DNA from: Streptomyces sp. NBC_01788
GTDB lineage: Bacteria; Actinomycetota; Actinomycetes; Streptomycetales; Streptomycetaceae
DNA: 64,000 nt
Reading direction: 5' to 3'
Assembly: GCF_035917575.1 (NCBI RefSeq)
Contig: NZ_CP109090.1
Location: forward strand, 1,860,001-1,924,000
The position numbers were made by a program, and so were the translations under genes. Below the pieces are notes generated by a model that was not told the origin of the DNA, made no database searches, and worked only from the letters and a program-made list of their open reading frames with translations. Shown here in pieces: positions 1 through 64,000 of the stretch. Numbering within the stretch: position 1 is the stretch's first letter; each line of letters starts with the position of its first letter.

Positions 1-896
1 CCGCGGCTGCCACGGTCACCGTGGTGCTGTGGGCCTCCGCCTTCGTCTCCATCCGCAGCGCGGGAGCCGCGTACTCGCCGGGCGCGCTCGCCCTCGGCCG
101 GCTGCTGGCCGGGGCCCTGACGCTGGGCGCGATCTGCCTGGTGCGGCGGGAGGGGTGGCCGCCGCGGGCGGCCTGGCGCGGGATCGCGATATCCGGGCTG
201 CTGTGGTTCGGCTTCTACATGGTGGCCCTGAACTGGGGCGAGCAGCAGGTCGACGCCGGTACCGCGGCCCTGGTGGTCAATGTCGGCCCGCTGCTGATCG
301 CGCTGCTCGGGGCGCGGCTGCTGGGTGATCCGATGCCGCCGCGCCTGCTGGCGGGCATGGCGGTGTCGTTCGCGGGCGCGGTGACCGTGGGCCTGTCGAT
401 GTCGGGCGGGGGCGGCTCCTCGGTGTTCGGCGTGGTGCTGTGCCTGTTGGCGGCGGTCGCGTACGCCTCCGGGGTCGTCGCCCAGAAGCCGGCGCTGGGC
501 CGCGCGAGCGCGTTGCAGGTGACGACGTTCGGGTGCCTGGTCGGCGCGCTCGTCTGCCTGCCCTTCACCGGCCAACTGTTCCACGAGGCCGCCCGTGCCC
601 CGCTGCCTGCCACGCTCAACATGGTCTACCTGGGTGTGTTCCCGACCGCGCTCGCCTTCACGACCTGGGCCTACGCGCTGTCCCGCACGACCGCGAGCCG
701 GATGGGCGCGACGACGTACGCCGTACCGGCCCTGGTCGTGCTGATGTCGTGGCTGGCGCTGGGTGAGGTGCCGGGGACGGTGACCCTGGTGGGCGGGGCC
801 CTGTGCCTGGCCGGAGTGGCGGTCTCCCGCTCCCGCCCGCACCGCCGGACCTCCCGTACGGCGCGCGAGGAACCCCGTCCGGAACGCGTGCCCTGA
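1..896 (+). CDS. EamA/DMT-family transporter, 5'-truncated by window edge
   Basis: Predicted inner-membrane carrier of the drug/metabolite transporter superfamily; substrate unknown. The visible part is almost entirely hydrophobic helices arranged as two EamA repeats, including the family-typical GLLWFGFYMVALNWGEQ and the later TAFTTWAY-like segment (ALAFTTWAYAL), and ends in a short Arg-rich cytoplasmic tail. The frame stays open to base 3, and the GTG at 21 lies inside what looks like the first helix, so the true start is probably left of the window. It converges on the alcohol dehydrogenase 21 bp away. Confident about the family, not about the substrate. Confidence 0.85.
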   Translation, partial: AAATVTVVLWASAFVSIRSAGAAYSPGALALGRLLAGALTLGAICLVRREGWPPRAAWRGIAISGLLWFGFYMVALNWGEQQVDAGTAALVVNVGPLLIALLGARLLGDPMPPRLLAGMAVSFAGAVTVGLSMSGGGGSSVFGVVLCLLAAVAYASGVVAQKPALGRASALQVTTFGCLVGALVCLPFTGQLFHEAARAPLPATLNMVYLGVFPTALAFTTWAYALSRTTASRMGATTYAVPALVVLMSWLALGEVPGTVTLVGGALCLAGVAVSRSRPHRRTSRTAREEPRPERVP

Positions 897-917
897 TCCG
901 GGCGTGAGCCGTGGGTC

Positions 918-2000
918 TCAGAACACCACCAGCGCCCGGCCGCCCTTGCCGGCCAGCATGTTCTCGAAGGCGGCCGGGATGTCGTCCAGGGAGATCCGGT
1001 CGGTGACCAGGGTGGTCAGGTCCAGCCGGCCGGTGCGGACGTGCTCGGCGAGCACGGGCAGATCCCTGGCCGGGTCCGCGTTGCCGTAGACGCAGCCGGT
1101 CAGGGTGCGGCCCCAGTGGAACAGTTCCAGCGCGTTGAAGGTGACCTGCTCGTCCTTGCCGCCGATGCCCACGACCGTGGTGCGGCCGCCGCGACGGGTG
1201 GACTCCCAGGCGGCCCGGATGGTGACCGCGCGCCCCACGCACTCCACGGCGGCGTCGACGCCCTGTTTCCCGGTGAGGGCGCGGATCTCGCGGGGTGTGT
1301 CCGCCGTGGCCGGGAGGAAGTCCGTGGCGCCCGCCCGGCGGGCGAGTTCCTCCTTCTCCGGGGAGACGTCCACGGCGACGATCCTCTCGGCGCCCGCGAT
1401 CCGGGCGGCCTGGAGGGTGGCGAGCCCCACTCCGCCGGCGCCGAACACCGCGACCGTCTCGCCGGGGCGCACCTTCGCCGCGTGGTGGACGGCGCCGTAG
1501 CCGGTGAGGACGGCGCAGCCGAGGAGCGCGGCGTCGGTGAGCGGGACGCCGTCCGGGAGGGGCAGCACGCAGGAGGCGGCGACCACCGTCTCCTCGGCGA
1601 AGGCGGCGACGTTCAGGCCGGGGTGCAGTTCGGTGCCGTCGGCGGTGCGGGCGTGGACGTCGGCGGCGCCGTTCATCGCGTTGGCGCACAGCCAGACCTC
1701 GCCGAGCGAGCAGGCGTGGCATTTCCCGCAGGAGGGGGCCCAGTTGAGCACCACCGCGTCGCCGGGCGCGACCCGGGTGACGCCCTCGCCGACCGCGACG
1801 ACGGTCCCCGCGCCCTCGTGCCCGAGGACGGCGGGCACCGGAACCCGCAGGGTGCCGTTGGTCAGCGACAGATCGGAGTGGCAGACCCCGGCGGCGGCGA
1901 GCCGCACCCGGACCCGGCCCGGCCCGGGCTCCGGCAGCTCGATCCCGGTGACCTCCAGCGGAGACCCGACGGCGGGCAGAACGGCGGCACGTACGGCCAT
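918..2000 (-). CDS. Zinc-dependent alcohol dehydrogenase (MDR family)
   Basis: NAD(P)-dependent medium-chain alcohol dehydrogenase, 360 residues, cytosolic. The catalytic zinc site is visible as Cys40 (AGVCHSD) and His61-Glu62 (GHEGAG). The structural zinc site is Cys91, 94, 97 and 105 (CGKCHAC...C). A Rossmann motif, VFGAGGVGL, follows near residue 185. The ATG at 2000 is followed by a normal family N-terminus. The preceding same-strand gene is an aldehyde dehydrogenase ending 14 bp upstream, so the two very likely form an operon oxidising an alcohol to the acid via the aldehyde. The actual alcohol cannot be read from sequence; the class that acts on aryl or long-chain alcohols is possible. 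Confidence 0.93.
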   Translation of the reverse strand: MAVRAAVLPAVGSPLEVTGIELPEPGPGRVRVRLAAAGVCHSDLSLTNGTLRVPVPAVLGHEGAGTVVAVGEGVTRVAPGDAVVLNWAPSCGKCHACSLGEVWLCANAMNGAADVHARTADGTELHPGLNVAAFAEETVVAASCVLPLPDGVPLTDAALLGCAVLTGYGAVHHAAKVRPGETVAVFGAGGVGLATLQAARIAGAERIVAVDVSPEKEELARRAGATDFLPATADTPREIRALTGKQGVDAAVECVGRAVTIRAAWESTRRGGRTTVVGIGGKDEQVTFNALELFHWGRTLTGCVYGNADPARDLPVLAEHVRTGRLDLTTLVTDRISLDDIPAAFENMLAGKGGRALVVF

Positions 2001-2014
2001 GGGGCGTGACTCCC

Positions 2015-3403
<1,389 letters not shown>

Positions 3404-3523
3404 CGTGCTCCTCCGGGGCGGGGGCCGTCGTCGGTCCCGTCCGCGTGATCACTGTCGCGGACAAGCTGGTGACGGTCCACAAACTAGCGCCCCGACAGGC
3501 AACCTTCGCCCCGCCGGGGCGCC

Positions 3524-4900
3524 TCACTCCTCCAGGTCGGGCAGGCGGTCCGGGGCCGGGCAGATGCGCTCGCCGCGCTGGTCGAAGACGAACAGGCGGG
3601 CGAGGTCGACCAGGAGCGGCACCTGCATGCCGTGCCGCAGCTCGATGTCCGGCGTGGTCCGCACGACCAGGTCGCCGGGCAGGCGCGGGTCGGGGGCGGC
3701 GACCGGATCCGGCTCGGGGCCTGAGGGGTGGTCCAGCACCACCACGGGGCCCGCGCGCAGGCCGCCCGCCCGGCCCCGCAGCCGGTTCAGGACCGTGCCC
3801 TCGCGCCGGCGCCGCCGGGTCGGGCGCCGGGTGGGACGCGGGGCCTCCAGGTCCGGTACGACGGCGGGGCGGGAGCCGGTGTTGAAGTGGACGAGGACCT
3901 CGTGGCCCTGGAACTCCATGTGCTCCACCAGCCCGGTGATCGCCACCTCCCCGGGTCGGGCGGCGGGCGCGGGGACTCCCGGTCGCCGGGAGGAGGCCGA
4001 GAACTTGGGGGCGATCCGGACGGCCTCCGAACGCAGCCCCACGATCACCTCGCGGCCCTGCTGCACGCGCAGCAACTGATGGTCCAGGGACAGGGGTTCG
4101 GGCAGGCGCAGGAACTGCTTGCCCAGGCTGATGGTCATGGCGCCGTCGAGCGGGGCGCGGATCAGGCCGCGCAGCAGGTTGATGCGCGGGGTGCCGATGA
4201 AGGCGGCCACGAAGACGTTGCGGGGCAGGGCGTAGACCGCGCGCGGGGTGTCCACCTGCTGGAGGACACCGCCGCGCAGGACGGCGACCCGGTCGCCCAG
4301 GGACATCGCCTCGGACTGGTCGTGGGTGACGTAGACCGTGGTGACGCCCAACTCCCGGGTCAGCTTGGATATCTCGGCGCGCAGGTGGTTGCGGAGCTTG
4401 GCGTCGAGGTTGGACAGCGGCTCGTCCATCAGGAAGGCGGAGGGGTGCCGGGAGATCGCGCGGCCCATGGCGACGCGCTGGCGTTCGCCGCCGGAGAGCT
4501 GGCTGGGAAAGCGGTCCATGAGGTCCTCGATGCCCAGCATCCGGGCGGTGGCGTCGACACGGCGGCCGGGGTCCGTGCCGGGCGACTCGATGCGCAGCGG
4601 GAAGCCGATGTTGTCGCGGCTGGTCATGTTCGGATAGAGCGCGAAGTTCTGGAAGACCATCGCCATGTCCCGGCCGGAGGGCGGCAGTTCGTTGCCGTAC
4701 TCGCCGTCGAGCAGCAACTGCCCCTCGGTGATCTCCTCCAGTCCGGCGATCATCCTGAGCACGGTGGACTTCCCGCAGCCGGACGGCCCGAGCAGCACCA
4801 GGAACTCGCCGGGCGCGATGTCGAGAGAGAGGCGGTCCACCACGCGGACGCCCTTGGCGTAGGTCTTGCTCACGTCGTGCAGAGAGATGGCGCGTGTCAT
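3524..4900 (-). CDS. Orphan MalK/UgpC-type ABC transporter ATPase
   Basis: ATPase subunit of a carbohydrate-type ABC importer, 458 residues against about 370 for MalK/MsiK. Walker A GPSGCGKST is at residues 38-46, followed by the signature LSGGERQR, Walker B FLMDEPLSNLD and the H-loop TVYVTHDQSE. No permease or binding protein lies nearby, so it may energise several importers as MsiK does (inference). The C-terminal regulatory domain carries two unusual insertions: a Ser/Arg/Pro patch (after IAPKFSAS) that overlaps a repeat-like sequence at 3970-4012, and an Arg/Pro-rich segment (RRPTRRRRREG). Both are absent from typical homologues as I know them. Alternative: a polyamine- or iron-type ATPase. 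Confidence 0.88.
   Translation of the reverse strand: MTRAISLHDVSKTYAKGVRVVDRLSLDIAPGEFLVLLGPSGCGKSTVLRMIAGLEEITEGQLLLDGEYGNELPPSGRDMAMVFQNFALYPNMTSRDNIGFPLRIESPGTDPGRRVDATARMLGIEDLMDRFPSQLSGGERQRVAMGRAISRHPSAFLMDEPLSNLDAKLRNHLRAEISKLTRELGVTTVYVTHDQSEAMSLGDRVAVLRGGVLQQVDTPRAVYALPRNVFVAAFIGTPRINLLRGLIRAPLDGAMTISLGKQFLRLPEPLSLDHQLLRVQQGREVIVGLRSEAVRIAPKFSASSRRPGVPAPAARPGEVAITGLVEHMEFQGHEVLVHFNTGSRPAVVPDLEAPRPTRRPTRRRRREGTVLNRLRGRAGGLRAGPVVVLDHPSGPEPDPVAAPDPRLPGDLVVRTTPDIELRHGMQVPLLVDLARLFVFDQRGERICPAPDRLPDLEE
3970..4012. repeat. Divergent copy of the G-run hairpin repeat inside the ABC ATPase gene
   Basis: The bases at 3997-4010 (GCCGAGAACTTGGGGG) are identical to the core of the repeat at 37531-37574. 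A GGGGAC/CCC arm lies about 25 bp to the left, as in that repeat. The centre is divergent. It codes for the extra KFSASSRRPG-like segment of the ATPase C-terminal domain, so it is read through in frame. Confidence 0.45.
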
Positions 4901-5077
4901 GAGGCATTCCCCCGGGACTCACCAGAGCACTGAGGCTCCGCGGGTCGAACGCCTCGTGCGGGTCGTACGGGGCGTATGAGTCACGGAAGTTAACGGACGG
5001 TGCGCGCCGGGGGGAAGAGACCGGGCAGGATCGGAAGCCGGCGTCCACCAGACGAGAAACCGGACGATCATGTTCAA

Positions 5078-5112
5078 GGGCGGGCGGCCGGTCGTGGGCC
5101 ACCCGCCCGCCC
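5078..5112. terminator. Hairpin downstream of the sortase gene
   Basis: Inverted repeat GGGCGGGCGG / CCGCCCGCCC with a 15-nt loop, placed just after the sortase stop codon on the minus strand. A plausible intrinsic terminator without a U-tract, as is common in Streptomyces. Confidence 0.5.
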
Positions 5113-5125
5113 GCGCCGCGCGGTG

Positions 5126-5914
5126 TCAGATCGTCGACGTCAGGTGGGCGAAGACGACGACGTTGCTGGAGTAGCCGGCTCTGTGGGTGTAGAGGCCGCC
5201 GCAGGTGATCACACGGAGTTCGGGGCGGCGGGACGTGGCGTACACCTCCTTGTCCGGGAAGCGGGCCTTGTCGAAGACCCGTACCTTGTCGACGGTGTAG
5301 ACGGCGGTGCGGCCGTCCTGGCGCCGGACCTCGATGCGGTGGCCCGGACCGAGCTGGCCGAGTCCGGCGAAGACGGCTGCGCCGGTCCTGGTGTCGCGGT
5401 GCCCGACCGCGACCGCCGTGCCGGGCTCCCCGGGTGTGGGGCCGCCGTCGTACCAGCCGACGAGCTTGGGCTTGTCGACCGGTGGCGTCCGGAGCTCCCG
5501 GTCGCCGTCGAGGCCGACCCGGATGATCGGCGCGGTGACGCCGAGGGAGGGGATGCGCAGGGTGGTCGCGGGAGAGCGGGGCAGCGGCGAGGGCCGGCGC
5601 GGGGAGGGAGAACCCGGCCGTGGCGAGGGGGACTTGCCGCGGGCCGGGCCGTCGCCGTTCGCACCGTCCGTGCCAACACCGCCGCGGTGTGTGCCGCTGC
5701 CGCCGTTCGCCCCGTCGCCGGCCGCGCCGGAAGGGCCCGGGTGGGCCGGGGCCACCGCGCCCGGCCCTGCGGCTCGCTCCGGCGCGGTGCCGTCGTGCTG
5801 TCCACCGCACCGGTTCCCGGCCGTGACCAGGACGACCGCGAGTACGGTCGTCCTGGCCAGGCGGTAGGCACGGGTCCGGTACCAGGGCCTGCGTCTGCGC
5901 CTACGCGGCGCCAT
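5126..5914 (-). CDS. Class F sortase
   Basis: Membrane-anchored transpeptidase expected to cleave a sorting signal and attach the protein to the cell wall; 262 residues. An Arg-rich N-terminus (MAPRRRRRRPWYR) precedes one transmembrane segment at about residues 18-34. A Pro/Ala/Gly-rich linker follows, then the sortase barrel. The catalytic triad is visible as His172 (AVGHRDTRTG), Cys238 (VITCGG) and Arg245 (THRAGYSSN). The TCGG context is typical of actinobacterial class F rather than class E. Its start overlaps the 3' end of the upstream gene by 14 bp, which strongly suggests that gene encodes its substrate. Known class F enzymes are few; the one I recall (Propionibacterium) accepts LPXTG. 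Confidence 0.9.
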   Translation of the reverse strand: MAPRRRRRRPWYRTRAYRLARTTVLAVVLVTAGNRCGGQHDGTAPERAAGPGAVAPAHPGPSGAAGDGANGGSGTHRGGVGTDGANGDGPARGKSPSPRPGSPSPRRPSPLPRSPATTLRIPSLGVTAPIIRVGLDGDRELRTPPVDKPKLVGWYDGGPTPGEPGTAVAVGHRDTRTGAAVFAGLGQLGPGHRIEVRRQDGRTAVYTVDKVRVFDKARFPDKEVYATSRRPELRVITCGGLYTHRAGYSSNVVVFAHLTSTI

Positions 5915-6611
5915 GCGGGCGCCGGCGGACCAGCCGCGTGTACACGACCCCGCTGACCACGACCAGCCCCACGGCCGCGGCCCCGGTCACCGGCGAGAAC
6001 GCCGCGACCGAGGAGGCGAGGCCGCCGCCGCCCGCCTGGACACCGCCCCGCGGGCCGCCCCGGTCGTCGCGGACCGGGCCCGACACCTCGTTGCCGCGCC
6101 CGTGGTCCTCGTGACCGCGGCCCCGGTCGTCGCGGCCGCGGCCCTGGTCCTCGATCTGGCGGCCCGGACCCTGCGCCCCTTCGCGCCGGCCGTTGTCACC
6201 GCGGCAGTTGACGCGGAAGATCTTCTCCTTGGAGGTACCGTCGATGGTCCAGGAGAGCTTGTACTGCCCGTCGGCGAGCCCCAGCGGCTCGGTGTGGCCG
6301 GCGCCGCCGCCCAGGGCGACGGCGCCGGTGACGGTGGCACTGTTGGGCAGCGGTGGCTGCGCGTGGATGGTGTAGGTCACGTTGGGCAGGACGTCGAAGT
6401 TGACGGCGTCCAGGTAGAACCGGCAGGCGACGGGGTCGTCCTTCGAGACGCCGAAGGGCACGCCCACCCTGTGGATCTTGATGTCGCCGGCTTCCCCCTG
6501 GGCCATGGCGGACGGCGCCACCAGCCACGTGGCACCGGCCGCGGTCAGGGCCGTCAGACCGACGGCGACGGCACGGGAGCCGAAGGTGCGTGGGATTGTC
6601 AGGGTGGGCAT
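5901..6611 (-). CDS. Secreted surface protein with SPVTG sorting-like tail, probable sortase substrate
   Basis: 236 residues with a clear signal peptide (predicted cleavage after AMA at about residue 37) and an N-terminal beta-rich domain of about 110 residues with two cysteines (VACRFYL and RVNCRG). A low-complexity Arg/Gly/Asp stretch follows (RGRDDRGRGHEDHGRG), and the protein ends in a hydrophobic helix and RRR tail. Immediately before the helix is SPVTG (residues 206-210), which has the xPxTG pattern of a sorting signal with Ser replacing Leu. Overlap with the class F sortase gene supports a substrate-enzyme pair (inference). I do not recognise the extracellular domain. An AT-rich stretch with a CCTCCG-complementary ribosome site precedes the ATG. 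Confidence 0.82.
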   Translation of the reverse strand: MPTLTIPRTFGSRAVAVGLTALTAAGATWLVAPSAMAQGEAGDIKIHRVGVPFGVSKDDPVACRFYLDAVNFDVLPNVTYTIHAQPPLPNSATVTGAVALGGGAGHTEPLGLADGQYKLSWTIDGTSKEKIFRVNCRGDNGRREGAQGPGRQIEDQGRGRDDRGRGHEDHGRGNEVSGPVRDDRGGPRGGVQAGGGGLASSVAAFSPVTGAAAVGLVVVSGVVYTRLVRRRPHGAA

Positions 6612-6788
6612 GTGCGTTCCTCCGAGTCAGACGATTTTCATACAAATCGTTCTTTCGACTGACTGTCTTTCATATGCGCGCGCGTCACGAGGCGACCCGC
6701 ACCCGACGCGCCGTCAGCTTTCGCCCGGCCGGAGCAACCGTGTTCCACCCCTCCCCGCCGGGCACCTCACGGCATGGGGGAAACGGCC

Positions 6789-7415
6789 TCAGTCCAGCGC
6801 CCGCGCCAGGTGGGCGCGCAGCATCCGCCGCATCTCCTCGATGATCCGCTCGTCGCCCTGCGCGTCGACACGGAAGGCGAGTTGGACCAGGGTGTCGGCG
6901 GTCTCGACGGCGATCAGGAAGGTGCGGCGGAGGTCGTCGTCCGGCACGCGGCCCAGGTGGCCGGCCAGAAGCTCGGTGAGCCGGTCGGCGACGCGGTGGT
7001 TGGGTTCGGCGCGGCGGACGCCGACGGGGATCTGGTTGCCGAAGTCGACGAGGGAGAACCCGGGAGCGGTCCGCTTCATGGCCAGGTACTCGTCGAGGGC
7101 GGTGTCCATGGCGGCACTCCATCCGCCGTTCCCCGCCTTCCCCGCCTTCCGTGCCTTCTTCAGCCGCCCGGCGACGCGCTCGGTGTACCGGTCGAGGTTG
7201 CGCTGGGCCAGCGCGTCCGCCATCGCCCGCTTGTTGCCGAAGAAGCGGTAGACCGAGCCGATGGGCACACCGGCGCGCGCCGCGACGGCCCGCGTGGTCA
7301 GCGCGTCGTAGCCGACCTCGTCGAGGAGGTCGGCGCAGGCGTCGAGGATCCTGGTCAGCCGTTCGGCACTGCGCCGCTGGACGGGCGCGCGGCGAAGCGG
7401 GGCGGGGTGGGACAC
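6789..7415 (-). CDS. TetR-family transcriptional regulator
   Basis: 208 residues. The N-terminal helix-turn-helix is typical: RILDACADLLDEVGYDALTT followed by RAVAARAGVPIGSVYRFFGNK at about residues 21-62. The remaining helices form a ligand-binding domain with no recognisable specificity. The GTG at 7415 is the first usable start in frame; ATGs just upstream are in another frame. It is flanked by a same-strand secreted protein and by the sortase substrate, and there is no obvious divergent target gene, so the regulated operon is unknown. Confidence 0.88.
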   Translation of the reverse strand: MSHPAPLRRAPVQRRSAERLTRILDACADLLDEVGYDALTTRAVAARAGVPIGSVYRFFGNKRAMADALAQRNLDRYTERVAGRLKKARKAGKAGNGGWSAAMDTALDEYLAMKRTAPGFSLVDFGNQIPVGVRRAEPNHRVADRLTELLAGHLGRVPDDDLRRTFLIAVETADTLVQLAFRVDAQGDERIIEEMRRMLRAHLARALD

Positions 7416-7471
7416 GGCTTCATCATGCCTTCCCCCGGCGGGCGGGTGAAGCGCGCCTCCCGGCAGCCCCG

Positions 7472-8014
7472 CTACGGCCTCGCGGACACGGCCGGGGACG
7501 ACCCGCCCTGGTCCTGCGGCGCGGCCGTGATGTCGGCCGTGGACTGGACCGGGTCGCCGGCCACCGCCCAGACCGTGCCGTCGTCGGCGAGGAGGCGGAC
7601 GGTGACGTGATGGGTACCGTGGGGCACGAGCCCGCCGGAGAGGCGGTACTCCGGGGCGCGCAGGCGGACGACGAGCCGGCCGTCCACCAGCAGTTGGGCG
7701 AGGCCGCGCCCGGAGGTCGCGCGGGCCGGCGTGCCGGCCGGGGAGAAGCGGAAGCGGCGCACGGCCAGCCGTACGTTCCAGTCGCCGCCGGACCCCGGGC
7801 GCACCTCGACACGGACCTCGGGAGCGGTCTTCCGGTCCACCTCGCGGTAGCGCCGGCCCTCCTCGTCGGTGTGGTCGAGCAGCTTGCCCACGGGCTCGGG
7901 CGGCCTCTCGTCCCCCTGCCCGTGCCCAGCCTTCCGTCCACAGCCCGCCGGCCCGGCGAAGAACAGGGCCGAGGCCGCGAGCGCAGCGAGTGATCCCCGC
8001 GTCCACGACGACAT
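7472..8014 (-). CDS. Secreted or lipo-protein of unknown function
   Basis: 180 residues. It starts with a hydrophobic signal (LAALAASALFFAGPAGCGRK). The Cys after PAG could be a lipobox cysteine, although the -3 position is unusual, so lipidation is uncertain. The rest is mostly beta-strand-like (FRFSPAG..., LVVRLRAPEYRLSG, HHVTVRLLADDGTVWAVAG), resembling a small immunoglobulin-like sandwich. I do not recognise the family. The ATG at 8014 diverges from hmgA, sharing a 142-bp intergenic region. Confidence 0.72.
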   Translation of the reverse strand: MSSWTRGSLAALAASALFFAGPAGCGRKAGHGQGDERPPEPVGKLLDHTDEEGRRYREVDRKTAPEVRVEVRPGSGGDWNVRLAVRRFRFSPAGTPARATSGRGLAQLLVDGRLVVRLRAPEYRLSGGLVPHGTHHVTVRLLADDGTVWAVAGDPVQSTADITAAPQDQGGSSPAVSARP

Positions 8015-8124
8015 GACGGGGAGCGTAGAGCAGCGGCCCGACCCGGCGGATCCCCCGGAAGTCGGGTTCCGTCCTCCGCCCGGAGTAGGGGGTCTTGCGC
8101 CCCGGAAAACGCAATCCTACGGTG

Positions 8125-8135
8125 TTCCATAGGAA
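8125..8135. promoter_or_regulatory. Perfect inverted repeat TTCCATAGGAA upstream of hmgA
   Basis: TTCC-ATA-GGAA lies 22 bp before the hmgA start, between a possible -10 (TACGGT) and the ribosome site AAGGGAG. The position suits an operator. IclR-type regulators often control tyrosine catabolism and bind similar short palindromes, but assignment to such a protein is only inference. Confidence 0.35.
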
Positions 8136-8156
8136 TCAGGTTGCAAGGGAGCGATC

Positions 8157-9467
8157 ATGAGCGGGGACGCACGCAGCACCGCCGAGAAACTGACCTACCT
8201 CTCCGGGTTCGGCAACGAGCACGGTTCCGAGGCGGTTCCGGGCGCGCTGCCCGACGGCCGCAACTCCCCGCAGCGCGCCCCGCTCGGGCTGTACGCGGAG
8301 CAGCTCAGCGGTACTGCGTTCACCGAGCCGAGGGCCCACAACCGCCGCTCGTGGCTGTACCGGATCCGCCCGTCGGCCGCCCATCCGGCGTTCACCCGGA
8401 CCGGCAACGGCACGATCCGCACGGCGCCGTTCACCGAGACGGTGCCCGACCCGAACCGGCTGCGCTGGAACCCGCTGCCGGAGCCCGCCCGCGGCACGGA
8501 CTTCCTCGCCGGCCTGTGGACCCTGGGCGGCAACGGCGACGCGACCCAGCGCACCGGCGTGGCCGTGCACCTCTACCACGCCGACTCCTCGATGGAGCGC
8601 GTCTTCAGCGACGCGGACGGCGAGCTGCTGATCGTGCCGGAGCGCGGCGGGCTGCTGCTGCGCACCGAGTTCGGACTGCTGCGCGCCGAGCCGGGGGACG
8701 TGGCGCTCATCCCACGCGGGGTGCGCTTCCGGGTGGAGCTGCTCGACGCCACCGCCCGCGGCTACGTCTGCGAGAACTACGGCGCCCCCTTCCGCCTCCC
8801 CGACCTCGGCCCCATCGGCGCCAACGGGCTGGCCAACGCCCGGGACTTCCGCGCGCCGGTCGCCGCCTACGAGGACACCGAGGGCCCGGTGGAGGTGGTG
8901 AACAAGTTCTGCGGCAACCTGTGGACCGCCACCTACGACCACTCCCCGCTCGACGTGGTGGCATGGCACGGCAACCTCGTGCCGTACGTCTACGACCTGC
9001 GCCGCTTCAACGTGATCGGCACGATCTCGTACGACCACCCGGACCCGTCGATCTTCACGGTGCTTACCTCGCCCTCCGACACCCCGGGTCTGGCCGGCGT
9101 GGACTTCGTCGTCTTCGCGCCGCGCTGGCTGGTCGGCGAGGACACCTTCCGGCCGCCGTACTTCCACCGGAATGTGATGAGCGAGTACATGGGCCTGATC
9201 GAGGGCGCCTACGACGCCAAGGCGGAGGGCTTCGTGCCGGGCGGCGGCTCGCTGCACAACATGATGTCGGCGCACGGCCCGGACCGGGAGACCTTCGACA
9301 GGGCGAGCGCGGCGGAGCTGAAGCCGCAGAAGGTGGACGACGGGCTGGCGTTCATGTTCGAGACGCGCTGGCCGCTGACGCTCACGCCGCACGCGGCCGG
9401 GGCCGAGCACCTTCAGCGGCGGTACGACGACGTGTGGAAGGGGCTGGAGCGGAACTTCCGCCCCTAG
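8157..9467 (+). CDS. hmgA: Homogentisate 1,2-dioxygenase
   Basis: Fe(II) enzyme that opens the ring of homogentisate to maleylacetoacetate in tyrosine/phenylalanine catabolism; 436 residues, normal for the family. It starts with the characteristic [13 protein letters not shown] and has the C-terminal cupin segment with the iron ligands in [15 protein letters not shown] and the His of [15 protein letters not shown] preceded by AAGGGAG. The neighbouring downstream GntR regulator may or may not be related. Its TAG stop is formed by the CTAG terminus of a MITE-like element (see 9464-9535). In some bacteria, loss of this enzyme gives brown pigment from accumulated homogentisate. Confidence 0.97.
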
Positions 9468-9535
9468 GGCCCTTCGTTCGGATCATGCCGGGCTCGCGGG
9501 CCCTGATCCGGCCTGATCCAAACGAGAGACCCTTG
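9464..9535. repeat. Short MITE-like palindromic element abutting hmgA
   Basis: 72-bp element with imperfect terminal inverted repeats: left CTAGGGCCCTTCGTTCGGAT, right reverse complement CAAGGGTCTCTCGTTTGGAT. It shares both termini and the GATCAxGCCGGGCTCGC segment with the 194-bp element at 55343-55536, but lacks the middle. The left CTAG contains the hmgA stop codon. The whole can fold into one hairpin and probably also acts as a terminator. Confidence 0.75.
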
Positions 9536-9568
9536 CCTTGATCGATTACCTACCGGTACGGATGACCC

Positions 9569-10318
9569 GTGACCTCCTTCGCTCCGGATTCGATCGTGCT
9601 GAACCGCAAGCTGCCGCTGTGGTACCAGGTGTCGCAGTCGCTGCGTGCCTCGATCCTCGGCCGCTCACCCCAGGACCCGCTGCGCCTGCCCACCGAGGAA
9701 CAACTGGCGGGGCACTACGGGGTGAGCGTGCTGACGATGCGTCAGGCTCTGAAGGAGCTGGAGGACGAGGGGCTGATCACCCGGCACCGGCGGCGCGGCA
9801 CGTTCATCGAGCCCGGTGCCCGGCGGGGCGCCCCGGTGCGGCTGCTGGGCTCGGTGGACGCCATCGTGGCCCAGCAGTCCGGCATGACCACCGAGTTGCT
9901 GGCCCACGGCACGGAGCCGGTGCCCGCCGAACTCGCCGAGTTCTTCCCCGGTCTGGACGAGGTGGCGGCGTACCACCGGCTGCGCGGCGACGAGAAGACG
10001 GGTGAGCCGACCAACCACGCCCGCAACTACGTCCGTCCGGAGCTGGCCCGCCGGATGGCGCCGGAGGATCTGGTGCGGTGGCCGATGACCAAGGTGCTGC
10101 GGGACGTGGCGGGCGCGGACATCAGCCGGATCACGGACACCGTCGAGGCCCGGCTGGCCGATCCGGAGACGGCGCGGCTGCTGCGCGTCCCGTTGCTCAG
10201 CCCGATCCTGCACTACACCGGGATCACCTACGACACGGCGGGGCGGCCGCTGGACGTGGCGGTGATCCACTACCGGGGGGACCGTTTCTCCTTCTCGGTC
10301 ACCCTCGACGCAACCTGA
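9569..10318 (+). CDS. GntR-family regulator with UTRA effector domain (HutC type)
   Basis: 249 residues. The N-terminal winged helix-turn-helix is visible as PLWYQVSQSLRASIL ... LPTEEQLAGHYGVSVLTMRQ and ends with the wing RHRRRGTFI. The C-terminal part (from about residue 95) has the UTRA fold signature, ending GRPLDVAVIHYRGDRFSF. Starts at GTG 9569, 34 bp after the MITE-like element. The effector is unknown. It might control the adjacent hmgA gene, but a solitary downstream position does not prove it. Confidence 0.9.
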   Translation: MTSFAPDSIVLNRKLPLWYQVSQSLRASILGRSPQDPLRLPTEEQLAGHYGVSVLTMRQALKELEDEGLITRHRRRGTFIEPGARRGAPVRLLGSVDAIVAQQSGMTTELLAHGTEPVPAELAEFFPGLDEVAAYHRLRGDEKTGEPTNHARNYVRPELARRMAPEDLVRWPMTKVLRDVAGADISRITDTVEARLADPETARLLRVPLLSPILHYTGITYDTAGRPLDVAVIHYRGDRFSFSVTLDAT

Positions 10319-10344
10319 CCCGGCCGCCCGGGACAGGTCGTACG

Positions 10345-11517
10345 ATGCCCGGCGTGACGCACGACGACGCTCCGCCGCTGGCCGACCTCATGCCGTGGTC
10401 CGTCGCACCGCCGCGGCTGGGCCGGGGGTGGCCGGTGGCCCCCGACGCGGGCTCGCTCAAAGCCCGTTGGGAGGCCCTGCTGAAGGCCCGGGGCCCCGGC
10501 CGGGAGGCCCTGTTCGAGCCGACGCGCTCGCGCACGCCGTACACGGCCGTCGGGCAGCTGCCGGGCCGGTCCGGCGGCACCGAGAGGCTGATCCGCGCCT
10601 CCGGACCGTGCCCGGAGCCGGCACGTGTGCTCGTGGCGCCCTTCGACGAGCAGTGGCTGATCCCCGACCACCGCCTGATCGACGCGGCCCGCCCCGAGTT
10701 GTGGCGGGTGGCGGACGCCCGCCAGGTCTTCGTGGCGGAGACCGCCGCCGCGCCCGGCACCGGACCGCCCCTGCTGGCGACGTCCCTGCTCCCCCTCCTG
10801 CGCCCGGGCCGCGTCCGGCCCCTGTACCGCCGTCCGGCGGCGGCGGAACCGAACCTGGCGCCCGGCCTGCTGGACCACCTCGCCGCCCGCCTCGGGCACC
10901 GCCCCGCCCCTGAGGACGTCCTCGCCTGGGCGCTCGCGGCGGCCCGCCCCGGCCCGGACGGCCCGGTGGTCCCGCTCACCGGGGACGCCGGGGCCTGGGC
11001 GGCCGGAGTGGAACTGGGCCGCAGGACGCTGTGGCTGATGCGCCGTGACGGCGAGCGCCCCAAACTCCCCGGCGGCCGCCGCCCCTACGTCCGTGCCCCG
11101 CTGCCCGCACGCCCGCTGACCCTGCGCTACGACCGCGACGAGGAGACCCTGCACCTCGACGAGGGCCGCGTCTCCCCCGTCCCGCCGCAGGCCTGGGACT
11201 TCGAGGCCGGCTCGGAGCGGGTCCTGGAGCAGTGGTTCGCCGCACGGACCGCGCAGGGCGAACCGGGCACCCTCGCGGCCGTCCGGCCCGCGACCTGGCC
11301 GCAGGTGTGGACGTCCGAGCTGCTGGAGCTGATCACGGTCCTCGCCCTGCTGGCGGAACTCCGGCCGCTGCGCGAGGCGTTGGAGGTGACGGCGCCGATC
11401 ACCGCGGCCGGCCTGCGCTCCGCGGGAATCCTGCCGGTACCGGCTGCGGCCCGCCGCCCGGCCTCGGTCCTCGATCACCGCGAGGAGGGCCCGGAGGGTC
11501 AGTTCGCCCTGCTCTGA
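10345..11517 (+). CDS. Type ISP restriction/modification-like specificity domain protein (putative)
   Basis: 390 residues. It contains the segment FDEQWLIPDHRLIDAARPEL and a following strand-rich region (WRVADARQVFVAE) that I associate with the C-terminal specificity domain of type ISP (LlaBIII-like) restriction-modification enzymes. No methyltransferase NPPY motif, no helicase Walker motif and no nuclease motif are visible, so it is the specificity-like part alone. ATG at 10345 chosen because the frame upstream overlaps the GntR gene. It stands alone, with no partner R-M genes in the window, and its cellular role is open. The family call rests on recollection of similar Streptomyces annotations. 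Confidence 0.6.
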   Translation: MPGVTHDDAPPLADLMPWSVAPPRLGRGWPVAPDAGSLKARWEALLKARGPGREALFEPTRSRTPYTAVGQLPGRSGGTERLIRASGPCPEPARVLVAPFDEQWLIPDHRLIDAARPELWRVADARQVFVAETAAAPGTGPPLLATSLLPLLRPGRVRPLYRRPAAAEPNLAPGLLDHLAARLGHRPAPEDVLAWALAAARPGPDGPVVPLTGDAGAWAAGVELGRRTLWLMRRDGERPKLPGGRRPYVRAPLPARPLTLRYDRDEETLHLDEGRVSPVPPQAWDFEAGSERVLEQWFAARTAQGEPGTLAAVRPATWPQVWTSELLELITVLALLAELRPLREALEVTAPITAAGLRSAGILPVPAAARRPASVLDHREEGPEGQFALL

Positions 11518-11888
11518 GGGGCTGCCTCAGGCACGCGGCGCGAACCCGTCCCTTGCGGAGGGGGGACGTAGTTGTACGTGGCCGTGATGGCGCCCGGCCG
11601 GAGGGCGCGGGCATCGCCTGCGTGTGTCCGAGGGACGTGTACCGGCGGCCCGGGAGCGGTGGCGGGAGGTGGGGACGCCGGTCGGCCGCTCAGGGCGCCA
11701 CTGCCGCCGATCACGCTGCCGGGCGGGACCGGGCCGGGCACGGAAACGTACCCGCGCTCGGACAGCACACCGGGGCGCCGCCGCGTGCCGCGGGAATGAC
11801 GGGCGGCGGGATCGCGGCGCCGCGCCGGGACGGCGTGATGGTCTGAACGCGGGTCGGATGAGCCGGCATGGCGGCCGCCGACCGGGAC
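11518..11888. other. Intergenic stretch without a convincing gene
   Basis: 371 bp between the type-ISP-like gene and the small minus-strand gene. A minus-strand frame (11499-11768) could code 89 residues beginning MLSERGYVSVPGPVP, but it overlaps the neighbouring gene end, is proline-rich and has no clear ribosome site, so it is not called. No strong hairpin was seen. Confidence 0.5.
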
Positions 11889-12155
11889 TCAGCGCGCGCC
11901 GAACAACGAGCGGCGCAGCCGGCGCAACGGTGCGAACAGAGACACACGGTGGACCCGGGCGCGCCTGCCCGTGCGGTCGTGCGGACCACGTGCGGTCAGC
12001 TCGCGCATCAGCGACGTCGCCTCGGCCGTCTCCCGCTGCGGCACGGCTGGGCCGGCCAGCACCGACAGATGGCGGTCGAGACGCGAGCTGGTCGCGCTGC
12101 TCCCGCAAGTGATCGCAGGGATCCTGGCCCTGCTGCGCACTGTTATCTGCTCCAT
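11889..12155 (-). CDS. Small basic hypothetical protein (88 aa)
   Basis: 88 residues, MEQITVRSRARIPAITCGSS at the N-terminus and an Arg-rich C-terminus (RRLRRSLFGAR). The ATG at 12155 is preceded by GTGGGGAGTGAC, a good ribosome site; a longer frame from 12221 lacks one. Codon third positions are G/C rich. I believe similar short proteins recur in Streptomyces near sigma/anti-sigma genes, but no function is known to me. It lies 115 bp downstream of the anti-sigma factor on the same strand. Could be a nucleic-acid-binding or membrane-associated peptide; both are speculation. Confidence 0.6.
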   Translation of the reverse strand: MEQITVRSRARIPAITCGSSATSSRLDRHLSVLAGPAVPQRETAEATSLMRELTARGPHDRTGRRARVHRVSLFAPLRRLRRSLFGAR

Positions 12156-12270
12156 GTCACTCCCCACCCGTACGAGTCCACCCGGCCCGGGCAGGGTAAC
12201 CCTATCGCCCCGTTGGGGCACTCGTGTATCGCGGTGCCAGGATTCACCTTCCCTGGAGGGGTGTTGACGA

Positions 12271-13083
12271 TTACTCTCCGAATCCGACAGATTTCAAGGT
12301 GAGTTGAACAATTGGTTGTGTAGTGGGCTGAGGTGACCCCCCGTCGGGTTCCACTGTCACGGCCAGTGATGCAGCCGACCGGGTGAGACCCACGACGACC
12401 AGGGGCGCGTCATCCGCGAACAGGCCGAGGGAGCGTGGTGGCGCGCCGGGGCGCATGACCCACAGCTGGCGCACTCGGCCGCTGGGCGGGTCCGCGTACC
12501 CGCCCAGGGTCACCACGGCCCGTCCCCGGGAGGCGGAAGCGATCACTCCTATACTGCGGCCCTGCGCGTCCAGGCTGGTGGCGGCCCGTGTGTCCGGCGC
12601 CGCCAGAACGTGGTCGATCTCACTCGCCCGGTTCCGCTGAGCCGCCAGCTCTTCCTGGGTCCTGTTCGCCTGGACGGCGAAGAGCGCCGCCACGACGAGG
12701 GCCGCGGCGGCCGTCACCGTGGCGAACGGCACGAAAAGGGGGCGCGACCGGGGCGCACGGGTGCGCGTGGGCGGCGGCCGGGTGCCCCAGACATGCGGCG
12801 GCAGTTGGGGCGTGCGCTCCCGCGCCGGCGCGGGGTCCTGAGGGATGTCGCGTATCGCGGCCAGCACCCGCTCGCGCAGCGCGGCGGGCGCCGGTACGGC
12901 GGTGGACCGGGCCAGGCGCACCGCGTCCTCGGCCAGGGCCCGCACCTGGGTGGCGCACGCGGGGCAGTTCCGCAGGTGCTTCTCGAAGCGGACCCGTTCG
13001 GCCGGCTCCAGCGCGTTCAGGGCGTAGGGCGCTGCGAGGGAGTGCGGGTCCTCGCGTCGCAGCAGGCGGTCGAGCAGGCTCAT
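12271..13083 (-). CDS. RskA-like zinc-finger anti-sigma factor
   Basis: 270-residue membrane anti-sigma factor expected to hold the sigma factor encoded just upstream. The N-terminal domain carries the H-x3-C-x2-C zinc motif (FEKHLRNCPACATQ). One transmembrane helix follows at about residues 120-145 (FATVTAAAALVVAALFAVQ), then an extracytoplasmic RskA-type C-terminal domain (QLWVMRPGAPPRSLG, LAVTVEPDGGSPQPT). Its ATG at 13083 overlaps the sigma factor's TGA (ATGA), typical of translational coupling; the upstream in-frame ATGs lie inside the sigma gene. Regulated intramembrane proteolysis is the known release mechanism for this family. Confidence 0.93.
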   Translation of the reverse strand: MSLLDRLLRREDPHSLAAPYALNALEPAERVRFEKHLRNCPACATQVRALAEDAVRLARSTAVPAPAALRERVLAAIRDIPQDPAPARERTPQLPPHVWGTRPPPTRTRAPRSRPLFVPFATVTAAAALVVAALFAVQANRTQEELAAQRNRASEIDHVLAAPDTRAATSLDAQGRSIGVIASASRGRAVVTLGGYADPPSGRVRQLWVMRPGAPPRSLGLFADDAPLVVVGLTRSAASLAVTVEPDGGSPQPTTQPIVQLTLKSVGFGE

Positions 13084-13622
13084 GCGGCACATCCCAGGCA
13101 TTCACGCAGCCGGATGAGCCCGTCGCGCATCCGCGTCTTGACCGTGCCCAGCGGCAGGGACAGCCGCTCGGCCACTTCACGGTACGTATAGCCGTCGTAG
13201 TAGGCGAGGGTGACGGACTGGCGTTGCCGGGCGGTGAGGTGGTCCAGGCAGCGCCGCACCCACTCGCGTTCCAGGCCGGCCTCGACCTCCTCGGCGACGT
13301 GGTCGAAGGCGGGCGACGCGGCGCGCGCGGCCTCGCGCTGCTCCCGCTCGCCCGCGGCGCGGGCGCTGCGCACCCGGTCGACGGCGCGGCGGTGGGCGAG
13401 GGTGAGCACCCAGGACAGGGCGCTGCCCCGCCCGGGGTCGAACCTCGGGGCGGAGCGCCACAGTTCGAGCAGCACCTCCTGCGCGACCTCCTCGGACTGG
13501 GCCGGGTCGCGCACCACGCGCCGCACCAGGCCGTAGATGGGCCCGGACACCAGCCCGTACAGCTCCTCGAACGCCTTGTGGTCGCCCCCCGCCACGAGCA
13601 CCAGAAGCTCGTCCGCCTCCAC
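13080..13622 (-). CDS. ECF RNA polymerase sigma factor, SigK-like
   Basis: 180 residues with regions sigma2 (EELYGLVSGPIYGLVRRVVRDPAQSEEV) and sigma4 (LTARQRQSVTLAYYDGYTYREVAERLSLPLGTVKTRMRDGL, cited in parts). This architecture with a downstream RskA-type anti-sigma matches the SigK/ECF19 group. The GTG at 13622 is preceded by GGAGAGGGGACGG; longer frames run back into the divergent promoter region and are not credible. Divergent from the DUF4331 operon across 208 bp, so that operon is a likely target (inference). Confidence 0.92.
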   Translation of the reverse strand: MEADELLVLVAGGDHKAFEELYGLVSGPIYGLVRRVVRDPAQSEEVAQEVLLELWRSAPRFDPGRGSALSWVLTLAHRRAVDRVRSARAAGEREQREAARAASPAFDHVAEEVEAGLEREWVRRCLDHLTARQRQSVTLAYYDGYTYREVAERLSLPLGTVKTRMRDGLIRLRECLGCAA

Positions 13623-13830
13623 CCGCCGTCCCCTCTCCGCCGGCCGCAGTGGGCCCGTCCTCGCGCACGCGGGGCGCGCTGCGTGCGCGCCCCTCTGAAG
13701 AGGTACGGATCGGCGGGCCGAAAACGCGGGTCGGACCGGAAGAAAAGAAATCCGGCGACGGACCCATCCGGACCGGCCCGGTCTCCGAATCCCCATGCGA
13801 CAGGCAAGTCGGCACTGAGGACGGATCGGC

Positions 13831-15390
13831 ATGACAAGTTTCCCCAGTCTCCCCAGGCGCGGCGGGGGCGCCCCCAGGCGTTCGGCTCCCGGGGAGGGAC
13901 GCAGAGGCCTCGCCTCTCTCCTCTGCGGCGCGCTGGCCGCCGGAAGTCTCGCGGCCGCCGGCACGGCCGTGCTCGAACCCGGGCGGGCCGCGGCCTCCAG
14001 CCACCGGGAGGCGCCGCTCATCTCGGGCACACCGCAGTACGACAACACGGACCTGTACGCGTTCGTCAGTCCGGACAAGCCCGACACGACGACCGTCGTG
14101 GCGAACTGGATACCGTTCGAGGAGCCGGCCGGGGGGCCGAACTTCTACACGTTCGCGGACGACGCCCAGTACGACCTGCACATCGACAACGACGGTGACG
14201 CGCAGAGCGACCTGATCTTCCGGTACACGTTCAGGACGCACGTCAAGAACAAGAACACGTTCCTCTACAACACGGGTCCGGTGCACAGCCTGGACGACCC
14301 GAACCTGAACGTGACCCAGACCTACGACGTCGACCTGATCAAGTTCCGCCACCACAGGCAGGTGTCCAGGACACGGCTGGCGGACGCTGTGCCGGTGGCA
14401 CCGTCGAACGTCGGCAAGGCGTCGATGCCGGACTACGGCGAACTGCGCAAGCAGGCCGTCCACCGGACGGCGGCGGGCGCGGCGACGTTCGCCGGGCAGG
14501 CCGACGACCCGTTCTTCGCGGACCTGCGCGTCTTCGACCTGCTGTACGGCGGGGACCTCTCCGAGGTCGGCAACGACACGCTCGCCGGCTACAACGTCAA
14601 CACGATCGCCCTCCAGGTGCCGAACGACCTGATCCGCCAGTCGGCCGGGCAGCCGGTCGTGGGCATCTGGTCGACGACGCAGCGCAAGAACGCCCGCGGC
14701 GGCTTCACGCAGGTCTCGCGCCTGGGCAACCCGCTCGTCAACGAGGTCGTCAACCCGCAGAAGGACAAGGACACGTTCAACGCGTCCTCGCCGGACGGCG
14801 ACGCGCAGTTCCTGGGGAACGTCACCCATCCCGAGCTGCCGAAGCTCATCGAGCAGATCTACGACATCAAGGCGCCCGCCGAGCCGCGCGACGATCTCGT
14901 GGAGGTGTTCCTCAAGGGCGTGAAGGAACTCAACCAGCCGCCGTACGTGAGGCCTTCGGAGCAGCTGCGGCTGAACACCTCGATCGCGCCGAGCCCGCAC
15001 CCGAAGCGTCTTGGCGTCCTCGACGGCGACACCGCGGGCTTCCCGAACGGCCGCCGGCTCAGCGACGACGTGGTCGACGCCGCGCTCCTGGTGATGGAGG
15101 GCGCGCTGCTCGGCGCCAAGAACGACCTGAGCGACGGGGTCGACGCGAACGACAAGGAGTTCGAGAACTCCTTCCCGTACGTGGCCGAGCCGGCGTCCGG
15201 TTCGCAGGCACGGGCCGCCGCGGGCACGAGCGCGGACGTGCGCAGCGGGCTGGCCGACGCGTTGCGGCCCAAGGGCGGCTCCGGCGACACGATGCTGATG
15301 GCCGGTTCGGCGGCCGCGGGAGCGGCCGGAGTCCTGCTGCTCGGCACGGGCCTGTCCTGGTGGCGCCGCCGCTCGCAGCGCGCGTACTGA
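13831..15390 (+). CDS. DUF4331 secreted, membrane-anchored protein
   Basis: 519 residues. An Ala-rich export signal is followed by the conserved DUF4331 opening SSHREAPLISGTPQYDNTDL and the aspartate-rich segments typical of this family (FTFADDAQYDLHIDNDGD). The protein ends with a single transmembrane helix and WWRRRSQRAY tail, so the domain is displayed outside the cell. Biochemical function is unknown to me. It heads an operon with a TPR protein and a NicO-type transporter and is divergent from an ECF sigma/anti-sigma pair, suggesting an envelope or metal stress response. ATG preceded by GAGGACGG. Confidence 0.9.
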   Translation: MTSFPSLPRRGGGAPRRSAPGEGRRGLASLLCGALAAGSLAAAGTAVLEPGRAAASSHREAPLISGTPQYDNTDLYAFVSPDKPDTTTVVANWIPFEEPAGGPNFYTFADDAQYDLHIDNDGDAQSDLIFRYTFRTHVKNKNTFLYNTGPVHSLDDPNLNVTQTYDVDLIKFRHHRQVSRTRLADAVPVAPSNVGKASMPDYGELRKQAVHRTAAGAATFAGQADDPFFADLRVFDLLYGGDLSEVGNDTLAGYNVNTIALQVPNDLIRQSAGQPVVGIWSTTQRKNARGGFTQVSRLGNPLVNEVVNPQKDKDTFNASSPDGDAQFLGNVTHPELPKLIEQIYDIKAPAEPRDDLVEVFLKGVKELNQPPYVRPSEQLRLNTSIAPSPHPKRLGVLDGDTAGFPNGRRLSDDVVDAALLVMEGALLGAKNDLSDGVDANDKEFENSFPYVAEPASGSQARAAAGTSADVRSGLADALRPKGGSGDTMLMAGSAAAGAAGVLLLGTGLSWWRRRSQRAY

Positions 15391-15514
15391 CCCACACCCC
15401 CACCGACCGGCGCGGTCCGCGTTCCACCCATCCCCCACGACGCGGGCCGCGCCGCCCACCCCACGGCCGTACCTGGGACACGGCCCGAACCACTGAGGCG
15501 ACCAAGGAGAGGGC

Positions 15515-17206
15515 ATGGCCCGGCGCGACGACCCCACCCCTTCGAACGACGAACACGCCACGGGCCCGACGCCGCCCCCGGAACCCCAACCCCCGGAGCA
15601 CGACCGCGTCCCGGCGGCCCCGCCGAGGGAGGACCACCGCGAACACCCGCACGAGGACACCCCCGCGGCCCCGGCGGAGCGCGGGGCCGAAGACCCGCGG
15701 GACGGAGATCCCGGAGCCGAAGACCCGCGGGACGACGCCCCCGCCACCCCCGCCGAGCGCGAGGCCGAAGGTTCGCAGGACGGCACCGCCGCCGCCACGC
15801 GGGAACGCGGGGCCGAAGACCCCCGCGGCAACACCGTCACCGCTCCGGCATCCCTGGATAGGCGCGGCGGCGGGAAGGGGCGTCGGCGGCGGTGGGGGCC
15901 GATGGCCGGCATGGTGGTGCTGCTGGCCGTGGTCATGACCGGGAGCGCTCTGGCCGTGGGGGCGGCGCGGGACGGCCGTGGGGCGGCCGGCCACGCGGCC
16001 GGTGCGCCGGAACCGCTCCTCGGCGGAAGTCGCGGCGCCGACGTCGCATCCCTTCAGGCACACCTCCGGGCGCAGCCCAAGGACCACGGCGGATGGGCCG
16101 CCCTCGGGCTCGCCTACGTCGAGGAGGCGCGGACCAAGGGCGACCCCGCGCGGTACCCGCAGGCCGAGAAGGCGCTGGCGCGGTCGCTGGAACTGGCGCC
16201 CGGAAACGAGCAGGCCCTCGCCGGCCGCGCCGCCCTCGCCGCCGCCCGGCACGACTTCGCCGGCGCCCTGGCCCAGGCGGACCAGGCCCTGAAGCAGAAC
16301 CCCTACAGCGAACGCGCCCTGTGCTCCCGTATCGACGCCCTCGTCGAACTCGGCCGGTACGACGAGGCGTCCGAGGCCGCCGACACCGCCGACGCCCGGC
16401 GCCCGGGCGTACCGGTCTTCACGCGCTACGCCTACGTGCGCGAACTGCGCGGCGACGTCACCACCGCCCGCCGCGTCCTCGAGCAGGCGCTCGCCTCCGC
16501 CACCGCCCGCGGCGACATCGCCTACGTCGCCACCCAGCTCGGCCAACTCGCCTGGAACCAGGGTGAGTACAAGGAAGCCCTCGGCCACTACGCGCGGGCC
16601 CTGGCCGCCGACGACGGCTACCTGCCCGCTCTGGAGGGCCGCGCCCGCGCCCGGGCGGCGAGCGGTGACCGCGCCGACGCCGTCAGGGACCTGGAGGACG
16701 TCGTCTCCCGCTACCCGCTGCCCGGTCCGCTCGTCGAACTCGGGGAGCTGTACGAGGCCCGCGCCGCCACCGGGGACCGGGCGAAGGCGGAGAACCAGTA
16801 CGCCCTCGTGGACGCCTGGATCGCGCTCGCCCGCGCGGGCGGCGTCAACGCGGACCTCGACACCGCGCTCGCGGCGGCCGACCACGGCGACACCGGGGCG
16901 GCGCTGCGCGCGGCCCGTGCCGAGTGGGCCCGCCGGCACACCGTGCACACCGCGGACGCGCTCGCCTGGGCGCTGTACCGTAACGGCCGCGCCCAGGAGG
17001 CCCTCCCCCACGCCCGGCAGGCCACGGCCACCGGCTACCGCAACGCCGCGTTCCTCTACCACCGCGGCATGATCGAGCGCGCCACCGGCCACGACGACGA
17101 CGCCCGCACCCACCTGACCGCCGCCCTGCGGCTGAACCCGGGCTTCTCGCCGCTGGGAGCCCGTGCGGCGCGTACGGCCCTGAAGTCCCTGGAGGCGGCC
17201 CGGTGA
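15515..17206 (+). CDS. Membrane-anchored tetratricopeptide-repeat protein
   Basis: 563 residues. The first ~120 are acidic and proline-rich with three near-identical GAEDPR units (the underlying DNA repeats GGGGCCGAAGACCC). One transmembrane helix lies at about residues 130-150 (GMVVLLAVVMTGSALAVGAA). From about 170 to the end there are multiple TPRs (for example AWNQGEYKEALGHYARALAADDGYLPAL in parts, and the last GHDDDARTHLTAALRLNPGFSPL). TPRs act as protein scaffolds, probably extracytoplasmic here given the positive charges before the helix. The TGA overlaps the GTG of the NicO-type gene by 4 bp. Confidence 0.88.
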   Translation: MARRDDPTPSNDEHATGPTPPPEPQPPEHDRVPAAPPREDHREHPHEDTPAAPAERGAEDPRDGDPGAEDPRDDAPATPAEREAEGSQDGTAAATRERGAEDPRGNTVTAPASLDRRGGGKGRRRRWGPMAGMVVLLAVVMTGSALAVGAARDGRGAAGHAAGAPEPLLGGSRGADVASLQAHLRAQPKDHGGWAALGLAYVEEARTKGDPARYPQAEKALARSLELAPGNEQALAGRAALAAARHDFAGALAQADQALKQNPYSERALCSRIDALVELGRYDEASEAADTADARRPGVPVFTRYAYVRELRGDVTTARRVLEQALASATARGDIAYVATQLGQLAWNQGEYKEALGHYARALAADDGYLPALEGRARARAASGDRADAVRDLEDVVSRYPLPGPLVELGELYEARAATGDRAKAENQYALVDAWIALARAGGVNADLDTALAAADHGDTGAALRAARAEWARRHTVHTADALAWALYRNGRAQEALPHARQATATGYRNAAFLYHRGMIERATGHDDDARTHLTAALRLNPGFSPLGARAARTALKSLEAAR

Positions 17207-18705
17207 AGCACCCCCGTACGCTCGGCGCCGCCGCGGCCGCCCTCACCGCGGCCTGCGCGCTCGTTCTCGTCCCGGCCGGCGCAGCGAGCGCCCACCCGCT
17301 CGGGAACTTCACCGTCAACCGCTACGACGGACTGGTCGCCTCCCCCGGCGCGCTCCGCGTGGAACACGTCGAGGACCTCGCCGAGATCCCGGCGACCCAG
17401 GCCAAGCCGGACATCGAGCGGACCGGCCTCGCCGTGTGGGCCCGGCAGCGGTGCGAGAAGGCCGCGCGGGACAGCGCCGTCACCGTCGACGGGCGCGCGG
17501 TCGCGCTCACCGCGCACAGCAGCCACGCGCGCGTGCGCCCCGGCCAGGCGGGGCTCGACACCCTCCGGGTGGAGTGCGGGCTGAGCGCGCCGCTGCCCGA
17601 GGACGCCACCGTCGCCGTCGGCTTCCGGGGCGCGGAGGCGGCGTCCGGGCCCGGCTGGCGGGAGATCACGGCACGCGGCGACCGGATGACGCTCACCGCG
17701 TCCGACGTGCCGACGACCTCCGTGTCCCGTGAACTGACCGAGTATCCCGCGCGGTTGCTGTCCTCCCCCGCCGACACCGCCGGCGCGTCCCTGCGGGTGC
17801 GGCCGGGCGGCCCCGCGCTCGCCGACGACCGGCGCGACGCGCCCGCCGCCTCCGTGCTGCCCCGCGGCGCCGACCGCTGGACGCGGGCCCTGGACAACCT
17901 GGTCGCCCGGCACGACCTCACCCTCGGCTTCGCCGCCCTCGCCCTGGCCGTCGCGGTCGGGCTCGGCGCCCTGCACGCCCTGGCCCCCGGCCACGGCAAG
18001 ACCGTGATGGCGGCGATGGCTGCGGCGCGGGGCGGCCGGGCCCGCATGCGGGACGTGCTGCCGCTGGCCGCCTCGGTGACCGTCACGCACACTCTCGGCG
18101 TGGTCGCCCTCGGGCTGCTGGTCGCCGCCGGTTCCGCGGCCGCGCCGTCGGTGATCGCCTGGCTGGGCATCGCGAGCGGCGTCCTGGTCACCCTGGGGGG
18201 CGCCGCCCTCGTACGCCGCGCCTGGCGTCACCGCGACCACGGGCACAGCCACGGGCATGGGCACAGTCCTGGACACGGGCACACCCACAGCCACGATCAC
18301 GATCACGACCACGGCCTGGAACACACCCACGGCGGCCACACCCACACCCACCCCGCCGTCCCCACGCTCCGCGGCACCCTGCTCCTGGGTTTCGCCGGCG
18401 GTCTCGTGCCCAGTCCGTCCGCCGTGGTGGTCCTGGTGGGCGCGGCGGCGATGGGGCAGGCCTGGTTCGGGCTGCTGCTCGTGGTGGCGTACGGCGTCGG
18501 GCTCGCCCTGACCCTCACCGCGGCCGGGTTCGCCGTGGTCAGGCTGGGCAGCGGGATGAACCGGCTGCTGGACGGGCGGCCCCGCTGGACCGCGGGCCCG
18601 GCGGCGGCTCTGGTGCGCAGGTCCGCGCCGCTCGGGTCGGCCTGCGTGGTCGTCGCGCTGGGAGCCGGGCTGATGCTCAAGGGGGCGGCGGCGGCGCTGG
18701 GCTGA
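17203..18705 (+). CDS. NicO/RcnA-type nickel-cobalt transporter with His-rich loop
   Basis: 500 residues. After a signal peptide there is an extracytoplasmic domain starting AHPLGNFTVNRYDGL. From about residue 240 come the NicO helices with the signature GLGALHALAPGHGKTVMAA. Between transmembrane segments, about residues 345-385, lies a cytoplasmic loop of nearly alternating His (more than 20 His), a metal-binding feature of this family. C-terminal helices carry GFAGGLVPSPSAVVVLVGA. Likely moves Ni2+ or Co2+ (import or export is not decidable). Coupled by GTGA to the TPR gene; third gene of the DUF4331 operon. Confidence 0.9.
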   Translation: MKHPRTLGAAAAALTAACALVLVPAGAASAHPLGNFTVNRYDGLVASPGALRVEHVEDLAEIPATQAKPDIERTGLAVWARQRCEKAARDSAVTVDGRAVALTAHSSHARVRPGQAGLDTLRVECGLSAPLPEDATVAVGFRGAEAASGPGWREITARGDRMTLTASDVPTTSVSRELTEYPARLLSSPADTAGASLRVRPGGPALADDRRDAPAASVLPRGADRWTRALDNLVARHDLTLGFAALALAVAVGLGALHALAPGHGKTVMAAMAAARGGRARMRDVLPLAASVTVTHTLGVVALGLLVAAGSAAAPSVIAWLGIASGVLVTLGGAALVRRAWRHRDHGHSHGHGHSPGHGHTHSHDHDHDHGLEHTHGGHTHTHPAVPTLRGTLLLGFAGGLVPSPSAVVVLVGAAAMGQAWFGLLLVVAYGVGLALTLTAAGFAVVRLGSGMNRLLDGRPRWTAGPAAALVRRSAPLGSACVVVALGAGLMLKGAAAALG

Positions 18706-18736
18706 GCCGTCGTCGTCCGGGGGTCCCGGAACGGAT

Positions 18737-18784
18737 CGGCCCGAATCGGAGACCCCTGCGGGCGGGAGTCTCCGCTTCGGGCCG
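18737..18784. terminator. Bidirectional hairpin between the NicO and SGNH lipase genes
   Basis: Outer stem CGGCCCGAA/TTCGGGCCG and inner stem GGAGAC/GTCTCC around a 14-nt loop, placed between two convergent genes. Confidence 0.7.
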
Positions 18785-18811
18785 GGAAGACGGCCTGGTG
18801 GTGACGGTGGG

Positions 18812-19621
18812 TCAGGCGGCCTTGGTGAACACCGGGAGGTAGCCGCCGGAGTGGCCGGCCGCCGTCGGGTGGTACGACTCGCCGATGCTGAGCCAGTTGA
18901 CGCTGTGCAACCAGGAACTGCCGGAGCAGATCTCGTGGCCGGTGAAGGTGGTGCGGACGTCGCCGAAGACGAAGCCGTGGTTCGCGGCGATCTTGGCGGT
19001 GGCGGCGTCGATGTAGTCGGCGGCGCCGTTGATGGCGGAGCGCTTGGCCTCGCTGAGGCCCAGGCAGAGCTGTCCGAGCAGGTAGAAGCGGGGGTAGCCG
19101 ATGACGACCACGCGAGCGTTGGGGGCCTTGGCGCTGATCGTCGAGTAGAGGTTGTTCAGCTTGCCGGGCAGCGTCGAGTCGACGTACGCCCTGGCGGTGT
19201 TGATCCGCGAGATGCAGTCGTTGTCGGACTGCAGCACACAGGTCGTCATGACGTCGGAGAATCCCGCGTCGTTGCCGCCGACGGTGATCGAGACGAGGGC
19301 GGTGGCGGAGTTGAGCGAGCCGAGCTGGTTGGCCAGCACGTCGTCGGTCCTGGCGCCCGAGCAGGCGTTGAAGGAGAACGAGGACGGGGAGTGGGCGGCG
19401 TTCCACAGGTAGGGGTACGCGTTCGTACTGCGGTTGCAACTGCCGCTGGAGCTGATGTAGCTGCCGGCGCCCACACCGGAGGAGTAGGAGTCGCCGAGGG
19501 CCACATACGGCCCGGTCGCCGCCAGTTGGGACGCCTGCGCCGTCGTCGCCCCGGTCAGGGCGAGGGCGAGGGTCAGGAGGAGAGAGCCGACATAGGCGGA
19601 AATTCGGGAACTTCGTCTCAT
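18812..19621 (-). CDS. Secreted SGNH/GDSL lipase-esterase
   Basis: 269 residues with signal peptide (cleavage after AQA, residue 30). SGNH blocks: GDSYSSG with nucleophile Ser45, GGNDAG, and SYHPTAAGH with His251. Six cysteines (SCNRS, ACSGA, TTCVL, DCISR, LCLGL, EICSG) suit three disulfides, as in the Streptomyces GDSL lipases of the SCO7513/rimosus type. Hydrolyses lipid or other acyl esters outside the cell. The start at 19621 has AAAGGGAGG upstream; an in-frame upstream ATG (19732) lacks a signal peptide and is less likely. Confidence 0.93.
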   Translation of the reverse strand: MRRSSRISAYVGSLLLTLALALTGATTAQASQLAATGPYVALGDSYSSGVGAGSYISSSGSCNRSTNAYPYLWNAAHSPSSFSFNACSGARTDDVLANQLGSLNSATALVSITVGGNDAGFSDVMTTCVLQSDNDCISRINTARAYVDSTLPGKLNNLYSTISAKAPNARVVVIGYPRFYLLGQLCLGLSEAKRSAINGAADYIDAATAKIAANHGFVFGDVRTTFTGHEICSGSSWLHSVNWLSIGESYHPTAAGHSGGYLPVFTKAA

Positions 19622-19880
19622 GGAACCTCCCTTTAGCAGGATCTCTGCCGTAACCGTGGTAGCAGCTACGCGTGTTGACTGGAAGTGCCCATGCCAAAAC
19701 TTTTCAACGATCAACGAAATCCGCTGTGGCACAAGTGGGTTGGGAAGTATGGAACCGGACGCTCAAGAGGGGCGCGCGGGCGCGCGTGAACCCGTACGGC
19801 CGCCTCCGCATCTTGACGCGGCAGCGGGGCTGCGCGACATTGAAGCCCGGCATCCGGCGCTTCGGGGGGCAAAGTCGCCA

Positions 19881-20306
19881 ATGCAGACCATACGCATCAA
19901 GTCAGTTGCGACACCGGGCACACAGCGGGCGCGGCCGGGTCCGGGGAGGGACCTGACACCGCTGCTCGCGGGCGCCGCGACGACGGCCGGGGGGATCGGC
20001 GCGCTGCTCGCGCTCACCGGCTCCGGCTCTCCACTGCGCGGCCCGCTGACGCTGTTCTTCCTGCTCGCGGCGCCGGCCGCGGCCATCGCCGCCGCGCTGC
20101 GCGGGCTGGATCCTTTCGGCCGCGCCCTCGCCTCGGTCGCGGGCGCGGTCGCCCTCGACATGCTGGTCGCCCAGGGGATGCTGGCCGTGCACCGGTGGTC
20201 CGTCGGCGGCGGACTGCTGGCCGTCACCGCGTTCTGCTCCCTCGTTCTCCTGCTGGTTCTGGTGCGGCGCGGGCACGGCCGTACGGCGAGAAGACAGGGC
20301 TCCTGA
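19881..20306 (+). CDS. Small polytopic membrane protein of the EPS cluster
   Basis: 141 residues with about four hydrophobic helices (PLLAGAATTAGGIGALLAL, LTLFFLLAAPAAAIAAALRG, ALASVAGAVALDMLVAQG, LLAVTAFCSLVLLLVLVRR). Start at 19881 follows GGGGGGC; an upstream in-frame ATG at 19749 is possible but codes for atypical residues. It ends 1 bp before the GTG of the GNAT gene, so it belongs to the same transcription unit. No family recognised; a role in assembling the extracellular polysaccharide is inferred from position only. Confidence 0.65.
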   Translation: MQTIRIKSVATPGTQRARPGPGRDLTPLLAGAATTAGGIGALLALTGSGSPLRGPLTLFFLLAAPAAAIAAALRGLDPFGRALASVAGAVALDMLVAQGMLAVHRWSVGGGLLAVTAFCSLVLLLVLVRRGHGRTARRQGS

Positions 20307-20307
20307 C

Positions 20308-21402
20308 GTGGACATCAGCGTGTACCGCCCCGGCGAGCTGACGGCCGCCGACCGGGCGGCGTGGACCGCGATGCAGTCCAAGGCTCATCTGCACGGCGCG
20401 GAGGAGCTGGCGAACCCCTTCCTGTCCCCCGAGTTCGCGCTCGCGGTGGGCCGGTGCAGACGCGGCGTGCGGATCGCGGTGATCCGCGAGGACGGCGAGC
20501 CCGCCGCGTTCTTCCCGTTCCAGAGATCGGCCACCGGCGTCGGCCGGGCCGTCGGGCTCGGCGTCTCCGACTGCCAGGGCCTGGTCCACCGGCCCGGCTT
20601 CACCTGGGACGCCCGTGAGCTGCTGCGGGCCTGCTCGCTGGCCGTCTGGGAGTTCGACCACCTGGTGGCGGGCCAGGAGCCGTTCGAGGCGGGAGCCTCC
20701 GGCACCTTCCCGTCCCCGGTCATGGACATCGACCAGGGGTACGACACCTATCTGCGCGAACTGCGGGACCGCTCCCCGAAGTTCACCCGGACCACGCTCG
20801 CCAAGGAGCGGAAGCTGGGCCGCGACGCGGGCCCGGTGCGCTACGTCCACGACGAGCGCGACCTCGCCGCACTGCGCCGGCTGATGGCCTGGAAGTCCGC
20901 CCAGTACCGGCGGACCGGGCGCAACGACCGCTTCGCTTCCGAGTGGATCAACCGCCTGGTCACGCGGCTCTTCCACACCCGCTCGGACCCCTTCGCGGGC
21001 ATTCTTTCGGTGCTGTACGCGGACGGCCGGCCGGTCGCCGCCCACTTCGGACTGCGCACCGAACGAGTGCTGGCCTGCTGGTTTCCGGCCTACGACCCGG
21101 CGTACGCGAAGTTCTCCCCAGGACTGATCCTGCATCTGCGCATGGCCGAGGCGGCTGCCGCCGACGGCATCGCGTACCTGGATCTCGGCCGGGGCCAGAA
21201 GGAGTACAAGGACTCCCTGAAGACACGCGAACTCAACGTGTCCGAAGGGTGGGTGACACGACGTCACCCGGTGGCGGTCGGACACCGGGCGCGCCGCGCC
21301 CCGGTCCGGGCGCTGCGCAACGCGGTGCTCTCGCGGCCGGAGCTGTTCGAGCCTGCGGACCGGGCTCTGAAGCGCATCGGACAAATCCGCTCCAGGCACT
21401 GA
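20308..21402 (+). CDS. FemAB/CelD-like GNAT acyltransferase (EPS cluster)
   Basis: 364 residues of the Acetyltransf_6 (BioF2/CelD) type: a large GNAT with segments AAFFPFQR, DCQGLVH, SPKFTRTTLAKERKLGR and the C-terminal YLDLGRGQKEYKDSLKTR that marks this family. Members acylate sugars or amino groups during exopolysaccharide or cellulose production. GTG start 1 bp after the previous stop. The downstream glycosyltransferase starts after a 393-bp gap with its own promoter region, so the cluster may be two transcription units. Confidence 0.85.
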   Translation: MDISVYRPGELTAADRAAWTAMQSKAHLHGAEELANPFLSPEFALAVGRCRRGVRIAVIREDGEPAAFFPFQRSATGVGRAVGLGVSDCQGLVHRPGFTWDARELLRACSLAVWEFDHLVAGQEPFEAGASGTFPSPVMDIDQGYDTYLRELRDRSPKFTRTTLAKERKLGRDAGPVRYVHDERDLAALRRLMAWKSAQYRRTGRNDRFASEWINRLVTRLFHTRSDPFAGILSVLYADGRPVAAHFGLRTERVLACWFPAYDPAYAKFSPGLILHLRMAEAAAADGIAYLDLGRGQKEYKDSLKTRELNVSEGWVTRRHPVAVGHRARRAPVRALRNAVLSRPELFEPADRALKRIGQIRSRH

Positions 21403-21795
21403 ACAGCACACACAGGGTTGCGTTACGACAAAACCAACAAAAACGTGAGACTTGGTTCCAGGTCTTGCCATACTGGTGCAATCGTCAATACCGTCGTACA
21501 TCTCACCCGCATCGGACCGTCTGCAAGCGGCTCAAGGGGAGGGCTCAGGGGCCGGGACGTTCTGGCGCGGAGCGCGGTAGGGGGGTGCCGTGCTCGGTGA
21601 CCGCAGGTGTGACCGAGCCGTGCCGCGCGACCGGCTGCCGTTCCGCGGCACGCCGGACAGCTTTGCCAGCTCACCCGGCGTGTCCGACAGAACCGTTCCG
21701 GCGCGCCCCGGGTGATCAACCCCCCTTTCGAACCGGATACACAGCCGGGCCGCCCGAGGGGCGGGCGGCCCGCCGGACGAGAGGGAACACCAGTC
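21403..21795 (+). other. Long leader/promoter region before the glycosyltransferase operon
   Basis: 393 bp without a credible gene. The first third is unusually A/T rich for this genome (ACAAAACCAACAAAAACGTG), a likely promoter area. The rest is G/C rich and leads to GACGAGAGGGAACACC, the ribosome site for the GT2 gene. A plus-strand frame from 21712 is contiguous with the GT2 gene but looks like untranslated leader. An untranslated RNA element is possible; no known riboswitch was recognised. Confidence 0.5.
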
Positions 21796-22626
21796 ATGAG
21801 TTCCGTTCTGCGCTCGCCTTCGTCGGAACAGGATCCGACGCTCGCCGCGGAATACCGGCCCATCTCCTCGCACTTGGCCATCACCCCGCCGGTGAGCGTG
21901 GTGATCCCCGCCATGAACGAGGCGGAGAACCTGCCCTACGTCTTCAAGACGCTTCCGGACTGGATCCACGAAGTGGTTCTCGTGGACGGCAACTCCACCG
22001 ACGACACCGTCGAGGTGGCACGGGAACTGTGGCCCGAGGTGAAGGTCGTCGGGCAGCGCGGCAAGGGCAAGGGGGATGCCCTGATCACCGGCTTCGAGAA
22101 GTGCACCGGCGACATCATCGTGATGGTCGACGCGGACGGATCGGCCGACGGCGGCGAAATCGTCTCCTACGTCTCCGCCCTGGTCTCGGGCGCGGACTTC
22201 GCCAAGGGCTCCCGGTTCGCCAACGGCGGCGGCACCGACGACATGACCTTCATCCGCAAGCTCGGCAACTGGGCCCTGTGCACCGTGGTCAACCGGAAGT
22301 TCGGCGCCCGCTACACCGATCTGTGCTACGGGTACAACGCGTTCTGGCGGCACTGCCTGGACAAGATCGAGCTGGACTGCACCGGCTTCGAGGTCGAGAC
22401 GCTGATGAACATCAGAGTGGTCAAGGCCGGGCTGAAGGTGCAGGAGATCCCCAGCCACGAGTACCTGCGCATCCACGGCATGAGCAATCTGCGTGCCGTG
22501 CGGGACGGGCTGCGGGTGCTGAAGGTGATCCTCGAGGAGCGCTCCAACCGGCGCGAACTGCGCCGCGAGGCGCGCCGGATCCGCCGGTCGCCGATGCTCG
22601 ACGCGGTGCGGGGAGAGGCGTCTTGA
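21796..22626 (+). CDS. Family 2 glycosyltransferase, polyprenyl-phosphate-sugar synthase type
   Basis: 276 residues. GT-A fold with VSVVIPAMNEAENLPYV, the EVVLVDGNSTDD and the metal-binding DADGS (VMVDADGSADG). Then the acceptor segment ALCTVVNRKFGARYTDLCYG, typical of dolichol-phosphate-mannose/glucose synthase-like enzymes. Likely loads a sugar from a nucleotide donor onto undecaprenyl phosphate. The ATG at 21796 with GAGAGGGA upstream was chosen over 21712. TGA overlaps the TTG of the next GT2 gene, so translation is coupled. Confidence 0.9.
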   Translation: MSSVLRSPSSEQDPTLAAEYRPISSHLAITPPVSVVIPAMNEAENLPYVFKTLPDWIHEVVLVDGNSTDDTVEVARELWPEVKVVGQRGKGKGDALITGFEKCTGDIIVMVDADGSADGGEIVSYVSALVSGADFAKGSRFANGGGTDDMTFIRKLGNWALCTVVNRKFGARYTDLCYGYNAFWRHCLDKIELDCTGFEVETLMNIRVVKAGLKVQEIPSHEYLRIHGMSNLRAVRDGLRVLKVILEERSNRRELRREARRIRRSPMLDAVRGEAS

Positions 22627-23693
22627 GCGGTCTCGGCATCTCCGTCGTGATCTGCGTCTACACCGAGGACCGCTGGGAGGACATCCTCGCGGCGGTCTCC
22701 TCGGTGCGGGCGCAGTCCCGGCCGGCCCTGGAGATCCTCCTGGTGGTGGACCACAACCCGGCACTGCTGGCGAGGCTGGCCGAGGAGTACGCGGAGGACC
22801 TGGGCGGCGGCGAGGTGCGGGTGCTCGCCAACGCCGGTCCGCGCGGCCTGTCCGCCGGCCGCAACACGGGTATCGCCGCCTCCCGCGGCGAGGTCGTCGC
22901 CTTCCTCGACGACGACGCCGTGGCCGAGCGGGACTGGCTGCGGCACTTCGCCGAGGGGTACGCGGACCCGCGCGTGATGGCGGTCGGCGGCCGGACGGTC
23001 CCGGTCTGGGCGTCGGGCCGCCGACCGGCCTGGTTCCCCGAGGAGTTCGACTGGGTGGTGGGCTGCACCTACCGCGGCCTGCCGCCGGGCCGGGTCCGGG
23101 TGCGCAACGTGCTCGGCGGCAACGCCTCCTTCCGGCGTACGGCGTTCGACGCGGCGGGCGGCTTCGCCACGGGTATCGGCCGCGACGGCGACAAGCGGCC
23201 CCTGGGCTGCGAGGAGACGGAGCTGTGCATCCGGCTCACCCGGGCCCGGCCCGACGCGGTCCTCCTGATCGACGACCGGGCGGTCATCCACCACCGGGTG
23301 CCCGAGGCACGCGAGCACTTCCGCTACTTCCGCACCCGCGTCTACGCCGAGGGCCTGTCGAAGGCACTGGTCGCGCGGAGCGTCGGCGCGGCCAAGGGCC
23401 TCGAGTCCGAGCGCCGCTACACCACCCGGGTGCTGCCCGCCGGTCTGGCCCGCGGGCTGCGGGACGCCCTGCTGGCCCGCCCTGGCGCCGCGGGCCGCGC
23501 CGGCGCGATCGTCGCCGGCGTACTCACCGCCGCGAGCGGCTACGCCGTCGGCACCGCCAGAGCCCGGCGGACCGGCACGACGTTCTCGGTGTCCTGGATC
23601 GAAGGGGCCGCACAGACCCCGCCCGGCGGAAGGACCGCGCAGGCCCCGCCCGGCGGGACGGCCGGGCGGAACGAGGAGGGATCTTCCGTATGA
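22623..23693 (+). CDS. Family 2 glycosyltransferase (EPS cluster)
   Basis: 356 residues, GT-A fold: ISVVICVYTEDRW, LLVVDHNP, the donor motif FLDDDA (VVAFLDDDAVAERDW) and the later GCEETELCIRL resembling the ED catalytic region of polysaccharide-extending transferases. The rare TTG start at 22623 overlaps the preceding TGA (TTGA). The C-terminus ends in a short tandem APPGG/TPPGG repeat that looks non-globular. Probably adds a sugar to the lipid-linked repeat unit. Next gene starts at an ATGA overlap. Confidence 0.88.
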   Translation: MSGLGISVVICVYTEDRWEDILAAVSSVRAQSRPALEILLVVDHNPALLARLAEEYAEDLGGGEVRVLANAGPRGLSAGRNTGIAASRGEVVAFLDDDAVAERDWLRHFAEGYADPRVMAVGGRTVPVWASGRRPAWFPEEFDWVVGCTYRGLPPGRVRVRNVLGGNASFRRTAFDAAGGFATGIGRDGDKRPLGCEETELCIRLTRARPDAVLLIDDRAVIHHRVPEAREHFRYFRTRVYAEGLSKALVARSVGAAKGLESERRYTTRVLPAGLARGLRDALLARPGAAGRAGAIVAGVLTAASGYAVGTARARRTGTTFSVSWIEGAAQTPPGGRTAQAPPGGTAGRNEEGSSV

Positions 23694-24508
23694 ACGGCCG
23701 TGCCGGCGTGCCCCCCGTGCCCGTGCTCATGTACCACGCGGTCTCGGCGGAGCCCAACGGGGCCACCCGGGAACTGTCCGTGACGCCGGAGGCGTTCGGG
23801 GAGCAGATGGCCGTGCTCAAGGACCGCGGCTTCCAGCCGGTCACCACGGCCCGGCTGGCAGGGCACTGGCGTGGCACCGGCCTGCCCCCGCTGCCCGCGA
23901 ACCCCGTCCTGATCACCTTCGACGACGGCTACGAGGGCGTGCACCGCTACGCCCTGCCGACGCTGGACCACTACGGCTTCCCCGCCACGCTCTTCGTCTC
24001 CACCGGCTGGATCCGCGGCGCCCACGACACCGGAGGCGGCCTGGACACCATGCTCGACTGGGACCAGGTGCGCGAACTCGCCGCCGGCGGGGTCGAGATC
24101 GGCGGGCACAGCCACACCCATCCGCAGCTCGACCAGCTCGACGACGACACCCTGTGGTCGGAGCTGATCCGCTGCAAGGAGATCGTCGCCACCGAACTCG
24201 GCTCCGTGCCGGCCTCGTTCGCCTACCCCTACGGCTACTCCAGCCACCGGGTGCGGACCCTGGTGCGGGCCGCCGGCTTCACCCAGGCCCTCGCCGTCGG
24301 CAACGACCTCGCCCGCCGGCGTCAGGGCCCGTACGCCCTGCGGCGGCTCACCGTGCGCCGCAGCACGACCACCGAGGAGTTCGAGCGGATCGTCCAGGGC
24401 CGCGCGATCACCCGCAACTTCGCCAGGGACCGCGCCCTCACCAAGGGCTACGCCATGGTCCGCAGAGCCCGACAGGTCCGCCGGAAGGCCATCCGTACCC
24501 GTGTCTGA
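23690..24508 (+). CDS. Polysaccharide deacetylase (NodB/CE4 family)
   Basis: 272 residues; no signal peptide seen, so it may act in the cytoplasm or be exported by other means. CE4 motifs: LITFDDGYEG (catalytic base and metal Asp), EIGGHSHTHPQL (two metal-binding His) and SFAYPYGYSSHRVR. Removes N- or O-acetyl groups from the polysaccharide or its lipid-linked precursor, and could oppose or refine the CelD-like GNAT upstream. Coupled to both neighbours by short overlaps (ATGA before, 8 bp after). Confidence 0.92.
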   Translation: MNGRAGVPPVPVLMYHAVSAEPNGATRELSVTPEAFGEQMAVLKDRGFQPVTTARLAGHWRGTGLPPLPANPVLITFDDGYEGVHRYALPTLDHYGFPATLFVSTGWIRGAHDTGGGLDTMLDWDQVRELAAGGVEIGGHSHTHPQLDQLDDDTLWSELIRCKEIVATELGSVPASFAYPYGYSSHRVRTLVRAAGFTQALAVGNDLARRRQGPYALRRLTVRRSTTTEEFERIVQGRAITRNFARDRALTKGYAMVRRARQVRRKAIRTRV

Positions 24509-27500
24509 CACGACCACCACCACCGAGGCATCGGCCACCGGGCCGGAGGCGCCCGAGCAGCCGGGGCGCCGTCTGCGACTGCCCGGCCGGGGCCGGTCCC
24601 CCGGCGGCAACCCGCTGTTCCGCAACGCCTACGCGCTGATGCTCAACACCGGGATCTCCGCGGTGCTGGGCCTCGGCTACTGGCTGGTCGCCGCCCGCTA
24701 CTACTCCGACGACGCCGTCGGCCAGGGCTCGGCCGCCATCGCCGCCATGAAGCTCCTCGCCGGGCTGACCGCGGTCACCCTCACCGGCGCCCTGGCCCGC
24801 TTCATCCCGATCTCCGGCCGTGCCACACGGCATCTCATCGCCCGCACGTACATGGGCAGTTCGGTGATCGTGGCGTGCGCGGCCGGGGTGTTCCTGCTCA
24901 CCCTCGACGTGTGGGGACCGTCGTACCGCTTCCTGCACGGACTCGCCCACGGTCTCGGTTTCGTCGTCGCCGTCATGGCCTGGAACCTGCTCACCCTCCA
25001 GGACGGGGTGCTGACCGGACTGCGCAGCGCGCCCTGGGTCCCGGTGGGCAACACGGCGTTCTCGGCGGTGAAACTGGCCCTGCTGGTGGGTCTGGCCGCC
25101 GCGATCCCGACGACCGGCGTCTTCGTCTCCTGGGTCGCGGCGATCGCCTTCTCCATCGTGCCGCTGGGCTGGCTGGTCTTCCGGCGCCTGGTGCCCCGGC
25201 ACGTACGGGCCACCGAGGACCACGCCCAGCCGCCGACGGCGAAGGAGCTCGGGCGGTTCCTGGCGGGCGACTACACCGGCTCCCTGTTCTCCCTCGCGGT
25301 CGTCTACCTGGTGCCGGTGATCATCGCCGCGCAGGTCAGCTCCGCCGACAACGCGTACTTCTACATCACCACCACGATCGGCGGCACGGTCAACCTGCTC
25401 GCCATCAACATGGGCGCCTCGCTGACCGTCGAGGGGTCGCACGACCCGGCCCGGCTGGCCGCCAACACCCGTGCCGCGCTGAAGCGGATGGCCCGCATCA
25501 TGCTGCCCATCTGCGGGCTGCTGTTCCTGCTGGCCCCGTACATCCTGCGCGTCTTCGGCGAGGGCTACGCCAACGCCGCCACCCCGCTGCTGCGCTGGTT
25601 CGCCGTCGGCGCGCTGCTGCGGGTCGTGATGGAGACGTACTTCGCGGTGCTGCGCGCCCAGAGCCGCACCGCCGGACTGGCCTGGCTCCAGGGCCTGTTG
25701 TGCGCGCTGGTGCTCGGTCTGACGCTGCTGCTGCTCCCCCGGATGGGGCTGACCGGCGCCGGCGTCGCGGAGATCTCCAGCCTCGCCGTGATCGTCGCGA
25801 TCGCCGCGCCGAAGCTGTACCGGACTGTCAGGCCCAGGCCCGCCGTGGGCGTCCCCGACGACACGGCACCCGACGGGGACCTCGCCGATCTGGGGGCGCG
25901 CGAGGCCCCCGCCCGGACCGCGCCGCACCGAACGCCCGCCTGGGCGCTGGAGTCCGACACCCTCGCCCTGGGAATCCACGCCGACTTCGACCACGTGGAG
26001 CGCCGCCCGGACGTACGGCCCGGACCGGGCACGCCGCCCGCCGGCACCCCCGGCCGGCCGCCGGCCGGACCGCACGGGCCGCAGGCCCTGGGGCTGCCCG
26101 TCCAGGAGCTGGGACCGGCCGGCGGACCGGAGGTGGACGCCCCGTTCGGCACGGAGGAACGTGCCGTCGTACCGGACGGGACACACACCACCGGCGATTC
26201 GGCCGACGTACCGGAGGCGGCCTCCGCGGACCGGTCCGTCGTAGAGGCGGCGGCCCCGGCTGAAGAGGCCTCGGCGGAGGAGACCGGTCTCGCCCGGGGC
26301 GGCGGCCCCGGCCTCTCCTGGCGGGAGCGGCTCGTCCCTACCCGGGCCGGTGTCCTGCTCGGCTGCCTGCTGATCACCGCGCTGCTGCTGTACTGGGTGC
26401 CCGCGCTGCGCCTGGGCGACTCCGACCTGGACCGGATGGGCGGCCTGGGCCTGATCTCGGTGCTGCCGCTGCCGACCCTGGCCGGCGCGGCGCTGCTGAC
26501 CGGGGTGTTCGCCGCGCTGCTGTGGCTGCGCCGCGAGCACCGGACGCTGCTGCTGGTCACCCTGGTCGCCACCGTCGTCTCCCTGCACGCGCTGCCCGCG
26601 GTGATCGAGAGCGCGCCGCGCTTCGCCACCGCCTGGCAGCACCTCGGTTTCATCGACTTCATCGACCGCACCGGTTCGGCCGTACCGGACCTGGACGCGC
26701 GCTGGAGCTGGCCCGGGTTCTTCGCGGTGGCCGCCCTCGTCGCCCGCGCCTGCGGTCTGAACGACTTCACCGAGGTCATCCGCTGGTGGCCGCTGACCGT
26801 CCAACTGCTCTACCTGCCCCCCATGTTCCTGCTCACCCGTTCGCTGCGGGCGAGCTGGCGGGCCAGATGGACCGGTGTGTGGATCTTCGTGCTCAGCGGC
26901 TGGGTGGGCCAGGACTACTTCTCCCCGCAGGGCTTCACCTATCTGCTGTACCTGGCGTTCGTGGCGATCCTCCTCGTCTGGTTCCGGGCGCCGCGGATGC
27001 TGTGGACCACGGCGCGGCCGGGCGAGGCGGAGGTGGAACCGGCCGACCGGCGGCAGCGGGCGGTGCTGCTCCTGGTGGTGATCGGCCTGTTCGCCGCGAG
27101 CGTCCCCGCGCACCAGCTCACCCCGTTCGTGATGCTGGGTGTGCTGGCCGTGCTGGTCCTGGTCCGCAGGTCCGAACTGCGCGGCCTGCCCGTGCTGTTC
27201 GCGGTGATGGCGGCCTTCTGGCTGGGCTTCATGGCCGAGCCGTACTGGTCGGGGCACTTCGACGAGCTGTTCGGCGGGGTCGGCGGGGTCGGCAGCAATG
27301 TCTCGACGTCCGTCTCGGGCCGCATCCAGGGCGGCGACTCGACCCACCAACTGGTGCTGTACGCACGCGTGCTGCTGGCCGGTTCCGTGATGGCAGCCGC
27401 CTGCTGGGGCTGGTGGCGGCGGCGCGAGCACAAGTACCGGGAGCGGTCGCTGCTGGTGCTCACCTTCGTGCCGTTCCTCGGCTTCGGCATGCAGTCCTAC

Positions 27501-28352
27501 GGCGGCGAGATGGCGCTGCGGGTCTTCATGTTCGCGCTGCCCGGGGCCGCGCTGCTCGCCGCGCTCGCGCTCTTCCCGCGCACCGGGGCCACCGCGGAGG
27601 AAAGGGACAAGGACCGGGTGAGCCTCGCGCCGCTGGCCGCGCTGATGGCGGGCCTGCTGCTGATGGGCGGCTTCCTGGTCGCCCGGTGGGGCAACGAGAC
27701 CTTCGAGCGGATCCGGCCCGGCGAGGTCGCGGCCATGGACTACGTGTACGCCCACGACCGGCCGACGGTGCGGCTGCTGTGGCTGAGCAACGACCCGGCC
27801 ACCAACGTCACTCCGGCCATGCCGTGGGGCGCGCGGGACATGGAGCGCGTCGACTACGTGCCCACCCTGGCGCCGGCCGACCCGGTGCTGGTCTCCGGCC
27901 TGGTCGAGTCGCTGAAGGACGCGGGGCCCAACGCGTACCTGATGATCAACCGCAGCCAGGTGACGTATCTGCGGATGGACGTGGGCTACTCGGCCGCCTG
28001 GGAGTCGCGGCTCGTGCGCAACCTCGACGACCGGCGGGAGCTGAGGAAGGTCCTCGCCAACGACGACGTGACCCTGTACGAGCTGCGCGAGCGGCCCGGC
28101 GGTCCCGTGCCCGAGCCGCATCCGGGTCCGATCGGGCCGAAGGTGACGTGGACGCCGTGGTCGGTGGCCGGCGGACTCGCGGCGCTGGCGCTGACGGTGA
28201 TGCTGACGGCCCGGGAGCTCGTCCGGGTCGCGATGCGGCCCAGTGTGCGCCGGCTGCGGTGGCTCCGGAGCAGCTTCTGGTTCTCGCTGCCGCTCCTTGC
28301 GGTGCTGTTCGCCTCGCTGGTGCAGCGGTTCCTGACACTGGGAGGCGGCTGA
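24501..28352 (+). CDS. Fused polysaccharide flippase and GT-C-like membrane glycosyltransferase (1283 aa)
   Basis: Residues about 40-445 form a Wzx/MATE-like polysaccharide transporter (NPLFRNAYALMLNTGISAVL..., LARFIPISGRATRHL, YTGSLFSLAVVYLVP, NMGASLTVEGSHDPARLA). Residues about 445-605 are a low-complexity Pro/Ala/Gly/Glu linker. Residues about 610-1283 form a second polytopic domain with WSWPGFFAVAALVARACGL, FSPQGFTYLLYLAF and a long loop YVYAHDRPTVRLLWLS, resembling GT-C enzymes that use lipid-linked sugars. Together they could flip and polymerise the repeat unit. GTG start overlaps the deacetylase by 8 bp; last gene of the operon. Flippase part is confident, GT-C assignment moderate. Confidence 0.8.
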   Translation: MSDTTTTTEASATGPEAPEQPGRRLRLPGRGRSPGGNPLFRNAYALMLNTGISAVLGLGYWLVAARYYSDDAVGQGSAAIAAMKLLAGLTAVTLTGALARFIPISGRATRHLIARTYMGSSVIVACAAGVFLLTLDVWGPSYRFLHGLAHGLGFVVAVMAWNLLTLQDGVLTGLRSAPWVPVGNTAFSAVKLALLVGLAAAIPTTGVFVSWVAAIAFSIVPLGWLVFRRLVPRHVRATEDHAQPPTAKELGRFLAGDYTGSLFSLAVVYLVPVIIAAQVSSADNAYFYITTTIGGTVNLLAINMGASLTVEGSHDPARLAANTRAALKRMARIMLPICGLLFLLAPYILRVFGEGYANAATPLLRWFAVGALLRVVMETYFAVLRAQSRTAGLAWLQGLLCALVLGLTLLLLPRMGLTGAGVAEISSLAVIVAIAAPKLYRTVRPRPAVGVPDDTAPDGDLADLGAREAPARTAPHRTPAWALESDTLALGIHADFDHVERRPDVRPGPGTPPAGTPGRPPAGPHGPQALGLPVQELGPAGGPEVDAPFGTEERAVVPDGTHTTGDSADVPEAASADRSVVEAAAPAEEASAEETGLARGGGPGLSWRERLVPTRAGVLLGCLLITALLLYWVPALRLGDSDLDRMGGLGLISVLPLPTLAGAALLTGVFAALLWLRREHRTLLLVTLVATVVSLHALPAVIESAPRFATAWQHLGFIDFIDRTGSAVPDLDARWSWPGFFAVAALVARACGLNDFTEVIRWWPLTVQLLYLPPMFLLTRSLRASWRARWTGVWIFVLSGWVGQDYFSPQGFTYLLYLAFVAILLVWFRAPRMLWTTARPGEAEVEPADRRQRAVLLLVVIGLFAASVPAHQLTPFVMLGVLAVLVLVRRSELRGLPVLFAVMAAFWLGFMAEPYWSGHFDELFGGVGGVGSNVSTSVSGRIQGGDSTHQLVLYARVLLAGSVMAAACWGWWRRREHKYRERSLLVLTFVPFLGFGMQSYGGEMALRVFMFALPGAALLAALALFPRTGATAEERDKDRVSLAPLAALMAGLLLMGGFLVARWGNETFERIRPGEVAAMDYVYAHDRPTVRLLWLSNDPATNVTPAMPWGARDMERVDYVPTLAPADPVLVSGLVESLKDAGPNAYLMINRSQVTYLRMDVGYSAAWESRLVRNLDDRRELRKVLANDDVTLYELRERPGGPVPEPHPGPIGPKVTWTPWSVAGGLAALALTVMLTARELVRVAMRPSVRRLRWLRSSFWFSLPLLAVLFASLVQRFLTLGGG

Positions 28353-28370
28353 GCACACGTCGGGTGGAGC

Positions 28371-28396
28371 GGCTGCGGCGACCTACCGCCGCAGCC
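28371..28396. terminator. Hairpin between the EPS operon and the GH39-like gene
   Basis: Perfect stem GGCTGCGGCG / CGCCGCAGCC with a 6-nt loop; its right arm overlaps the last codons of the convergent GH39-like gene. Serves both directions. Confidence 0.65.
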
Positions 28397-29777
28397 ACTT
28401 CACCTCGTACGCCTTCAGGTCGAAGCGCCTGCCGTCGACCTGCGCGCTGATCGTGCGGTTCAGGGTGTTGACCACCAGGACCGTCCGGTCGTCGGCCAGG
28501 ACGCGCACGTTGGGCACGTCGTCCGGGGCGACGGACACCGTCCTGTACCCGGTGCCCGGCGGGAACGCCCGGCCGAAGCGGGAGACCAGGTCGTGCATGG
28601 GCAGCGCCCGGCCGCCGCCGGAGGAGCCGGTCGGGGTCCACAGGCAGCCGGGGCAGTCGCCCGTGCGGTTCTCCGGGTTCCAGTAGAAGCCGGTGGAGGC
28701 ACCGCCCTTGGCCATGGCGATCAGGCCGGCGGCCTGTACGGCGACGCGGTGCGGCTCGGACCACTCCTTGCGGTCGTCGTTGCGGTCGGCGGGCTCGACG
28801 TAGTACTCGGCCCACCACAGCGGCAGTCCGCCCGTCTGCCGCCGTACCCAGCGGCCGACGTCCGTGAGCTTGTCGGTGGCGTGGAACTCGTCGGGCAGCA
28901 GGTCGTCGTCCTTGGTGTAGCTGGAGCCGTCCACGACGACGAAGTCGGCGCCCGCCTTGTGCCGGTTCCAGTAGGCGAAGGCGTCCAGGACCCGCTGGTC
29001 CATGGCTCCCCAAGGTCCGCGCAGGACGGTGGAGGCGTCCTGGTGCCGTGGGTCGACGCTGTCCATGACCAGGTACGGTCCGCCCACCATGATCTCGGGG
29101 TCGACCTGCTTGAGCGCCTTGTGGACCAGGTTGTAGAGGTCGGTGTAGCCCTCGTAGTCCCAGCGGCCCTCGGCGTTGTTCCAGAAACCCTTGAACTCGT
29201 TCCAGACGATGAAGTGGCGTACGTCCGGGTAGCGCCTGGCGACGGTCGCGGCGAGGGCCGCGTAGTCCTTGTAGTGGTCGCGGTCGGGGGCGGTCTCCAG
29301 GGCCTTCTGGCTCCAGTCGGTGTTGTCCGCGCCGGCCCGGCCGCCCTTCATCCAGTCGGGTGCACAGCACAGCGTGATCACCGGGGTCCCGCCCGAGGCG
29401 CGGACGAAGTCGATCCGCCGGTCCAGCGCCTCGAAGTCGTAACGCCCCTTGACCGGCTCGGGGTTGTCGGCGCCCCAGCCCATGATCGCCTGGTTCTGCG
29501 GGAGGCCGCCGTCCTTCGACAGCAGCGCCTCGACCCGGCCGGTCGCGGCCGCGTCGCCCTCGTCTGCGCTGAACTGGGTGTGGGTGAAGCCCCAGCCGAC
29601 GTCCGGCACGTCCGCGTTGCGCGGGGTGGCCGGTGTGCCGTGCACCCTGTCGCCGTCGCGTGTGGTGCCCTCGGTGCTCGCGCCACCTGGCAGCGTGCTG
29701 ATCAGGGCCACGAGCAGGGCCACCGCCGTCGCTCCCACGCCGAGCAGCGCGGTGAGCCGCCACCGCCCCGCCCCCAT
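28383..29777 (-). CDS. Secreted GH39-like glycoside hydrolase
   Basis: 464 residues with an N-terminal membrane/signal helix (LTALLGVGATAVALLVALIS). The (beta/alpha)8-type catalytic pair is visible as FIVWNEFKGFW (acid/base Glu) and LPLWWAEYYVEP (nucleophile Glu), as in GH39/clan A xylosidases. Mature N-terminus DVPDVGWGFTHTQFSADEG. The start at 29777 is preceded by GGGGGGAAT, a strong ribosome site; the in-frame ATG at 29801 is less well placed. Faces the EPS operon and may trim or degrade the polymer made there, as many EPS loci carry a hydrolase (inference). Confidence 0.83.
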   Translation of the reverse strand: MGAGRWRLTALLGVGATAVALLVALISTLPGGASTEGTTRDGDRVHGTPATPRNADVPDVGWGFTHTQFSADEGDAAATGRVEALLSKDGGLPQNQAIMGWGADNPEPVKGRYDFEALDRRIDFVRASGGTPVITLCCAPDWMKGGRAGADNTDWSQKALETAPDRDHYKDYAALAATVARRYPDVRHFIVWNEFKGFWNNAEGRWDYEGYTDLYNLVHKALKQVDPEIMVGGPYLVMDSVDPRHQDASTVLRGPWGAMDQRVLDAFAYWNRHKAGADFVVVDGSSYTKDDDLLPDEFHATDKLTDVGRWVRRQTGGLPLWWAEYYVEPADRNDDRKEWSEPHRVAVQAAGLIAMAKGGASTGFYWNPENRTGDCPGCLWTPTGSSGGGRALPMHDLVSRFGRAFPPGTGYRTVSVAPDDVPNVRVLADDRTVLVVNTLNRTISAQVDGRRFDLKAYEVKWLRR

Positions 29778-29941
29778 ATTCCCCCCATGACGTGTCATCA
29801 AGGACCACAGTACGGGCGGAAATCATCCGCGGGACAGGGGTGCGGCAGGCTCGGCCCACGACGGGCTCCCTCCGGGCGCCGGCACAGGACGCGCGGGGGA
29901 AACCGGGTGCGCACGGCGCCCGCGTGACAGATCATGGCGGC

Positions 29942-31036
29942 ATGTCCGCGAACCCACACGACGCTCTGCCGATCCGGCTCACCGTCGACGACTCCGACTC
30001 GCCGTCCGACGTCGTCGACGCGCTGTTCCTCGGCCGCTTCGCGACGGGCGAGCAGCCGTACTCGCACGCGGTGAACATCGACCGCGTGCGTACCGGCGCC
30101 ACCCTGCTGCCCGAGGACGCCCGGGTGCTGCGCGCGGCCCGCGACGACGACCGCAGCGCGACCCTCGCCGAGGGCGAGGGCTGGACGCTGCTGATCTCCC
30201 GGTGGAACCGGGGCGCCGACGTCACGGTCACCGCGACCAGCGCCGAGCTGGCCGCGAAGAAGCTGGAGGAGGCGACGGACGGCGCCGCGGACGAGCCGGA
30301 GCCGCAGCCGGAGAACGTGACGATGGGCTTCTGGTACGTCTCGCCCCGGCGCGGTCCACACCGCACCACCCGGCAGATCTCGGCGGGCACCTGGGACGAC
30401 GTCCGGGCGAACTACACCGCCCCGGTCGCGGACGCCATGGACCGGCTGATGAAGACGACCCCCGAGGACATCGCGGGCCGGCTGCTCCTGCTGCACGGCC
30501 CGCCCGGCACGGGCAAGACCTCGGCGCTGCGGACCCTGGCCAGGTCCTGGCGCGACTGGTGCCAGGTGGACTGCGTCCTGGACCCGGAGCGGCTGTTCAG
30601 CGACGTCGGCTACCTCATGGACATCGCCATCGGCGAGGAGGACACGGCGGGCAAGGGACGCTGGCGGCTGCTCCTGCTGGAGGACTGCGACGAGCTGATC
30701 CGCGGCGAGGCCAAGCACACGGCGGGCCAGGCGCTGTCCCGGCTGCTGAACCTCACCGACGGCCTGCTCGGCCAGGGGCGCAACGTGCTGGTGGGGGTGA
30801 CGACCAACGAGGACCTGGAGCGCCTGCACCCGGCCGTGGTCCGTCCGGGCCGGTGCCTGGCCCGCATCGAGGTGGGCCGGCTGACCCGCCGGGAGGCGGT
30901 GAGCTGGCTGGGCACCGAGGAAGGGGTGGGCCGCGACGGAGCGACCCTCGCCGAGCTGTACGCGCTGCGGCGGGGCACGTCACCGACGGCACTGCCGGAG
31001 CCGCGCGAGGGGGCCGACGCGGGTCTGTACCTGTGA
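29942..31036 (+). CDS. AAA ATPase with N-terminal DUF5925 domain
   Basis: 364 residues. The N-terminal ~150 residues (VDDSDSPSDVVDALFLGRFATGEQPYSHAV, quoted in parts) match the actinobacterial DUF5925 pattern. The C-terminal part is a classic AAA module: Walker A GPPGTGKTS at about 190, Walker B LLLLEDCDELI, sensor VGVTTNEDL and the arginine-finger region RPGRCLARIE. ATPase activity is very likely; the substrate is unknown. ATG at 29942. It stands alone with a 39-bp gap to the DUF72 gene. Confidence 0.85.
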   Translation: MSANPHDALPIRLTVDDSDSPSDVVDALFLGRFATGEQPYSHAVNIDRVRTGATLLPEDARVLRAARDDDRSATLAEGEGWTLLISRWNRGADVTVTATSAELAAKKLEEATDGAADEPEPQPENVTMGFWYVSPRRGPHRTTRQISAGTWDDVRANYTAPVADAMDRLMKTTPEDIAGRLLLLHGPPGTGKTSALRTLARSWRDWCQVDCVLDPERLFSDVGYLMDIAIGEEDTAGKGRWRLLLLEDCDELIRGEAKHTAGQALSRLLNLTDGLLGQGRNVLVGVTTNEDLERLHPAVVRPGRCLARIEVGRLTRREAVSWLGTEEGVGRDGATLAELYALRRGTSPTALPEPREGADAGLYL

Positions 31037-31075
31037 CGGGTCCCCGGGGGCCGGTGCCGGTGCTTTGATGGGCGT

Positions 31076-31867
31076 ATGACCCTGTTCGTCGGGACGTCGG
31101 GCTGGCAGTACAAGGACTGGCGGGGCGTGCTGTACCCACCGGGGTGCCCCGCGCGGCTGTGGCTGGAGGAGTACGCCGCCGCCTTCGCCACCCTGGAGGT
31201 CAACAACGCCTTCTACCGGCTGCCCGCGCGGGAGACCTTCGAGAACTGGCGGGAGCGGGTCCCGGCGGACTTCCTGGTCGCGGTGAAGGCGAGCCGGTTC
31301 CTCACCCACATCAAGCGGCTGAAGGACCCCGAGGAGCCGGTGCACCGCCTGATGACGCACGCGGCGGGCCTCGGCGACCGGCTGGGCCCGGTGCTGCTCC
31401 AGCTCCCGCCGACCCTGCGCGCGGATCCGGGGCTGCTCGACGCCTGCCTGGCGTGCTTCCCGTCCGGCACCCGGGTCGCGGTCGAGCCGCGCCACGATTC
31501 GTGGTGGACACCGCGGGTGCGCGAGGTCCTGCGGGCCCGGGGCGCCGCCCTGTGCTGGGCCGACGCCTACGCCCGCCCGGTCACGCCGCTGTGGCGGACG
31601 GCCGGCTGGGGGTACGTCCGCTTCCACGTGGGCCGCGCCCGGGCCTGGCCGCACTACGGCCGGCGGTCGCTGGAGACATGGGTCGACCGGATCGCCACCA
31701 CCTGGCCGGGCGAGCGGGACGTGTACGCCTACTTCAACAACGACCCGACGGGGGCGGCGGTCCAGGACGCGGTGGTGTTCGCGCGGGCGGGCAGGAGCGC
31801 GGGGCTGGCGGTGACCCGCACCCCGGCGCTCACCGGTGACCGGCAGAAGGTCCCGCCGGGCCTGTGA
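31076..31867 (+). CDS. DUF72 family protein
   Basis: 263 residues, TIM-barrel-like DUF72 family with the opening LFVGTSGWQYKDWRG, the segment TLEVNNAFYRLP and the YAYFNNDPTGAAV near the end. The family is widespread and its reaction is unestablished; some members are linked by context to nucleic-acid or sugar metabolism. ATG at 31076. Confidence 0.9.
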   Translation: MTLFVGTSGWQYKDWRGVLYPPGCPARLWLEEYAAAFATLEVNNAFYRLPARETFENWRERVPADFLVAVKASRFLTHIKRLKDPEEPVHRLMTHAAGLGDRLGPVLLQLPPTLRADPGLLDACLACFPSGTRVAVEPRHDSWWTPRVREVLRARGAALCWADAYARPVTPLWRTAGWGYVRFHVGRARAWPHYGRRSLETWVDRIATTWPGERDVYAYFNNDPTGAAVQDAVVFARAGRSAGLAVTRTPALTGDRQKVPPGL

Positions 31868-31893
31868 CGCCGCGGCCGCCGCTCCGAGAAGGC

Positions 31894-32265
31894 CTACCGC
31901 TCCCCGTAGGCCGATCGCATGGCGTCCCGCACGGCGGCGAGCGCGTCGTCCTCGGTGAGCCCGAGCCGCCGCACCCGTTCGGCGTACGCCTGGGCGGCGG
32001 CCGCGGCCTCCCGCGCCGCCGCCGAGTCCGCGGCGGCGACGAACGTGCCGTTGCGCCCCCGCGTCTCGATCACGCCGTCCGCCTCCAGCGCCCGGTAGGC
32101 CTTGGCGACCGTGTTCGCCGCGAGCCCGAGCGACTCGGCCAGCCCGCGCACCGTGGGCAGCCGGTAGCCCACCGGCAGCACCCCCGACCGCGCCTGCTCG
32201 GAGATCTGCGCCCGCACCTGCTCGTAGGGAGGCGCCCCGTCCTCGATGTGGATCTTCAAGGTCAC
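31894..32265 (-). CDS. GntR-family regulator, YtrA subfamily
   Basis: 123 residues: a winged helix-turn-helix (PPYEQVRAQISEQARSGVL, VGYRLPTVRGLAESLGLAANTVAKAYRALEADGVI in parts, RGRNGTFV) followed by a short helical tail and no large effector domain, which defines the YtrA group. GTG start at 32265. Divergent from a tandem GNAT gene across 84 bp; such regulators usually control a neighbouring transporter, but none is present, so the target is unclear. Confidence 0.9.
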   Translation of the reverse strand: MTLKIHIEDGAPPYEQVRAQISEQARSGVLPVGYRLPTVRGLAESLGLAANTVAKAYRALEADGVIETRGRNGTFVAAADSAAAREAAAAAQAYAERVRRLGLTEDDALAAVRDAMRSAYGER

Positions 32266-32349
32266 GGGGTGATTGTCCCGCACGCGTACGCGTGGACCCA
32301 ACGGAAAATGGGAGGCGCCCCGCCGGTCCCCGCCGTAGCGTGCCCCACC

Positions 32350-33279
32350 ATGACCGTGATGATCCGGGAGCTGTGCCCCGACGCGCCGGCCGACCTCGGG
32401 GGCTTCGCCCGCGTCCGGCACCTCGCGATGCCGTACATACTCGTCACCCCCGACTCGCTCGTCCACGACCTCACCCACCTGCACCCCGACGCCCACTACC
32501 GGCCCCTGGTGGCCGTGGCGGACGGCGAGGTGATCGGCACCGCGCAGGTGCACCTGTCCCACGAGAGCACCGAGCCCGGCCAGGGCAACATCAACGTGTA
32601 CGTGCATCCCGGGCACACCCGCCGCGGCGTCGGCACACTGCTGGTGCGGGCCGCCGAGGAGCACCTGGCGAAGCACGGGGCGGCCCGGCTGCACTCCTGG
32701 GTCCTCGACGAGCCGGGCAACCACGCCTTCGCCCGGTCGCACGGCTACCGCCCCAGCCGCTCCGCCTACTTCCTGCGCCTGGACCTGGCGAACGGCACGC
32801 TCCCCCCGCTCCAGGACCCGCCCCCGGGCGTGGAACTGCGCCGGGGCTCGGACTACGCCGACGACCCGCGTCCCCTGTTCGAGCTGGACGCGGAGACGAC
32901 CTCGGACGAACCGGGCGACGTGGACTTCGAGTTCACCGACTACGAGGCCTGGCTGGAGCAGACCTGGCGGCACCCGCTGCTCGATCCGGAGCTGACCTCG
33001 GTTGCGGTGGTCGACGGCCGGCCCGCGGCCTTCACCGCGGCCCGTACCGACGGTGGCACCCGCTACAGCACCGGCATGACGGGCACCGCCCGCGCCTTCC
33101 GCGGCCGGGGCCTGGCCAAGCTCGCCAAGAACGACTCACTGCACCGCGCCCGCGCCGCCGGGTACACGGAGGCCTTCACGGGCAACGACACCGGCAACGC
33201 GCCGATGATCGCGATCAACGAGTGGTTCGGGTACGAGGTCTGCGCGACGGAGGTGCGCCATGTCCGGGAACTCGGCTGA
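32350..33279 (+). CDS. Tandem-GNAT acetyltransferase
   Basis: 309 residues with two GNAT domains. The first has the acetyl-CoA loop HPGHTRRGVGTLL at about residue 90. The second has TGTARAFRGRGLAKLAK at about 245 and a C-terminal NEWFGYEVC. This layout is common for actinobacterial small-molecule or antibiotic acetyltransferases (mycothiol-synthase-like arrangement); the substrate is not known. ATG at 32350. The last 20 bp overlap the following gene. Confidence 0.85.
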   Translation: MTVMIRELCPDAPADLGGFARVRHLAMPYILVTPDSLVHDLTHLHPDAHYRPLVAVADGEVIGTAQVHLSHESTEPGQGNINVYVHPGHTRRGVGTLLVRAAEEHLAKHGAARLHSWVLDEPGNHAFARSHGYRPSRSAYFLRLDLANGTLPPLQDPPPGVELRRGSDYADDPRPLFELDAETTSDEPGDVDFEFTDYEAWLEQTWRHPLLDPELTSVAVVDGRPAAFTAARTDGGTRYSTGMTGTARAFRGRGLAKLAKNDSLHRARAAGYTEAFTGNDTGNAPMIAINEWFGYEVCATEVRHVRELG

Positions 33280-33778
33280 GCCCCGCGGCCGCCCGCAGGC
33301 ACCGGCCGAGGTGGACGTCGTCCTCGTCAAGGGTGGCCGCGTCAAGATCCGCTACCGGGGTGTCCTCGTGTCCGACGACGGCACGCGCGTCACCGTCCGG
33401 GCCGGGTGGGCGGGCGAGGGCGTCCGCGACTTCGGCTTCGTGCGCTTCGAGCCGGGCGACGTCTTCACCGAGCACTACTGGCGCGACCGCTGGTACTCCG
33501 TGAAGGAGGTCCGTGCCGCCGGGGGCGCGCTGAAGGGCTGGTACTGCGACGTCACCCGACCCGCCACCCGCTCCGGCACGGACCTCGTCGTCGAGGACCT
33601 CGACCTGGACCTGTGGCGCTCCGCCGACGGCACGGACATACGGCGACTGGACGAGGACGAGTTCGAGGCGAGCGGTCTGGCGCGCTCCGACCCCGGGGCC
33701 GCGGCCGCCGCCCTGGCCGCCCTCGACGAACTGGAGGGTCTGGCCCGCGAGGGCGGCTTCGAGTCGCTGCTGGCCTGA
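33260..33778 (+). CDS. DUF402 domain protein
   Basis: 172 residues. Central segments HYWRDRWYSVKEVRAAGGALKGWYCDVTRPA (in parts) and DLVVEDLDLDLWRSADG are diagnostic of the DUF402 fold, a small beta-barrel family that includes nucleoside-phosphate phosphatases. The conserved Asp-Leu-Asp-Leu-Asp stretch could bind metal. The start overlaps the GNAT gene by 20 bp, suggesting co-transcription. Ends just before a hairpin at 33787. Confidence 0.85.
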   Translation: MSGNSAEPRGRPQAPAEVDVVLVKGGRVKIRYRGVLVSDDGTRVTVRAGWAGEGVRDFGFVRFEPGDVFTEHYWRDRWYSVKEVRAAGGALKGWYCDVTRPATRSGTDLVVEDLDLDLWRSADGTDIRRLDEDEFEASGLARSDPGAAAAALAALDELEGLAREGGFESLLA

Positions 33779-33786
33779 CTCCCGCA

Positions 33787-33801
33787 GCGGGCGGCGCCCG
33801 C
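33787..33801. terminator. Short perfect hairpin between convergent genes
   Basis: GCGGGC-GGC-GCCCGC between the DUF402 gene (plus) and the methyltransferase (minus). Confidence 0.5.
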
Positions 33802-34431
33802 TCAGCCCGAGGCCACCACCGCGTACCGCTCGTCGTCCACCTCCCCGCCCCACAGCCGCGCGTCGGCCGACAGTGACTCGAGGTGGATGTGGGAGGCGAG
33901 TGGCCTAAGAAGCATGGTCAGCCGGTCCGGGGGTATGCCGACGGGGGTGAGCGTGCCCCAGACACCCTCGATCAGGACGAGCCGGCCCTCCGGCCGCAGC
34001 AACCCCTGCCAGTGCCGCAGCGCGCGGGCGGGGTCGGGCAGCGTCCACAGGACGTGCCGGACCAGGACGGCGTCGAAGCGCTGCCCGCCCACCGGCGGGT
34101 CCGCGGCGTCACCGACCAGGAACACCGCGTCGCGGCCGGCGAGCTTCGCGCGGGCCCGCTCCAGCATCGCCGGGGACAGGTCCACGCCCGTCACCCGGTG
34201 GCCCTGCTCGGCCGCGAGGAGCGACAGGCTGCCGGTACCGCAGCCGAGGTCCAGGATCTCGGCGGGGCGCCCGGGCAGCCAGCCGCGCAGCCGTTCGGCC
34301 CAGGCGGCACGCACTCCCGGGTCGCGCAGCCCGTGATCCGGTTCCTCGTCGAAGACGGCGGCCTGGGCGTCCCAGTCCACCCCGGCCCGGGCCCCGCCGT
34401 CGCCGCCGTCGGTTGTCGTATACGCACTCAT
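33802..34431 (-). CDS. SAM-dependent class I methyltransferase
   Basis: 209 residues. Motif I is ILDLGCGTGSLSLLA, followed by VTGVDLSPAMLERAR and the post-I segment FDAVLVRHVLWTLPDPARAL. The fold matches UbiE/MenG-like and small-molecule methyltransferases; the acceptor is unknown. ATG at 34431 (MSAYTTTDGG). Divergent from the 44-residue small gene. Confidence 0.88.
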   Translation of the reverse strand: MSAYTTTDGGDGGARAGVDWDAQAAVFDEEPDHGLRDPGVRAAWAERLRGWLPGRPAEILDLGCGTGSLSLLAAEQGHRVTGVDLSPAMLERARAKLAGRDAVFLVGDAADPPVGGQRFDAVLVRHVLWTLPDPARALRHWQGLLRPEGRLVLIEGVWGTLTPVGIPPDRLTMLLRPLASHIHLESLSADARLWGGEVDDERYAVVASG

Positions 34432-34522
34432 GCACCCCAGAGTGACACCGGCCACTGACATCGGAATCGTGACAGCCGACACAGACAGAACCGCACCGAT
34501 GAGCAACTCTCGCCCGAAAGGT

Positions 34523-34553
34523 CCTACCTCCGTACGAAGACGGATGCGGTAGG
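34523..34553 (+). promoter_or_regulatory. Hairpin directly upstream of the small-protein ribosome site
   Basis: CCTACC+TCCGT / ACGGA+TGC+GGTAGG: an 11-bp stem with one 3-nt bulge and a 6-nt loop. It ends 5 bp before GAAGGAGG, so it could affect initiation. Confidence 0.4.
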
Positions 34554-34570
34554 CCTCGAAGGAGGCAGCC

Positions 34571-34705
34571 ATGCGCCGAGTGACAGTGCAGAAGCCCCTG
34601 AGGAAGACGGAGACCCGCCGCGTCCGTGAGGAGGCCGACGAGCGTCCCGCCGGGCGGCCCGAGGTCCGCAAGGACATCGCGCGCACCTGGTGGCCGGAGT
34701 CATGA
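34571..34705 (+). CDS. Small charged protein, 44 aa
   Basis: Short frame MRRVTVQKPLRKTETRRVRE... ending KDIARTWWPES. A near-perfect ribosome site (GAAGGAGG, 5 nt before ATG) and high G/C third positions make it credible despite its length. It is very rich in Arg, Lys and Glu, with no hydrophobic segment, so probably soluble and perhaps nucleic-acid- or protein-binding. I think similar short proteins exist in other streptomycetes but have no function to give. Confidence 0.65.
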   Translation: MRRVTVQKPLRKTETRRVREEADERPAGRPEVRKDIARTWWPES

Positions 34706-34891
34706 CCGGCGACCGGGCCCTGAGACACGCCGACCTGAGCGCAGTCTCAGCGCTTCCTTAACGCGAGCATAAGGATCTCCCCGCACCGCCTCCGACCGGC
34801 GTTTTCGCGGTGCGTTGCGGCTAGCTTCTGATCACCCCCACGGGATTCGTCCCGACCGTGTGTCAGAACTGTCGCCCCGAGGAGTTTCCTG

Positions 34892-35977
34892 ATGCCCGCA
34901 CGCCGCACGGCCGCCGCCTTCGCCGTTCTCGGACTGGCCCCGCTGGCCCTGACCGCGCTCGCCGCGGCGCCCGCGTCCGCGCACGGCTCCATGGGGGACC
35001 CGGTCAGCCGGGTGGCCCAGTGCTACGCGGAGGGTCCGGAGAACCCGAAGTCGGCCGCTTGCAAGGCGGCCGTCGCGGCCGGCGGCACCCAGGCGCTGTA
35101 CGACTGGAACGGCATCCGGATCGGCGACGCGGGCGGCCGGCACCAGGAGCTGATCCCGGACGGCAGGCTGTGCAGCGCCGGCGACGACGAGTTCAAGGGC
35201 CTGGACCTGCCCCGCGCGGACTGGCCCGCGACGGACGTGCGCGGCGGCGCGTACACCTTCAAGTACCGCGTGACCGCCCCGCACAAGGGCACCTTCACGG
35301 TCTACCTCACCAAGCCCGGCTACGATCCGGCCAAGCCTCTGGCCTGGGACGACCTCGACCTGTCGCATCCCGTCGCGACGGCCACCGACCCGGCCGCCGC
35401 GGACGGCTTCTACACCTTCTCCGGCACGCTCCCCGAGCGTTCGGGCAGGCACCTGCTGTACGCGGTCTGGCAGCGCTCGGACAGCCCGGAGGCGTTCTAC
35501 TCCTGCTCGGACGTCACCTTCGGCGGCGGGAGCGGCGGCGCGTCCGGCGGCTCCGCCCCGGCACCGGCCGCCTCCGCGCCGACCGAGCGGCAGATCGAGG
35601 ACGGGGCCGTCAAGTCGTCGGTCGAGCACCACGGCCACGGGGACGACGACCCCCGGACCACGAAGGACCCGGTGGCGCCCGCGTCGGCGGACCCGGCCGC
35701 GAGCCCGGCGTCGGACACGGCGACGGACCCGGCCGTGCGGTCGGCCGGTGATACGGACGAGGACGCGACGGCGGACCGTGCCGCGCAGGCCGCCGCCGAC
35801 GACGAGCCGAACCGACCGCAGGCCGCAGGCAACCCGGTGAACCTGGCCGAGACCGGCGGCGACGGTCGCACCCCGTATCTCGCGGTCGCCGGCGCGGCCG
35901 CCCTGGCGCTCGGCTCGGCGGCCCTGTTCGCCTCGGTCCGCCGGCGCGCCGCTGCAGGCGGCGGGCGGGGCCGCTGA
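34892..35977 (+). CDS. Cell-wall-anchored AA10 lytic polysaccharide monooxygenase (LAETG)
   Basis: 361 residues. The signal peptide is cut before His31 (ASA|HGSMGDPVSR); an exposed N-terminal His is the copper histidine brace of LPMOs. The catalytic domain runs to about 210 (YAVWQRSDSPEAFYSCSDVTF). An Ala/Asp/Pro-rich linker follows. The C-terminus is a sortase signal: LAETG (318-322), hydrophobic helix, RRR. LAXTG is the motif used by Streptomyces class E sortases, so the enzyme should be covalently wall-bound. It would oxidatively cleave chitin or cellulose at the cell surface. GAGGAGT ribosome site; convergent with a lipase. Confidence 0.9.
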   Translation: MPARRTAAAFAVLGLAPLALTALAAAPASAHGSMGDPVSRVAQCYAEGPENPKSAACKAAVAAGGTQALYDWNGIRIGDAGGRHQELIPDGRLCSAGDDEFKGLDLPRADWPATDVRGGAYTFKYRVTAPHKGTFTVYLTKPGYDPAKPLAWDDLDLSHPVATATDPAAADGFYTFSGTLPERSGRHLLYAVWQRSDSPEAFYSCSDVTFGGGSGGASGGSAPAPAASAPTERQIEDGAVKSSVEHHGHGDDDPRTTKDPVAPASADPAASPASDTATDPAVRSAGDTDEDATADRAAQAAADDEPNRPQAAGNPVNLAETGGDGRTPYLAVAGAAALALGSAALFASVRRRAAAGGGRGR

Positions 35978-35993
35978 CGCGGCCCGTCGAACG

Positions 35994-36030
35994 CGGGGCC
36001 TGTCCGGCGGCTCAGGCCGGGCAGGCCCCG
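35994..36030. terminator. Strong bidirectional terminator between LPMO and lipase
   Basis: CGGGGCCTG + CCGGC / GCCGG + CAGGCCCCG, an almost perfect 15-bp stem with a 7-nt loop between two convergent genes. Confidence 0.75.
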
Positions 36031-36037
36031 AGGCACG

Positions 36038-36898
36038 TCAGCTGAAGACCGACGCGCAGGTGGTGGCGGTGGCGTGCGCCGGGTCGAGCGCGTTGGCCAC
36101 CTCGTGGAAGGCGATGCGGTCGATCGTGCCGATCGCCACGTGCTCGGACAGCTCGACCGCGCACAGGTCCTGCAACAGGACGTTGCGCACGTCGGAGCCG
36201 GTCAGGTACTGGGTCCGCCACGGCGTGACCACCTCGTCGTACTTGGTGGCGATGACCGTGTAGTGCACGCCGGGCACGGTGTCGCCGCCCTCGTTGAGCT
36301 TGGTGAGGAGGGCGGATCCGGTGATCTGGTCGGCGAGACCGGGGGTGGCGGCCTTGAGCAGGTCGCTCGCGCCCGGGAAGTAGGGCAGGAGGTTGGTGAG
36401 ACCGCTGAGGGTGGTGCCGTGGTTGTCGGGTGCGATGCCGACGAGGGCGTTCACCTTGGCGGCCCCGCCGAGGAACTTCAGGTAGTAGCGGGGCATCATC
36501 CCGCCCTGCGAGTGGCCGACGAGGTCTGCCTTGGCGGCGCCGGTCGCGGCGAGCACCTTGTCGACGAAGGCGGCCAGCTGCTCGGCCGACTTGTCGATGG
36601 GGCCGAGGCCGTAGAAGAGCGGGACGCCCGGCAACTGGCCGTAGTCGAGGGAGAAGACGCAGTACCCGCGGTCCTTCAGGTACGGCGCGAGGGACAGCCA
36701 GTTGTCGACGGAGTTGCCGAAGGTGCCGTGGACGAGGACGACGGGGCGGGGGTGGGCGGCGGAGGGCTTGCAGCTGTAGTTGTTCCAGCCGCTGCTCGGA
36801 GCACTGGCCGCGTGCGCGGTGACGGTGGGGGCGGTGGCGAGGGCTGCGGCCAGCAGCAGGGCGGCCAGTGGTCTGAGGGCGCGCTTGAAGGGCAGCAT
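36038..36898 (-). CDS. Secreted alpha/beta-hydrolase lipase
   Basis: 286 residues with a signal peptide (LAALLLAAALATAPTVTAHA). Hydrolase landmarks: oxyanion region VLVHGTFGN, nucleophile elbow GHSQGGMMPRYYLKF and a Ca2+/acid Asp candidate in VGIAPDNHG. Cysteines at YSCKP, YCVFS, DLCAV and TTCAS can form two disulfides. Similar to Streptomyces triacylglycerol lipases of the LipA type. The promoter carries a CRP-like palindrome. ATG with AAGGAGAT upstream. Confidence 0.93.
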   Translation of the reverse strand: MLPFKRALRPLAALLLAAALATAPTVTAHAASAPSSGWNNYSCKPSAAHPRPVVLVHGTFGNSVDNWLSLAPYLKDRGYCVFSLDYGQLPGVPLFYGLGPIDKSAEQLAAFVDKVLAATGAAKADLVGHSQGGMMPRYYLKFLGGAAKVNALVGIAPDNHGTTLSGLTNLLPYFPGASDLLKAATPGLADQITGSALLTKLNEGGDTVPGVHYTVIATKYDEVVTPWRTQYLTGSDVRNVLLQDLCAVELSEHVAIGTIDRIAFHEVANALDPAHATATTCASVFS

Positions 36899-36945
36899 CG
36901 AGTGATCTCCTTGCGGCTCAAGGGAGGTACGACGGCACTACGCCC

Positions 36946-36961
36946 TGTGATCCGGATCACG
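36946..36961. promoter_or_regulatory. CRP-like palindrome upstream of the lipase gene
   Basis: TGTGATCCGGATCACG contains a perfect 14-bp palindrome and fits TGTGA-N6-TCAC, the consensus of CRP-family regulators. It lies 48 bp upstream of the lipase start, in the region expected for promoter control. Assignment to Streptomyces Crp is inference. Confidence 0.45.
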
Positions 36962-37096
36962 GGATGCTGTTCACTCGTCAAGTTACGGACGAGTAGCCCA
37001 CGTGTGAAGTTACGCGCCAGTAAAAACTTCAACCGGTAACCAGAAGTCGTGATAACGATTCTGACGAACCGTCATCACGGCCAAGAAGAACGGGAG

Positions 37097-38110
37097 TCAC
37101 GCGGCCAGCGTGCCCGGCATCACCGCCCGCGGCCCGAACCGGGCTCGCGCGCGGTCCGCGACCTCCTCGATACGGCGGATCTTCTCGTCGACGGGGTCGA
37201 AGGTGAGCTGGTGGGAGGCCTGTTCGGCGGATCCGAGGCCCTCGGCGCGCAGGGCGAGCGCACGGACCCGGGCACGCTGGAGGCCCAGCGCCTCGTACAG
37301 GGCGTACGCGGCGCCGGTCAACGCGGCCGAGTGCGCGGTCGGTTCGGCCAGCGTGCGGCTGCGGGTGGTGCTGGACCTTTCGGCGTAGCGCACGGTGAGT
37401 GTCAGGGTGCGGCAGACCTTGCCCAGGGAGCGCAGCCGGGAGCCCAGTTCCCCCGCGGCCGACAGCAGCGCCCTGCGGTGCCGGTCGGGGTCCAGTTCGT
37501 CCCGGTCGAAGGGGCGTTCCTCCGCGAGGATGGGGGTCCCCCCTGCTCGAGCGCAGCCGAGAACTTGGGGGAGGGAGACGGCGTTCGGTACCACCCGGCC
37601 GCGGTCGACGCCGTTCGCCTTCTCGTGCAGTTCACGGCCGGCCTTCGCGCCGACCAGGCGCTGGAGGGTCGACAGGGGCGCGGCGGCGATCCGGCCGAGG
37701 GTGTCGAGGCCGTACTCGTCCAGGGTGCGGGCCGTCGCCGCGCCGACTCCGGGCAGCGCGGTGACGGGCCGCTCGGCCAGAAACCCCGCCACGGCGTCCG
37801 GTTCGCCGGGCACCGAGCGCGTGAGTCCGGGCCGGGCGCCCTGCAGGGCCATGCGGGCCAGCATCGGGCCCGGTCCGGCGCCGATCACGCAGTCCACGCC
37901 GTGCAGCGCGAGGGTGCGGACCCGGATCACCGACGCCAGTTCGACCGCGTCGCGCCCGAAGTACCTTTCGGCGCCCCGCAGATCGGCCAGCGCCCCGTCC
38001 GGGGGCAGCGCCTCGACGACCGGGGTGAACTCCTCGAGAAGCCCGAGCAGCCCCGGCAGGGCGGCCTCGTACATCGGCGGCAGCTGGAAACGTACACAGA
38101 GAACCGTCAT
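37097..38110 (-). CDS. Y-family polymerase homologue, ImuB-like
   Basis: 337 residues with the DinB/ImuB architecture: palm/fingers-like N-terminus, helix-hairpin-helix PVTALPGVGAATARTL, and the little-finger region near RTLTLTVRYAERSSTTRSRTL. The N-terminal metal motif DxDxFFAxVE expected in active enzymes is replaced (VLCVRFQLPPMYEAAL), and the second carboxylate motif is also atypical (PDGALADLRGAERYFG). It therefore looks like ImuB, a catalytically inactive mutasome adaptor, rather than polymerase IV. ATG at 38110 overlaps the dnaE2 stop (ATGA). An in-frame repeat codes for an extra loop (LPQVLGCARAGGTPIL). Confidence 0.82.
   Translation of the reverse strand: MTVLCVRFQLPPMYEAALPGLLGLLEEFTPVVEALPPDGALADLRGAERYFGRDAVELASVIRVRTLALHGVDCVIGAGPGPMLARMALQGARPGLTRSVPGEPDAVAGFLAERPVTALPGVGAATARTLDEYGLDTLGRIAAAPLSTLQRLVGAKAGRELHEKANGVDRGRVVPNAVSLPQVLGCARAGGTPILAEERPFDRDELDPDRHRRALLSAAGELGSRLRSLGKVCRTLTLTVRYAERSSTTRSRTLAEPTAHSAALTGAAYALYEALGLQRARVRALALRAEGLGSAEQASHQLTFDPVDEKIRRIEEVADRARARFGPRAVMPGTLAA
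37531..37574. repeat. G-run hairpin repeat inserted in frame in the ImuB-like gene
   Basis: TGGGGGTCCCCCCTGCTCGA GCGCAGCCGAGAACTTGGGG then GAGG: outer arms of C/G runs and an inner CTCG(A)/CGAG pair. Related copies at 55617-55661, 55391-55424 and (divergent) 3970-4012. I recall the same family dispersed in many Streptomyces genomes, usually between genes. Here it is translated without breaking the frame. Confidence 0.8.
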
Positions 38111-41100
38111 CCCGCACTCCCTGGACTCTGGTGCCACAACTTCCTTCCACCCGGCGGACCTTCGCCCGCAGGACGCAGATCGGCCCAGGGGTGCATCTCG
38201 TACCCCGTGGACATGCGGATCGTCCGGCCGTGCGCGGGGGCGCCGTCGCCGGGCCGCTCCGGTGCCGGTTCGGCCAGGCGCGCCGCCACTTCGTCGAGTC
38301 CGCCCTCGGCGCGCAGTTCGGCGAGTTCGGCCAGGTTCCAGGCGGCGGCGCCCACCACGCTGACGCTGCGCGGGCCGCGCCGCTGCACCACGCCGCGCAC
38401 CAGCAGCAGCCAGGAGTGGAAGACGGTGTGCGCGCAGGCGTCGTGGGAGTCGTCGAAGAAGGCGAGGTCGACCAGTCCGGTGCCGTCGTCCAGCGTGGTG
38501 AAGACGACCCGTTTGCCGGACCGGATCGGCGGGGTCTGGGTGGCCGCCTTGGCGCCCGCGACCAGTACCGTCTCACCGTGCCGGGCCTCGCGCAGCCGGC
38601 GTGCCGGGATCACGCCCAGTTCGTCGAGGAACGTCCGGTGGTCGTCCATCAGGTTCCGCGAGACGTCCATGGACAGCACACCCAGCTCGGCGCTGAGCCG
38701 TTCGGCGTCGGACAGGTCGGGGAGGCCGGCCGCGGCCGTCTTCCTCCCTCCTGCCAAGGGCAGTTGGCCGCCGCCCGCGCCGCGGGCGCCGCGGTGCAGC
38801 TCGGTCAGGTGCAGTTGCAGGTCGCGGCGGTTGGCGCCGAACGCGTCCAGCGCGCCCACCTGGGCGAGCCGGGCGGCGATCGGGCGGCTGGGCCGGGCCC
38901 GCTCCCAGAAGTCGAGCAGCGAGGCGTAGGGCTGTCCGTCCGCGATGCGCGCCGCCTCGGCCTCGCTGATGCCGTGCACGTCGGAGAGGGCGAGCCGGAG
39001 TCCCCACATACCGGAGGAACCGGGCTTCGACTCAGGCACCAGTTCGATACGGTGGGCGACGCCCGACCGGTTCACGTCCAGCGGCAGGATCGGCACCCCG
39101 CGCCGCCGCGCGTCCGCCAGCAGCAGCCGCTTCGGGTACATCCCGGGGTCGTGCGTGAGCAGCCCGGCGTAGAAGGCGGCCGGGTGATGGGCCTTCAGCC
39201 ACGCCGACTGGTACGTCGGCACGGCGAAGGCGACCGCGTGCGCCTTGCAGAAGCCGTAGGAACCGAACGCCTCGATCACCTCCCAGGTGCGGTGAATCGT
39301 TTCCGCGTCGTACCCCTCGGCCGCCGCGTGCTGCGCGAACCACACCTTGATCCGCCCCTGCGACTCCGGGTCGGACAGCCCGCGCCGCACCCGGTCCGCC
39401 TCGTCGCGTCCGCAGCCGGTCATGAGGTGCAGGATGTGGATGATCTGCTCGTGGAAGACGACGACCCCGTACGTCTCCTCCAGCGGTTCCTCGAGGTCGG
39501 GATGCGGATAGCGCACCGGCGCCCGCCCGTGCCGTGCCTCGATGAACGGCCGCACCATGTCGGCGGCGACCGGGCCGGGCCGGAACAGGGAGATGTCGAC
39601 GACCAGGTCGTGGAACGTGGCCGGCTGGAGCCGGCCGACCAGGTCGCGCTGGCCCGGGGACTCGATCTGGAAGCAGCCGAGGGTCTCGGCGGAGCGGATG
39701 AGCCGGTACGTCGCCGGGTCGCCGGCCGGCAGGGAGTCCAGGTCGACCCGCTCCCCCGTGGTCCGCGCCACCTCCGCGACCGCGTGCGCCATCGCCGACT
39801 GCATCCGCACGCCCAGCACGTCCAGCTTGAGCAGCCCGAGGTCCTCCACGTCGTCCTTGTCGAACTGGGACATGGGGAAGCCCTCGCCGCTGGTGGGCAC
39901 GACCGGTGTACGGGACGGCAGGGAGGCGTCGGAGAGCAGGACCCCGCAGGGGTGCATGGCGACCCCGCGCGGCAGGGCGTCCAGGGCCTCGACCAGCTCC
40001 CACAGCCTGCCGTACCGGTCCCGCTCCCCCGCCAGCGCCCTGAGTTCGGGCAGCTCGTCGAGTGCCGCGCGGGCGTCGCGGGCGCGGATGTGCGGGAAGG
40101 ACTTGGCGATGCGGTCGATGTCGGCGGGGTCCATGGACAGGGCGGCCCCGACATCGCGGACGGCGTGCCGTACGCGGTACGTCTCCGGCATGGCGACGGT
40201 CGCGACCCGCTCGGTGCCGAACCGGCCGATGATCCGGCGGTAGACCTCCAGCCGGCGCGCGGACTCCACGTCGATGTCGATGTCGGGCAGGGCCGTGCGC
40301 CGCTTGGACAGGAAGCGCTCCATCAGCAGCCCGTGCTCGACCGGGTCGGCGTGGGCGATGCCGAGGAGATGGTTGACGAGGGAGCCGGCGCCGGAGCCGC
40401 GGGCGGCGACCCGGATACCCATCTCCCTTACGTCGTCGACGACTTGGGCGACGGTGAGGAAGTAGGTGGCGAAGCCGTGGTGGGCGATGATGTCCAGCTC
40501 CCGGTGCATCCGCTCCCAGTAGTCCCGGCGGCCCGCGTAGCCGTGCAGCACCATGCCCGCCGCCGCCCGGGAGGCGAGCACGCGCTGGGCGGTGCGGCGG
40601 CCGGCGCCGACGAGGTGCGGCTCGGGGAAGCGGACGGTGCCCAGGCCGAGGTCGTCCTCGGGGTCGACCAGGCACTCGGCGGCCGTGGTCCGGGTCTGCT
40701 CCAGCAGGCGGTGGGCGGCCCCGGGGCGGAATCCGGCGGCCTCCACGATCCGCTCGGCCGCGCGCAGCATGGCGTCCGGTTCCTTCAGCCAGGCCTCGCC
40801 GGAGTCCAGCTCCTTGGCCGGATCGATGGGGACGAGCCGGCGGGCGGCGTCCAGCACGTCGGCGACCGGGCCCTGCCCCGGGTCGGCGTACCGGACGGCG
40901 TTGCTGAGCACGGGCCGGATCCGCTGCTCGGCGGCGAAGCCGACGGTGCGGGCGGCCAGGCGCAGCGAGCCGGGTCCGGTGCCCGCGCGGCCGTGCCAGA
41001 CGGCCTCCAGACGCAGGGCGTCGCCGTAGGTCTCACGCCAGGGCACGAGGAGTTTCGCGGCCCGGTCGGGGCGGCCGGCGGCGAGGGCGCGGCCGATGTC

Positions 41101-41574
41101 GGAGTCGGGGCCGAGCAGGACGGTCAGGCCGTCGGCGCGGTCGCCGGGCCAGGGCAGCAGCGGGGTTCCCGGAGACGGGGACGCCCCCTGTGCGCGCGGG
41201 GCGGTGGGGCCGGCGTGGGCGGCGGTGACCAGGTGGCACAGATCGGCCCAGCCGCGGGCGCCGGCGCGGGCGAGGAAGGTGACGCGGGGAGCCGACTCGT
41301 CGACGAAGGCGCCTCCGCGCACGGGGGCACGGCGCCGGTCCCGGCGTACGGGGTCCATGGTCTCCACCGCCAGCTCCACGCCGAACAGCGGGCGGACGCC
41401 CGCCGCCGCGCAGGCCTTGGCGAAGCGGACCGAGCCGGCCAGGGTGTCGCGGTCGGTGAGCGCGAGCGCGTCCATGCCCCGTTCCGCGGCGCGCTCGGCC
41501 AGCCGCTCCGGGTGCGACGCGCCGTAGCGCAGGGAGAACCCGGAGGCGGTGTGCAGATGCGTGAAGTCCGGCAT
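38107..41574 (-). CDS. dnaE2: Error-prone DNA polymerase III alpha subunit DnaE2
   Basis: 1155 residues. The N-terminal PHP domain begins FTHLHTASGFSLRYGASHP. The polymerase palm has the acidic triplet PDIDIDVES near residue 430. Later come the helix-hairpin-helix and OB-fold (VLVAGAKAATQTPPIRSGKRVVFTTLDDGTG in parts), typical of DnaE2. Performs induced mutagenic synthesis across damage. The ATG at 41574 has GGGAGGTGCGG upstream; the in-frame GTG/ATG at 41589 is less suited. Coupled to the ImuB-like gene by ATGA; a LexA box lies 34-49 bp upstream of the start. Confidence 0.95.
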   Translation of the reverse strand: MPDFTHLHTASGFSLRYGASHPERLAERAAERGMDALALTDRDTLAGSVRFAKACAAAGVRPLFGVELAVETMDPVRRDRRRAPVRGGAFVDESAPRVTFLARAGARGWADLCHLVTAAHAGPTAPRAQGASPSPGTPLLPWPGDRADGLTVLLGPDSDIGRALAAGRPDRAAKLLVPWRETYGDALRLEAVWHGRAGTGPGSLRLAARTVGFAAEQRIRPVLSNAVRYADPGQGPVADVLDAARRLVPIDPAKELDSGEAWLKEPDAMLRAAERIVEAAGFRPGAAHRLLEQTRTTAAECLVDPEDDLGLGTVRFPEPHLVGAGRRTAQRVLASRAAAGMVLHGYAGRRDYWERMHRELDIIAHHGFATYFLTVAQVVDDVREMGIRVAARGSGAGSLVNHLLGIAHADPVEHGLLMERFLSKRRTALPDIDIDVESARRLEVYRRIIGRFGTERVATVAMPETYRVRHAVRDVGAALSMDPADIDRIAKSFPHIRARDARAALDELPELRALAGERDRYGRLWELVEALDALPRGVAMHPCGVLLSDASLPSRTPVVPTSGEGFPMSQFDKDDVEDLGLLKLDVLGVRMQSAMAHAVAEVARTTGERVDLDSLPAGDPATYRLIRSAETLGCFQIESPGQRDLVGRLQPATFHDLVVDISLFRPGPVAADMVRPFIEARHGRAPVRYPHPDLEEPLEETYGVVVFHEQIIHILHLMTGCGRDEADRVRRGLSDPESQGRIKVWFAQHAAAEGYDAETIHRTWEVIEAFGSYGFCKAHAVAFAVPTYQSAWLKAHHPAAFYAGLLTHDPGMYPKRLLLADARRRGVPILPLDVNRSGVAHRIELVPESKPGSSGMWGLRLALSDVHGISEAEAARIADGQPYASLLDFWERARPSRPIAARLAQVGALDAFGANRRDLQLHLTELHRGARGAGGGQLPLAGGRKTAAAGLPDLSDAERLSAELGVLSMDVSRNLMDDHRTFLDELGVIPARRLREARHGETVLVAGAKAATQTPPIRSGKRVVFTTLDDGTGLVDLAFFDDSHDACAHTVFHSWLLLVRGVVQRRGPRSVSVVGAAAWNLAELAELRAEGGLDEVAARLAEPAPERPGDGAPAHGRTIRMSTGYEMHPWADLRPAGEGPPGGRKLWHQSPGSAG

Positions 41575-41607
41575 CCGCACCTCCCGCACTCGCGAGCGTC
41601 ACCGCTC

Positions 41608-41623
41608 TCGAACATCCGTTCCC
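41608..41623. promoter_or_regulatory. LexA (SOS) box of dnaE2
   Basis: TCGAACATCCGTTCCC fits the actinobacterial consensus TCGAAC-N4-GTTCGA at 10 of 12 positions, with an intact GAAC-N4-GTTC core. Position 34-49 bp upstream of the dnaE2 start is right for repression. Confidence 0.8.
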
Positions 41624-41664
41624 ATCTCTCTCACCCCCACCATAAACCAATTTCCGAACGTGTG

Positions 41665-41680
41665 TGCGACATCCGTTCGA
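41665..41680. promoter_or_regulatory. Possible second, weaker LexA box
   Basis: TGCGACATCCGTTCGA: one half site (GTTCGA) is perfect and the other (TGCGAC) degenerate, with the same ATCC spacer as the stronger box 57 bp away. Cooperative binding would be possible. Confidence 0.4.
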
Positions 41681-41716
41681 GCGTCTCCCACCTGCGCAAA
41701 CACCCGGCGGTCACAC

Positions 41717-41748
41717 GAGAGCCCCGCCCTCGGGAGGGCGGGGCTCTC
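41717..41748. terminator. Perfect 15-bp hairpin after the streptogrisin D-like gene
   Basis: GAGAGCCCCGCCCTC-GG-GAGGGCGGGGCTCTC, placed 28 bp downstream of the protease stop and upstream of the dnaE2 promoter. Confidence 0.8.
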
Positions 41749-41776
41749 GCCGGTCACGGGGAGGCCGGGGCCGGGA

Positions 41777-42856
41777 TCAGCCGATCCGGGCGCCGGTCGC
41801 CGAGAGGGCCTCGGTGACCGGCTGGAAGAAAGTCACACCGCCCGAGGCGCAGTCGCCGCTGCCGCCGGAGGTGAGACCGATCGCGGTGTCGCCGTCGAAC
41901 AGGGAGCCGCCGCTGTCACCGGGCTCGGCGCACACATCGGTCTGGATCAGACCGCTGACCGTGCCCTCGGCGTAGTTCACGGTGGCGTTCAGACCGGTGA
42001 CCGTGCCGCTGTGCACCTGGCTCGTCGAACCGCTGCGGGTCACCTTCTCGCCGACGGTCGCGTCGCCCGCTCTGGCGATCGCCTGCGTCGAGCCGTTGTA
42101 GAGGTTCACCGTGCTCGGGTGGTCGACGCTCTCGGTGTACCGGACCAGGCCGAAGTCGTCGCCCGGGAAGCTGGACCGCTCGTTCTGGCCGATCACCGTG
42201 CCGCCGGCGTCCGACCAGGTGGAGATCGCCTCCGTGCAGTGGCCCGCGGTGAGGAAATAGGGCTGGCCGTCCTTGACCACGTTGAAGCCGAGCGAGCAGC
42301 GGCCGCCGGAGCCGGTGATCGCGTCACCACCCGCGACGAAGGGCTTGAACTCCCCCTTCGAACGCCTGAGTTCGGCCTTGGCGCCGAGCCCGTCGACGAC
42401 CTTGCCCAGCCTGGCCCACTCGGACCCGGAGACCGTGCTGTCGGCGGTGACGACGACCTTGTTGGTCACGGGGTCCGTCGCCCACGAGGTGCCGGGGATG
42501 GCCGCGTCCTTCTCCAGCGTGGTGCGGGCGCCGGTCAGTTCGGCGAGGGAGTTCCGTACGACTCTCGCCTTGGCGCCCGCCCGCTCGACGGTCTCGGCGG
42601 TGCTCGCGTCGAGCACGTTCACCACGAGGCTCTTCGTCGTGGCGTCGTAGTACGTGCCCGCGGCGTCGGAGCCGAGGTCCCGCACGAGCGTCGAGGCCAG
42701 CTTTCCGGCCGCCGCGGACGAAAGGGTCCGGGCCTCGGGGGCCTTGGCGGGTTCACTGGCGTTCGCACTCTGGAAGGTGAATCCCGCGACGAGCAGGGCG
42801 GCGACGCCCGCTCCCGCCACGGCCGCACGGCGTCCGGGTATGCGTCGATGCTTCAA
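41777..42856 (-). CDS. Secreted chymotrypsin-like serine protease, streptogrisin D/E-like
   Basis: 359 residues: signal peptide ([15 protein letters not shown]), a pro-region of about 130 residues that acts as folding chaperone in this family, then the mature S1E protease beginning near [10 protein letters not shown]. Catalytic triad His in FLTAGHCTE, Asp in [11 protein letters not shown], Ser in [10 protein letters not shown]; disulfide partners CSLG/GHC and VCAEPG/GDCASGG. TTG start at 42856 with AGGAGGACGTCAG upstream; no ATG gives a signal peptide. Paralogous to the next protease gene, probably from a tandem duplication. Confidence 0.93.
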
Positions 42857-43200
42857 CTGACGTCCTCCTGTGGGGGGTCGGCCCGACAGGTTGTGGGGAC
42901 CCGGCGAGCCGGAAGGCGGTTGAACGGCGCCCACTATTCCGATGCCCCCAGAGGCACACAAGGCCGAGTTCTGGACGTGTGTACGTCAACCGGCGTACTC
43001 CCCCTGCGTATCGGCCCGCGCGCCGAGATCACCACGGGAGCGTTCACGCAACATTCACAGCGCAAACACCAGAGGCGGGTGACCGGCGCCGTTCCACCAG
43101 GCCTGGTCCTGGCCCGAATTCGGCCCTCAGGGCGCGCGATCCACGAGGGGCGCCGAGCGTCGCTGACCCGCGCCCGGCGTATCGCGCGCGCACAACGGCG
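42857..43200. other. Upstream region between the two protease genes
   Basis: No gene seen. It holds the promoter region of the streptogrisin D-like gene, including the relatively A/T-rich ACATTCACAGCGCAAACACC at about 43053-43072 and a stretch ACTATTCCGATGCCC near 42932. The terminators of the other protease gene follow to the right. Confidence 0.4.
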
Positions 43201-43231
43201 AGCCCCCGCACGCCGGTCGCGTACGGGGGCT
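43201..43231. terminator. Hairpin upstream of the streptogrisin D-like promoter
   Basis: AGCCCCCG(C)ACGC / GCGT(A)CGGGGGCT with a small loop: about a 12-bp stem. Second of two hairpins after the streptogrisin B-like gene. Confidence 0.65.
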
Positions 43232-43247
43232 CTGCGCTGTCGGGCGC

Positions 43248-43272
43248 CGGGCCGCGCACATCGCGGCCCGGC
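43248..43272. terminator. Hairpin after the streptogrisin B-like gene
   Basis: CCGGGCCGCG-CACAT-CGCGGCCCGG, perfect 10-bp stem with 5-nt loop, 11 bp beyond the stop codon on the minus strand. Confidence 0.75.
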
Positions 43273-43283
43273 ACAGGGGGAGG

Positions 43284-44192
43284 TCAGCCGATGTGGACCC
43301 CGTACGCGCTCAGCGCGGCGGTGACCGGCTGGAAGAAGGTCGTGCCGCCGGAGGTGCAGTTGCCGCTGCCGCCGGAGGTCAGACCGTAGGCGATACCGCT
43401 GTTGGAGTACAGCGAGCCGCCGGAGTCACCGGGCTCGGCGCAGACCGTGGTCTGGATGAGGCCGTTGACGATCTCGCCGTTGCCGTAGTTGACCGTCGCG
43501 TTGAGGGCCGTGACCTTGCCGCTGTGGATGCCGGTCGTCGAGCCGCGCCGGTAGACGGTGGTGCCCACGGACGGCGTGGCCGCGCTGGTGATGTTCACGC
43601 TGCCCACGGCGCTCGGGTGGGCCACCGAGGTGTTGGTGTAGCGCACGATGCCGTAGTCGTGGCCGGGGAAGGAGGAGCCGGCCGTGGTGCCGAGCGTGGT
43701 CGAGTGACCGGAGTTCGACCACCAGGTGCCCGCGCCGTCGGTGCAGTGACCGGCGGTCAGGAAGTAGGAGTTGCCGCTGTTGTCCTTGACGTTGAAGCCC
43801 AGCGAGCAGCGCCAGCTACTCGCATAGATGGCGTCGCCGCCGGAGATGAGCTTGTTGAACTTCCCGGAGGCGTGCTTGATGGTCAGGGCAGCGGAGTTGG
43901 TCCCGGCCTGCCGCTGGATCCGGGCGATGTCGGCCTGGGAGACCGTGCTGTCGACGGTGACGACGACCCGGTTGGTCTTGCTGTCGACAGTCCAGGCGGT
44001 GCCCGGGATGTCGGCCTTGAGCACGGAGTCGCTCGCGGTGGTGAGCTGCGCCGCACTGAAGGTGGTGGGAGTGTCGGACGCGCTCGCGTTGGGGACTGCG
44101 AACGCGGCCGCGGCCACGAAACCGGAGGCGATGGCGATCAGCCGGGTCCGTCTCGTCATGCCGCCGAGGGGAGTGGTGCGCTTGATCCTCAC
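43284..44192 (-). CDS. Secreted chymotrypsin-like serine protease, streptogrisin A/B-like
   Basis: 302 residues, about the size of the SGPB precursor. Signal peptide ([20 protein letters not shown]), a shorter pro-region of about 75 residues, then mature [20 protein letters not shown], very close to streptogrisin B as I remember it. Catalytic His in [10 protein letters not shown], Asp in [11 protein letters not shown], Ser in [13 protein letters not shown] start at 44192 with GGAGGAACGACAA upstream. Broad-specificity extracellular proteolysis, normally kept inactive until the pro-region is removed. Confidence 0.95.
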
Positions 44193-44462
44193 TTGTCGTT
44201 CCTCCACAAAGGAAGTCGGGGGCCCGCGTGGGGTCGGGGCCCGTGAGGCGCAGTCAGCGGACGACTGTTCGGATTCCGAACATGCCGTGCCCCTGACAAG
44301 CGCTGTGGGGGAGTATTCGGCCGAACGACCGGTCGGCGCAAGGGCGCCTTTCGGCCGTGCGGCCATGCGCGATTCGAGTGAACCAAGAGTGATCAGGGCC
44401 AATTGACGTGTGGTCGGCAACGGGAGGACGGCCTCGGGCCGGACCGCGTTTCCCGGCCGCGG
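44193..44462. other. Promoter side of the protease gene, no gene seen
   Basis: 270 bp containing the streptogrisin B-like promoter region, with T/A-rich words such as GAGTGAACCAAGAGTGATCA near 44376-44396. The right end has the palindrome CACGACGTCGTG (about 44464-44475). Confidence 0.4.
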
Positions 44463-44807
44463 TCACGACGTCGTGGCCGCCGCGCCCCATATGGCCTCGC
44501 GGTGCCGTCCGAACCGGCACTCGCCCAGGTCGGCCCGTCCGGCCGGCACCGGCCGGACGTCGCCGGCGGCGTGCCGCGCCCGGCCGCCGAAGGGCCGCTC
44601 GCCGAGGGCCGGTTCGTCCGCTCCGGCAGCGGCGGCCGCGACCGTCGCGCCCTTCGCCGTCCAGGCTCGCGGGGTGTCCGGAACTCGATGTTCCGGATGG
44701 CCCCCGAGCCCGCTCGCGCCGATCGGCGCGAGCGGGTCACGAAGCGCCGACGCCGCCTCCATGCGGTGCCGGCGCCCCTGCTTCCACTGATCGGACGGGT
44801 CCATCAT
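44463..44807 (-). CDS. Possible hypothetical protein (114 aa)
   Basis: Minus-strand frame MMDPSDQWKQGRRHRMEAAS... ending REAIWGAAATTS, with about 87% G/C third positions and a weak GAAGGG site 9-10 nt upstream. No family recognised. Two perfect palindromes (44536-44559 and 44709-44736) lie inside it, which is unusual for coding DNA, and the opposite strand also has long open frames, so this may be non-coding. Confidence 0.28.
   Translation of the reverse strand: MMDPSDQWKQGRRHRMEAASALRDPLAPIGASGLGGHPEHRVPDTPRAWTAKGATVAAAAAGADEPALGERPFGGRARHAAGDVRPVPAGRADLGECRFGRHREAIWGAAATTS
44536..44559. repeat. 24-bp palindrome (11-bp stem, 2-nt loop)
   Basis: CGTCCGGCCGG-CA-CCGGCCGGACG. Function unknown; could be a hairpin or protein-binding site. 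Confidence 0.6.
44709..44736. repeat. Perfect 28-bp palindrome
   Basis: CCCGCTCGCGCCGA followed by its exact reverse complement TCGGCGCGAGCGGG, no loop. Located between the DUF5685 gene and the protease gene; it might act as a terminator for DUF5685 (178 bp past its stop) or as an operator. Confidence 0.7.
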
Positions 44808-44913
44808 GAGATGAGCCCTTCCATGCGCGGCCCGGCGGCCAAACCCCGCCGCCGCCCACCGCACGGACCCGAAGCCCGGGCCGGAAGCCCGTCACGGTCG
44901 GCCGCGAGCGCGA

Positions 44914-46113
44914 TCAGCAGTCGCAGCACGAGCAGTCACAGTCACAGCAATCGCAGCCGTCACAGCAGCAGTCGCAGCCGTCGCAGCACGAGCCGCAGTT
45001 GCACCAGCCCGAACGCTTCCTGCCCGACCACGGACCCTCGAACTCGTCGGCGCAGCACACCTTGCAGGTGCAGCACAGCCCGACGGCCATCACGCACCCG
45101 GCCCAGAATCCGCGCCCACCGGGTCGTGGCGGCTCACCGCCCCCGGCGTAGGGGTGGCTCGGACGGTTCAAATCGTGCGGGGCCTGCGGGACGTGCGGCC
45201 CCTGCGGCGGGCCGAAGGCCCCCTCGGGCGCGTGCCCGCAGGACTCGGTGCCGAAGGCGCGGTCGACGGAGCGCCGGAGTTCGTGCACGAGCAGCCGGTG
45301 GGCGAGCCGCCCGTCACCGAACTCCACCTCGCTCAGGGCGAGCCGGATGCCGTGCACCGCGTCGTCGGCGAGCCGGCGCGCCTCGACGAGCGGGGTTCCG
45401 GTGGCGGTGAGCGGGTTCCAGGCGCCGGTCGCGGCGTCGGCCGCGCGGTCCTCCACGGCGTCCAGCAGATGCGCGAGCCGCCCGAACAGGCGCCCGGCCT
45501 CGGCGAGCGGAGCGGCGTTGCCCGGCCGCCCGGCGAGGACCGCGGTGTGCGCGAAGGCCTCGGCGGTCGCGGTCTCGGTCGGTTCGGTGACGGCGAGGAT
45601 CGGCGTGCCGGGGCCGGCGAGCGCCTCGACGCCGGCCTGCCGGTCCACCGCGTCCAGGAGGACGGCGGTGTCGAATCCGACGCCGGCTCCCGTACGGGCG
45701 CCCGCCCGGCTCCAGTTGTCGGCGACCCGGCGTGCGGCGAGCGCCACCGGCCGGCGCGCCAGCAGTCCGTCACCGTCGGCGACGTGGTCGCGCACCTTGG
45801 CCGAGGCCAGGACCAGGGAGACGGCCGCGGCGAGTCGAGGCCCCTCCCCCAGGGCGACGGACGCGGATCGCATCCCGCGCAGCGGACACGGCCCGGCGGT
45901 GCGCCGCAGACCGCCGGCCCGGCTGTCCCGGTGTGCCTGAGCCTCCGTCAGGACCGAGACGAGCAGCCCGTCGTAGTTCGTCACGATCCTCGCGAACTGT
46001 CCGTGGTCACCGCGCAGGGCCAGGCACAGTCCGCACAAGTGGGCTGTCCACTCGGCGCCGAGCTTCTCCCCGAGCCGGTGGCGGCAGGGCCTGACGATTC
46101 CGAACACGACCAT
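44914..46113 (-). CDS. DUF5685 family protein with cysteine-rich C-terminal tail
   Basis: 399 residues. N-terminus MVVFGIVRPCRHRLGEKLGA followed by HLCGLCLALRGDHGQFARIV, the conserved opening of actinobacterial DUF5685 proteins; Cys10 and the CGLC pair could bind metal. The middle (to about 310) is Ala/Leu-rich and helical. The last ~60 residues are extraordinary: about 20 cysteines, first CCTCKVCCAD and then repeating CDGCDCC/CDCDC units with Asp, Gly and Ser. Encoded by an imperfect array of cagTCGCAGCC-like units. The tail may bind metal, form disulfides or be processed. No partner enzymes adjoin. ATG with AAGGGGG upstream. Confidence 0.82.
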   Translation of the reverse strand: MVVFGIVRPCRHRLGEKLGAEWTAHLCGLCLALRGDHGQFARIVTNYDGLLVSVLTEAQAHRDSRAGGLRRTAGPCPLRGMRSASVALGEGPRLAAAVSLVLASAKVRDHVADGDGLLARRPVALAARRVADNWSRAGARTGAGVGFDTAVLLDAVDRQAGVEALAGPGTPILAVTEPTETATAEAFAHTAVLAGRPGNAAPLAEAGRLFGRLAHLLDAVEDRAADAATGAWNPLTATGTPLVEARRLADDAVHGIRLALSEVEFGDGRLAHRLLVHELRRSVDRAFGTESCGHAPEGAFGPPQGPHVPQAPHDLNRPSHPYAGGGEPPRPGGRGFWAGCVMAVGLCCTCKVCCADEFEGPWSGRKRSGWCNCGSCCDGCDCCCDGCDCCDCDCSCCDC

Positions 46114-46397
46114 CCCCCTTGGTGTGCAGAGCGTTGAGTCGCGGCATCGTATCGACCCCTTCGTTCACCCGTACGCCCCGTCCGTCACCCATGTGCGGAG
46201 AACAATCATATTTCACTCTCAGTCAGCAGTCGTGTAGGTCGGAACCCTTGGGGCACACGGGCTCTCGACGTATTAGCCGTGCACCAGTACCGTCACAAAC
46301 CCCCCGTGCGGCGTGCGTTCACTTGGCGCGTTGTCAGCATCATGGATGACCATAGGGATGCGGAATGCACGAAAGACCGCTGTGAGAGGAGGCGTCC

Positions 46398-46835
46398 ATG
46401 GGATCGGTACGCAAGGCGAGTGCGTGGCTCGGCCTCGTCGACGACAACGATGACGAGCGCTACTACGACGACGACTACACGGAGGGGACCGAGGACGGGG
46501 ACGCCTGGGTCACCGATCCCCGGGTGAAGGTGGCGACGGACACGGCAGAGGACAGGGGCCGCCGGATCGGCACGGTGACTCCGGACAGCTTCCGGGACGC
46601 CCGTGCCATCGGCGAGCTGTTCCGGGAGGGCGTGCCCGTCATCATGAACCTGACGGCCATGGAGGCCTCCGACGCCAAGCGCGTGGTCGACTTCGCGGCC
46701 GGGCTCGTCTTCGGTCTGCGCGGCTCCATCGACCGCGTGTCCACGCGGGTGTTCCTGCTGTCCCCCGCCGACACCGAGATCGTCAACGGGGATCCGGCGG
46801 TGCACCGTTCGGACGGTTTCTTCAACCAGAGCTGA
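46398..46835 (+). CDS. sflA: SepF-like cell-division protein
   Basis: 145 residues. N-terminal amphipathic start [18 protein letters not shown], then an acidic linker, then the SepF domain ([64 protein letters not shown] in parts). It is outside the division gene cluster. Streptomyces has a canonical sepF next to ftsZ and two paralogues, SflA and SflB, which act on FtsZ/DynB localisation. Distance from dnaE2 matches my recollection of sflA (SCO1749) in S. coelicolor, hence the symbol. GAGAGGAGGCGTCC ribosome site. Confidence 0.85.
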
Positions 46836-46860
46836 GGCAGGGCCGTACACCGGCCCTGCC
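46836..46860. terminator. Bidirectional hairpin between sflA and the acyl-CoA dehydrogenase
   Basis: GGCAGGGCCG-TACAC-CGGCCCTGCC, perfect 10-bp stem, starting directly after the sflA stop. Confidence 0.8.
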
Positions 46861-46871
46861 CCGTCCGGGGC

Positions 46872-48071
46872 TCACCGGAAGGCGTCGAGCCCGGTGAGCG
46901 CCTTGCCCAGCACGAGCTGGTGCATCTCGACGGTGCCCTCGTAGGTGAGCACCGACTCGAGGTTGGTCGCGTGCCGCATCACGGGATATTCCAGGGAGAT
47001 CCCGTTGGCGCCGAGAATCGTCCGCGCGGTACGGCAGATCTCGATCGCCTCGCGCACGTTGTTGAGCTTGCCGAAGCTGACCTGCTCGGGACGCAGGCGG
47101 CCGGCATCCATGCGCCGCCCCAGGTGGTGGGCGAGCAGAATCCCCTTGTGCAGTTCGACCGCCATGTCGGCGAGCTTGGCCTGGGTGAGCTGGAAGCCGC
47201 CGATGGGCCTGCCGAACTGCTCGCGCGAGACCGCGTAGTCGAGGGCGGCCTCGAAGCTGGAACGGGCCGCGCCCATGGCGCCCCAGACAATGCCGTAACG
47301 GGCGTGCGACAGACAGCCGAGCGGTCCGCGCAGCCCGGTGACCTCCGGCAGTACGGCGTCGGCGGGCAGCCTCACGTCGTCCAGGACCAGCTCGCTGGTG
47401 ACGCTCGCCCGCAGCGACCACTTGTGCTTGATCTCCGGGGCGGAGAACCCGGGCGTGCCGGCCGGTACCAGGAAGCCGCGGATGCCGTCCTCGGTCCGGG
47501 CCCAGACGACGGCGACACCGGCCACGGAGCCGTTGGTGATCCACATCTTGCGGCCGTTGAGGATCCAGTCGGTGCCGTCGCGCTTGGCGTGGGTGCGCAT
47601 GGCGGCGGGGTCGGAGCCGTGGTCGGGCTCGGTGAGGCCGAAGCATCCGATCACCTCGCCGGCCGCCATGGAGGGCAGCCACCGCTGCTTCTGCTCCTCG
47701 CTTCCGAACCGGTGGATGGCGTACATGGCGAGCGAGCCCTGCACCGAGACCAGGGACCGGATGCCGGAGTCGGCGGCCTCCAGCTCCAGGCAGGCGAGCC
47801 CGTACTGGACGGCGGTGGCACCGGCGCAGCCGTACCCGGTCAGGGACATGCCGAGGGCGCCGATGCTCCCGAGCTCGCGGGACAGTTCCCGGATGACGGG
47901 CAGTTCGCCCTTCTCGTACCACTCGGCGACATGCGGCAGAACGCGGTCGGCCGCCCACTGCCGCATGGTGTCGCGGACGGCGAGGTCCTCCGGCTCCAGC
48001 AGGTCGTCGAGCCCGAGTGGGTCGGCGGGGTCGAACGAGGGCAACGAAGACAACGGAGACTGCGAGGACAT
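46872..48071 (-). CDS. Acyl-CoA dehydrogenase, glutaryl-CoA dehydrogenase-like
   Basis: 399 residues, FAD-dependent alpha,beta-dehydrogenation of an acyl-CoA. N-terminal helical domain, then the FAD/substrate segment CFGLTEPDHGSDPAAM and WITNGSVAGVAVVWA, and a C-terminal catalytic Glu in VLTYEGTVEMHQLVLGKALTG; the YEGT context and GKALTGxxAF ending are characteristic of glutaryl-CoA dehydrogenase. Glutaryl-CoA to crotonyl-CoA in lysine/tryptophan breakdown is the best guess. A TetR-type palindrome sits 28-44 bp upstream of the ATG. Confidence 0.9.
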   Translation of the reverse strand: MSSQSPLSSLPSFDPADPLGLDDLLEPEDLAVRDTMRQWAADRVLPHVAEWYEKGELPVIRELSRELGSIGALGMSLTGYGCAGATAVQYGLACLELEAADSGIRSLVSVQGSLAMYAIHRFGSEEQKQRWLPSMAAGEVIGCFGLTEPDHGSDPAAMRTHAKRDGTDWILNGRKMWITNGSVAGVAVVWARTEDGIRGFLVPAGTPGFSAPEIKHKWSLRASVTSELVLDDVRLPADAVLPEVTGLRGPLGCLSHARYGIVWGAMGAARSSFEAALDYAVSREQFGRPIGGFQLTQAKLADMAVELHKGILLAHHLGRRMDAGRLRPEQVSFGKLNNVREAIEICRTARTILGANGISLEYPVMRHATNLESVLTYEGTVEMHQLVLGKALTGLDAFR

Positions 48072-48098
48072 GAGGACCCCTCCGGCGACGGCAACTGA

Positions 48099-48115
48099 AA
48101 CTAGCAGCGCTAGTT
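48099..48115. promoter_or_regulatory. TetR-type operator upstream of the acyl-CoA dehydrogenase
   Basis: AACTAGC-AGC-GCTAGTT, a perfect 7-3-7 inverted repeat 28-44 bp upstream of the start. Size and symmetry fit TetR-family repressors of fatty- or branched-acid degradation. No TetR gene is adjacent. Confidence 0.5.
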
Positions 48116-48208
48116 GTGCGACTCCGGCCCGACGTTACGACGCGGGACCGCCCACGTCCAGCCTGCTCCTCCGCCCGCCGTGGCAGCGCCGCGGGAGAGG
48201 AAGGACGC

Positions 48209-49810
48209 TCACGCCGAGACGCGGGGCCGCTCGGCCTCCCGCTGCGCGGGCAGTTCGACCGGCGGCTCCTCGCAGTGCATCACCCGCGGCAGCCGCAGCG
48301 CCATCACCGCACCCAGCAGCAACAGCCCCGCACTCACCAGCAGCGTCACATGCAGCCCGTGCACGAAGGCGTCGCGGGCCGCCCGCCGCAGCGCGGCCCC
48401 GACCGGCCCGCCGAGCTGGTCGGCGACCCCGTAGGCCTCCCCCAGCGAGTTCGCCGCCGCGCCGGACGCCTTCGCGGGCACCCCCGGCACATCGGCGAGC
48501 CCGGGCGCGTAGGCCGCGTTCATCACCGTGCCCAGCAGGGCGATGCCCATCCCCGCGCCCAGCTGGTACGACGTCTCCCCGATCGCCGCCGCGCCGCCCG
48601 CCTGCTCGGCCGGCGACTCGCTCAGCATCGACTCGTACGCCCCGAACAGCGTCGTCTCCAGGCCGAAGCCGAGCAGCGCGAAGCCGGCGAGGAGCAGCCC
48701 CGGGTTGTCCCGGCCGCCCATCGCCGTGAGCAGCACCACCGCGGCGGCGGTCACGCAGAACCCGAAGCACACCATCCGCCGCGGCCCGAACCTCCGCAGC
48801 ATCCGCGCTCCGGCCAGTCCGGCCGCCATCGCGGCGAACGTCAGCGGCAGCAGCCGCAGCCCCGTGGCGAGCGGCGAGAGGCCGAGGACCAGTTGCAGGT
48901 ACTGCGCCGCGATCAGTTCGAGCCCGACCAGCGCCAGCATGGCCAGCACGATGCAGCCCACCGACGTGCTGAACGCCGGGCGCGCGAACATCCTGAGGTC
49001 CACCAGCGGATGGGTCCGCCGCCGCTGCCGTCGTACGAACGTCACCAGCAGCGCCGCGCCGACCACCAGCGGCCCCACGGTGAGCACGCTCAGCGCCGTC
49101 TCGCCGCCGCCGAGCCGCTTCACGCCCAGCACCACACCGAACAGTCCGGCCGCCGCCAGCAACGCGCCGACGACGTCCCAGGGCCCGTCACGCTCGCCGG
49201 TCGACTCGGGCAGCAGCAGTCGGCCCACCGGCAGACTGACCAGCATCAGCGGGATGTTGACGAGGAAGACCGACCCCCACCAGAAGTGTTCGAGCAGGAA
49301 GCCGCCGAGCAGCGGCCCGACCGCCGCGCCCACCGCGGCGACCGCGCTCCAGATCCCGATCGCCAGCGCCCGCTCGCGCCGGTCCGGGAAGACCTGCCGC
49401 AGGAGCGACAGCGTGGCCGGCATGATCATGGCGCCGCCGACGCCGAGCAGCGCCCGCGCGAAGATCAGCATCTGGGGGGTGGGGGCGAAGGCCGCCACGG
49501 CGGAGGCGATGCCGAAGAGGGCGTAGCCCAGCAGCAGGATCCGTCTGCGGCCCACCCGGTCGCCCAGGGTGCCGAACAGGATCAGCAGCGAGGCGCAGAC
49601 GAGGGGATAGGTGTCGACGATCCAGAGCAGTTCGATGGCGCCGGGCCGGAGGTCCTCGGTGACCGCGGGCACCGCCACGTGCAGCACGGTCGCGTCCACC
49701 GCCACCAGCAGCAGGCTGACGCAGAGGACGACCAGGACGACCCAGCGGTTGGCACCGGCCCCGGCCGCCCGACGGCGGAGCCGGTCGGTGGCCGCGGTCG
49801 TCCCGGACAT
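48209..49810 (-). CDS. MFS drug exporter, 14-TM DHA2 family
   Basis: 533 residues of mostly transmembrane helices. Motif A-like GTLGDRVGRRRILLLGYALF follows the second helix, and the antiporter motif C region GPLLGGFLLEHFWWGSVFLV is present. The N-terminal cytoplasmic residues include RLRRRAAG. Probably proton-driven export of a toxic compound or metabolite. ATG at 49810 in a region with an AGGTACGTAC leader. No regulator immediately upstream; the divergent mannosyltransferase is probably unrelated. Confidence 0.9.
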   Translation of the reverse strand: MSGTTAATDRLRRRAAGAGANRWVVLVVLCVSLLLVAVDATVLHVAVPAVTEDLRPGAIELLWIVDTYPLVCASLLILFGTLGDRVGRRRILLLGYALFGIASAVAAFAPTPQMLIFARALLGVGGAMIMPATLSLLRQVFPDRRERALAIGIWSAVAAVGAAVGPLLGGFLLEHFWWGSVFLVNIPLMLVSLPVGRLLLPESTGERDGPWDVVGALLAAAGLFGVVLGVKRLGGGETALSVLTVGPLVVGAALLVTFVRRQRRRTHPLVDLRMFARPAFSTSVGCIVLAMLALVGLELIAAQYLQLVLGLSPLATGLRLLPLTFAAMAAGLAGARMLRRFGPRRMVCFGFCVTAAAVVLLTAMGGRDNPGLLLAGFALLGFGLETTLFGAYESMLSESPAEQAGGAAAIGETSYQLGAGMGIALLGTVMNAAYAPGLADVPGVPAKASGAAANSLGEAYGVADQLGGPVGAALRRAARDAFVHGLHVTLLVSAGLLLLGAVMALRLPRVMHCEEPPVELPAQREAERPRVSA

Positions 49811-50103
49811 GTACGTACCTCCCAGATGAACCCTCGCGTTCGACGGTCCGCGGGACGTGGACTCCCCGCGGCTCGGCCGGAGCGGAGCGGTGGCCCCCGA
49901 CCTGCGCGTCGACGTGCGAGTGACACGTCAGCGTACGCTCATTCGCCCGGATGGCGCGTGGCCCACCTCTCAGAGCACGCGCCCAACCCGTGTGGCGTAC
50001 GCCACTCCGCTTGTCCGTGGGCCCTCCCTGCGTGCCTGGTGAGCGGCCTGTGAGCGTGCCCCGGTGGCGGCTCCGGTTTCCGGCAGCGCCGATAATCGAG
50101 TCC

Positions 50104-51306
50104 GTGAGCGATCTTGCGACGCACGTGGCGGGTGTACGTGCCGGGGCCCTGCGGCGGGCCGCCCCGGCTCTCCTCGGGTACGCCGCCGTGCGCACGCTGG
50201 GCCTGATAACCCTGGCTCTGTGGAGCGCCGAGCGCGGCAAGAGCTGGTACACACTGCTGACCGCCCGCTGGGACTCGCTCTGGTACACCGGGGTGGCCGG
50301 AGGCGGCTACGGCTACGAGATACGCCTGCCGAACGGTGACGTGCACTCGAATCTGGCCTTCTTCCCGCTGCTGCCCTGGCTGGAACGGCTGCTCGCCGCA
50401 GTGAGCCCGCTGTCGTACGCCGACGCGGGCTTCGCCGTCAGCCTGTTCGCCTCGCTCGCCGCGGCCTGGGGGATCTTCGCGGTGGCCGATCACGTGTACG
50501 GCCGCGAGGCCGGCGTCGCCGCGGCACTGCTGTGGGCGGTGCTGCCGGTCGGGATCGTGCAGTCGATGGCCTACAGCGAGTCGCTGTTCACGGCGCTCGC
50601 CGCCTGGGCGCTGTACGCGGTGCTCACCGGCCGCTGGGTGACCGCGGGTGCGCTGGCACTGCTGGCGGGGCTGACCCGGCCGGTGGGTCTCGCGGTGGTC
50701 GCCGCGGTGTGGACGGCGGCGCTTGCCTCGTTCGTGGGAGACCGGAGCGCGACGGCGGCGGACGGCGCACGGGACACGGTTCGCTCCCCGGCCGTCGCCG
50801 GGCACGCCACCGCCCGCCGTCTGCTCGGCATGGCGCTCGCCCCGCTCGGCGCCGCCGGATACGTCCTGTGGGTCGGCCACCGCACGGGCAAGGGCCCCTT
50901 CGGCTATCTCGACGTCCAGGCCGGCTGGCGCAACGGCTTCGACGGCGGGTACGCCTTCGCCCGCTTCGTCGCCGACAAGTTCACGTCCTTCCCTTCGGCC
51001 CTCGCCGGGATCGCGCTGATCGCCGGGGTCGCCGCGGTGATCCGGCTGTACATCGTCGGCGTACGGCAGCGGCAACCGCTCGCGCTGCTGGTGTACTCGG
51101 GAGTGGTGACCGCGCTCGCCCTGTGCGCGTCGAGCTATTTCGGCTCCAAGCCGCGTCTGCTGCTGCCCGCCTTCCCGCTCCTGCTGCCGCTGGCGTCGGC
51201 GCTCGCCCGGACGCGCGTCGCCCGGGCGGCGCTGATCGTGGGCGCCGTCGCGGTGGCCTCGGCGGTCTACGGGGCGTTCTGGCTGAACGGCTCCGGTCCT
51301 CCGTGA
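50104..51306 (+). CDS. Membrane mannosyltransferase, PIG-V-like
   Basis: 400 residues, about ten transmembrane helices. The first extracytoplasmic loop has TARWDSLWYTGVAGGGYGYE, the Asp-containing motif of GT-C mannosyltransferases. Then HSNLAFFPLLPWLERLL and MAYSESLFTALAAWAL, matching the PIG-V/GPI mannosyltransferase II family found in actinobacteria. Presumed to transfer mannose from polyprenyl-phosphate-mannose to a cell-surface glycan. Start uncertain: GTG 50104 (used) or GTG 50050, in frame. Confidence 0.82.
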   Translation: MSDLATHVAGVRAGALRRAAPALLGYAAVRTLGLITLALWSAERGKSWYTLLTARWDSLWYTGVAGGGYGYEIRLPNGDVHSNLAFFPLLPWLERLLAAVSPLSYADAGFAVSLFASLAAAWGIFAVADHVYGREAGVAAALLWAVLPVGIVQSMAYSESLFTALAAWALYAVLTGRWVTAGALALLAGLTRPVGLAVVAAVWTAALASFVGDRSATAADGARDTVRSPAVAGHATARRLLGMALAPLGAAGYVLWVGHRTGKGPFGYLDVQAGWRNGFDGGYAFARFVADKFTSFPSALAGIALIAGVAAVIRLYIVGVRQRQPLALLVYSGVVTALALCASSYFGSKPRLLLPAFPLLLPLASALARTRVARAALIVGAVAVASAVYGAFWLNGSGPP

Positions 51307-51480
51307 CCGGGTCCGTCCTGCCGAGGGCGCGCGGAATTTCATCCCGGTGTTCGGTCGATGCATCAACGCATTCATAAGCGCCGCATAAGCATCCGCCGGA
51401 ATGATCAAAGGAAATGCGGGACGGGTTCGTTAGTGATTGCGGATTCCGTGGATATAAAGCCCCGTTGAGAGCAATCCCAC

Positions 51481-51548
51481 ATCACGTGGTCATCACAAAT
51501 CACGTGCGTCGTCAGGGAACACACCTCACTCGCTGTAACGTCGATTGG
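51481..51548 (+). promoter_or_regulatory. Putative ECF-type promoter and paired CACGTG sites before the PAP2 gene
   Basis: Two exact ATCACGTG words (51481-51488 and 51499-51506) are 18 bp apart, each holding the palindrome CACGTG. GGGAAC (51515-51520) and GTAACGTC (51535-51542) resemble -35/-10 elements of ECF sigma promoters, although the spacing is long. Transcription would begin close to the GTG at 51549, and no ribosome site is visible, so the mRNA may be leaderless. Confidence 0.4.
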
Positions 51549-52580
51549 GTGCGTACCGAACGAACCCTCACCCGCCTGGACCGGGTGTTCGCCAGGCTGG
51601 ACCGTGAGCCGCAACGGCCGGCGCACATCGACATGCCGCGAATGAGCCGCCACCGGTTCGTGCTCCTCTCGGCGACCCTGGCCTTCTACCTGGCGATCGT
51701 CTGGGCCGTGATCACCACCTCGTGGCTGGTCCGGCTCGACTGGCAGGTCATGTTCTTCCGGCCGTACCAGCAGTGGCCGCAGATCCACGCGTTCCTCGAC
51801 TACTACGTGGTGCTCGGCCAGCGCGGCCCCACCGCCGTGATGGTGTGCGCGTGGCTGGGCTGGCGCTCCTGGCGGCAGCACACACTGCGCCCGCTGCTGA
51901 CCCTCGCCGCCTCGCTGCTGCTGCTCAACGCCACGGTCGGCGCCGCGAAGATCGGCATGGGGCGTCTGGGACCGCACTACGCGACCGTCATCGGCTCCAA
52001 CGAGATGGGTCTGGGCGGCGATATATTCCCCAGCGGCCACACCGCCAACGCCGTGGTGACCTGGGGCATCCTGGCCTATCTGGCCTCCACCCCGAGGGCG
52101 CGCCGCTGGCTGTCGGCACTGTCCGCGGTGACGGCGCTCGGCGTCGGCCTGACCACGGTCTACCTGGGTACGCACTGGCTGAGCGACGTGCTCCTCGGCT
52201 GGGCCGCGGGGCTGCTGATCCTGCTGGCGCTGCCGTGGTTCGAGCCGCTGATCGCCCGGACCGAGGTCGCCCTGTTCGACCTGCGCGACCGCTGGCGCGC
52301 CCGTCGCGGCCGCCGGGCACCGGTGCCCGCGCCCGCCTCACCGGTCGGCGCCCCCGTCGTGCTCACCCCGCGTGCCCCGGCCGCGGACGAGTCCCCGGCG
52401 GCCCACGAGACGGTCGGCGCGGGACGCGCGTCCCGGACGCCGGCCCACCTCGCCCAGGGCCGGCACACGGGCCGCTCGGAGCGCACCCCGGTCACCCCGG
52501 CCGGCAGCCGCAGACCGCCGCACGCCGAGCGCGTCACGCGCAACACGGCCTCGGCGGCGCGCCCCCTGACGGGCAGTTGA
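51549..52580 (+). CDS. Membrane PAP2-family phosphatase
   Basis: 343 residues with six predicted transmembrane helices. The PAP2 catalytic motifs are KIGMGRLGP, PSGHTANAV and the HWLSDVLLGW block (His and Asp), in order. The last ~75 residues are a basic Pro/Ala-rich cytoplasmic tail. Hydrolyses lipid phosphates such as undecaprenyl pyrophosphate or phosphatidate. GTG 51549 gives the N-terminus RTERTLTRLDRVFARLDREP; longer starts run through the promoter. Confidence 0.87.
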   Translation: MRTERTLTRLDRVFARLDREPQRPAHIDMPRMSRHRFVLLSATLAFYLAIVWAVITTSWLVRLDWQVMFFRPYQQWPQIHAFLDYYVVLGQRGPTAVMVCAWLGWRSWRQHTLRPLLTLAASLLLLNATVGAAKIGMGRLGPHYATVIGSNEMGLGGDIFPSGHTANAVVTWGILAYLASTPRARRWLSALSAVTALGVGLTTVYLGTHWLSDVLLGWAAGLLILLALPWFEPLIARTEVALFDLRDRWRARRGRRAPVPAPASPVGAPVVLTPRAPAADESPAAHETVGAGRASRTPAHLAQGRHTGRSERTPVTPAGSRRPPHAERVTRNTASAARPLTGS

Positions 52581-52586
52581 CGAAGG

Positions 52587-52619
52587 ACCGCCGTGGGGGC
52601 TGCGAGCGCCCGCGGCGGT
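52587..52619. terminator. Bidirectional hairpin between PAP2 and I78 genes
   Basis: ACCGCCG(T)GGG...CCC(G)CGGCGGT with inner GGGC/GCCC pairing, between convergent genes. Confidence 0.65.
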
Positions 52620-52835
52620 TCAGCCCTTCCAGGCCCGAGCCACGCGGCCGTCCCTGACCTCGAAGTTCAGCCGCCCGAACCGGTACTCCATGGTGATGAT
52701 CGCGCCCGGCGGCAGTGACCGCACCGTGCTCCAGCCACGTTCGCGCGCGAGCCGTTCGGCCTGTCCGGCCTCGAGGCCGACGTAGGCGTCGGGGTTGTCC
52801 TGGGGTTCCGCGGGCGGAGTGGGATTCGGTGCCAT
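52620..52835 (-). CDS. I78-family peptidase inhibitor-like protein
   Basis: 71 residues. The core YVGLEAGQAERLARERGWST followed by PPGAIITMEYRFGRLNFEVR and ending DGRVARAWKG is the potato-inhibitor-like I78 pattern (single domain, no signal peptide). May inhibit serine proteases in the cytosol; the two streptogrisin genes 10 kb away are secreted and not necessarily targets. Encoded convergently with PAP2. Confidence 0.72.
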   Translation of the reverse strand: MAPNPTPPAEPQDNPDAYVGLEAGQAERLARERGWSTVRSLPPGAIITMEYRFGRLNFEVRDGRVARAWKG

Positions 52836-53187
52836 ACCGCCACGCTAGGTGCCGGACCGCCTCGGGGAAAGCCCGCCCCGTACACACGGGTCACTTCGAT
52901 GGCTCCAGTCCCTCCTGTCACGCTTCTGTCACAGGTCCCCACGTCCGAAGCGGTCTCGCTGCGTCACACGTACGGGCGGTTCAGCCCGTCCTCCGCAGTC
53001 GTACACACACAATTTCCGGCAGCCGGTGCAGCACCGGGAAAAGCCCCGCCGAATGCGCCGGGAGAAGCGTTCCCCGACCTCCCCGGGACTGCCGCGCATT
53101 CGGAATCCGCGGCCGCACCAGGGAGCGGGCACGGCACAGGAATTCGGCTGTTCCGCTGCCGGAGCCGGTGCCCTGCCGGACTGCCGA
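52836..53187. other. Intergenic stretch without a recognised feature
   Basis: 352 bp between the I78 gene's 5' side and the Rpf gene's 3' side. Includes TGTCACGCTTCTGTCACAGG near 52916-52935, a TGTCAC direct repeat that could be part of the I78 promoter region. No credible coding frame. Confidence 0.4.
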
Positions 53188-53221
53188 AGGCCCCGCCCGG
53201 TCGGTTGACCGGACGGGGCCT
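53188..53221. terminator. Terminator of the Rpf gene
   Basis: AGGCCCCG(C)CCGGTC-GGTT-GACCGG(A)CGGGGCCT, a 15-pair stem with one mismatch, 28 bp after the stop codon on the minus strand. Confidence 0.75.
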
Positions 53222-53248
53222 GGTGCCCGTGGCGCGAGCCGGAACGGC

Positions 53249-54235
<987 letters not shown>

Positions 54236-54438
54236 TTAATTCGCTGATTTCCTGATTTTTCGACCACCAGCACCGGCGATCTGTGACTCACTTCACCCAC
54301 CCAACCCCCTTGAACTTGGGGGCAGTTGACCGTGAGTGCCGGATTCCGCACCGCGCGTCACCCTCCGCACGGGATGGTTCGATTCCGTTCGCCGGAGGGC
54401 GTGACTCCCGCCACAGATCGCCCGTTGTCTTCTTCATG

Positions 54439-54480
54439 AGCCGGGTCCCTCCCGGTTCATGGGCCGGGAGCCACCCGGCT
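54439..54480. promoter_or_regulatory. Nested hairpin in the leader of the following gene
   Basis: Outer arms AGCCGGGT/ACCCGGCT enclose CTCCCGG/CCGGGAG; 42 nt in all, ending 32 bp before the GTG at 54513. Could be an attenuator or simply a leader fold. Confidence 0.45.
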
Positions 54481-54512
54481 CCGCCACGTACCGCATCCCG
54501 AGGGAGCCACCC

Positions 54513-55346
54513 GTGCCGCGCATGCTCGACGTCAGTGACGCCGTACGCGCCGAGATCGGCGACGAAGAGGCCGACCGGCTGCTCGCCGGACAGAACGCCC
54601 CGGGCAGTTACGACTGCACCTCCTGCCGCACTCCCGGCGACTCCGAACTGGAGCGCACCAGTACCGTCCTGTTCGTCGGGGACGAGACCGCCGTCCTCGC
54701 CTTCGCCCACGCCACCTGCCTGCCCTCGCAGGTCGTCCAGGTCACCGAGGACCAGCTGCGGGGTGCGGTCCGCTCCATCCACTCGGACACGAACCCCTCC
54801 GGCAGGGTGCCGGAGCAGGCCCCGCCCCAGTGGTCCACGGCCCAGCAGGCCGCGCCCCAGATGGCGGTGCCGGAGCAGGCCGTGCTCGGGGTGACCAGCG
54901 GACTCGTCCTGATCACCGGGGAGTTGCACCCCGCCCTGGTCGTCGAGCCGACCGCGCCCATCGTGCGTCCGGGCTCGCTGGGCACCGGCGACGAGTTCCT
55001 AACGCTGCTCGTCGAGCAGGGCTACGTCCCGGTGACCGAACTCGCCGCCGTGCCGCCGGTGCTGCACGGCTGGTCGGTGCTGCTCGCCATGGGGCAACTG
55101 CACGCGGTCCTCCAGCCCCAGGCGGGCGGCGGCCAGCCGGTGGCCTGGTGGCAGGCTCACCAGCCGCTCCAGGTCACCGACGGCTGGCGGGCGGCCGCCA
55201 ACAAGCACCAGCAGGTGATCATGTTCGCCGCGCCGGTCGGGTCCATCGGCCGCCAGCCGCGGGAGGACCTGCTGCGGGACGCGCTGGACAAGGCCGCGGC
55301 GAGCGGGCGGCTGGTCGCGGCGACCCTGCCGCTCGCGGGGACCTAG
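54513..55346 (+). CDS. Hypothetical protein with a possible CxxC/HxxC zinc site
   Basis: 277 residues of unknown family. An N-terminal domain has YDCTSCRTPGD and FAHATCLPSQ, together a plausible zinc ligand set. A Gln/Pro-rich linker (PEQAPPQWSTAQQAAPQMAV) follows, and a C-terminal domain of about 150 residues (LHPALVVEPTAPIVRP, GWSVLLAMGQLHAVLQP) with no recognised fold. No signal peptide. GTG 54513 follows AGGGAGCCACCC; an ATG three codons later is possible. Its TAG stop lies within the CTAG of the MITE-like element. Confidence 0.75.
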   Translation: MPRMLDVSDAVRAEIGDEEADRLLAGQNAPGSYDCTSCRTPGDSELERTSTVLFVGDETAVLAFAHATCLPSQVVQVTEDQLRGAVRSIHSDTNPSGRVPEQAPPQWSTAQQAAPQMAVPEQAVLGVTSGLVLITGELHPALVVEPTAPIVRPGSLGTGDEFLTLLVEQGYVPVTELAAVPPVLHGWSVLLAMGQLHAVLQPQAGGGQPVAWWQAHQPLQVTDGWRAAANKHQQVIMFAAPVGSIGRQPREDLLRDALDKAAASGRLVAATLPLAGT

Positions 55347-55536
55347 GGCCTCTCGTTTGGATCAGGCCGGGCTCGCAGGGTCTGGCACCGCTCCCCCAAG
55401 CTCTTCGAGCAGGGGGCACCCCCAGCCGCGTTGTCGTCGGTTGGCAGGGCTCCGCCCTGCCGCCCTCCTCCGCCTTGCGATCCACGGCACCAGACCCCGC
55501 TCCCTGATCCGGCCTGATCCAAACGAAAGACCCTAG
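55343..55536. mobile_element. MITE-like element with 28-bp terminal inverted repeats
   Basis: 194 bp, bounded by CTAG at each side. Left end CTAGGGCCTCTCGTTTGGAT, right end (reverse complement) CTAGGGTCTTTCGTTTGGAT; over 28 bp they differ at only two positions. No coding capacity. Contains a G-run hairpin repeat and GGCAGGGC-TCC-GCCCTGCC. Shares both ends with the 72-bp element at 9464. CTAG is the YTAR-type target used by IS5-group transposases, so mobilisation by such an enzyme elsewhere in the genome is plausible (inference). Confidence 0.75.
55391..55424. repeat. G-run hairpin repeat nested in the MITE-like element
   Basis: CTCCCCCAAGCTCTTCGAGC followed by AGGGGGCACCCCCA: a shortened relative of the repeat in the ImuB-like gene, lacking its central CGGCTGCG. 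Confidence 0.65.
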
Positions 55537-55572
55537 CCGCATCCCTTCCGATTCGGGGTCGTTTGGAGATAC

Positions 55573-55986
55573 GTGCACGCATATGACGTTCCCCGCCGCC
55601 AGTCCTACCCGCCGATCCCTTCCCCGAGCTCTCGACTGCGCTCGGGCAGGGAGGTACCACCGGCGCGGGCGCCTCAGGATCATCACGGCGGCCTCTCGGC
55701 CACGCCGATCTACGACGCTCTCTACGCCGAGTTCGTCAAGTCCTACCGGACCCTGCCGGGCGACCGCAGTGGCGAGGAGGATCTGGGCTTCGTAGCGTTC
55801 GGGAACCTGCCGCACGACACGGGCTCCACCGTGTACGGCGCCTACAGCCTGGGGGCCTACGGCACCCGCCATGTCACGGGCCGGCAGCAGGCGCAGTGGC
55901 AGCGGGTCGGGACGATCGGCCGGCAGGACACCGGGATGCACCACGTCCCGGCGGCCCTGCCGCCCGCACGGCGCGGCGGAATCTGA
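55573..55986 (+). CDS. Hypothetical protein carrying an in-frame repeat
   Basis: 137 residues, no recognised family. N-terminus HAYDVPRRQSYPPIP, then SSRLRSGREVPPARAP, which is the translation of an inserted G-run hairpin repeat. Then the globular part PIYDALYAEFVKSYRTLPGD, EDLGFVAFGNLP and TGRQQAQWQRVGTIGR. GTG start at 55573 with TGGAGATAC upstream. It lies 36 bp after the MITE-like element and just before a large palindromic terminator. Confidence 0.6.
   Translation: MHAYDVPRRQSYPPIPSPSSRLRSGREVPPARAPQDHHGGLSATPIYDALYAEFVKSYRTLPGDRSGEEDLGFVAFGNLPHDTGSTVYGAYSLGAYGTRHVTGRQQAQWQRVGTIGRQDTGMHHVPAALPPARRGGI
55617..55661. repeat. G-run hairpin repeat inside the hypothetical gene
   Basis: CCCTTCCCCGAGCTCTCGAC then TGCGCTCGGGCAGGGAGGTA: about 80% identical by eye to the reverse complement of the repeat at 37531-37574. 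It keeps the reading frame open. Confidence 0.7.
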
Positions 55987-55992
55987 TCCGCC

Positions 55993-56038
55993 GACGGCGA
56001 AGGGGCGGCCCCTGTCCAGGGGCCGCCCCTTCGCCGTC
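55993..56038. terminator. Perfect 46-bp palindromic terminator before der
   Basis: Arms of 22 bp (GACGGCGAAGGGGCGGCCCC then TG, and its exact complement) around a 2-nt TC. Sits between the hypothetical gene and the convergent der gene, ending 4 bp before the der stop. Confidence 0.85.
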
Positions 56039-56042
56039 ACCG

Positions 56043-57527
56043 CTACTTCTTCTTCGCGCCGCGCTTCTCGCGCACCCGCACCGAGATGTGGATCGGCGTG
56101 CCCTCGAAGCCGAACTCCTCGCGCAGCCGTCGCTCGATGAACCGCCGGTAGCCCGCCTCGATGAACCCGGAGGCGAACAGCACGAACCGCGGCGGCTTGG
56201 TGCCGGCCTGGGTGCCGAACAGGATGCGCGGCTGCTTGCCGCCCCGGATCGGGTGCGGGTGGGCGGCGACCAGCTCGCCGAGGAAGGCGTTCAGACGGCC
56301 GGTCGGCACCCGGGTCTCCCAGCCGGCCAGCGCCGCCTCGATCGCCGGGACCAGCTTCTCCACGTGCCGCCCGGTCTGGGCCGAGACGTTGACACGCGGG
56401 GCCCACGCGATCTGCGCGAGTTCGGTCTCGATCTCCCGCTCCAGGTAGTAGCGGCGCTCCTCGTCGAGGGTGTCCCACTTGTTGTAGGCGATGACGAGCG
56501 CGCGGCCCGCCTCCACTGCCATGGTGATGATCCGCTGGTCCTGCACCGAGATGGACTCGGAGGCGTCGATCAGGATGACGGCGACCTCGGCCTTCTCGAC
56601 GGCGGCCGCGGTGCGCAGCGAGGCGTAGTAGTCGGCGCCCTGCTGGAGGTGGACACGCTTGCGGATGCCGGCGGTGTCGACGAACTTCCAGGTCTTCCCG
56701 CCCAGTTCGATCAGCTCGTCGACCGGGTCGCGGGTGGTGCCGGCCAGTTCGTTGACGACGACGCGCTCCTCGCCCGCCACCTTGTTCAGCAGCGAGGACT
56801 TGCCGACGTTCGGGCGGCCGATCAGGGCCACCCGGCGCGGGCCGCCGATGCCGCCCCCGCCGAACGTCTCGCGCGGCGCCTCGGGGAGCGCCTCCAGGAC
56901 GCGGTCCAGCATGTCGCCGGTGCCGCGGCCGTGCAGGGCCGAGACCGGGTGCGGCTCGCCGAGGCCGAGCGACCACAGGTACGTGGCGTCCGCCTCGCCG
57001 CTCTGGCCGTCGACCTTGTTGGCGCACAGCACGACCGGCTTGCCCGCCTTGCGCAGGAGCCGTACGACGGCCTCGTCGGTGTCGGTGGCGCCGACCTTGG
57101 CGTCGACGACGAACACCACGGCGTCGGCGGCCTCGATGGCGTACTCGGCCTGCGCGGCCACAGAGGCGTCGATGCCGAGGACGTCCTGCTCCCAGCCGCC
57201 GGTGTCGACGACCTTGAAGCGGCGGCCCGCCCACTCGGCCTCGTAGGTGACGCGGTCGCGGGTGACGCCCGGCTTGTCCTCGACGACCGCCTCGCGGCGG
57301 CCGATGATGCGGTTCACCAGAGTCGACTTGCCGACATTGGGGCGACCGACGACGGCGAGGACGGGCAGCGGGCCGTGTCCGGCGGCCTCGATGGCGCCCT
57401 CGACGTCCTCGACGTCGAAGCCCTCTACCGCGGCGAGCTCCATGAACTCCGCGTACTCGGCGTCGCCGAGCGCCCCGTGCTCGTACTCGTGCTCTGCCGA
57501 GCCGTCGGGCTGGATGTCGTCGTTCAT
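56043..57527 (-). CDS. der: Ribosome biogenesis GTPase Der
   Basis: 494 residues, a tandem GTPase for late 50S subunit assembly. Two G domains each with GRPNVGKS, at about residues 62 and 234; switch/DTxG motifs VVDTGGWEQ and FVDTAGIRK; NKxD sites LCANKVDGQ and IAYNKWDTL. The C-terminal KH-like domain ends [20 protein letters not shown]. An acidic N-terminal extension of about 55 residues is usual in actinobacteria. First gene after the convergent terminator; same strand as plsC and cmk. Confidence 0.97.
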
Positions 57528-57594
57528 GAAGTCCGTACCTCGTCGTTCATCGTGGTGATCGGTGAACCACCGCCGGTTCGCGGTGCTCCACTAC

Positions 57595-58275
57595 TCAAGT
57601 GTCGCCCTGGCGCCCGGTCAGGCGCCTGGCGTTTTCCAGGTGGTCGGTGAGCTGCTTCTGGATGCGCTCGGTGGCCTCGTCCAGGGCCCGGCGCGTACGC
57701 CGCCCGCCGTCGTCGCCCGCTTCGAACGGTTCGCCGAAGACTACGTCGACCCGGTGGCGCAGCGGAGGCAGCCCCTTTATCAACCGTCCGCGCTGCTCGG
57801 AACTTCCCAGCACGGCCACCGGGACGATCGGGGCGCCGCTGCGGACCGCGAAGTAGGCGAGCCCGGCCCGCAGCGAGGCGAAGTCGCCGTCACCCCGGGT
57901 GCCTTCGGGGAAGATCCCGAGGACGCCGCCCTGCTTCAGGACACCGAGCGCCCGTGTGATCGCCGAACGGTCCGCGGAGTGCCGGTCCACCTGGAGCTGG
58001 CCGATGCCGGTCAGGAACGAGCCGAGCGGGCCGACGAACGCCTCCTTCTTGATCAGGAAGTGCACCGGCCGGGGTGCCACGCCCATGACCATCGGGCCGT
58101 CGACGTTGTGCGCGTGGTTGACCGCGAGGATCACCGGGCCGGTGGCGGGCACCTTCCAGGCACCCAGCACGCGCGGGCGCCACAGCCCGTACATCAGCCC
58201 GACGCCGATGCGCCGGCCGACGTCGGCGCCGCGCTCCGACGGAGGGACCGCCGCGGGCTCCGGCGGACGGCTCAC
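57595..58275 (-). CDS. 1-acyl-glycerol-3-phosphate acyltransferase family protein
   Basis: 226 residues of the PlsC family. HX4D motif VNHAHNVDGP (acyl transfer) and FPEGTRGDGDF are both present. Expected to acylate lysophosphatidate at the membrane; some family members act on other lysolipids. The GTG at 58275 overlaps the cmk stop (GTGA); the frame running further upstream is within cmk. Cmk-PlsC pairing is common in actinobacteria. Confidence 0.93.
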   Translation of the reverse strand: MSRPPEPAAVPPSERGADVGRRIGVGLMYGLWRPRVLGAWKVPATGPVILAVNHAHNVDGPMVMGVAPRPVHFLIKKEAFVGPLGSFLTGIGQLQVDRHSADRSAITRALGVLKQGGVLGIFPEGTRGDGDFASLRAGLAYFAVRSGAPIVPVAVLGSSEQRGRLIKGLPPLRHRVDVVFGEPFEAGDDGGRRTRRALDEATERIQKQLTDHLENARRLTGRQGDT

Positions 58276-58967
58276 TTCGCCGCCCGCTTCTCCTCGACGA
58301 GGGTGACCACGCACTCGACGACCTGCGCCAGCGTCAGCTCGGTGGTGTCCACCTCGACCGCGTCATCGGCCTTGGCCAGCGGGGAGGTCTTGCGGCTGGA
58401 GTCGGCCGCGTCCCGCTTGACCAGGGCCTCGCGGGTGGCGTGGACGTCGACGCCCTTGAGCTCACCGCTGCGCCGGGCGGCGCGGGCCTCGGGGGAGGCG
58501 GTGAGGAAGATCTTCAGGTCGGCGTCGGGCAGCACGGTGGTGCCGATGTCGCGGCCCTCGACGACGATCCCCGTCTCGGCGGACGTGGCCAGCGAGCGCT
58601 GGAGCTCGGTGATCCGGGTCCGCACCTCCGGTACGGCGCTGACCGCGCTGACCTTGGAGGTGACGTCCTGGGTGCGGATCGGACCGGCCACGTCCACGCC
58701 GTCGACGGTGATCGTCGGGTGGGCGGGGTCGGTGCCGGAGACGATCTCGGGCTTGCCGGCCACCGCGGCGATCGCGGTGGGGTCTTCTATGTCGATCCCG
58801 TTGGTCACCATCCACCAGGTGATCGCCCGGTACTGGGCGCCGGTGTCCAGGTAGCTCAGGCCGAGCTGCGTGGCCACGGCCTTCGATGTGCTCGACTTGC
58901 CCGTGCCGGAGGGGCCGTCGATGGCAACGATCACGGGCAGGGCGGTCCGGGCGGCGCCGATTTCCAC
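58272..58967 (-). CDS. cmk: Cytidylate kinase
   Basis: 231 residues; phosphorylates CMP/dCMP with ATP. P-loop DGPSGTGKSSTSK at residues 17-29, substrate segment SYLDTGAQYRAITWWM, LID-like region LKIFLTASPEARAARR and an Arg in RRSGELKG. GTG start at 58967 with GGAAGGTGCC upstream. Next gene (plsC) overlaps by 4 bp. Confidence 0.96.
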   Translation of the reverse strand: MEIGAARTALPVIVAIDGPSGTGKSSTSKAVATQLGLSYLDTGAQYRAITWWMVTNGIDIEDPTAIAAVAGKPEIVSGTDPAHPTITVDGVDVAGPIRTQDVTSKVSAVSAVPEVRTRITELQRSLATSAETGIVVEGRDIGTTVLPDADLKIFLTASPEARAARRSGELKGVDVHATREALVKRDAADSSRKTSPLAKADDAVEVDTTELTLAQVVECVVTLVEEKRAAK

Positions 58968-59056
58968 AGCGGGGCACCTTCCTGGTGAAGGGTGGTGGGT
59001 GGTGTGCGGGACGCGAGGGCGCCCCGCACAAGGTTACTGGCTTCCCGGACGCCCTC

Positions 59057-60142
59057 TTACTGGCGGATGGACCAGCCCCGCTCCCTCAGGGCCGAGGTGA
59101 GGACCGGTGCCGCCTTCGGCTCGACCATGAGCTGCACCAGACCGGCCTGCTGCCCGGTGGCGTGCTCGATGCGCACATCCTCGATGTTGACCCCGGCCAG
59201 CCCCGCGTCCGCGAAGATGCGGGCCAGCTGCCCGGGCTGGTCGTCGATGAGGACCGCGACGACCTCGTACACCCGCGGCGCGGACCCGTGCTTGCCGGGG
59301 ACCCGGACCTGGCCGGCGTTGCCCCGCCGCAGCACGTCCTCGATACCGGTGGCGCCCTCGCGGCGCTTGGCCTCGTCGGAGGACTGGAGGGCGCGCAGGG
59401 CCTGCACGGCCTCCTCCAGGTCGACGGAGATGTCGGAGAGCAGGTCGGCGACCGGTCCCGGGTTGGCGGAGAGGATGTCGATCCACATCCGCGGGTCGGA
59501 GGCCGCGATCCGGGTCACGTCCCTGATGCCCTGCCCGCACAGCCGTACTGCCGCCTCCTCCGCGTTCTTCAGGCGCGCGGCGACCAGGCTGGAGACCAGG
59601 TGGGGCATGTGGGAGACGAGCGCCACGGCACGGTCGTGGGCGTCGGCGTCCATGACGACCGGGACCGCCCGGCAGTGCGAGACGAGCTCCAGGGCGAGGT
59701 TGAGGACCTCGGTGTCGGTGTCCCGGGTGGGGGTGAGCACCCAGGGGCGGCCCTCGAAGAGGTCGGCGGTCGCCGCCAGCGGACCCGACTTCTCGCGGCC
59801 CGACATGGGGTGCGTGCCGATGTAGCCGGACAGGTCCAGGCCCATCGACTCCAGCTCGCGGCGCGGGCCGCCCTTGACGCTGGCCACGTCCAGGTAGCCG
59901 CGGGCCGCGCCCCGGCGCATGGCGCCCGCGAGCACTCCCGCCACGTGCGCGGGCGGCGCGGCGACCACGGCGAGGTCGACCGGGCCGTCGGGGGCCGCGT
60001 CCGTGCCCGCGCCGAGCGCCGCCGCCGTGCGGGCCTGCTCCGGATCGTGGTCGACGAGGTGCACGACCACCCCGCGCCGGGCGAGGGCCAGGGCGGCGGA
60101 GGTGCCGATCAGCCCGGTGCCGATGACGAGTGCGTTTCTCAC
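59057..60142 (-). CDS. tyrA: Prephenate dehydrogenase with C-terminal ACT domain
   Basis: 361 residues. Converts prephenate to 4-hydroxyphenylpyruvate for tyrosine, NAD(P)-linked. Rossmann start ALVIGTGLIGTSAALAL, the conserved IGTHPMSGREKSGPLAA (catalytic His) and HDRAVALVSHMPHLVSS, then an ACT-type regulatory domain (VAVLIDDQPGQLARIF...) consistent with allosteric control by tyrosine. GTG start overlaps the aroH stop (GTGA), so the two successive steps from chorismate are co-translated. Confidence 0.95.
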   Translation of the reverse strand: MRNALVIGTGLIGTSAALALARRGVVVHLVDHDPEQARTAAALGAGTDAAPDGPVDLAVVAAPPAHVAGVLAGAMRRGAARGYLDVASVKGGPRRELESMGLDLSGYIGTHPMSGREKSGPLAATADLFEGRPWVLTPTRDTDTEVLNLALELVSHCRAVPVVMDADAHDRAVALVSHMPHLVSSLVAARLKNAEEAAVRLCGQGIRDVTRIAASDPRMWIDILSANPGPVADLLSDISVDLEEAVQALRALQSSDEAKRREGATGIEDVLRRGNAGQVRVPGKHGSAPRVYEVVAVLIDDQPGQLARIFADAGLAGVNIEDVRIEHATGQQAGLVQLMVEPKAAPVLTSALRERGWSIRQ

Positions 60143-60501
60143 TGGGCGATGTCCTTGCGCAGGGCGGCCGCGGCGCCGAGGTAGACGTGCGCGATCTCGG
60201 CGCGCGGCCGGTCGGACTCGATGTGCGCGAGGACGCGGACCACGCGGGGCATGGCTCCCGCGATGTCCAGTTCCTGGGCGCAGATCAGCGGTACGTCGAC
60301 GATGCCGAGCTTGCGGGCCGCGGCGGCCGGGAAGTCGCTGTGCAGGTCGGGGGTGGCCGTGAACCAGATGCTGATCAGGTCGTCGACGCTCAGGCCGTTC
60401 CGCTCCAGGACGGCGGTGAGCAGCGCCCCCACCTGCTCGTCCATGTGGCCGGCCTCGTCCCGTTCGAGTTGGACGGCTCCCCGGACCGCTCGTACCGCCA
60501 C
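60139..60501 (-). CDS. aroH: Chorismate mutase, AroH class
   Basis: 120 residues, trimeric AroH-type enzyme for chorismate to prephenate. Typical start AVRAVRGAVQLERDEAGHM, then LISIWFTATPDLHSDFPA and the C-terminal RVLAHIESDRPRAEIAHVYL. GTG 60501 with AAGGAGCAGCGCC upstream is preferred over the in-frame ATG at 60540, which adds 13 non-conserved residues. Upstream partner of tyrA. Confidence 0.95.
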   Translation of the reverse strand: MAVRAVRGAVQLERDEAGHMDEQVGALLTAVLERNGLSVDDLISIWFTATPDLHSDFPAAAARKLGIVDVPLICAQELDIAGAMPRVVRVLAHIESDRPRAEIAHVYLGAAAALRKDIAQ

Positions 60502-60720
60502 GGCGCTGCTCCTTGCTGAGGTGAATCGGGTCTCGGGCATCCAGCCTAGTCAGACCGCGTGGGACGGGTGGGCGGCGCCCGCCCGCTGAGACAACAAGTG
60601 AAACGGGTGGTTTATCGCGTACTGCCCCGATTTGCTTCGACTTCATGGTGTTCGATGCGAAAATGCTGCTGCTCCGCTCGGAGCTCTTCCCCTCCCCCGG
60701 AACCCCCGGAGTGATGAAAC

Positions 60721-61224
60721 ATGACCCAGGGCTCTACGCGGCGCACGGTGCTCGCCACGAGTGCGGCGGCGCTCGTGGCGGCGGGCTGCGGCAAGACCGG
60801 CAGCAGCAACTCGGAGGCGTCACCCGCCTCCGAGGCCACCTCTCCCCCGGAGACGGCCTCCCCCACGGGGGCGTCGCCCACCTCGGAGACGTCCCACCCG
60901 GCGGCGACCTCCCCGGCCACGGAGGGGACCGCCGCCGGGCGTGAGTTGACGAGCACGGCCGACATCCCGGTGGGCGGGGGCAAGGTCTTCGCGCAGCAGA
61001 AGGTCGTGGTCACCCAGCCGGAGAAGGGCGAGTTCAAGGCCTTCTCGGCGATCTGCACCCACCAGGGCTGCACGGTGAACAGGGTGGCCGACGGCACCAT
61101 CGACTGCCCCTGCCACGGCAGCAGGTTCCGCGTCACCGACGGCTCGGTGGCCCACGGCCCGGCCGTCAGGCCGCTCCCCGTCAAGCAGATCAAGATCGAG
61201 GGAAACTCCGTCCGCCTGCTGTGA
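60721..61224 (+). CDS. Rieske [2Fe-2S] lipoprotein
   Basis: 167 residues. Tat-like signal with twin Arg ([19 protein letters not shown]); the Cys after VAAG fits a lipobox. A Ser/Thr/Pro/Glu-rich linker of about 45 residues leads to the Rieske domain with CTHQGC and CPCHGSRF ligands. An exported electron carrier, most likely of a small oxidoreductase system; no partner dehydrogenase is nearby. ATG at 60721. Confidence 0.92.
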
Positions 61225-61279
61225 GGATCCGCGCCGCGGGGGCGTGATCACCGCGCCCGCTCCCCGTGGAGCCCGATCA

Positions 61280-61323
61280 CCGACGCGTGGCGGACTCTCT
61301 GCGCCGTGTCCGCCACGCGTCGG
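61280..61323. terminator. Perfect 16-bp hairpin between the Rieske gene and rluB
   Basis: CCGACGCGTGGCGGAC / GTCCGCCACGCGTCGG around a 12-nt loop, in the convergent gap. Confidence 0.8.
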
Positions 61324-61392
61324 CCTGCCGGGGAGACGGCTGAGCCGTTCGGGGCCCGGAGGGCCCGGACGGCTCGGACGTCCTGACGAGGT

Positions 61393-62454
61393 CTAGAGGT
61401 CGACCTCGTTCATCAGCATGCCGACCTCCGTGTTCGACAGGCGGCGCAGCCAGCCGGACTTCTGGTCGCCCAGGGTGATGGGTCCGAAGCCGGTGCGGAC
61501 CAGCTTGTCGACCGGGAAACCCGCCTCCGCGAGCATGCGGCGGACGATGTGCTTGCGGCCCTCGTGAAGGGTGACCTCCACGAGGTAGTTCTTGCCGGTC
61601 TGCTCGACCACCCGGAAGTGGTCCGCGCGCGCGTAGCCGTCCTCCAGCTGGATGCCGTCCTTGAGCTGCTTGCCCAGGTCCCGCGGGATGGGGCCGACGA
61701 TGTGCGCGAGATAGGTCTTGCGCACGCCGTACTTCGGGTGGGTCAGCCGGTGCGCCAGCTCGCCGTGGTTGGTGAGCAGGATCACGCCCTCGGTCTCGGT
61801 GTCGAGCCGGCCCACGTGGAAGAGGCGCGTCTCGCGGTTGGTGACGTAGTCACCGAGGCACTGGCGGCCCTCCGGGTCCTCCATGGTGGAGACCACACCG
61901 GCGGGCTTGTTCAGCGAGAAGAACTGGTACGACTGCGTGGCCACGGTCAGCCCGTCGACCTTGACCTCGTCCTTCTCCGGGTCGACCCGGCGGCCCTGCT
62001 CCAGGACGATCTCGCCGTTGACCTCGACCCGGGCCTGCTCGATCAGCTCCTCGCAGGCGCGCCGCGAACCGTACCCCGCGCGGGCGAGCACCTTCTGCAG
62101 CCGCTCGCCCTCCTGCTCGGCGCCCGGGAAGGTCTTCGGCAGCTTGACGTCCTTCTTGCCGGCGTACCGGTCGCGGTTGCGCTCCTCCATCCGCGTCTCG
62201 TACTCGCGGGAGCGGGCCGGAGCCGTACGGCCGCCCTGCTGGGGCTGCTTGGGGCCGCCCTTGACCCCGCCGCGCGCGGATCCGCCGCGCCCTGCCTTCG
62301 GGCCGTCCTTCGTCGCGCCGGGGCCGACGTCGTAGCGGCGCTCCTCGGGTCGGGGCTTGCGGGGGCGGCCCTGCCCCTGCCGCTCGTCCCTGTTGTCGCC
62401 GGCACCGCGGTGGTTGCCGCGCCCGCCGTTCCTGCCGCTGCCGCTGCTTCGCAT
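61393..62454 (-). CDS. rluB: Pseudouridine synthase RluB (23S rRNA)
   Basis: 353 residues. An Arg/Gly-rich disordered N-terminal extension of about 90 residues precedes an S4 RNA-binding domain (EGERLQKVLARAGYGSRRAC) and the catalytic core with Asp in VGRLDTETEGVILLTN and the C-terminal KHIVRRMLAEAGFPVDKLVR. Modifies U in 23S rRNA helix 90 in E. coli homologues. ATG at 62454 shares its A with the scpB stop, so translation is coupled. Confidence 0.93.
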   Translation of the reverse strand: MRSSGSGRNGGRGNHRGAGDNRDERQGQGRPRKPRPEERRYDVGPGATKDGPKAGRGGSARGGVKGGPKQPQQGGRTAPARSREYETRMEERNRDRYAGKKDVKLPKTFPGAEQEGERLQKVLARAGYGSRRACEELIEQARVEVNGEIVLEQGRRVDPEKDEVKVDGLTVATQSYQFFSLNKPAGVVSTMEDPEGRQCLGDYVTNRETRLFHVGRLDTETEGVILLTNHGELAHRLTHPKYGVRKTYLAHIVGPIPRDLGKQLKDGIQLEDGYARADHFRVVEQTGKNYLVEVTLHEGRKHIVRRMLAEAGFPVDKLVRTGFGPITLGDQKSGWLRRLSNTEVGMLMNEVDL

Positions 62455-63128
62455 CAAAGTTCCGTCGTCGTCTTCGTCGTGTGGTCGCCGTCTGCGCCCG
62501 GCGCGTCATCGGGAGCGTCCGGGTCGAACGACGGTACGCCCTCCTGGGTCTCGGCCTCGATCGCCTCCGCCTCCGGGAGGAAGGGCGCGAGCTCCGGGAG
62601 TTCGTCCAGACCGCGCAGGCCCATCCGCTCCAGGAAGTAGTTCGTCGTCCTGTACAGGATCGCACCTGTTTCGGGTTCCGCGCCCGCCTCCCCGACCAGA
62701 CCGCGCTGGAGCAGGGTCCGCATGACGCCGTCGCAGTTGACTCCGCGGACGGCCGAGACCCGGCTGCGGCTGACCGGCTGGCGGTAGGCGACCACGGCGA
62801 GGGTCTCCAGGGCGGCCTGGGTGAGCCGGGCCTGTTGGCCGTCCAGGACGAAGCCCTCGACGGCGGCCGCGTACTCGGGGCGGGTGTAGAAACGCCAGCC
62901 GCCGGCGATCAGCCGCAGCTCGAAGCCGCGCCCCTGGACGGTGTACTCGTCGGCCAGTTCGCGCAACGCGTCCGCGATCTGCCGGCGGGGCCGCTGGAGG
63001 ATCTTCGCCAGGTGCTCCTCGGTCGCGGGCTCGTCCACGACCATGAGGACGGCCTCCAGGGCGGGCTTCAGGTCGAGGCCGGCGACGGTGGACGGGCCCG
63101 CGGACGGTTCGGTGGTCTCCTCGCTCAC
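62454..63128 (-). CDS. scpB: Segregation and condensation protein B
   Basis: 224 residues, kleisin-associated winged-helix protein that with ScpA and SMC compacts the chromosome. Two winged helices are visible (LEAVLMVVDEPATEEHLAKI; LTQAALETLAVVAYRQPVSR ending TTNYFLERMGLRGLDELPEL). GTG start overlaps the scpA stop (GTGA). A Glu/Asp-rich tail of about 35 residues. Confidence 0.95.
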   Translation of the reverse strand: MSEETTEPSAGPSTVAGLDLKPALEAVLMVVDEPATEEHLAKILQRPRRQIADALRELADEYTVQGRGFELRLIAGGWRFYTRPEYAAAVEGFVLDGQQARLTQAALETLAVVAYRQPVSRSRVSAVRGVNCDGVMRTLLQRGLVGEAGAEPETGAILYRTTNYFLERMGLRGLDELPELAPFLPEAEAIEAETQEGVPSFDPDAPDDAPGADGDHTTKTTTEL

Positions 63129-64000
63129 GCCTTCATCTCCTCCTTGGGCTCCTTGGGCTCCTCGGACTTCTCGGGCACCTCGGGCGGACGGTCGAACTCG
63201 TCCGTCACGGTGGGCGTCTCGTCCCCGTCACCGCCGGTCCAGCGCACGGTCAGCTCGCCGAGCGCGGTCTCCTGGTCCAGGGCCACGGCCTTCTCGCGGT
63301 ACAGCTCGAGCAGGGCGAGGAAGCGGGCCACGACGGTGAGTGTGTCGTCGGTGTCCGCCACCAGCTCACGGAAGCCGGCCTCACCGAGCTCCCGCAGCCG
63401 GGCGATCACGATCCCGGCCTGCTCCTGCACACTGACCAGCGGCGCGTGGATGTGGTCGACGTACACCTGCGGCTTGGGCTTGGGCTGCATCGCCTTGACG
63501 GCGAGTTCGGCGAAGCGGGCCGCGCCGATGCCGATGACGACCTCGGGCAGCAGTTCGGCGTGGTGGGGTTCCAGTCCTACGGTGCGGGGGTGGCGACGGC
63601 TCTCGTCGTCCAGCCGCCGGCTGAAGATGTCGGCGATCTGCTTGTACGCGCGGTACTGGAGCAGCCGTGCGAACAGCAGGTCCCGGGCCTCCAGCAGGGC
63701 GAGGTCGGCCTCGTCCTCCACCTCGGCGGCGGGCAGCAGCCGGGCCGCCTTGAGGTCGAGCAGGGTGGCGGCCACGACCAGGAACTCGGTCGTCTGGTCC
63801 AGGTCCCAGTCGGGCCCCATGGCCCGGATGTGCGCCATGAACTCGTCGGTGACCTTGGACAGGGCCACCTCGGTGACATCGAGCTTGTGCTTCGAGATCA
63901 GCTGCAGCAGCAGGTCGAACGGCCCCTCGAAGTTGACCAGCCGAACCGTGAACACCCCGTCCCCGGCCTCCGGCGCGGGCTCGGCGGGCAGCTCGGTTGA
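63125..64000 (-). CDS. scpA: Segregation and condensation protein A, 5' end beyond window
   Basis: At least 291 residues in frame, open to the window edge. Kleisin N-terminus FTVRLVNFEGPFDLLLQLIS with KHKLDVTEVALSKVTDEFM, and a C-terminal winged helix (VVARFLALLELYREKAVALD). The upstream in-frame residues TELPAEPAPEAGDG look like the acidic leader seen in Streptomyces ScpA, so the GTG at 63955 is probably internal. Binds SMC heads and ScpB. Confidence 0.92.
   Translation of the reverse strand, partial: STELPAEPAPEAGDGVFTVRLVNFEGPFDLLLQLISKHKLDVTEVALSKVTDEFMAHIRAMGPDWDLDQTTEFLVVAATLLDLKAARLLPAAEVEDEADLALLEARDLLFARLLQYRAYKQIADIFSRRLDDESRRHPRTVGLEPHHAELLPEVVIGIGAARFAELAVKAMQPKPKPQVYVDHIHAPLVSVQEQAGIVIARLRELGEAGFRELVADTDDTLTVVARFLALLELYREKAVALDQETALGELTVRWTGGDGDETPTVTDEFDRPPEVPEKSEEPKEPKEEMKA

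Follow-up and report, generated by a model that had tools for sequence, protein, structure and literature searches.

A Streptomyces gene island with a predicted flippase/GT-C fusion and a conserved leader RNA as a candidate lipid-linked extracytoplasmic glycosylation system

The island described here lies in a window of 64,000 nucleotides from Streptomyces sp. NBC_01788 (the whole stretch of DNA that was analysed, to which all positions refer) and consists of seven genes. The first two, both on the + strand, are memA (19881-20306), coding for a small 4-TM membrane protein with no family match above the cut-off, and gnatB (20308-21402), coding for a CelD/BioF2-like GNAT acyltransferase (PF13480, E 5.1e-44). 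These are followed on the same strand by a leader RNA and a trio of genes, namely gt2C (21796-22626) and gt2D (22623-23693), which encode GT2 enzymes of the polyprenyl-phosphate-sugar synthase type (DPMS/ArnC/AglJ-like) and of an AglG-like type, respectively, and deacE (23690-24508), which encodes a CE4 polysaccharide deacetylase (PF01522, E 3.2e-27). The last gene on the + strand, fusF (24501-28352), encodes a protein of 1283 aa that appears to combine a MOP/Wzx-type flippase with a GT-C(A) glycosyltransferase; convergent to it, on the - strand, is gh39G (28383 to 29777 or 29801), which codes for a GH39-like glycoside hydrolase. The genes overlap by TTGA at gt2C/gt2D, by ATGA at gt2D/deacE and by 8 bp at deacE/fusF. 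The set of seven genes, their place and order, and these overlapping starts had all been given in an earlier, sequence-only reading of the same DNA and hold at the locus. Among the 75 relatives that possess all five core genes, the TTGA junction is kept in 75/75, and the same four bases at the gt2D/deacE junction read ATGA in 42, CTGA in 19, GTGA in 13 and GTAG in 1; the overlaps at these two junctions are above chance. The main catalytic residues are also invariant among the relatives examined.

The gt2C product matches DPMS (PDB 5mlz, E 3.8e-22) and ArnC (PDB 9hwj, E 5.4e-9), and its best NCBIfam match is AglJ (E 4.4e-40, under the cut-off); by homology, it is a putative polyprenyl-phosphate-sugar synthase of the kind that charges the lipid in three-component systems. 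The gt2D product, with GtaseAglG as the best NCBIfam match (E 2.5e-66, also under the cut-off) and the D96-D98 pair kept in 83/83 relatives, may attach a further sugar to one that is already lipid-linked. For deacE, the nearest PDB entry is 6dq3, followed by PgaB (3vus); the TFDDG motif and the histidines H140 and H144 are each kept in 86/86 relatives, and a hydropathy scan detects no membrane or signal segment. Synthesis of PNAG as the function of the island is rejected for want of a PgaC/IcaA-level match, with gt2C and gt2D scoring 31.4 and 23.3 bits, respectively, vs the NCBIfam cut-off of 422.3. The acyltransferase gnatB is found in 50/80 relatives and truly absent in 25/80, so acylation is not essential. 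The memA product is distantly related to small proteins with 3-4 TM segments that are encoded near the GT-C gene of related loci (hhalign probability 91, E 1e-6; single-sequence matches are weak, the best phmmer E in a set of 8 being 1.6e-6).

The most distinctive component is fusF, in which predicted structures place a flippase in residues ~30-450 and a GT-C(A) domain in residues ~605-1283, separated by a linker rich in Pro, Ala and Glu. The N half is predicted to adopt the MOP/Wzx flippase fold, and the C half the GT-C(A) fold, nearest to STT3, AglB and ArnT, with catalytic subunits of oligosaccharyltransferases (OST), AglB included, as the best fold matches; in the alignment of the C-half model (range 3-593) to 8age_A, the GT-C fold comes with a C-terminal globular domain. 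On the basis of these models, compared by VIA-align, fusF is a genuine flippase/GT-C fusion, as had been proposed from the sequence. Both assignments needed predicted structures because family support is almost nil: the whole protein has no Pfam match and a single weak match to TuaB (E 0.031), the N half alone matches PF01943 with E 0.015, and searches with the protein and two profiles retrieve no relative of known structure at E up to 1. The residues H714, D805, H871, E1003 and R1007 are invariant. Oligosaccharyltransferases are characterised by the motif WWD(Y/X)G; the C half of fusF has no WWD motif, and its membership in the OST families (STT3/AglB/PglB) is therefore rejected. Polymerase families of Pfam and NCBIfam do not match fusF either, and the GT-C(A) folds matched by the C half are compatible with polymerase action. 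The predicted N half would also provide the Wzx flippase of a Wzx/Wzy-dependent exopolysaccharide (EPS) locus. The fusion settles the pairing of flippase and transferase, which is normally guesswork.

The gh39G product matches PF01229 (E 8.6e-8, 31.8 bits, over the cut-off of 26) as well as PDB entries of beta-xylosidases, and can be considered a GH39-like, putative hydrolase. It contains one N-terminal signal or membrane segment, with the start at either ATG (29777) or TTG (29801). The residues E202 and E332, which we take, by motif, to be the acid/base (NE) and nucleophile glutamates of clan GH-A, are kept in 80/80 relatives.

The distribution of the island was analysed in 101 Streptomyces genomes, which are related and not independent. 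The lines for calling orthologues (gt2D, E<1e-130; C half of fusF, E<1e-200; gh39G, E<1e-150) were set after the gaps in the match lists had been seen. About a third of the genomes (36/101) encode fusF, and the same 36 encode gh39G, in agreement with the earlier proposal of a single unit that includes the hydrolase. Another 15 of the 101 contain gt2C-gt2D (and deacE where contigs allow) without a full fusF, and in 15/15 a distant GT-C is encoded elsewhere, in what we denote type ii loci; among the other genomes of the sample, this GT-C is found in only three, all of which have a second gt2D-like gene of their own close to it. The 12 type ii loci that were read all encode Wzx and a GH26-like protein, 11/12 encode an acyltransferase and a deacetylase (gnatB-type identity 54-63%), and none of the 12 contains gt2C. 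As for the scattering of genes, fusF, gh39G and the trio stay together in relatives with the arrangement of the island (type i), but in the 15 genomes the partner module lies apart from the trio. Two genomes outside the sample both agree with this pattern (2/2). On a tree of the trio, obtained by a quick search, there were at least 3 switches between the type i and type ii arrangements. The intermediate L135 did not enter the tally of 4 changes, 46 type i rows remained after thinning, and L012, L013, L022, L030, L152 and L159 were excluded because data were missing. With the trio constant, the exchange of one partner module for the other (GH39 vs GH26) represents a natural experiment in glycan diversification.

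There are several imperfect cases. One of the 15 genomes (G065) has the GT-C half beside the trio, as a partial fusF (E 1.7e-90) under the orthologue line, and G090 has a decayed fusF at the locus (E 8e-118) and no leader match; both are without a full GH39 gene. Partial or weak gh39 matches occur in G016, G090, G024 and G069. The 79% complete assembly G001 contains fusF, gh39G and the leader, and the gt2D orthologue is not in the assembly. In genomes without the trio, the site is cleanly empty in 8/10 cases read, with remnants in the other two (16 genomes were queried for the AAA gene, 14 matched and 10 were read). The genes that flank the island, encoding a GDSL lipase, a DUF5925 AAA protein, a DUF402 protein and a methyltransferase, are syntenic in the relatives too, so synteny is rejected as proof of shared function and the argument relies on joint presence/absence and the empty site. 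The same families are also re-associated in other loci and in other orders (L120, L123-L134). The methyltransferase (33802-34728) presumably resembles SCO1731 of S. coelicolor; the main text of the SCO1731 paper makes no mention of SCO1725, SCO1730, SCO1732 or SCO1733.

The 393-bp gap before gt2C, overlooked in the sequence-only reading, contains a conserved, structured 5' leader of ~360 nt (21440-21799, + strand) that is found once in each of 51/101 genomes, in step with gt2D. The leader shows covariation, assessed with a control shuffle that does not keep relatedness and with a fold that was derived from the same sequences as were counted, which favours it over slid versions. In the terminal hairpin (21723-21785, + strand), CCCUUUCG (21723-21730) pairs with CGAGAGGG (21778-21785); all eight pairs are unvaried in 45/45 sequences, and the hairpin covers the ribosome-binding site. 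Also invariant in 45/45 aligned leaders is GGGGGG at 21580-21585 (+ strand), a possible alternative partner for CCCCCC at 21720-21725. The + strand has no match in Rfam 15 at E up to 1 and then up to 10, and a known riboswitch is rejected on this ground; the M23 RNA match on the - strand scores 29.8 bits, below the gathering score of 41.2, and is the same GC-rich hairpin read backwards. A leader peptide is rejected as well, stops being scattered in all three frames across 74 leaders. The folded leader, a candidate new regulatory RNA, probably controls the island.

Taken together, these features are best explained, at somewhat better than an even chance, by a self-contained, polyprenyl-phosphate-based system for extracytoplasmic glycosylation with a de-N-acetylated sugar, in other words a three-component system with added parts, not a Wzx/Wzy EPS locus of the standard kind. 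Sequence, structure prediction or genomics establish the enzyme families and folds, the intactness of the catalytic residues, the coupling, the shared gain and loss of the genes and the fold of the leader. In the pathway that we infer, including the donor lipid, the identity of the sugar, the order of steps, the acceptor, the role of memA and the direction of leader control, gt2C would charge polyprenyl phosphate with the first sugar in the cytoplasm and gt2D would add the second one; deacE would then take the N-acetyl group off the lipid-linked unit, by an ArnD-like logic, and gnatB may acylate the amine so exposed with another group. Flipping of the lipid-linked unit would fall to the MOP half of fusF and its transfer to an external acceptor to the GT-C(A) half, in a single event that adds a side group or in repeated ones, assisted by memA, after which the secreted gh39G would trim or release the product. 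The trio would be expressed from the leader, with the terminal hairpin covering its ribosome-binding site. A DPMS/ArnC-type gt2C, an OST/ArnT-type GT-C half and a deacE that lacks membrane and signal segments point to a monophosphate glycosylation logic at least as much as to EPS polymerisation. None of the seven proteins matches a priming polyprenyl-diphospho-sugar transferase, Wzz or an O-antigen-type polymerase family at E up to 0.1 in Pfam and NCBIfam. Hence the earlier statement that all EPS steps are present is not supported in that form, whereas the single unit, the fusion and the lack of assignment to a known glycan are.

Several considerations weigh against this explanation. The GT-C half might just as well act as a polymerase, MOP flippases often carry diphosphate-linked oligosaccharides with no need of a monophosphate route, and a polymeric product is favoured by the presence of a dedicated hydrolase; in addition, there are the relatives that miss gnatB and the two genomes with partial or decayed fusF. 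A true exopolysaccharide locus, in which the GT-C half polymerises a partly deacetylated unit outside in place of Wzy and gh39G cuts the polymer, as GimA/GimB do for the Actinoplanes imp polysaccharide, is rather unlikely. It would account for the identical distributions of gh39G and fusF, for the GH26-like gene that type ii loci have of their own and for the PgaB/IcaB-like nature of deacE; moreover, the imp locus has Wzx, an Alg6/Alg8-like membrane protein regarded as its Wzy and, adjacent, a gene for a hydrolase (PMC12691653). The absence of priming, Wzz and O-antigen-polymerase families among the seven proteins speaks against it, as does a first enzyme, gt2C, of the monophosphate type.

Improbable is a bacterial analogue of archaeal protein N-glycosylation (AglJ, AglG, flippase, AglB) in which the oligosaccharyltransferase would be the GT-C half: the top fold matches of this half and the top NCBIfam matches of gt2C and gt2D fit such a system, but the WWD motif is lacking, the GT-C(A) fold also occurs in enzymes of the ArnT, Emb, Aft and PMT kinds, and a GH39 enzyme would be unexpected in such a locus. 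It is very hard to credit, and already disfavoured, that unrelated glycan genes merely occupy one conserved chromosomal spot without acting together. The syntenic flanks, which deprive synteny alone of most of its value, and the relatedness of the 101 genomes, which makes shared presence not independent genome by genome, leave room for this; the joint presence/absence at an otherwise empty site, the conserved start-stop coupling and the re-association of the same families elsewhere contradict it.

With lipid-linked glycosylation as the preferred reading, the island seems equipped to assemble a sugar unit on a lipid of the membrane, to flip and then attach this unit outside the cell, and to trim the product with its own secreted enzyme. 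Streptomyces, with few genetically defined surface glycans, would gain a testable pathway with fusF as the knockout target and GH39 as the matched enzyme probe. A broader proposal, which falls somewhat short of an even chance, is that the GT-C(A) domains with the five invariant residues form an undescribed family in actinobacterial glycosylation machines, fused here to its own flippase and controlled, in Streptomyces, by cis-regulatory RNA of a new class. By this proposal, CCCUUUCG would hide the ribosome-binding site in CGAGAGGG, or the invariant GGGGGG would take CCCCCC and free the site, the signal being a metabolite or a state of the lipid cycle tied to the supply of envelope glycan.

Among known systems, three-component systems, which comprise a polyprenyl-phosphoribose synthase, a MATE-family flippase and a GT136 GT-C, with GtrA/GtrB/Gtr as the classical case, share with the island a polyprenyl-phosphate-charging enzyme, a MOP/MATE-superfamily flippase and a GT-C(A) transferase, the latter two both predicted within fusF (PMC11127046). 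Unlike these systems, the island has the flippase and GT-C in one polypeptide and also includes another cytoplasmic GT2 as well as CE4 deacetylase, GNAT and dedicated hydrolase enzymes. The Arn pathway consists of ArnC, ArnD, a flippase and ArnT, and its flippases are small and EmrE-like; the island differs by two GT2s, a MOP flippase and a Gram-positive host without lipid A. The archaeal AglJ/AglG/AglB system is set apart by the scores of the island, far under the NCBIfam cut-offs, by the WWD motif, and by the deacetylase and hydrolase that the island adds. No assignment of the island to a known glycan was found in the accessible parts of the open-licence PMC literature, in line with the earlier suggestion that the glycan may be undescribed. 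Actinoplanes missouriensis provides similar loci, likened here by excerpted descriptions: imp, with three GT4 enzymes and one GT2 enzyme, resembles the island in Wzx, a membrane GT and an adjacent hydrolase gene (GH5), and wps-3, with predicted Wzy and Wzz and no phenotype upon deletion, in a predicted deacetylase, a BioF2-like acetyltransferase and Wzx; in contrast to the island, these descriptions include no flippase/GT-C fusion (PMC12691653, PMC13390465). A further parallel, again by excerpted description, is HfsH/HfsK of the Caulobacter holdfast, a polysaccharide deacetylase and a GNAT acyltransferase possibly acting on exposed amines, which, unlike the island, serve a Gram-negative adhesin (PMC5362036).

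The island is a real multi-gene glycan unit that is gained and lost as a whole. The seven genes claimed by the sequence-only reading are all found as described in the window, which spans bases 1860001-1924000 of an 8.27-Mb genome on a single contig with an estimated completeness of 100%, and the gene overlaps it reported (TTGA, ATGA and 8 bp) are right as stated. The smaller enzymes are backed by Pfam and NCBIfam, namely the acyltransferase gnatB (PF13480), the two GT2 glycosyltransferases, gt2C and gt2D, the deacetylase deacE (PF01522) and the hydrolase gh39G (PF01229). The 1283-residue flippase/GT-C fusion, fusF (24501-28352, + strand), has no Pfam match at E-values up to 0.1 and a single weak, TuaB-like NCBIfam match (E = 0.031). 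The membrane protein memA shows nothing above any family cut-off in Pfam or NCBIfam; on weak sequence evidence, it is a distant relative of small proteins with 3-4 TM segments encoded near GT-C genes in other loci. The closest match of gt2C is the dolichol-phosphate mannose synthase 5mlz (E = 3.8e-22), followed by ArnC; a parallel with the Arn pathway beyond gt2C and the fold is presumed here. The gt2D protein resembles AglG, with an NCBIfam match (E = 2.5e-66) that stays under the family cut-off. The deacetylase contains complete CE4 motifs, with D78, D79, H140 and H144 kept in 86/86 sequences, and probably acts in the cytoplasm, because a simple hydropathy scan finds no hydrophobic segment. 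In the hydrolase, both glutamates are retained (80/80), and the single hydrophobic segment is N-terminal.

The best 80 of the 342 confirmed fusF relatives are all recorded as Streptomyces, and among these 80 loci, fusF (80) is accompanied by deacE in 79, gh39G in 78, gt2C and gt2D in 76 each, memA in 75 and gnatB in 50. Absence of genes other than gnatB is confined to six loci (L012, L013, L022, L030, L054 and L077), which lie on short contigs or are truncated by a contig end; gnatB is missing with both neighbours in place in 25 of the best 80. The gt2C-gt2D junction is TTGA in all 75 loci that hold all five genes, and in the five-gene loci fusF and the hydrolase are convergent, with a spacing of 4-171 bp.

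In one set of 101 Streptomyces genomes, orthologues of the fusF C-terminal half and of gh39G are present in the identical 36 genomes, and gt2D is present in 50, of which 35 also encode fusF; the 36th fusF genome (G001), outside the gt2D set, is 79% complete. The remaining 15 gt2D genomes lack the full fusF, encode gt2C in all 15 cases and deacE in 13, the locus ending at a contig end in both exceptions, and in 15/15 carry, away from this locus or on a different contig, a distant GT-C with 31-37% identity (type ii, as distinct from type i, where gt2C, gt2D and deacE, the trio, accompany the full fusF and gh39G). Within the sample, the distant GT-C is otherwise found in three genomes only (G061, G063 and G095) and in no other genome of the 101; in all three, a second gt2D-like gene of their own lies close by. 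Outside the sample, it was detected in both trio-only genomes checked (G428 and G340) and in none of the four trio-less genomes checked alongside; the same eight-genome check again recovered the partial fusF copies of G065 and G090. Across the phylum, 19/346 genomes have gt2D at E up to 1e-40. Thirteen of these genomes are not Streptomyces, and in 10 of the 13 a gt2C relative lies within a stretch of about 4 kb around gt2D.

The second loci of 12 of the 15 type ii genomes (L123-L134) all encode the GT-C, a Wzx flippase extended at its C-terminus and a GH26-like family protein. One member of the GH26-like family matched PF02156 in a Pfam scan (E = 5.5e-7), and its stretch also encodes a DegT aminotransferase and a sigma factor. 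Among the 12 loci, an acyltransferase, a deacetylase and a gt2D-like GT2 are each present in 11, and a gt2C relative in 0/12. The flippase and GT-C halves are separate in 7-8 of the 12. In one of these loci, L125, the DegT aminotransferase and sigma factor genes lie on one side and histidine-utilisation-like genes on the other. The type i genome G063 contains a second locus (L120:7477-14383) made up of separate wzx and GT-C genes, gt2D, the deacetylase gene and a GH39 relative (62%), co-oriented; this arrangement favours the view that the hydrolase belongs to the system. In G065, which also carries a type ii locus, the GT-C half alone (42%; L135:7287-9143) lies behind the trio with neither flippase half nor GH39, and this is an intermediate arrangement.

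On the trio tree (61 rows), the arrangement label requires 4 changes when the intermediate is excluded; counted for each group separately, the numbers are 4 and 5 vs 13.5 and 12.6 in shuffles, and the well-supported branches force at least 3 and 4. Of ten genomes without the trio that were read at this site, eight have just 20-315 bp between the GDSL and AAA genes that flank the island elsewhere. In G016, an 802-bp gap between the flanking genes contains a 62-residue gh39G remnant (L144:2374-2559), which is a footprint of loss; in G031, the gap measures 2.8 kb and retains a remnant of memA.

The 393-bp gap before gt2C contains a conserved, structured block of about 360 nt (21440-21799, + strand), a candidate new regulatory RNA. 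In the 87 loci where the match extends across 300 nt or more, identity is 71-90%, and the block is kept in five loci (L103, L104 and L136-L138) without memA, gnatB, fusF and the hydrolase. Matches at E up to 1e-8 occur in 51/101 Streptomyces genomes, at a single place in each, and these are the 50 gt2D genomes plus G001; short matches elsewhere reach no better than E = 2.5e-5. The block has no consistent reading frame along its length. No Rfam family was found on the sense strand; on the opposite strand (21724-21775), M23 RNA scores 29.8 bits, below the gathering threshold of 41.2. The consensus fold of 45 sequences has 57 pairs, with 98.0% of cells paired. Changes on both sides occur in 22 cells vs 4.1 +- 1.9 in shuffles, a control that ignores relatedness, and the count never exceeds 7 with a slid partner, a comparison that favours the fold, which derives from the same 45 sequences. 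Two points weigh against this evidence. Covariation contributes little to the RNAalifold energy (-1.16 of -68.3 kcal/mol), and the stem of the terminal hairpin over the ribosome-binding site is invariant, so that conservation rather than covariation supports its pairing. Single-sequence folding gives z = -2.4, and GGGGGG and CCCCCC may form an alternative pairing.

Overall, the island is predicted to be an extracytoplasmic glycosylation system of known kind in a new form. No assignment of the locus was found in the open-licence papers searched. Its closest counterparts in kind are three-component systems that combine a MATE-family flippase and a GT-C (PMC11127046), the Actinoplanes imp and wps clusters (PMC12691653, PMC13390465) and HfsK/HfsH (PMC5362036).

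Next to the island, the listed ORF of a DUF5925/AAA ATPase (29792-31036, + strand) overlaps the gh39G start; many relatives align only from about codon 45-50 onward, so that translation may in fact begin later than listed. Further along the window lies a methyltransferase (33802-34728, - strand) that resembles SCO1731. For SCO1731 itself, an effect on differentiation in S. coelicolor is reported (PMC6135851).
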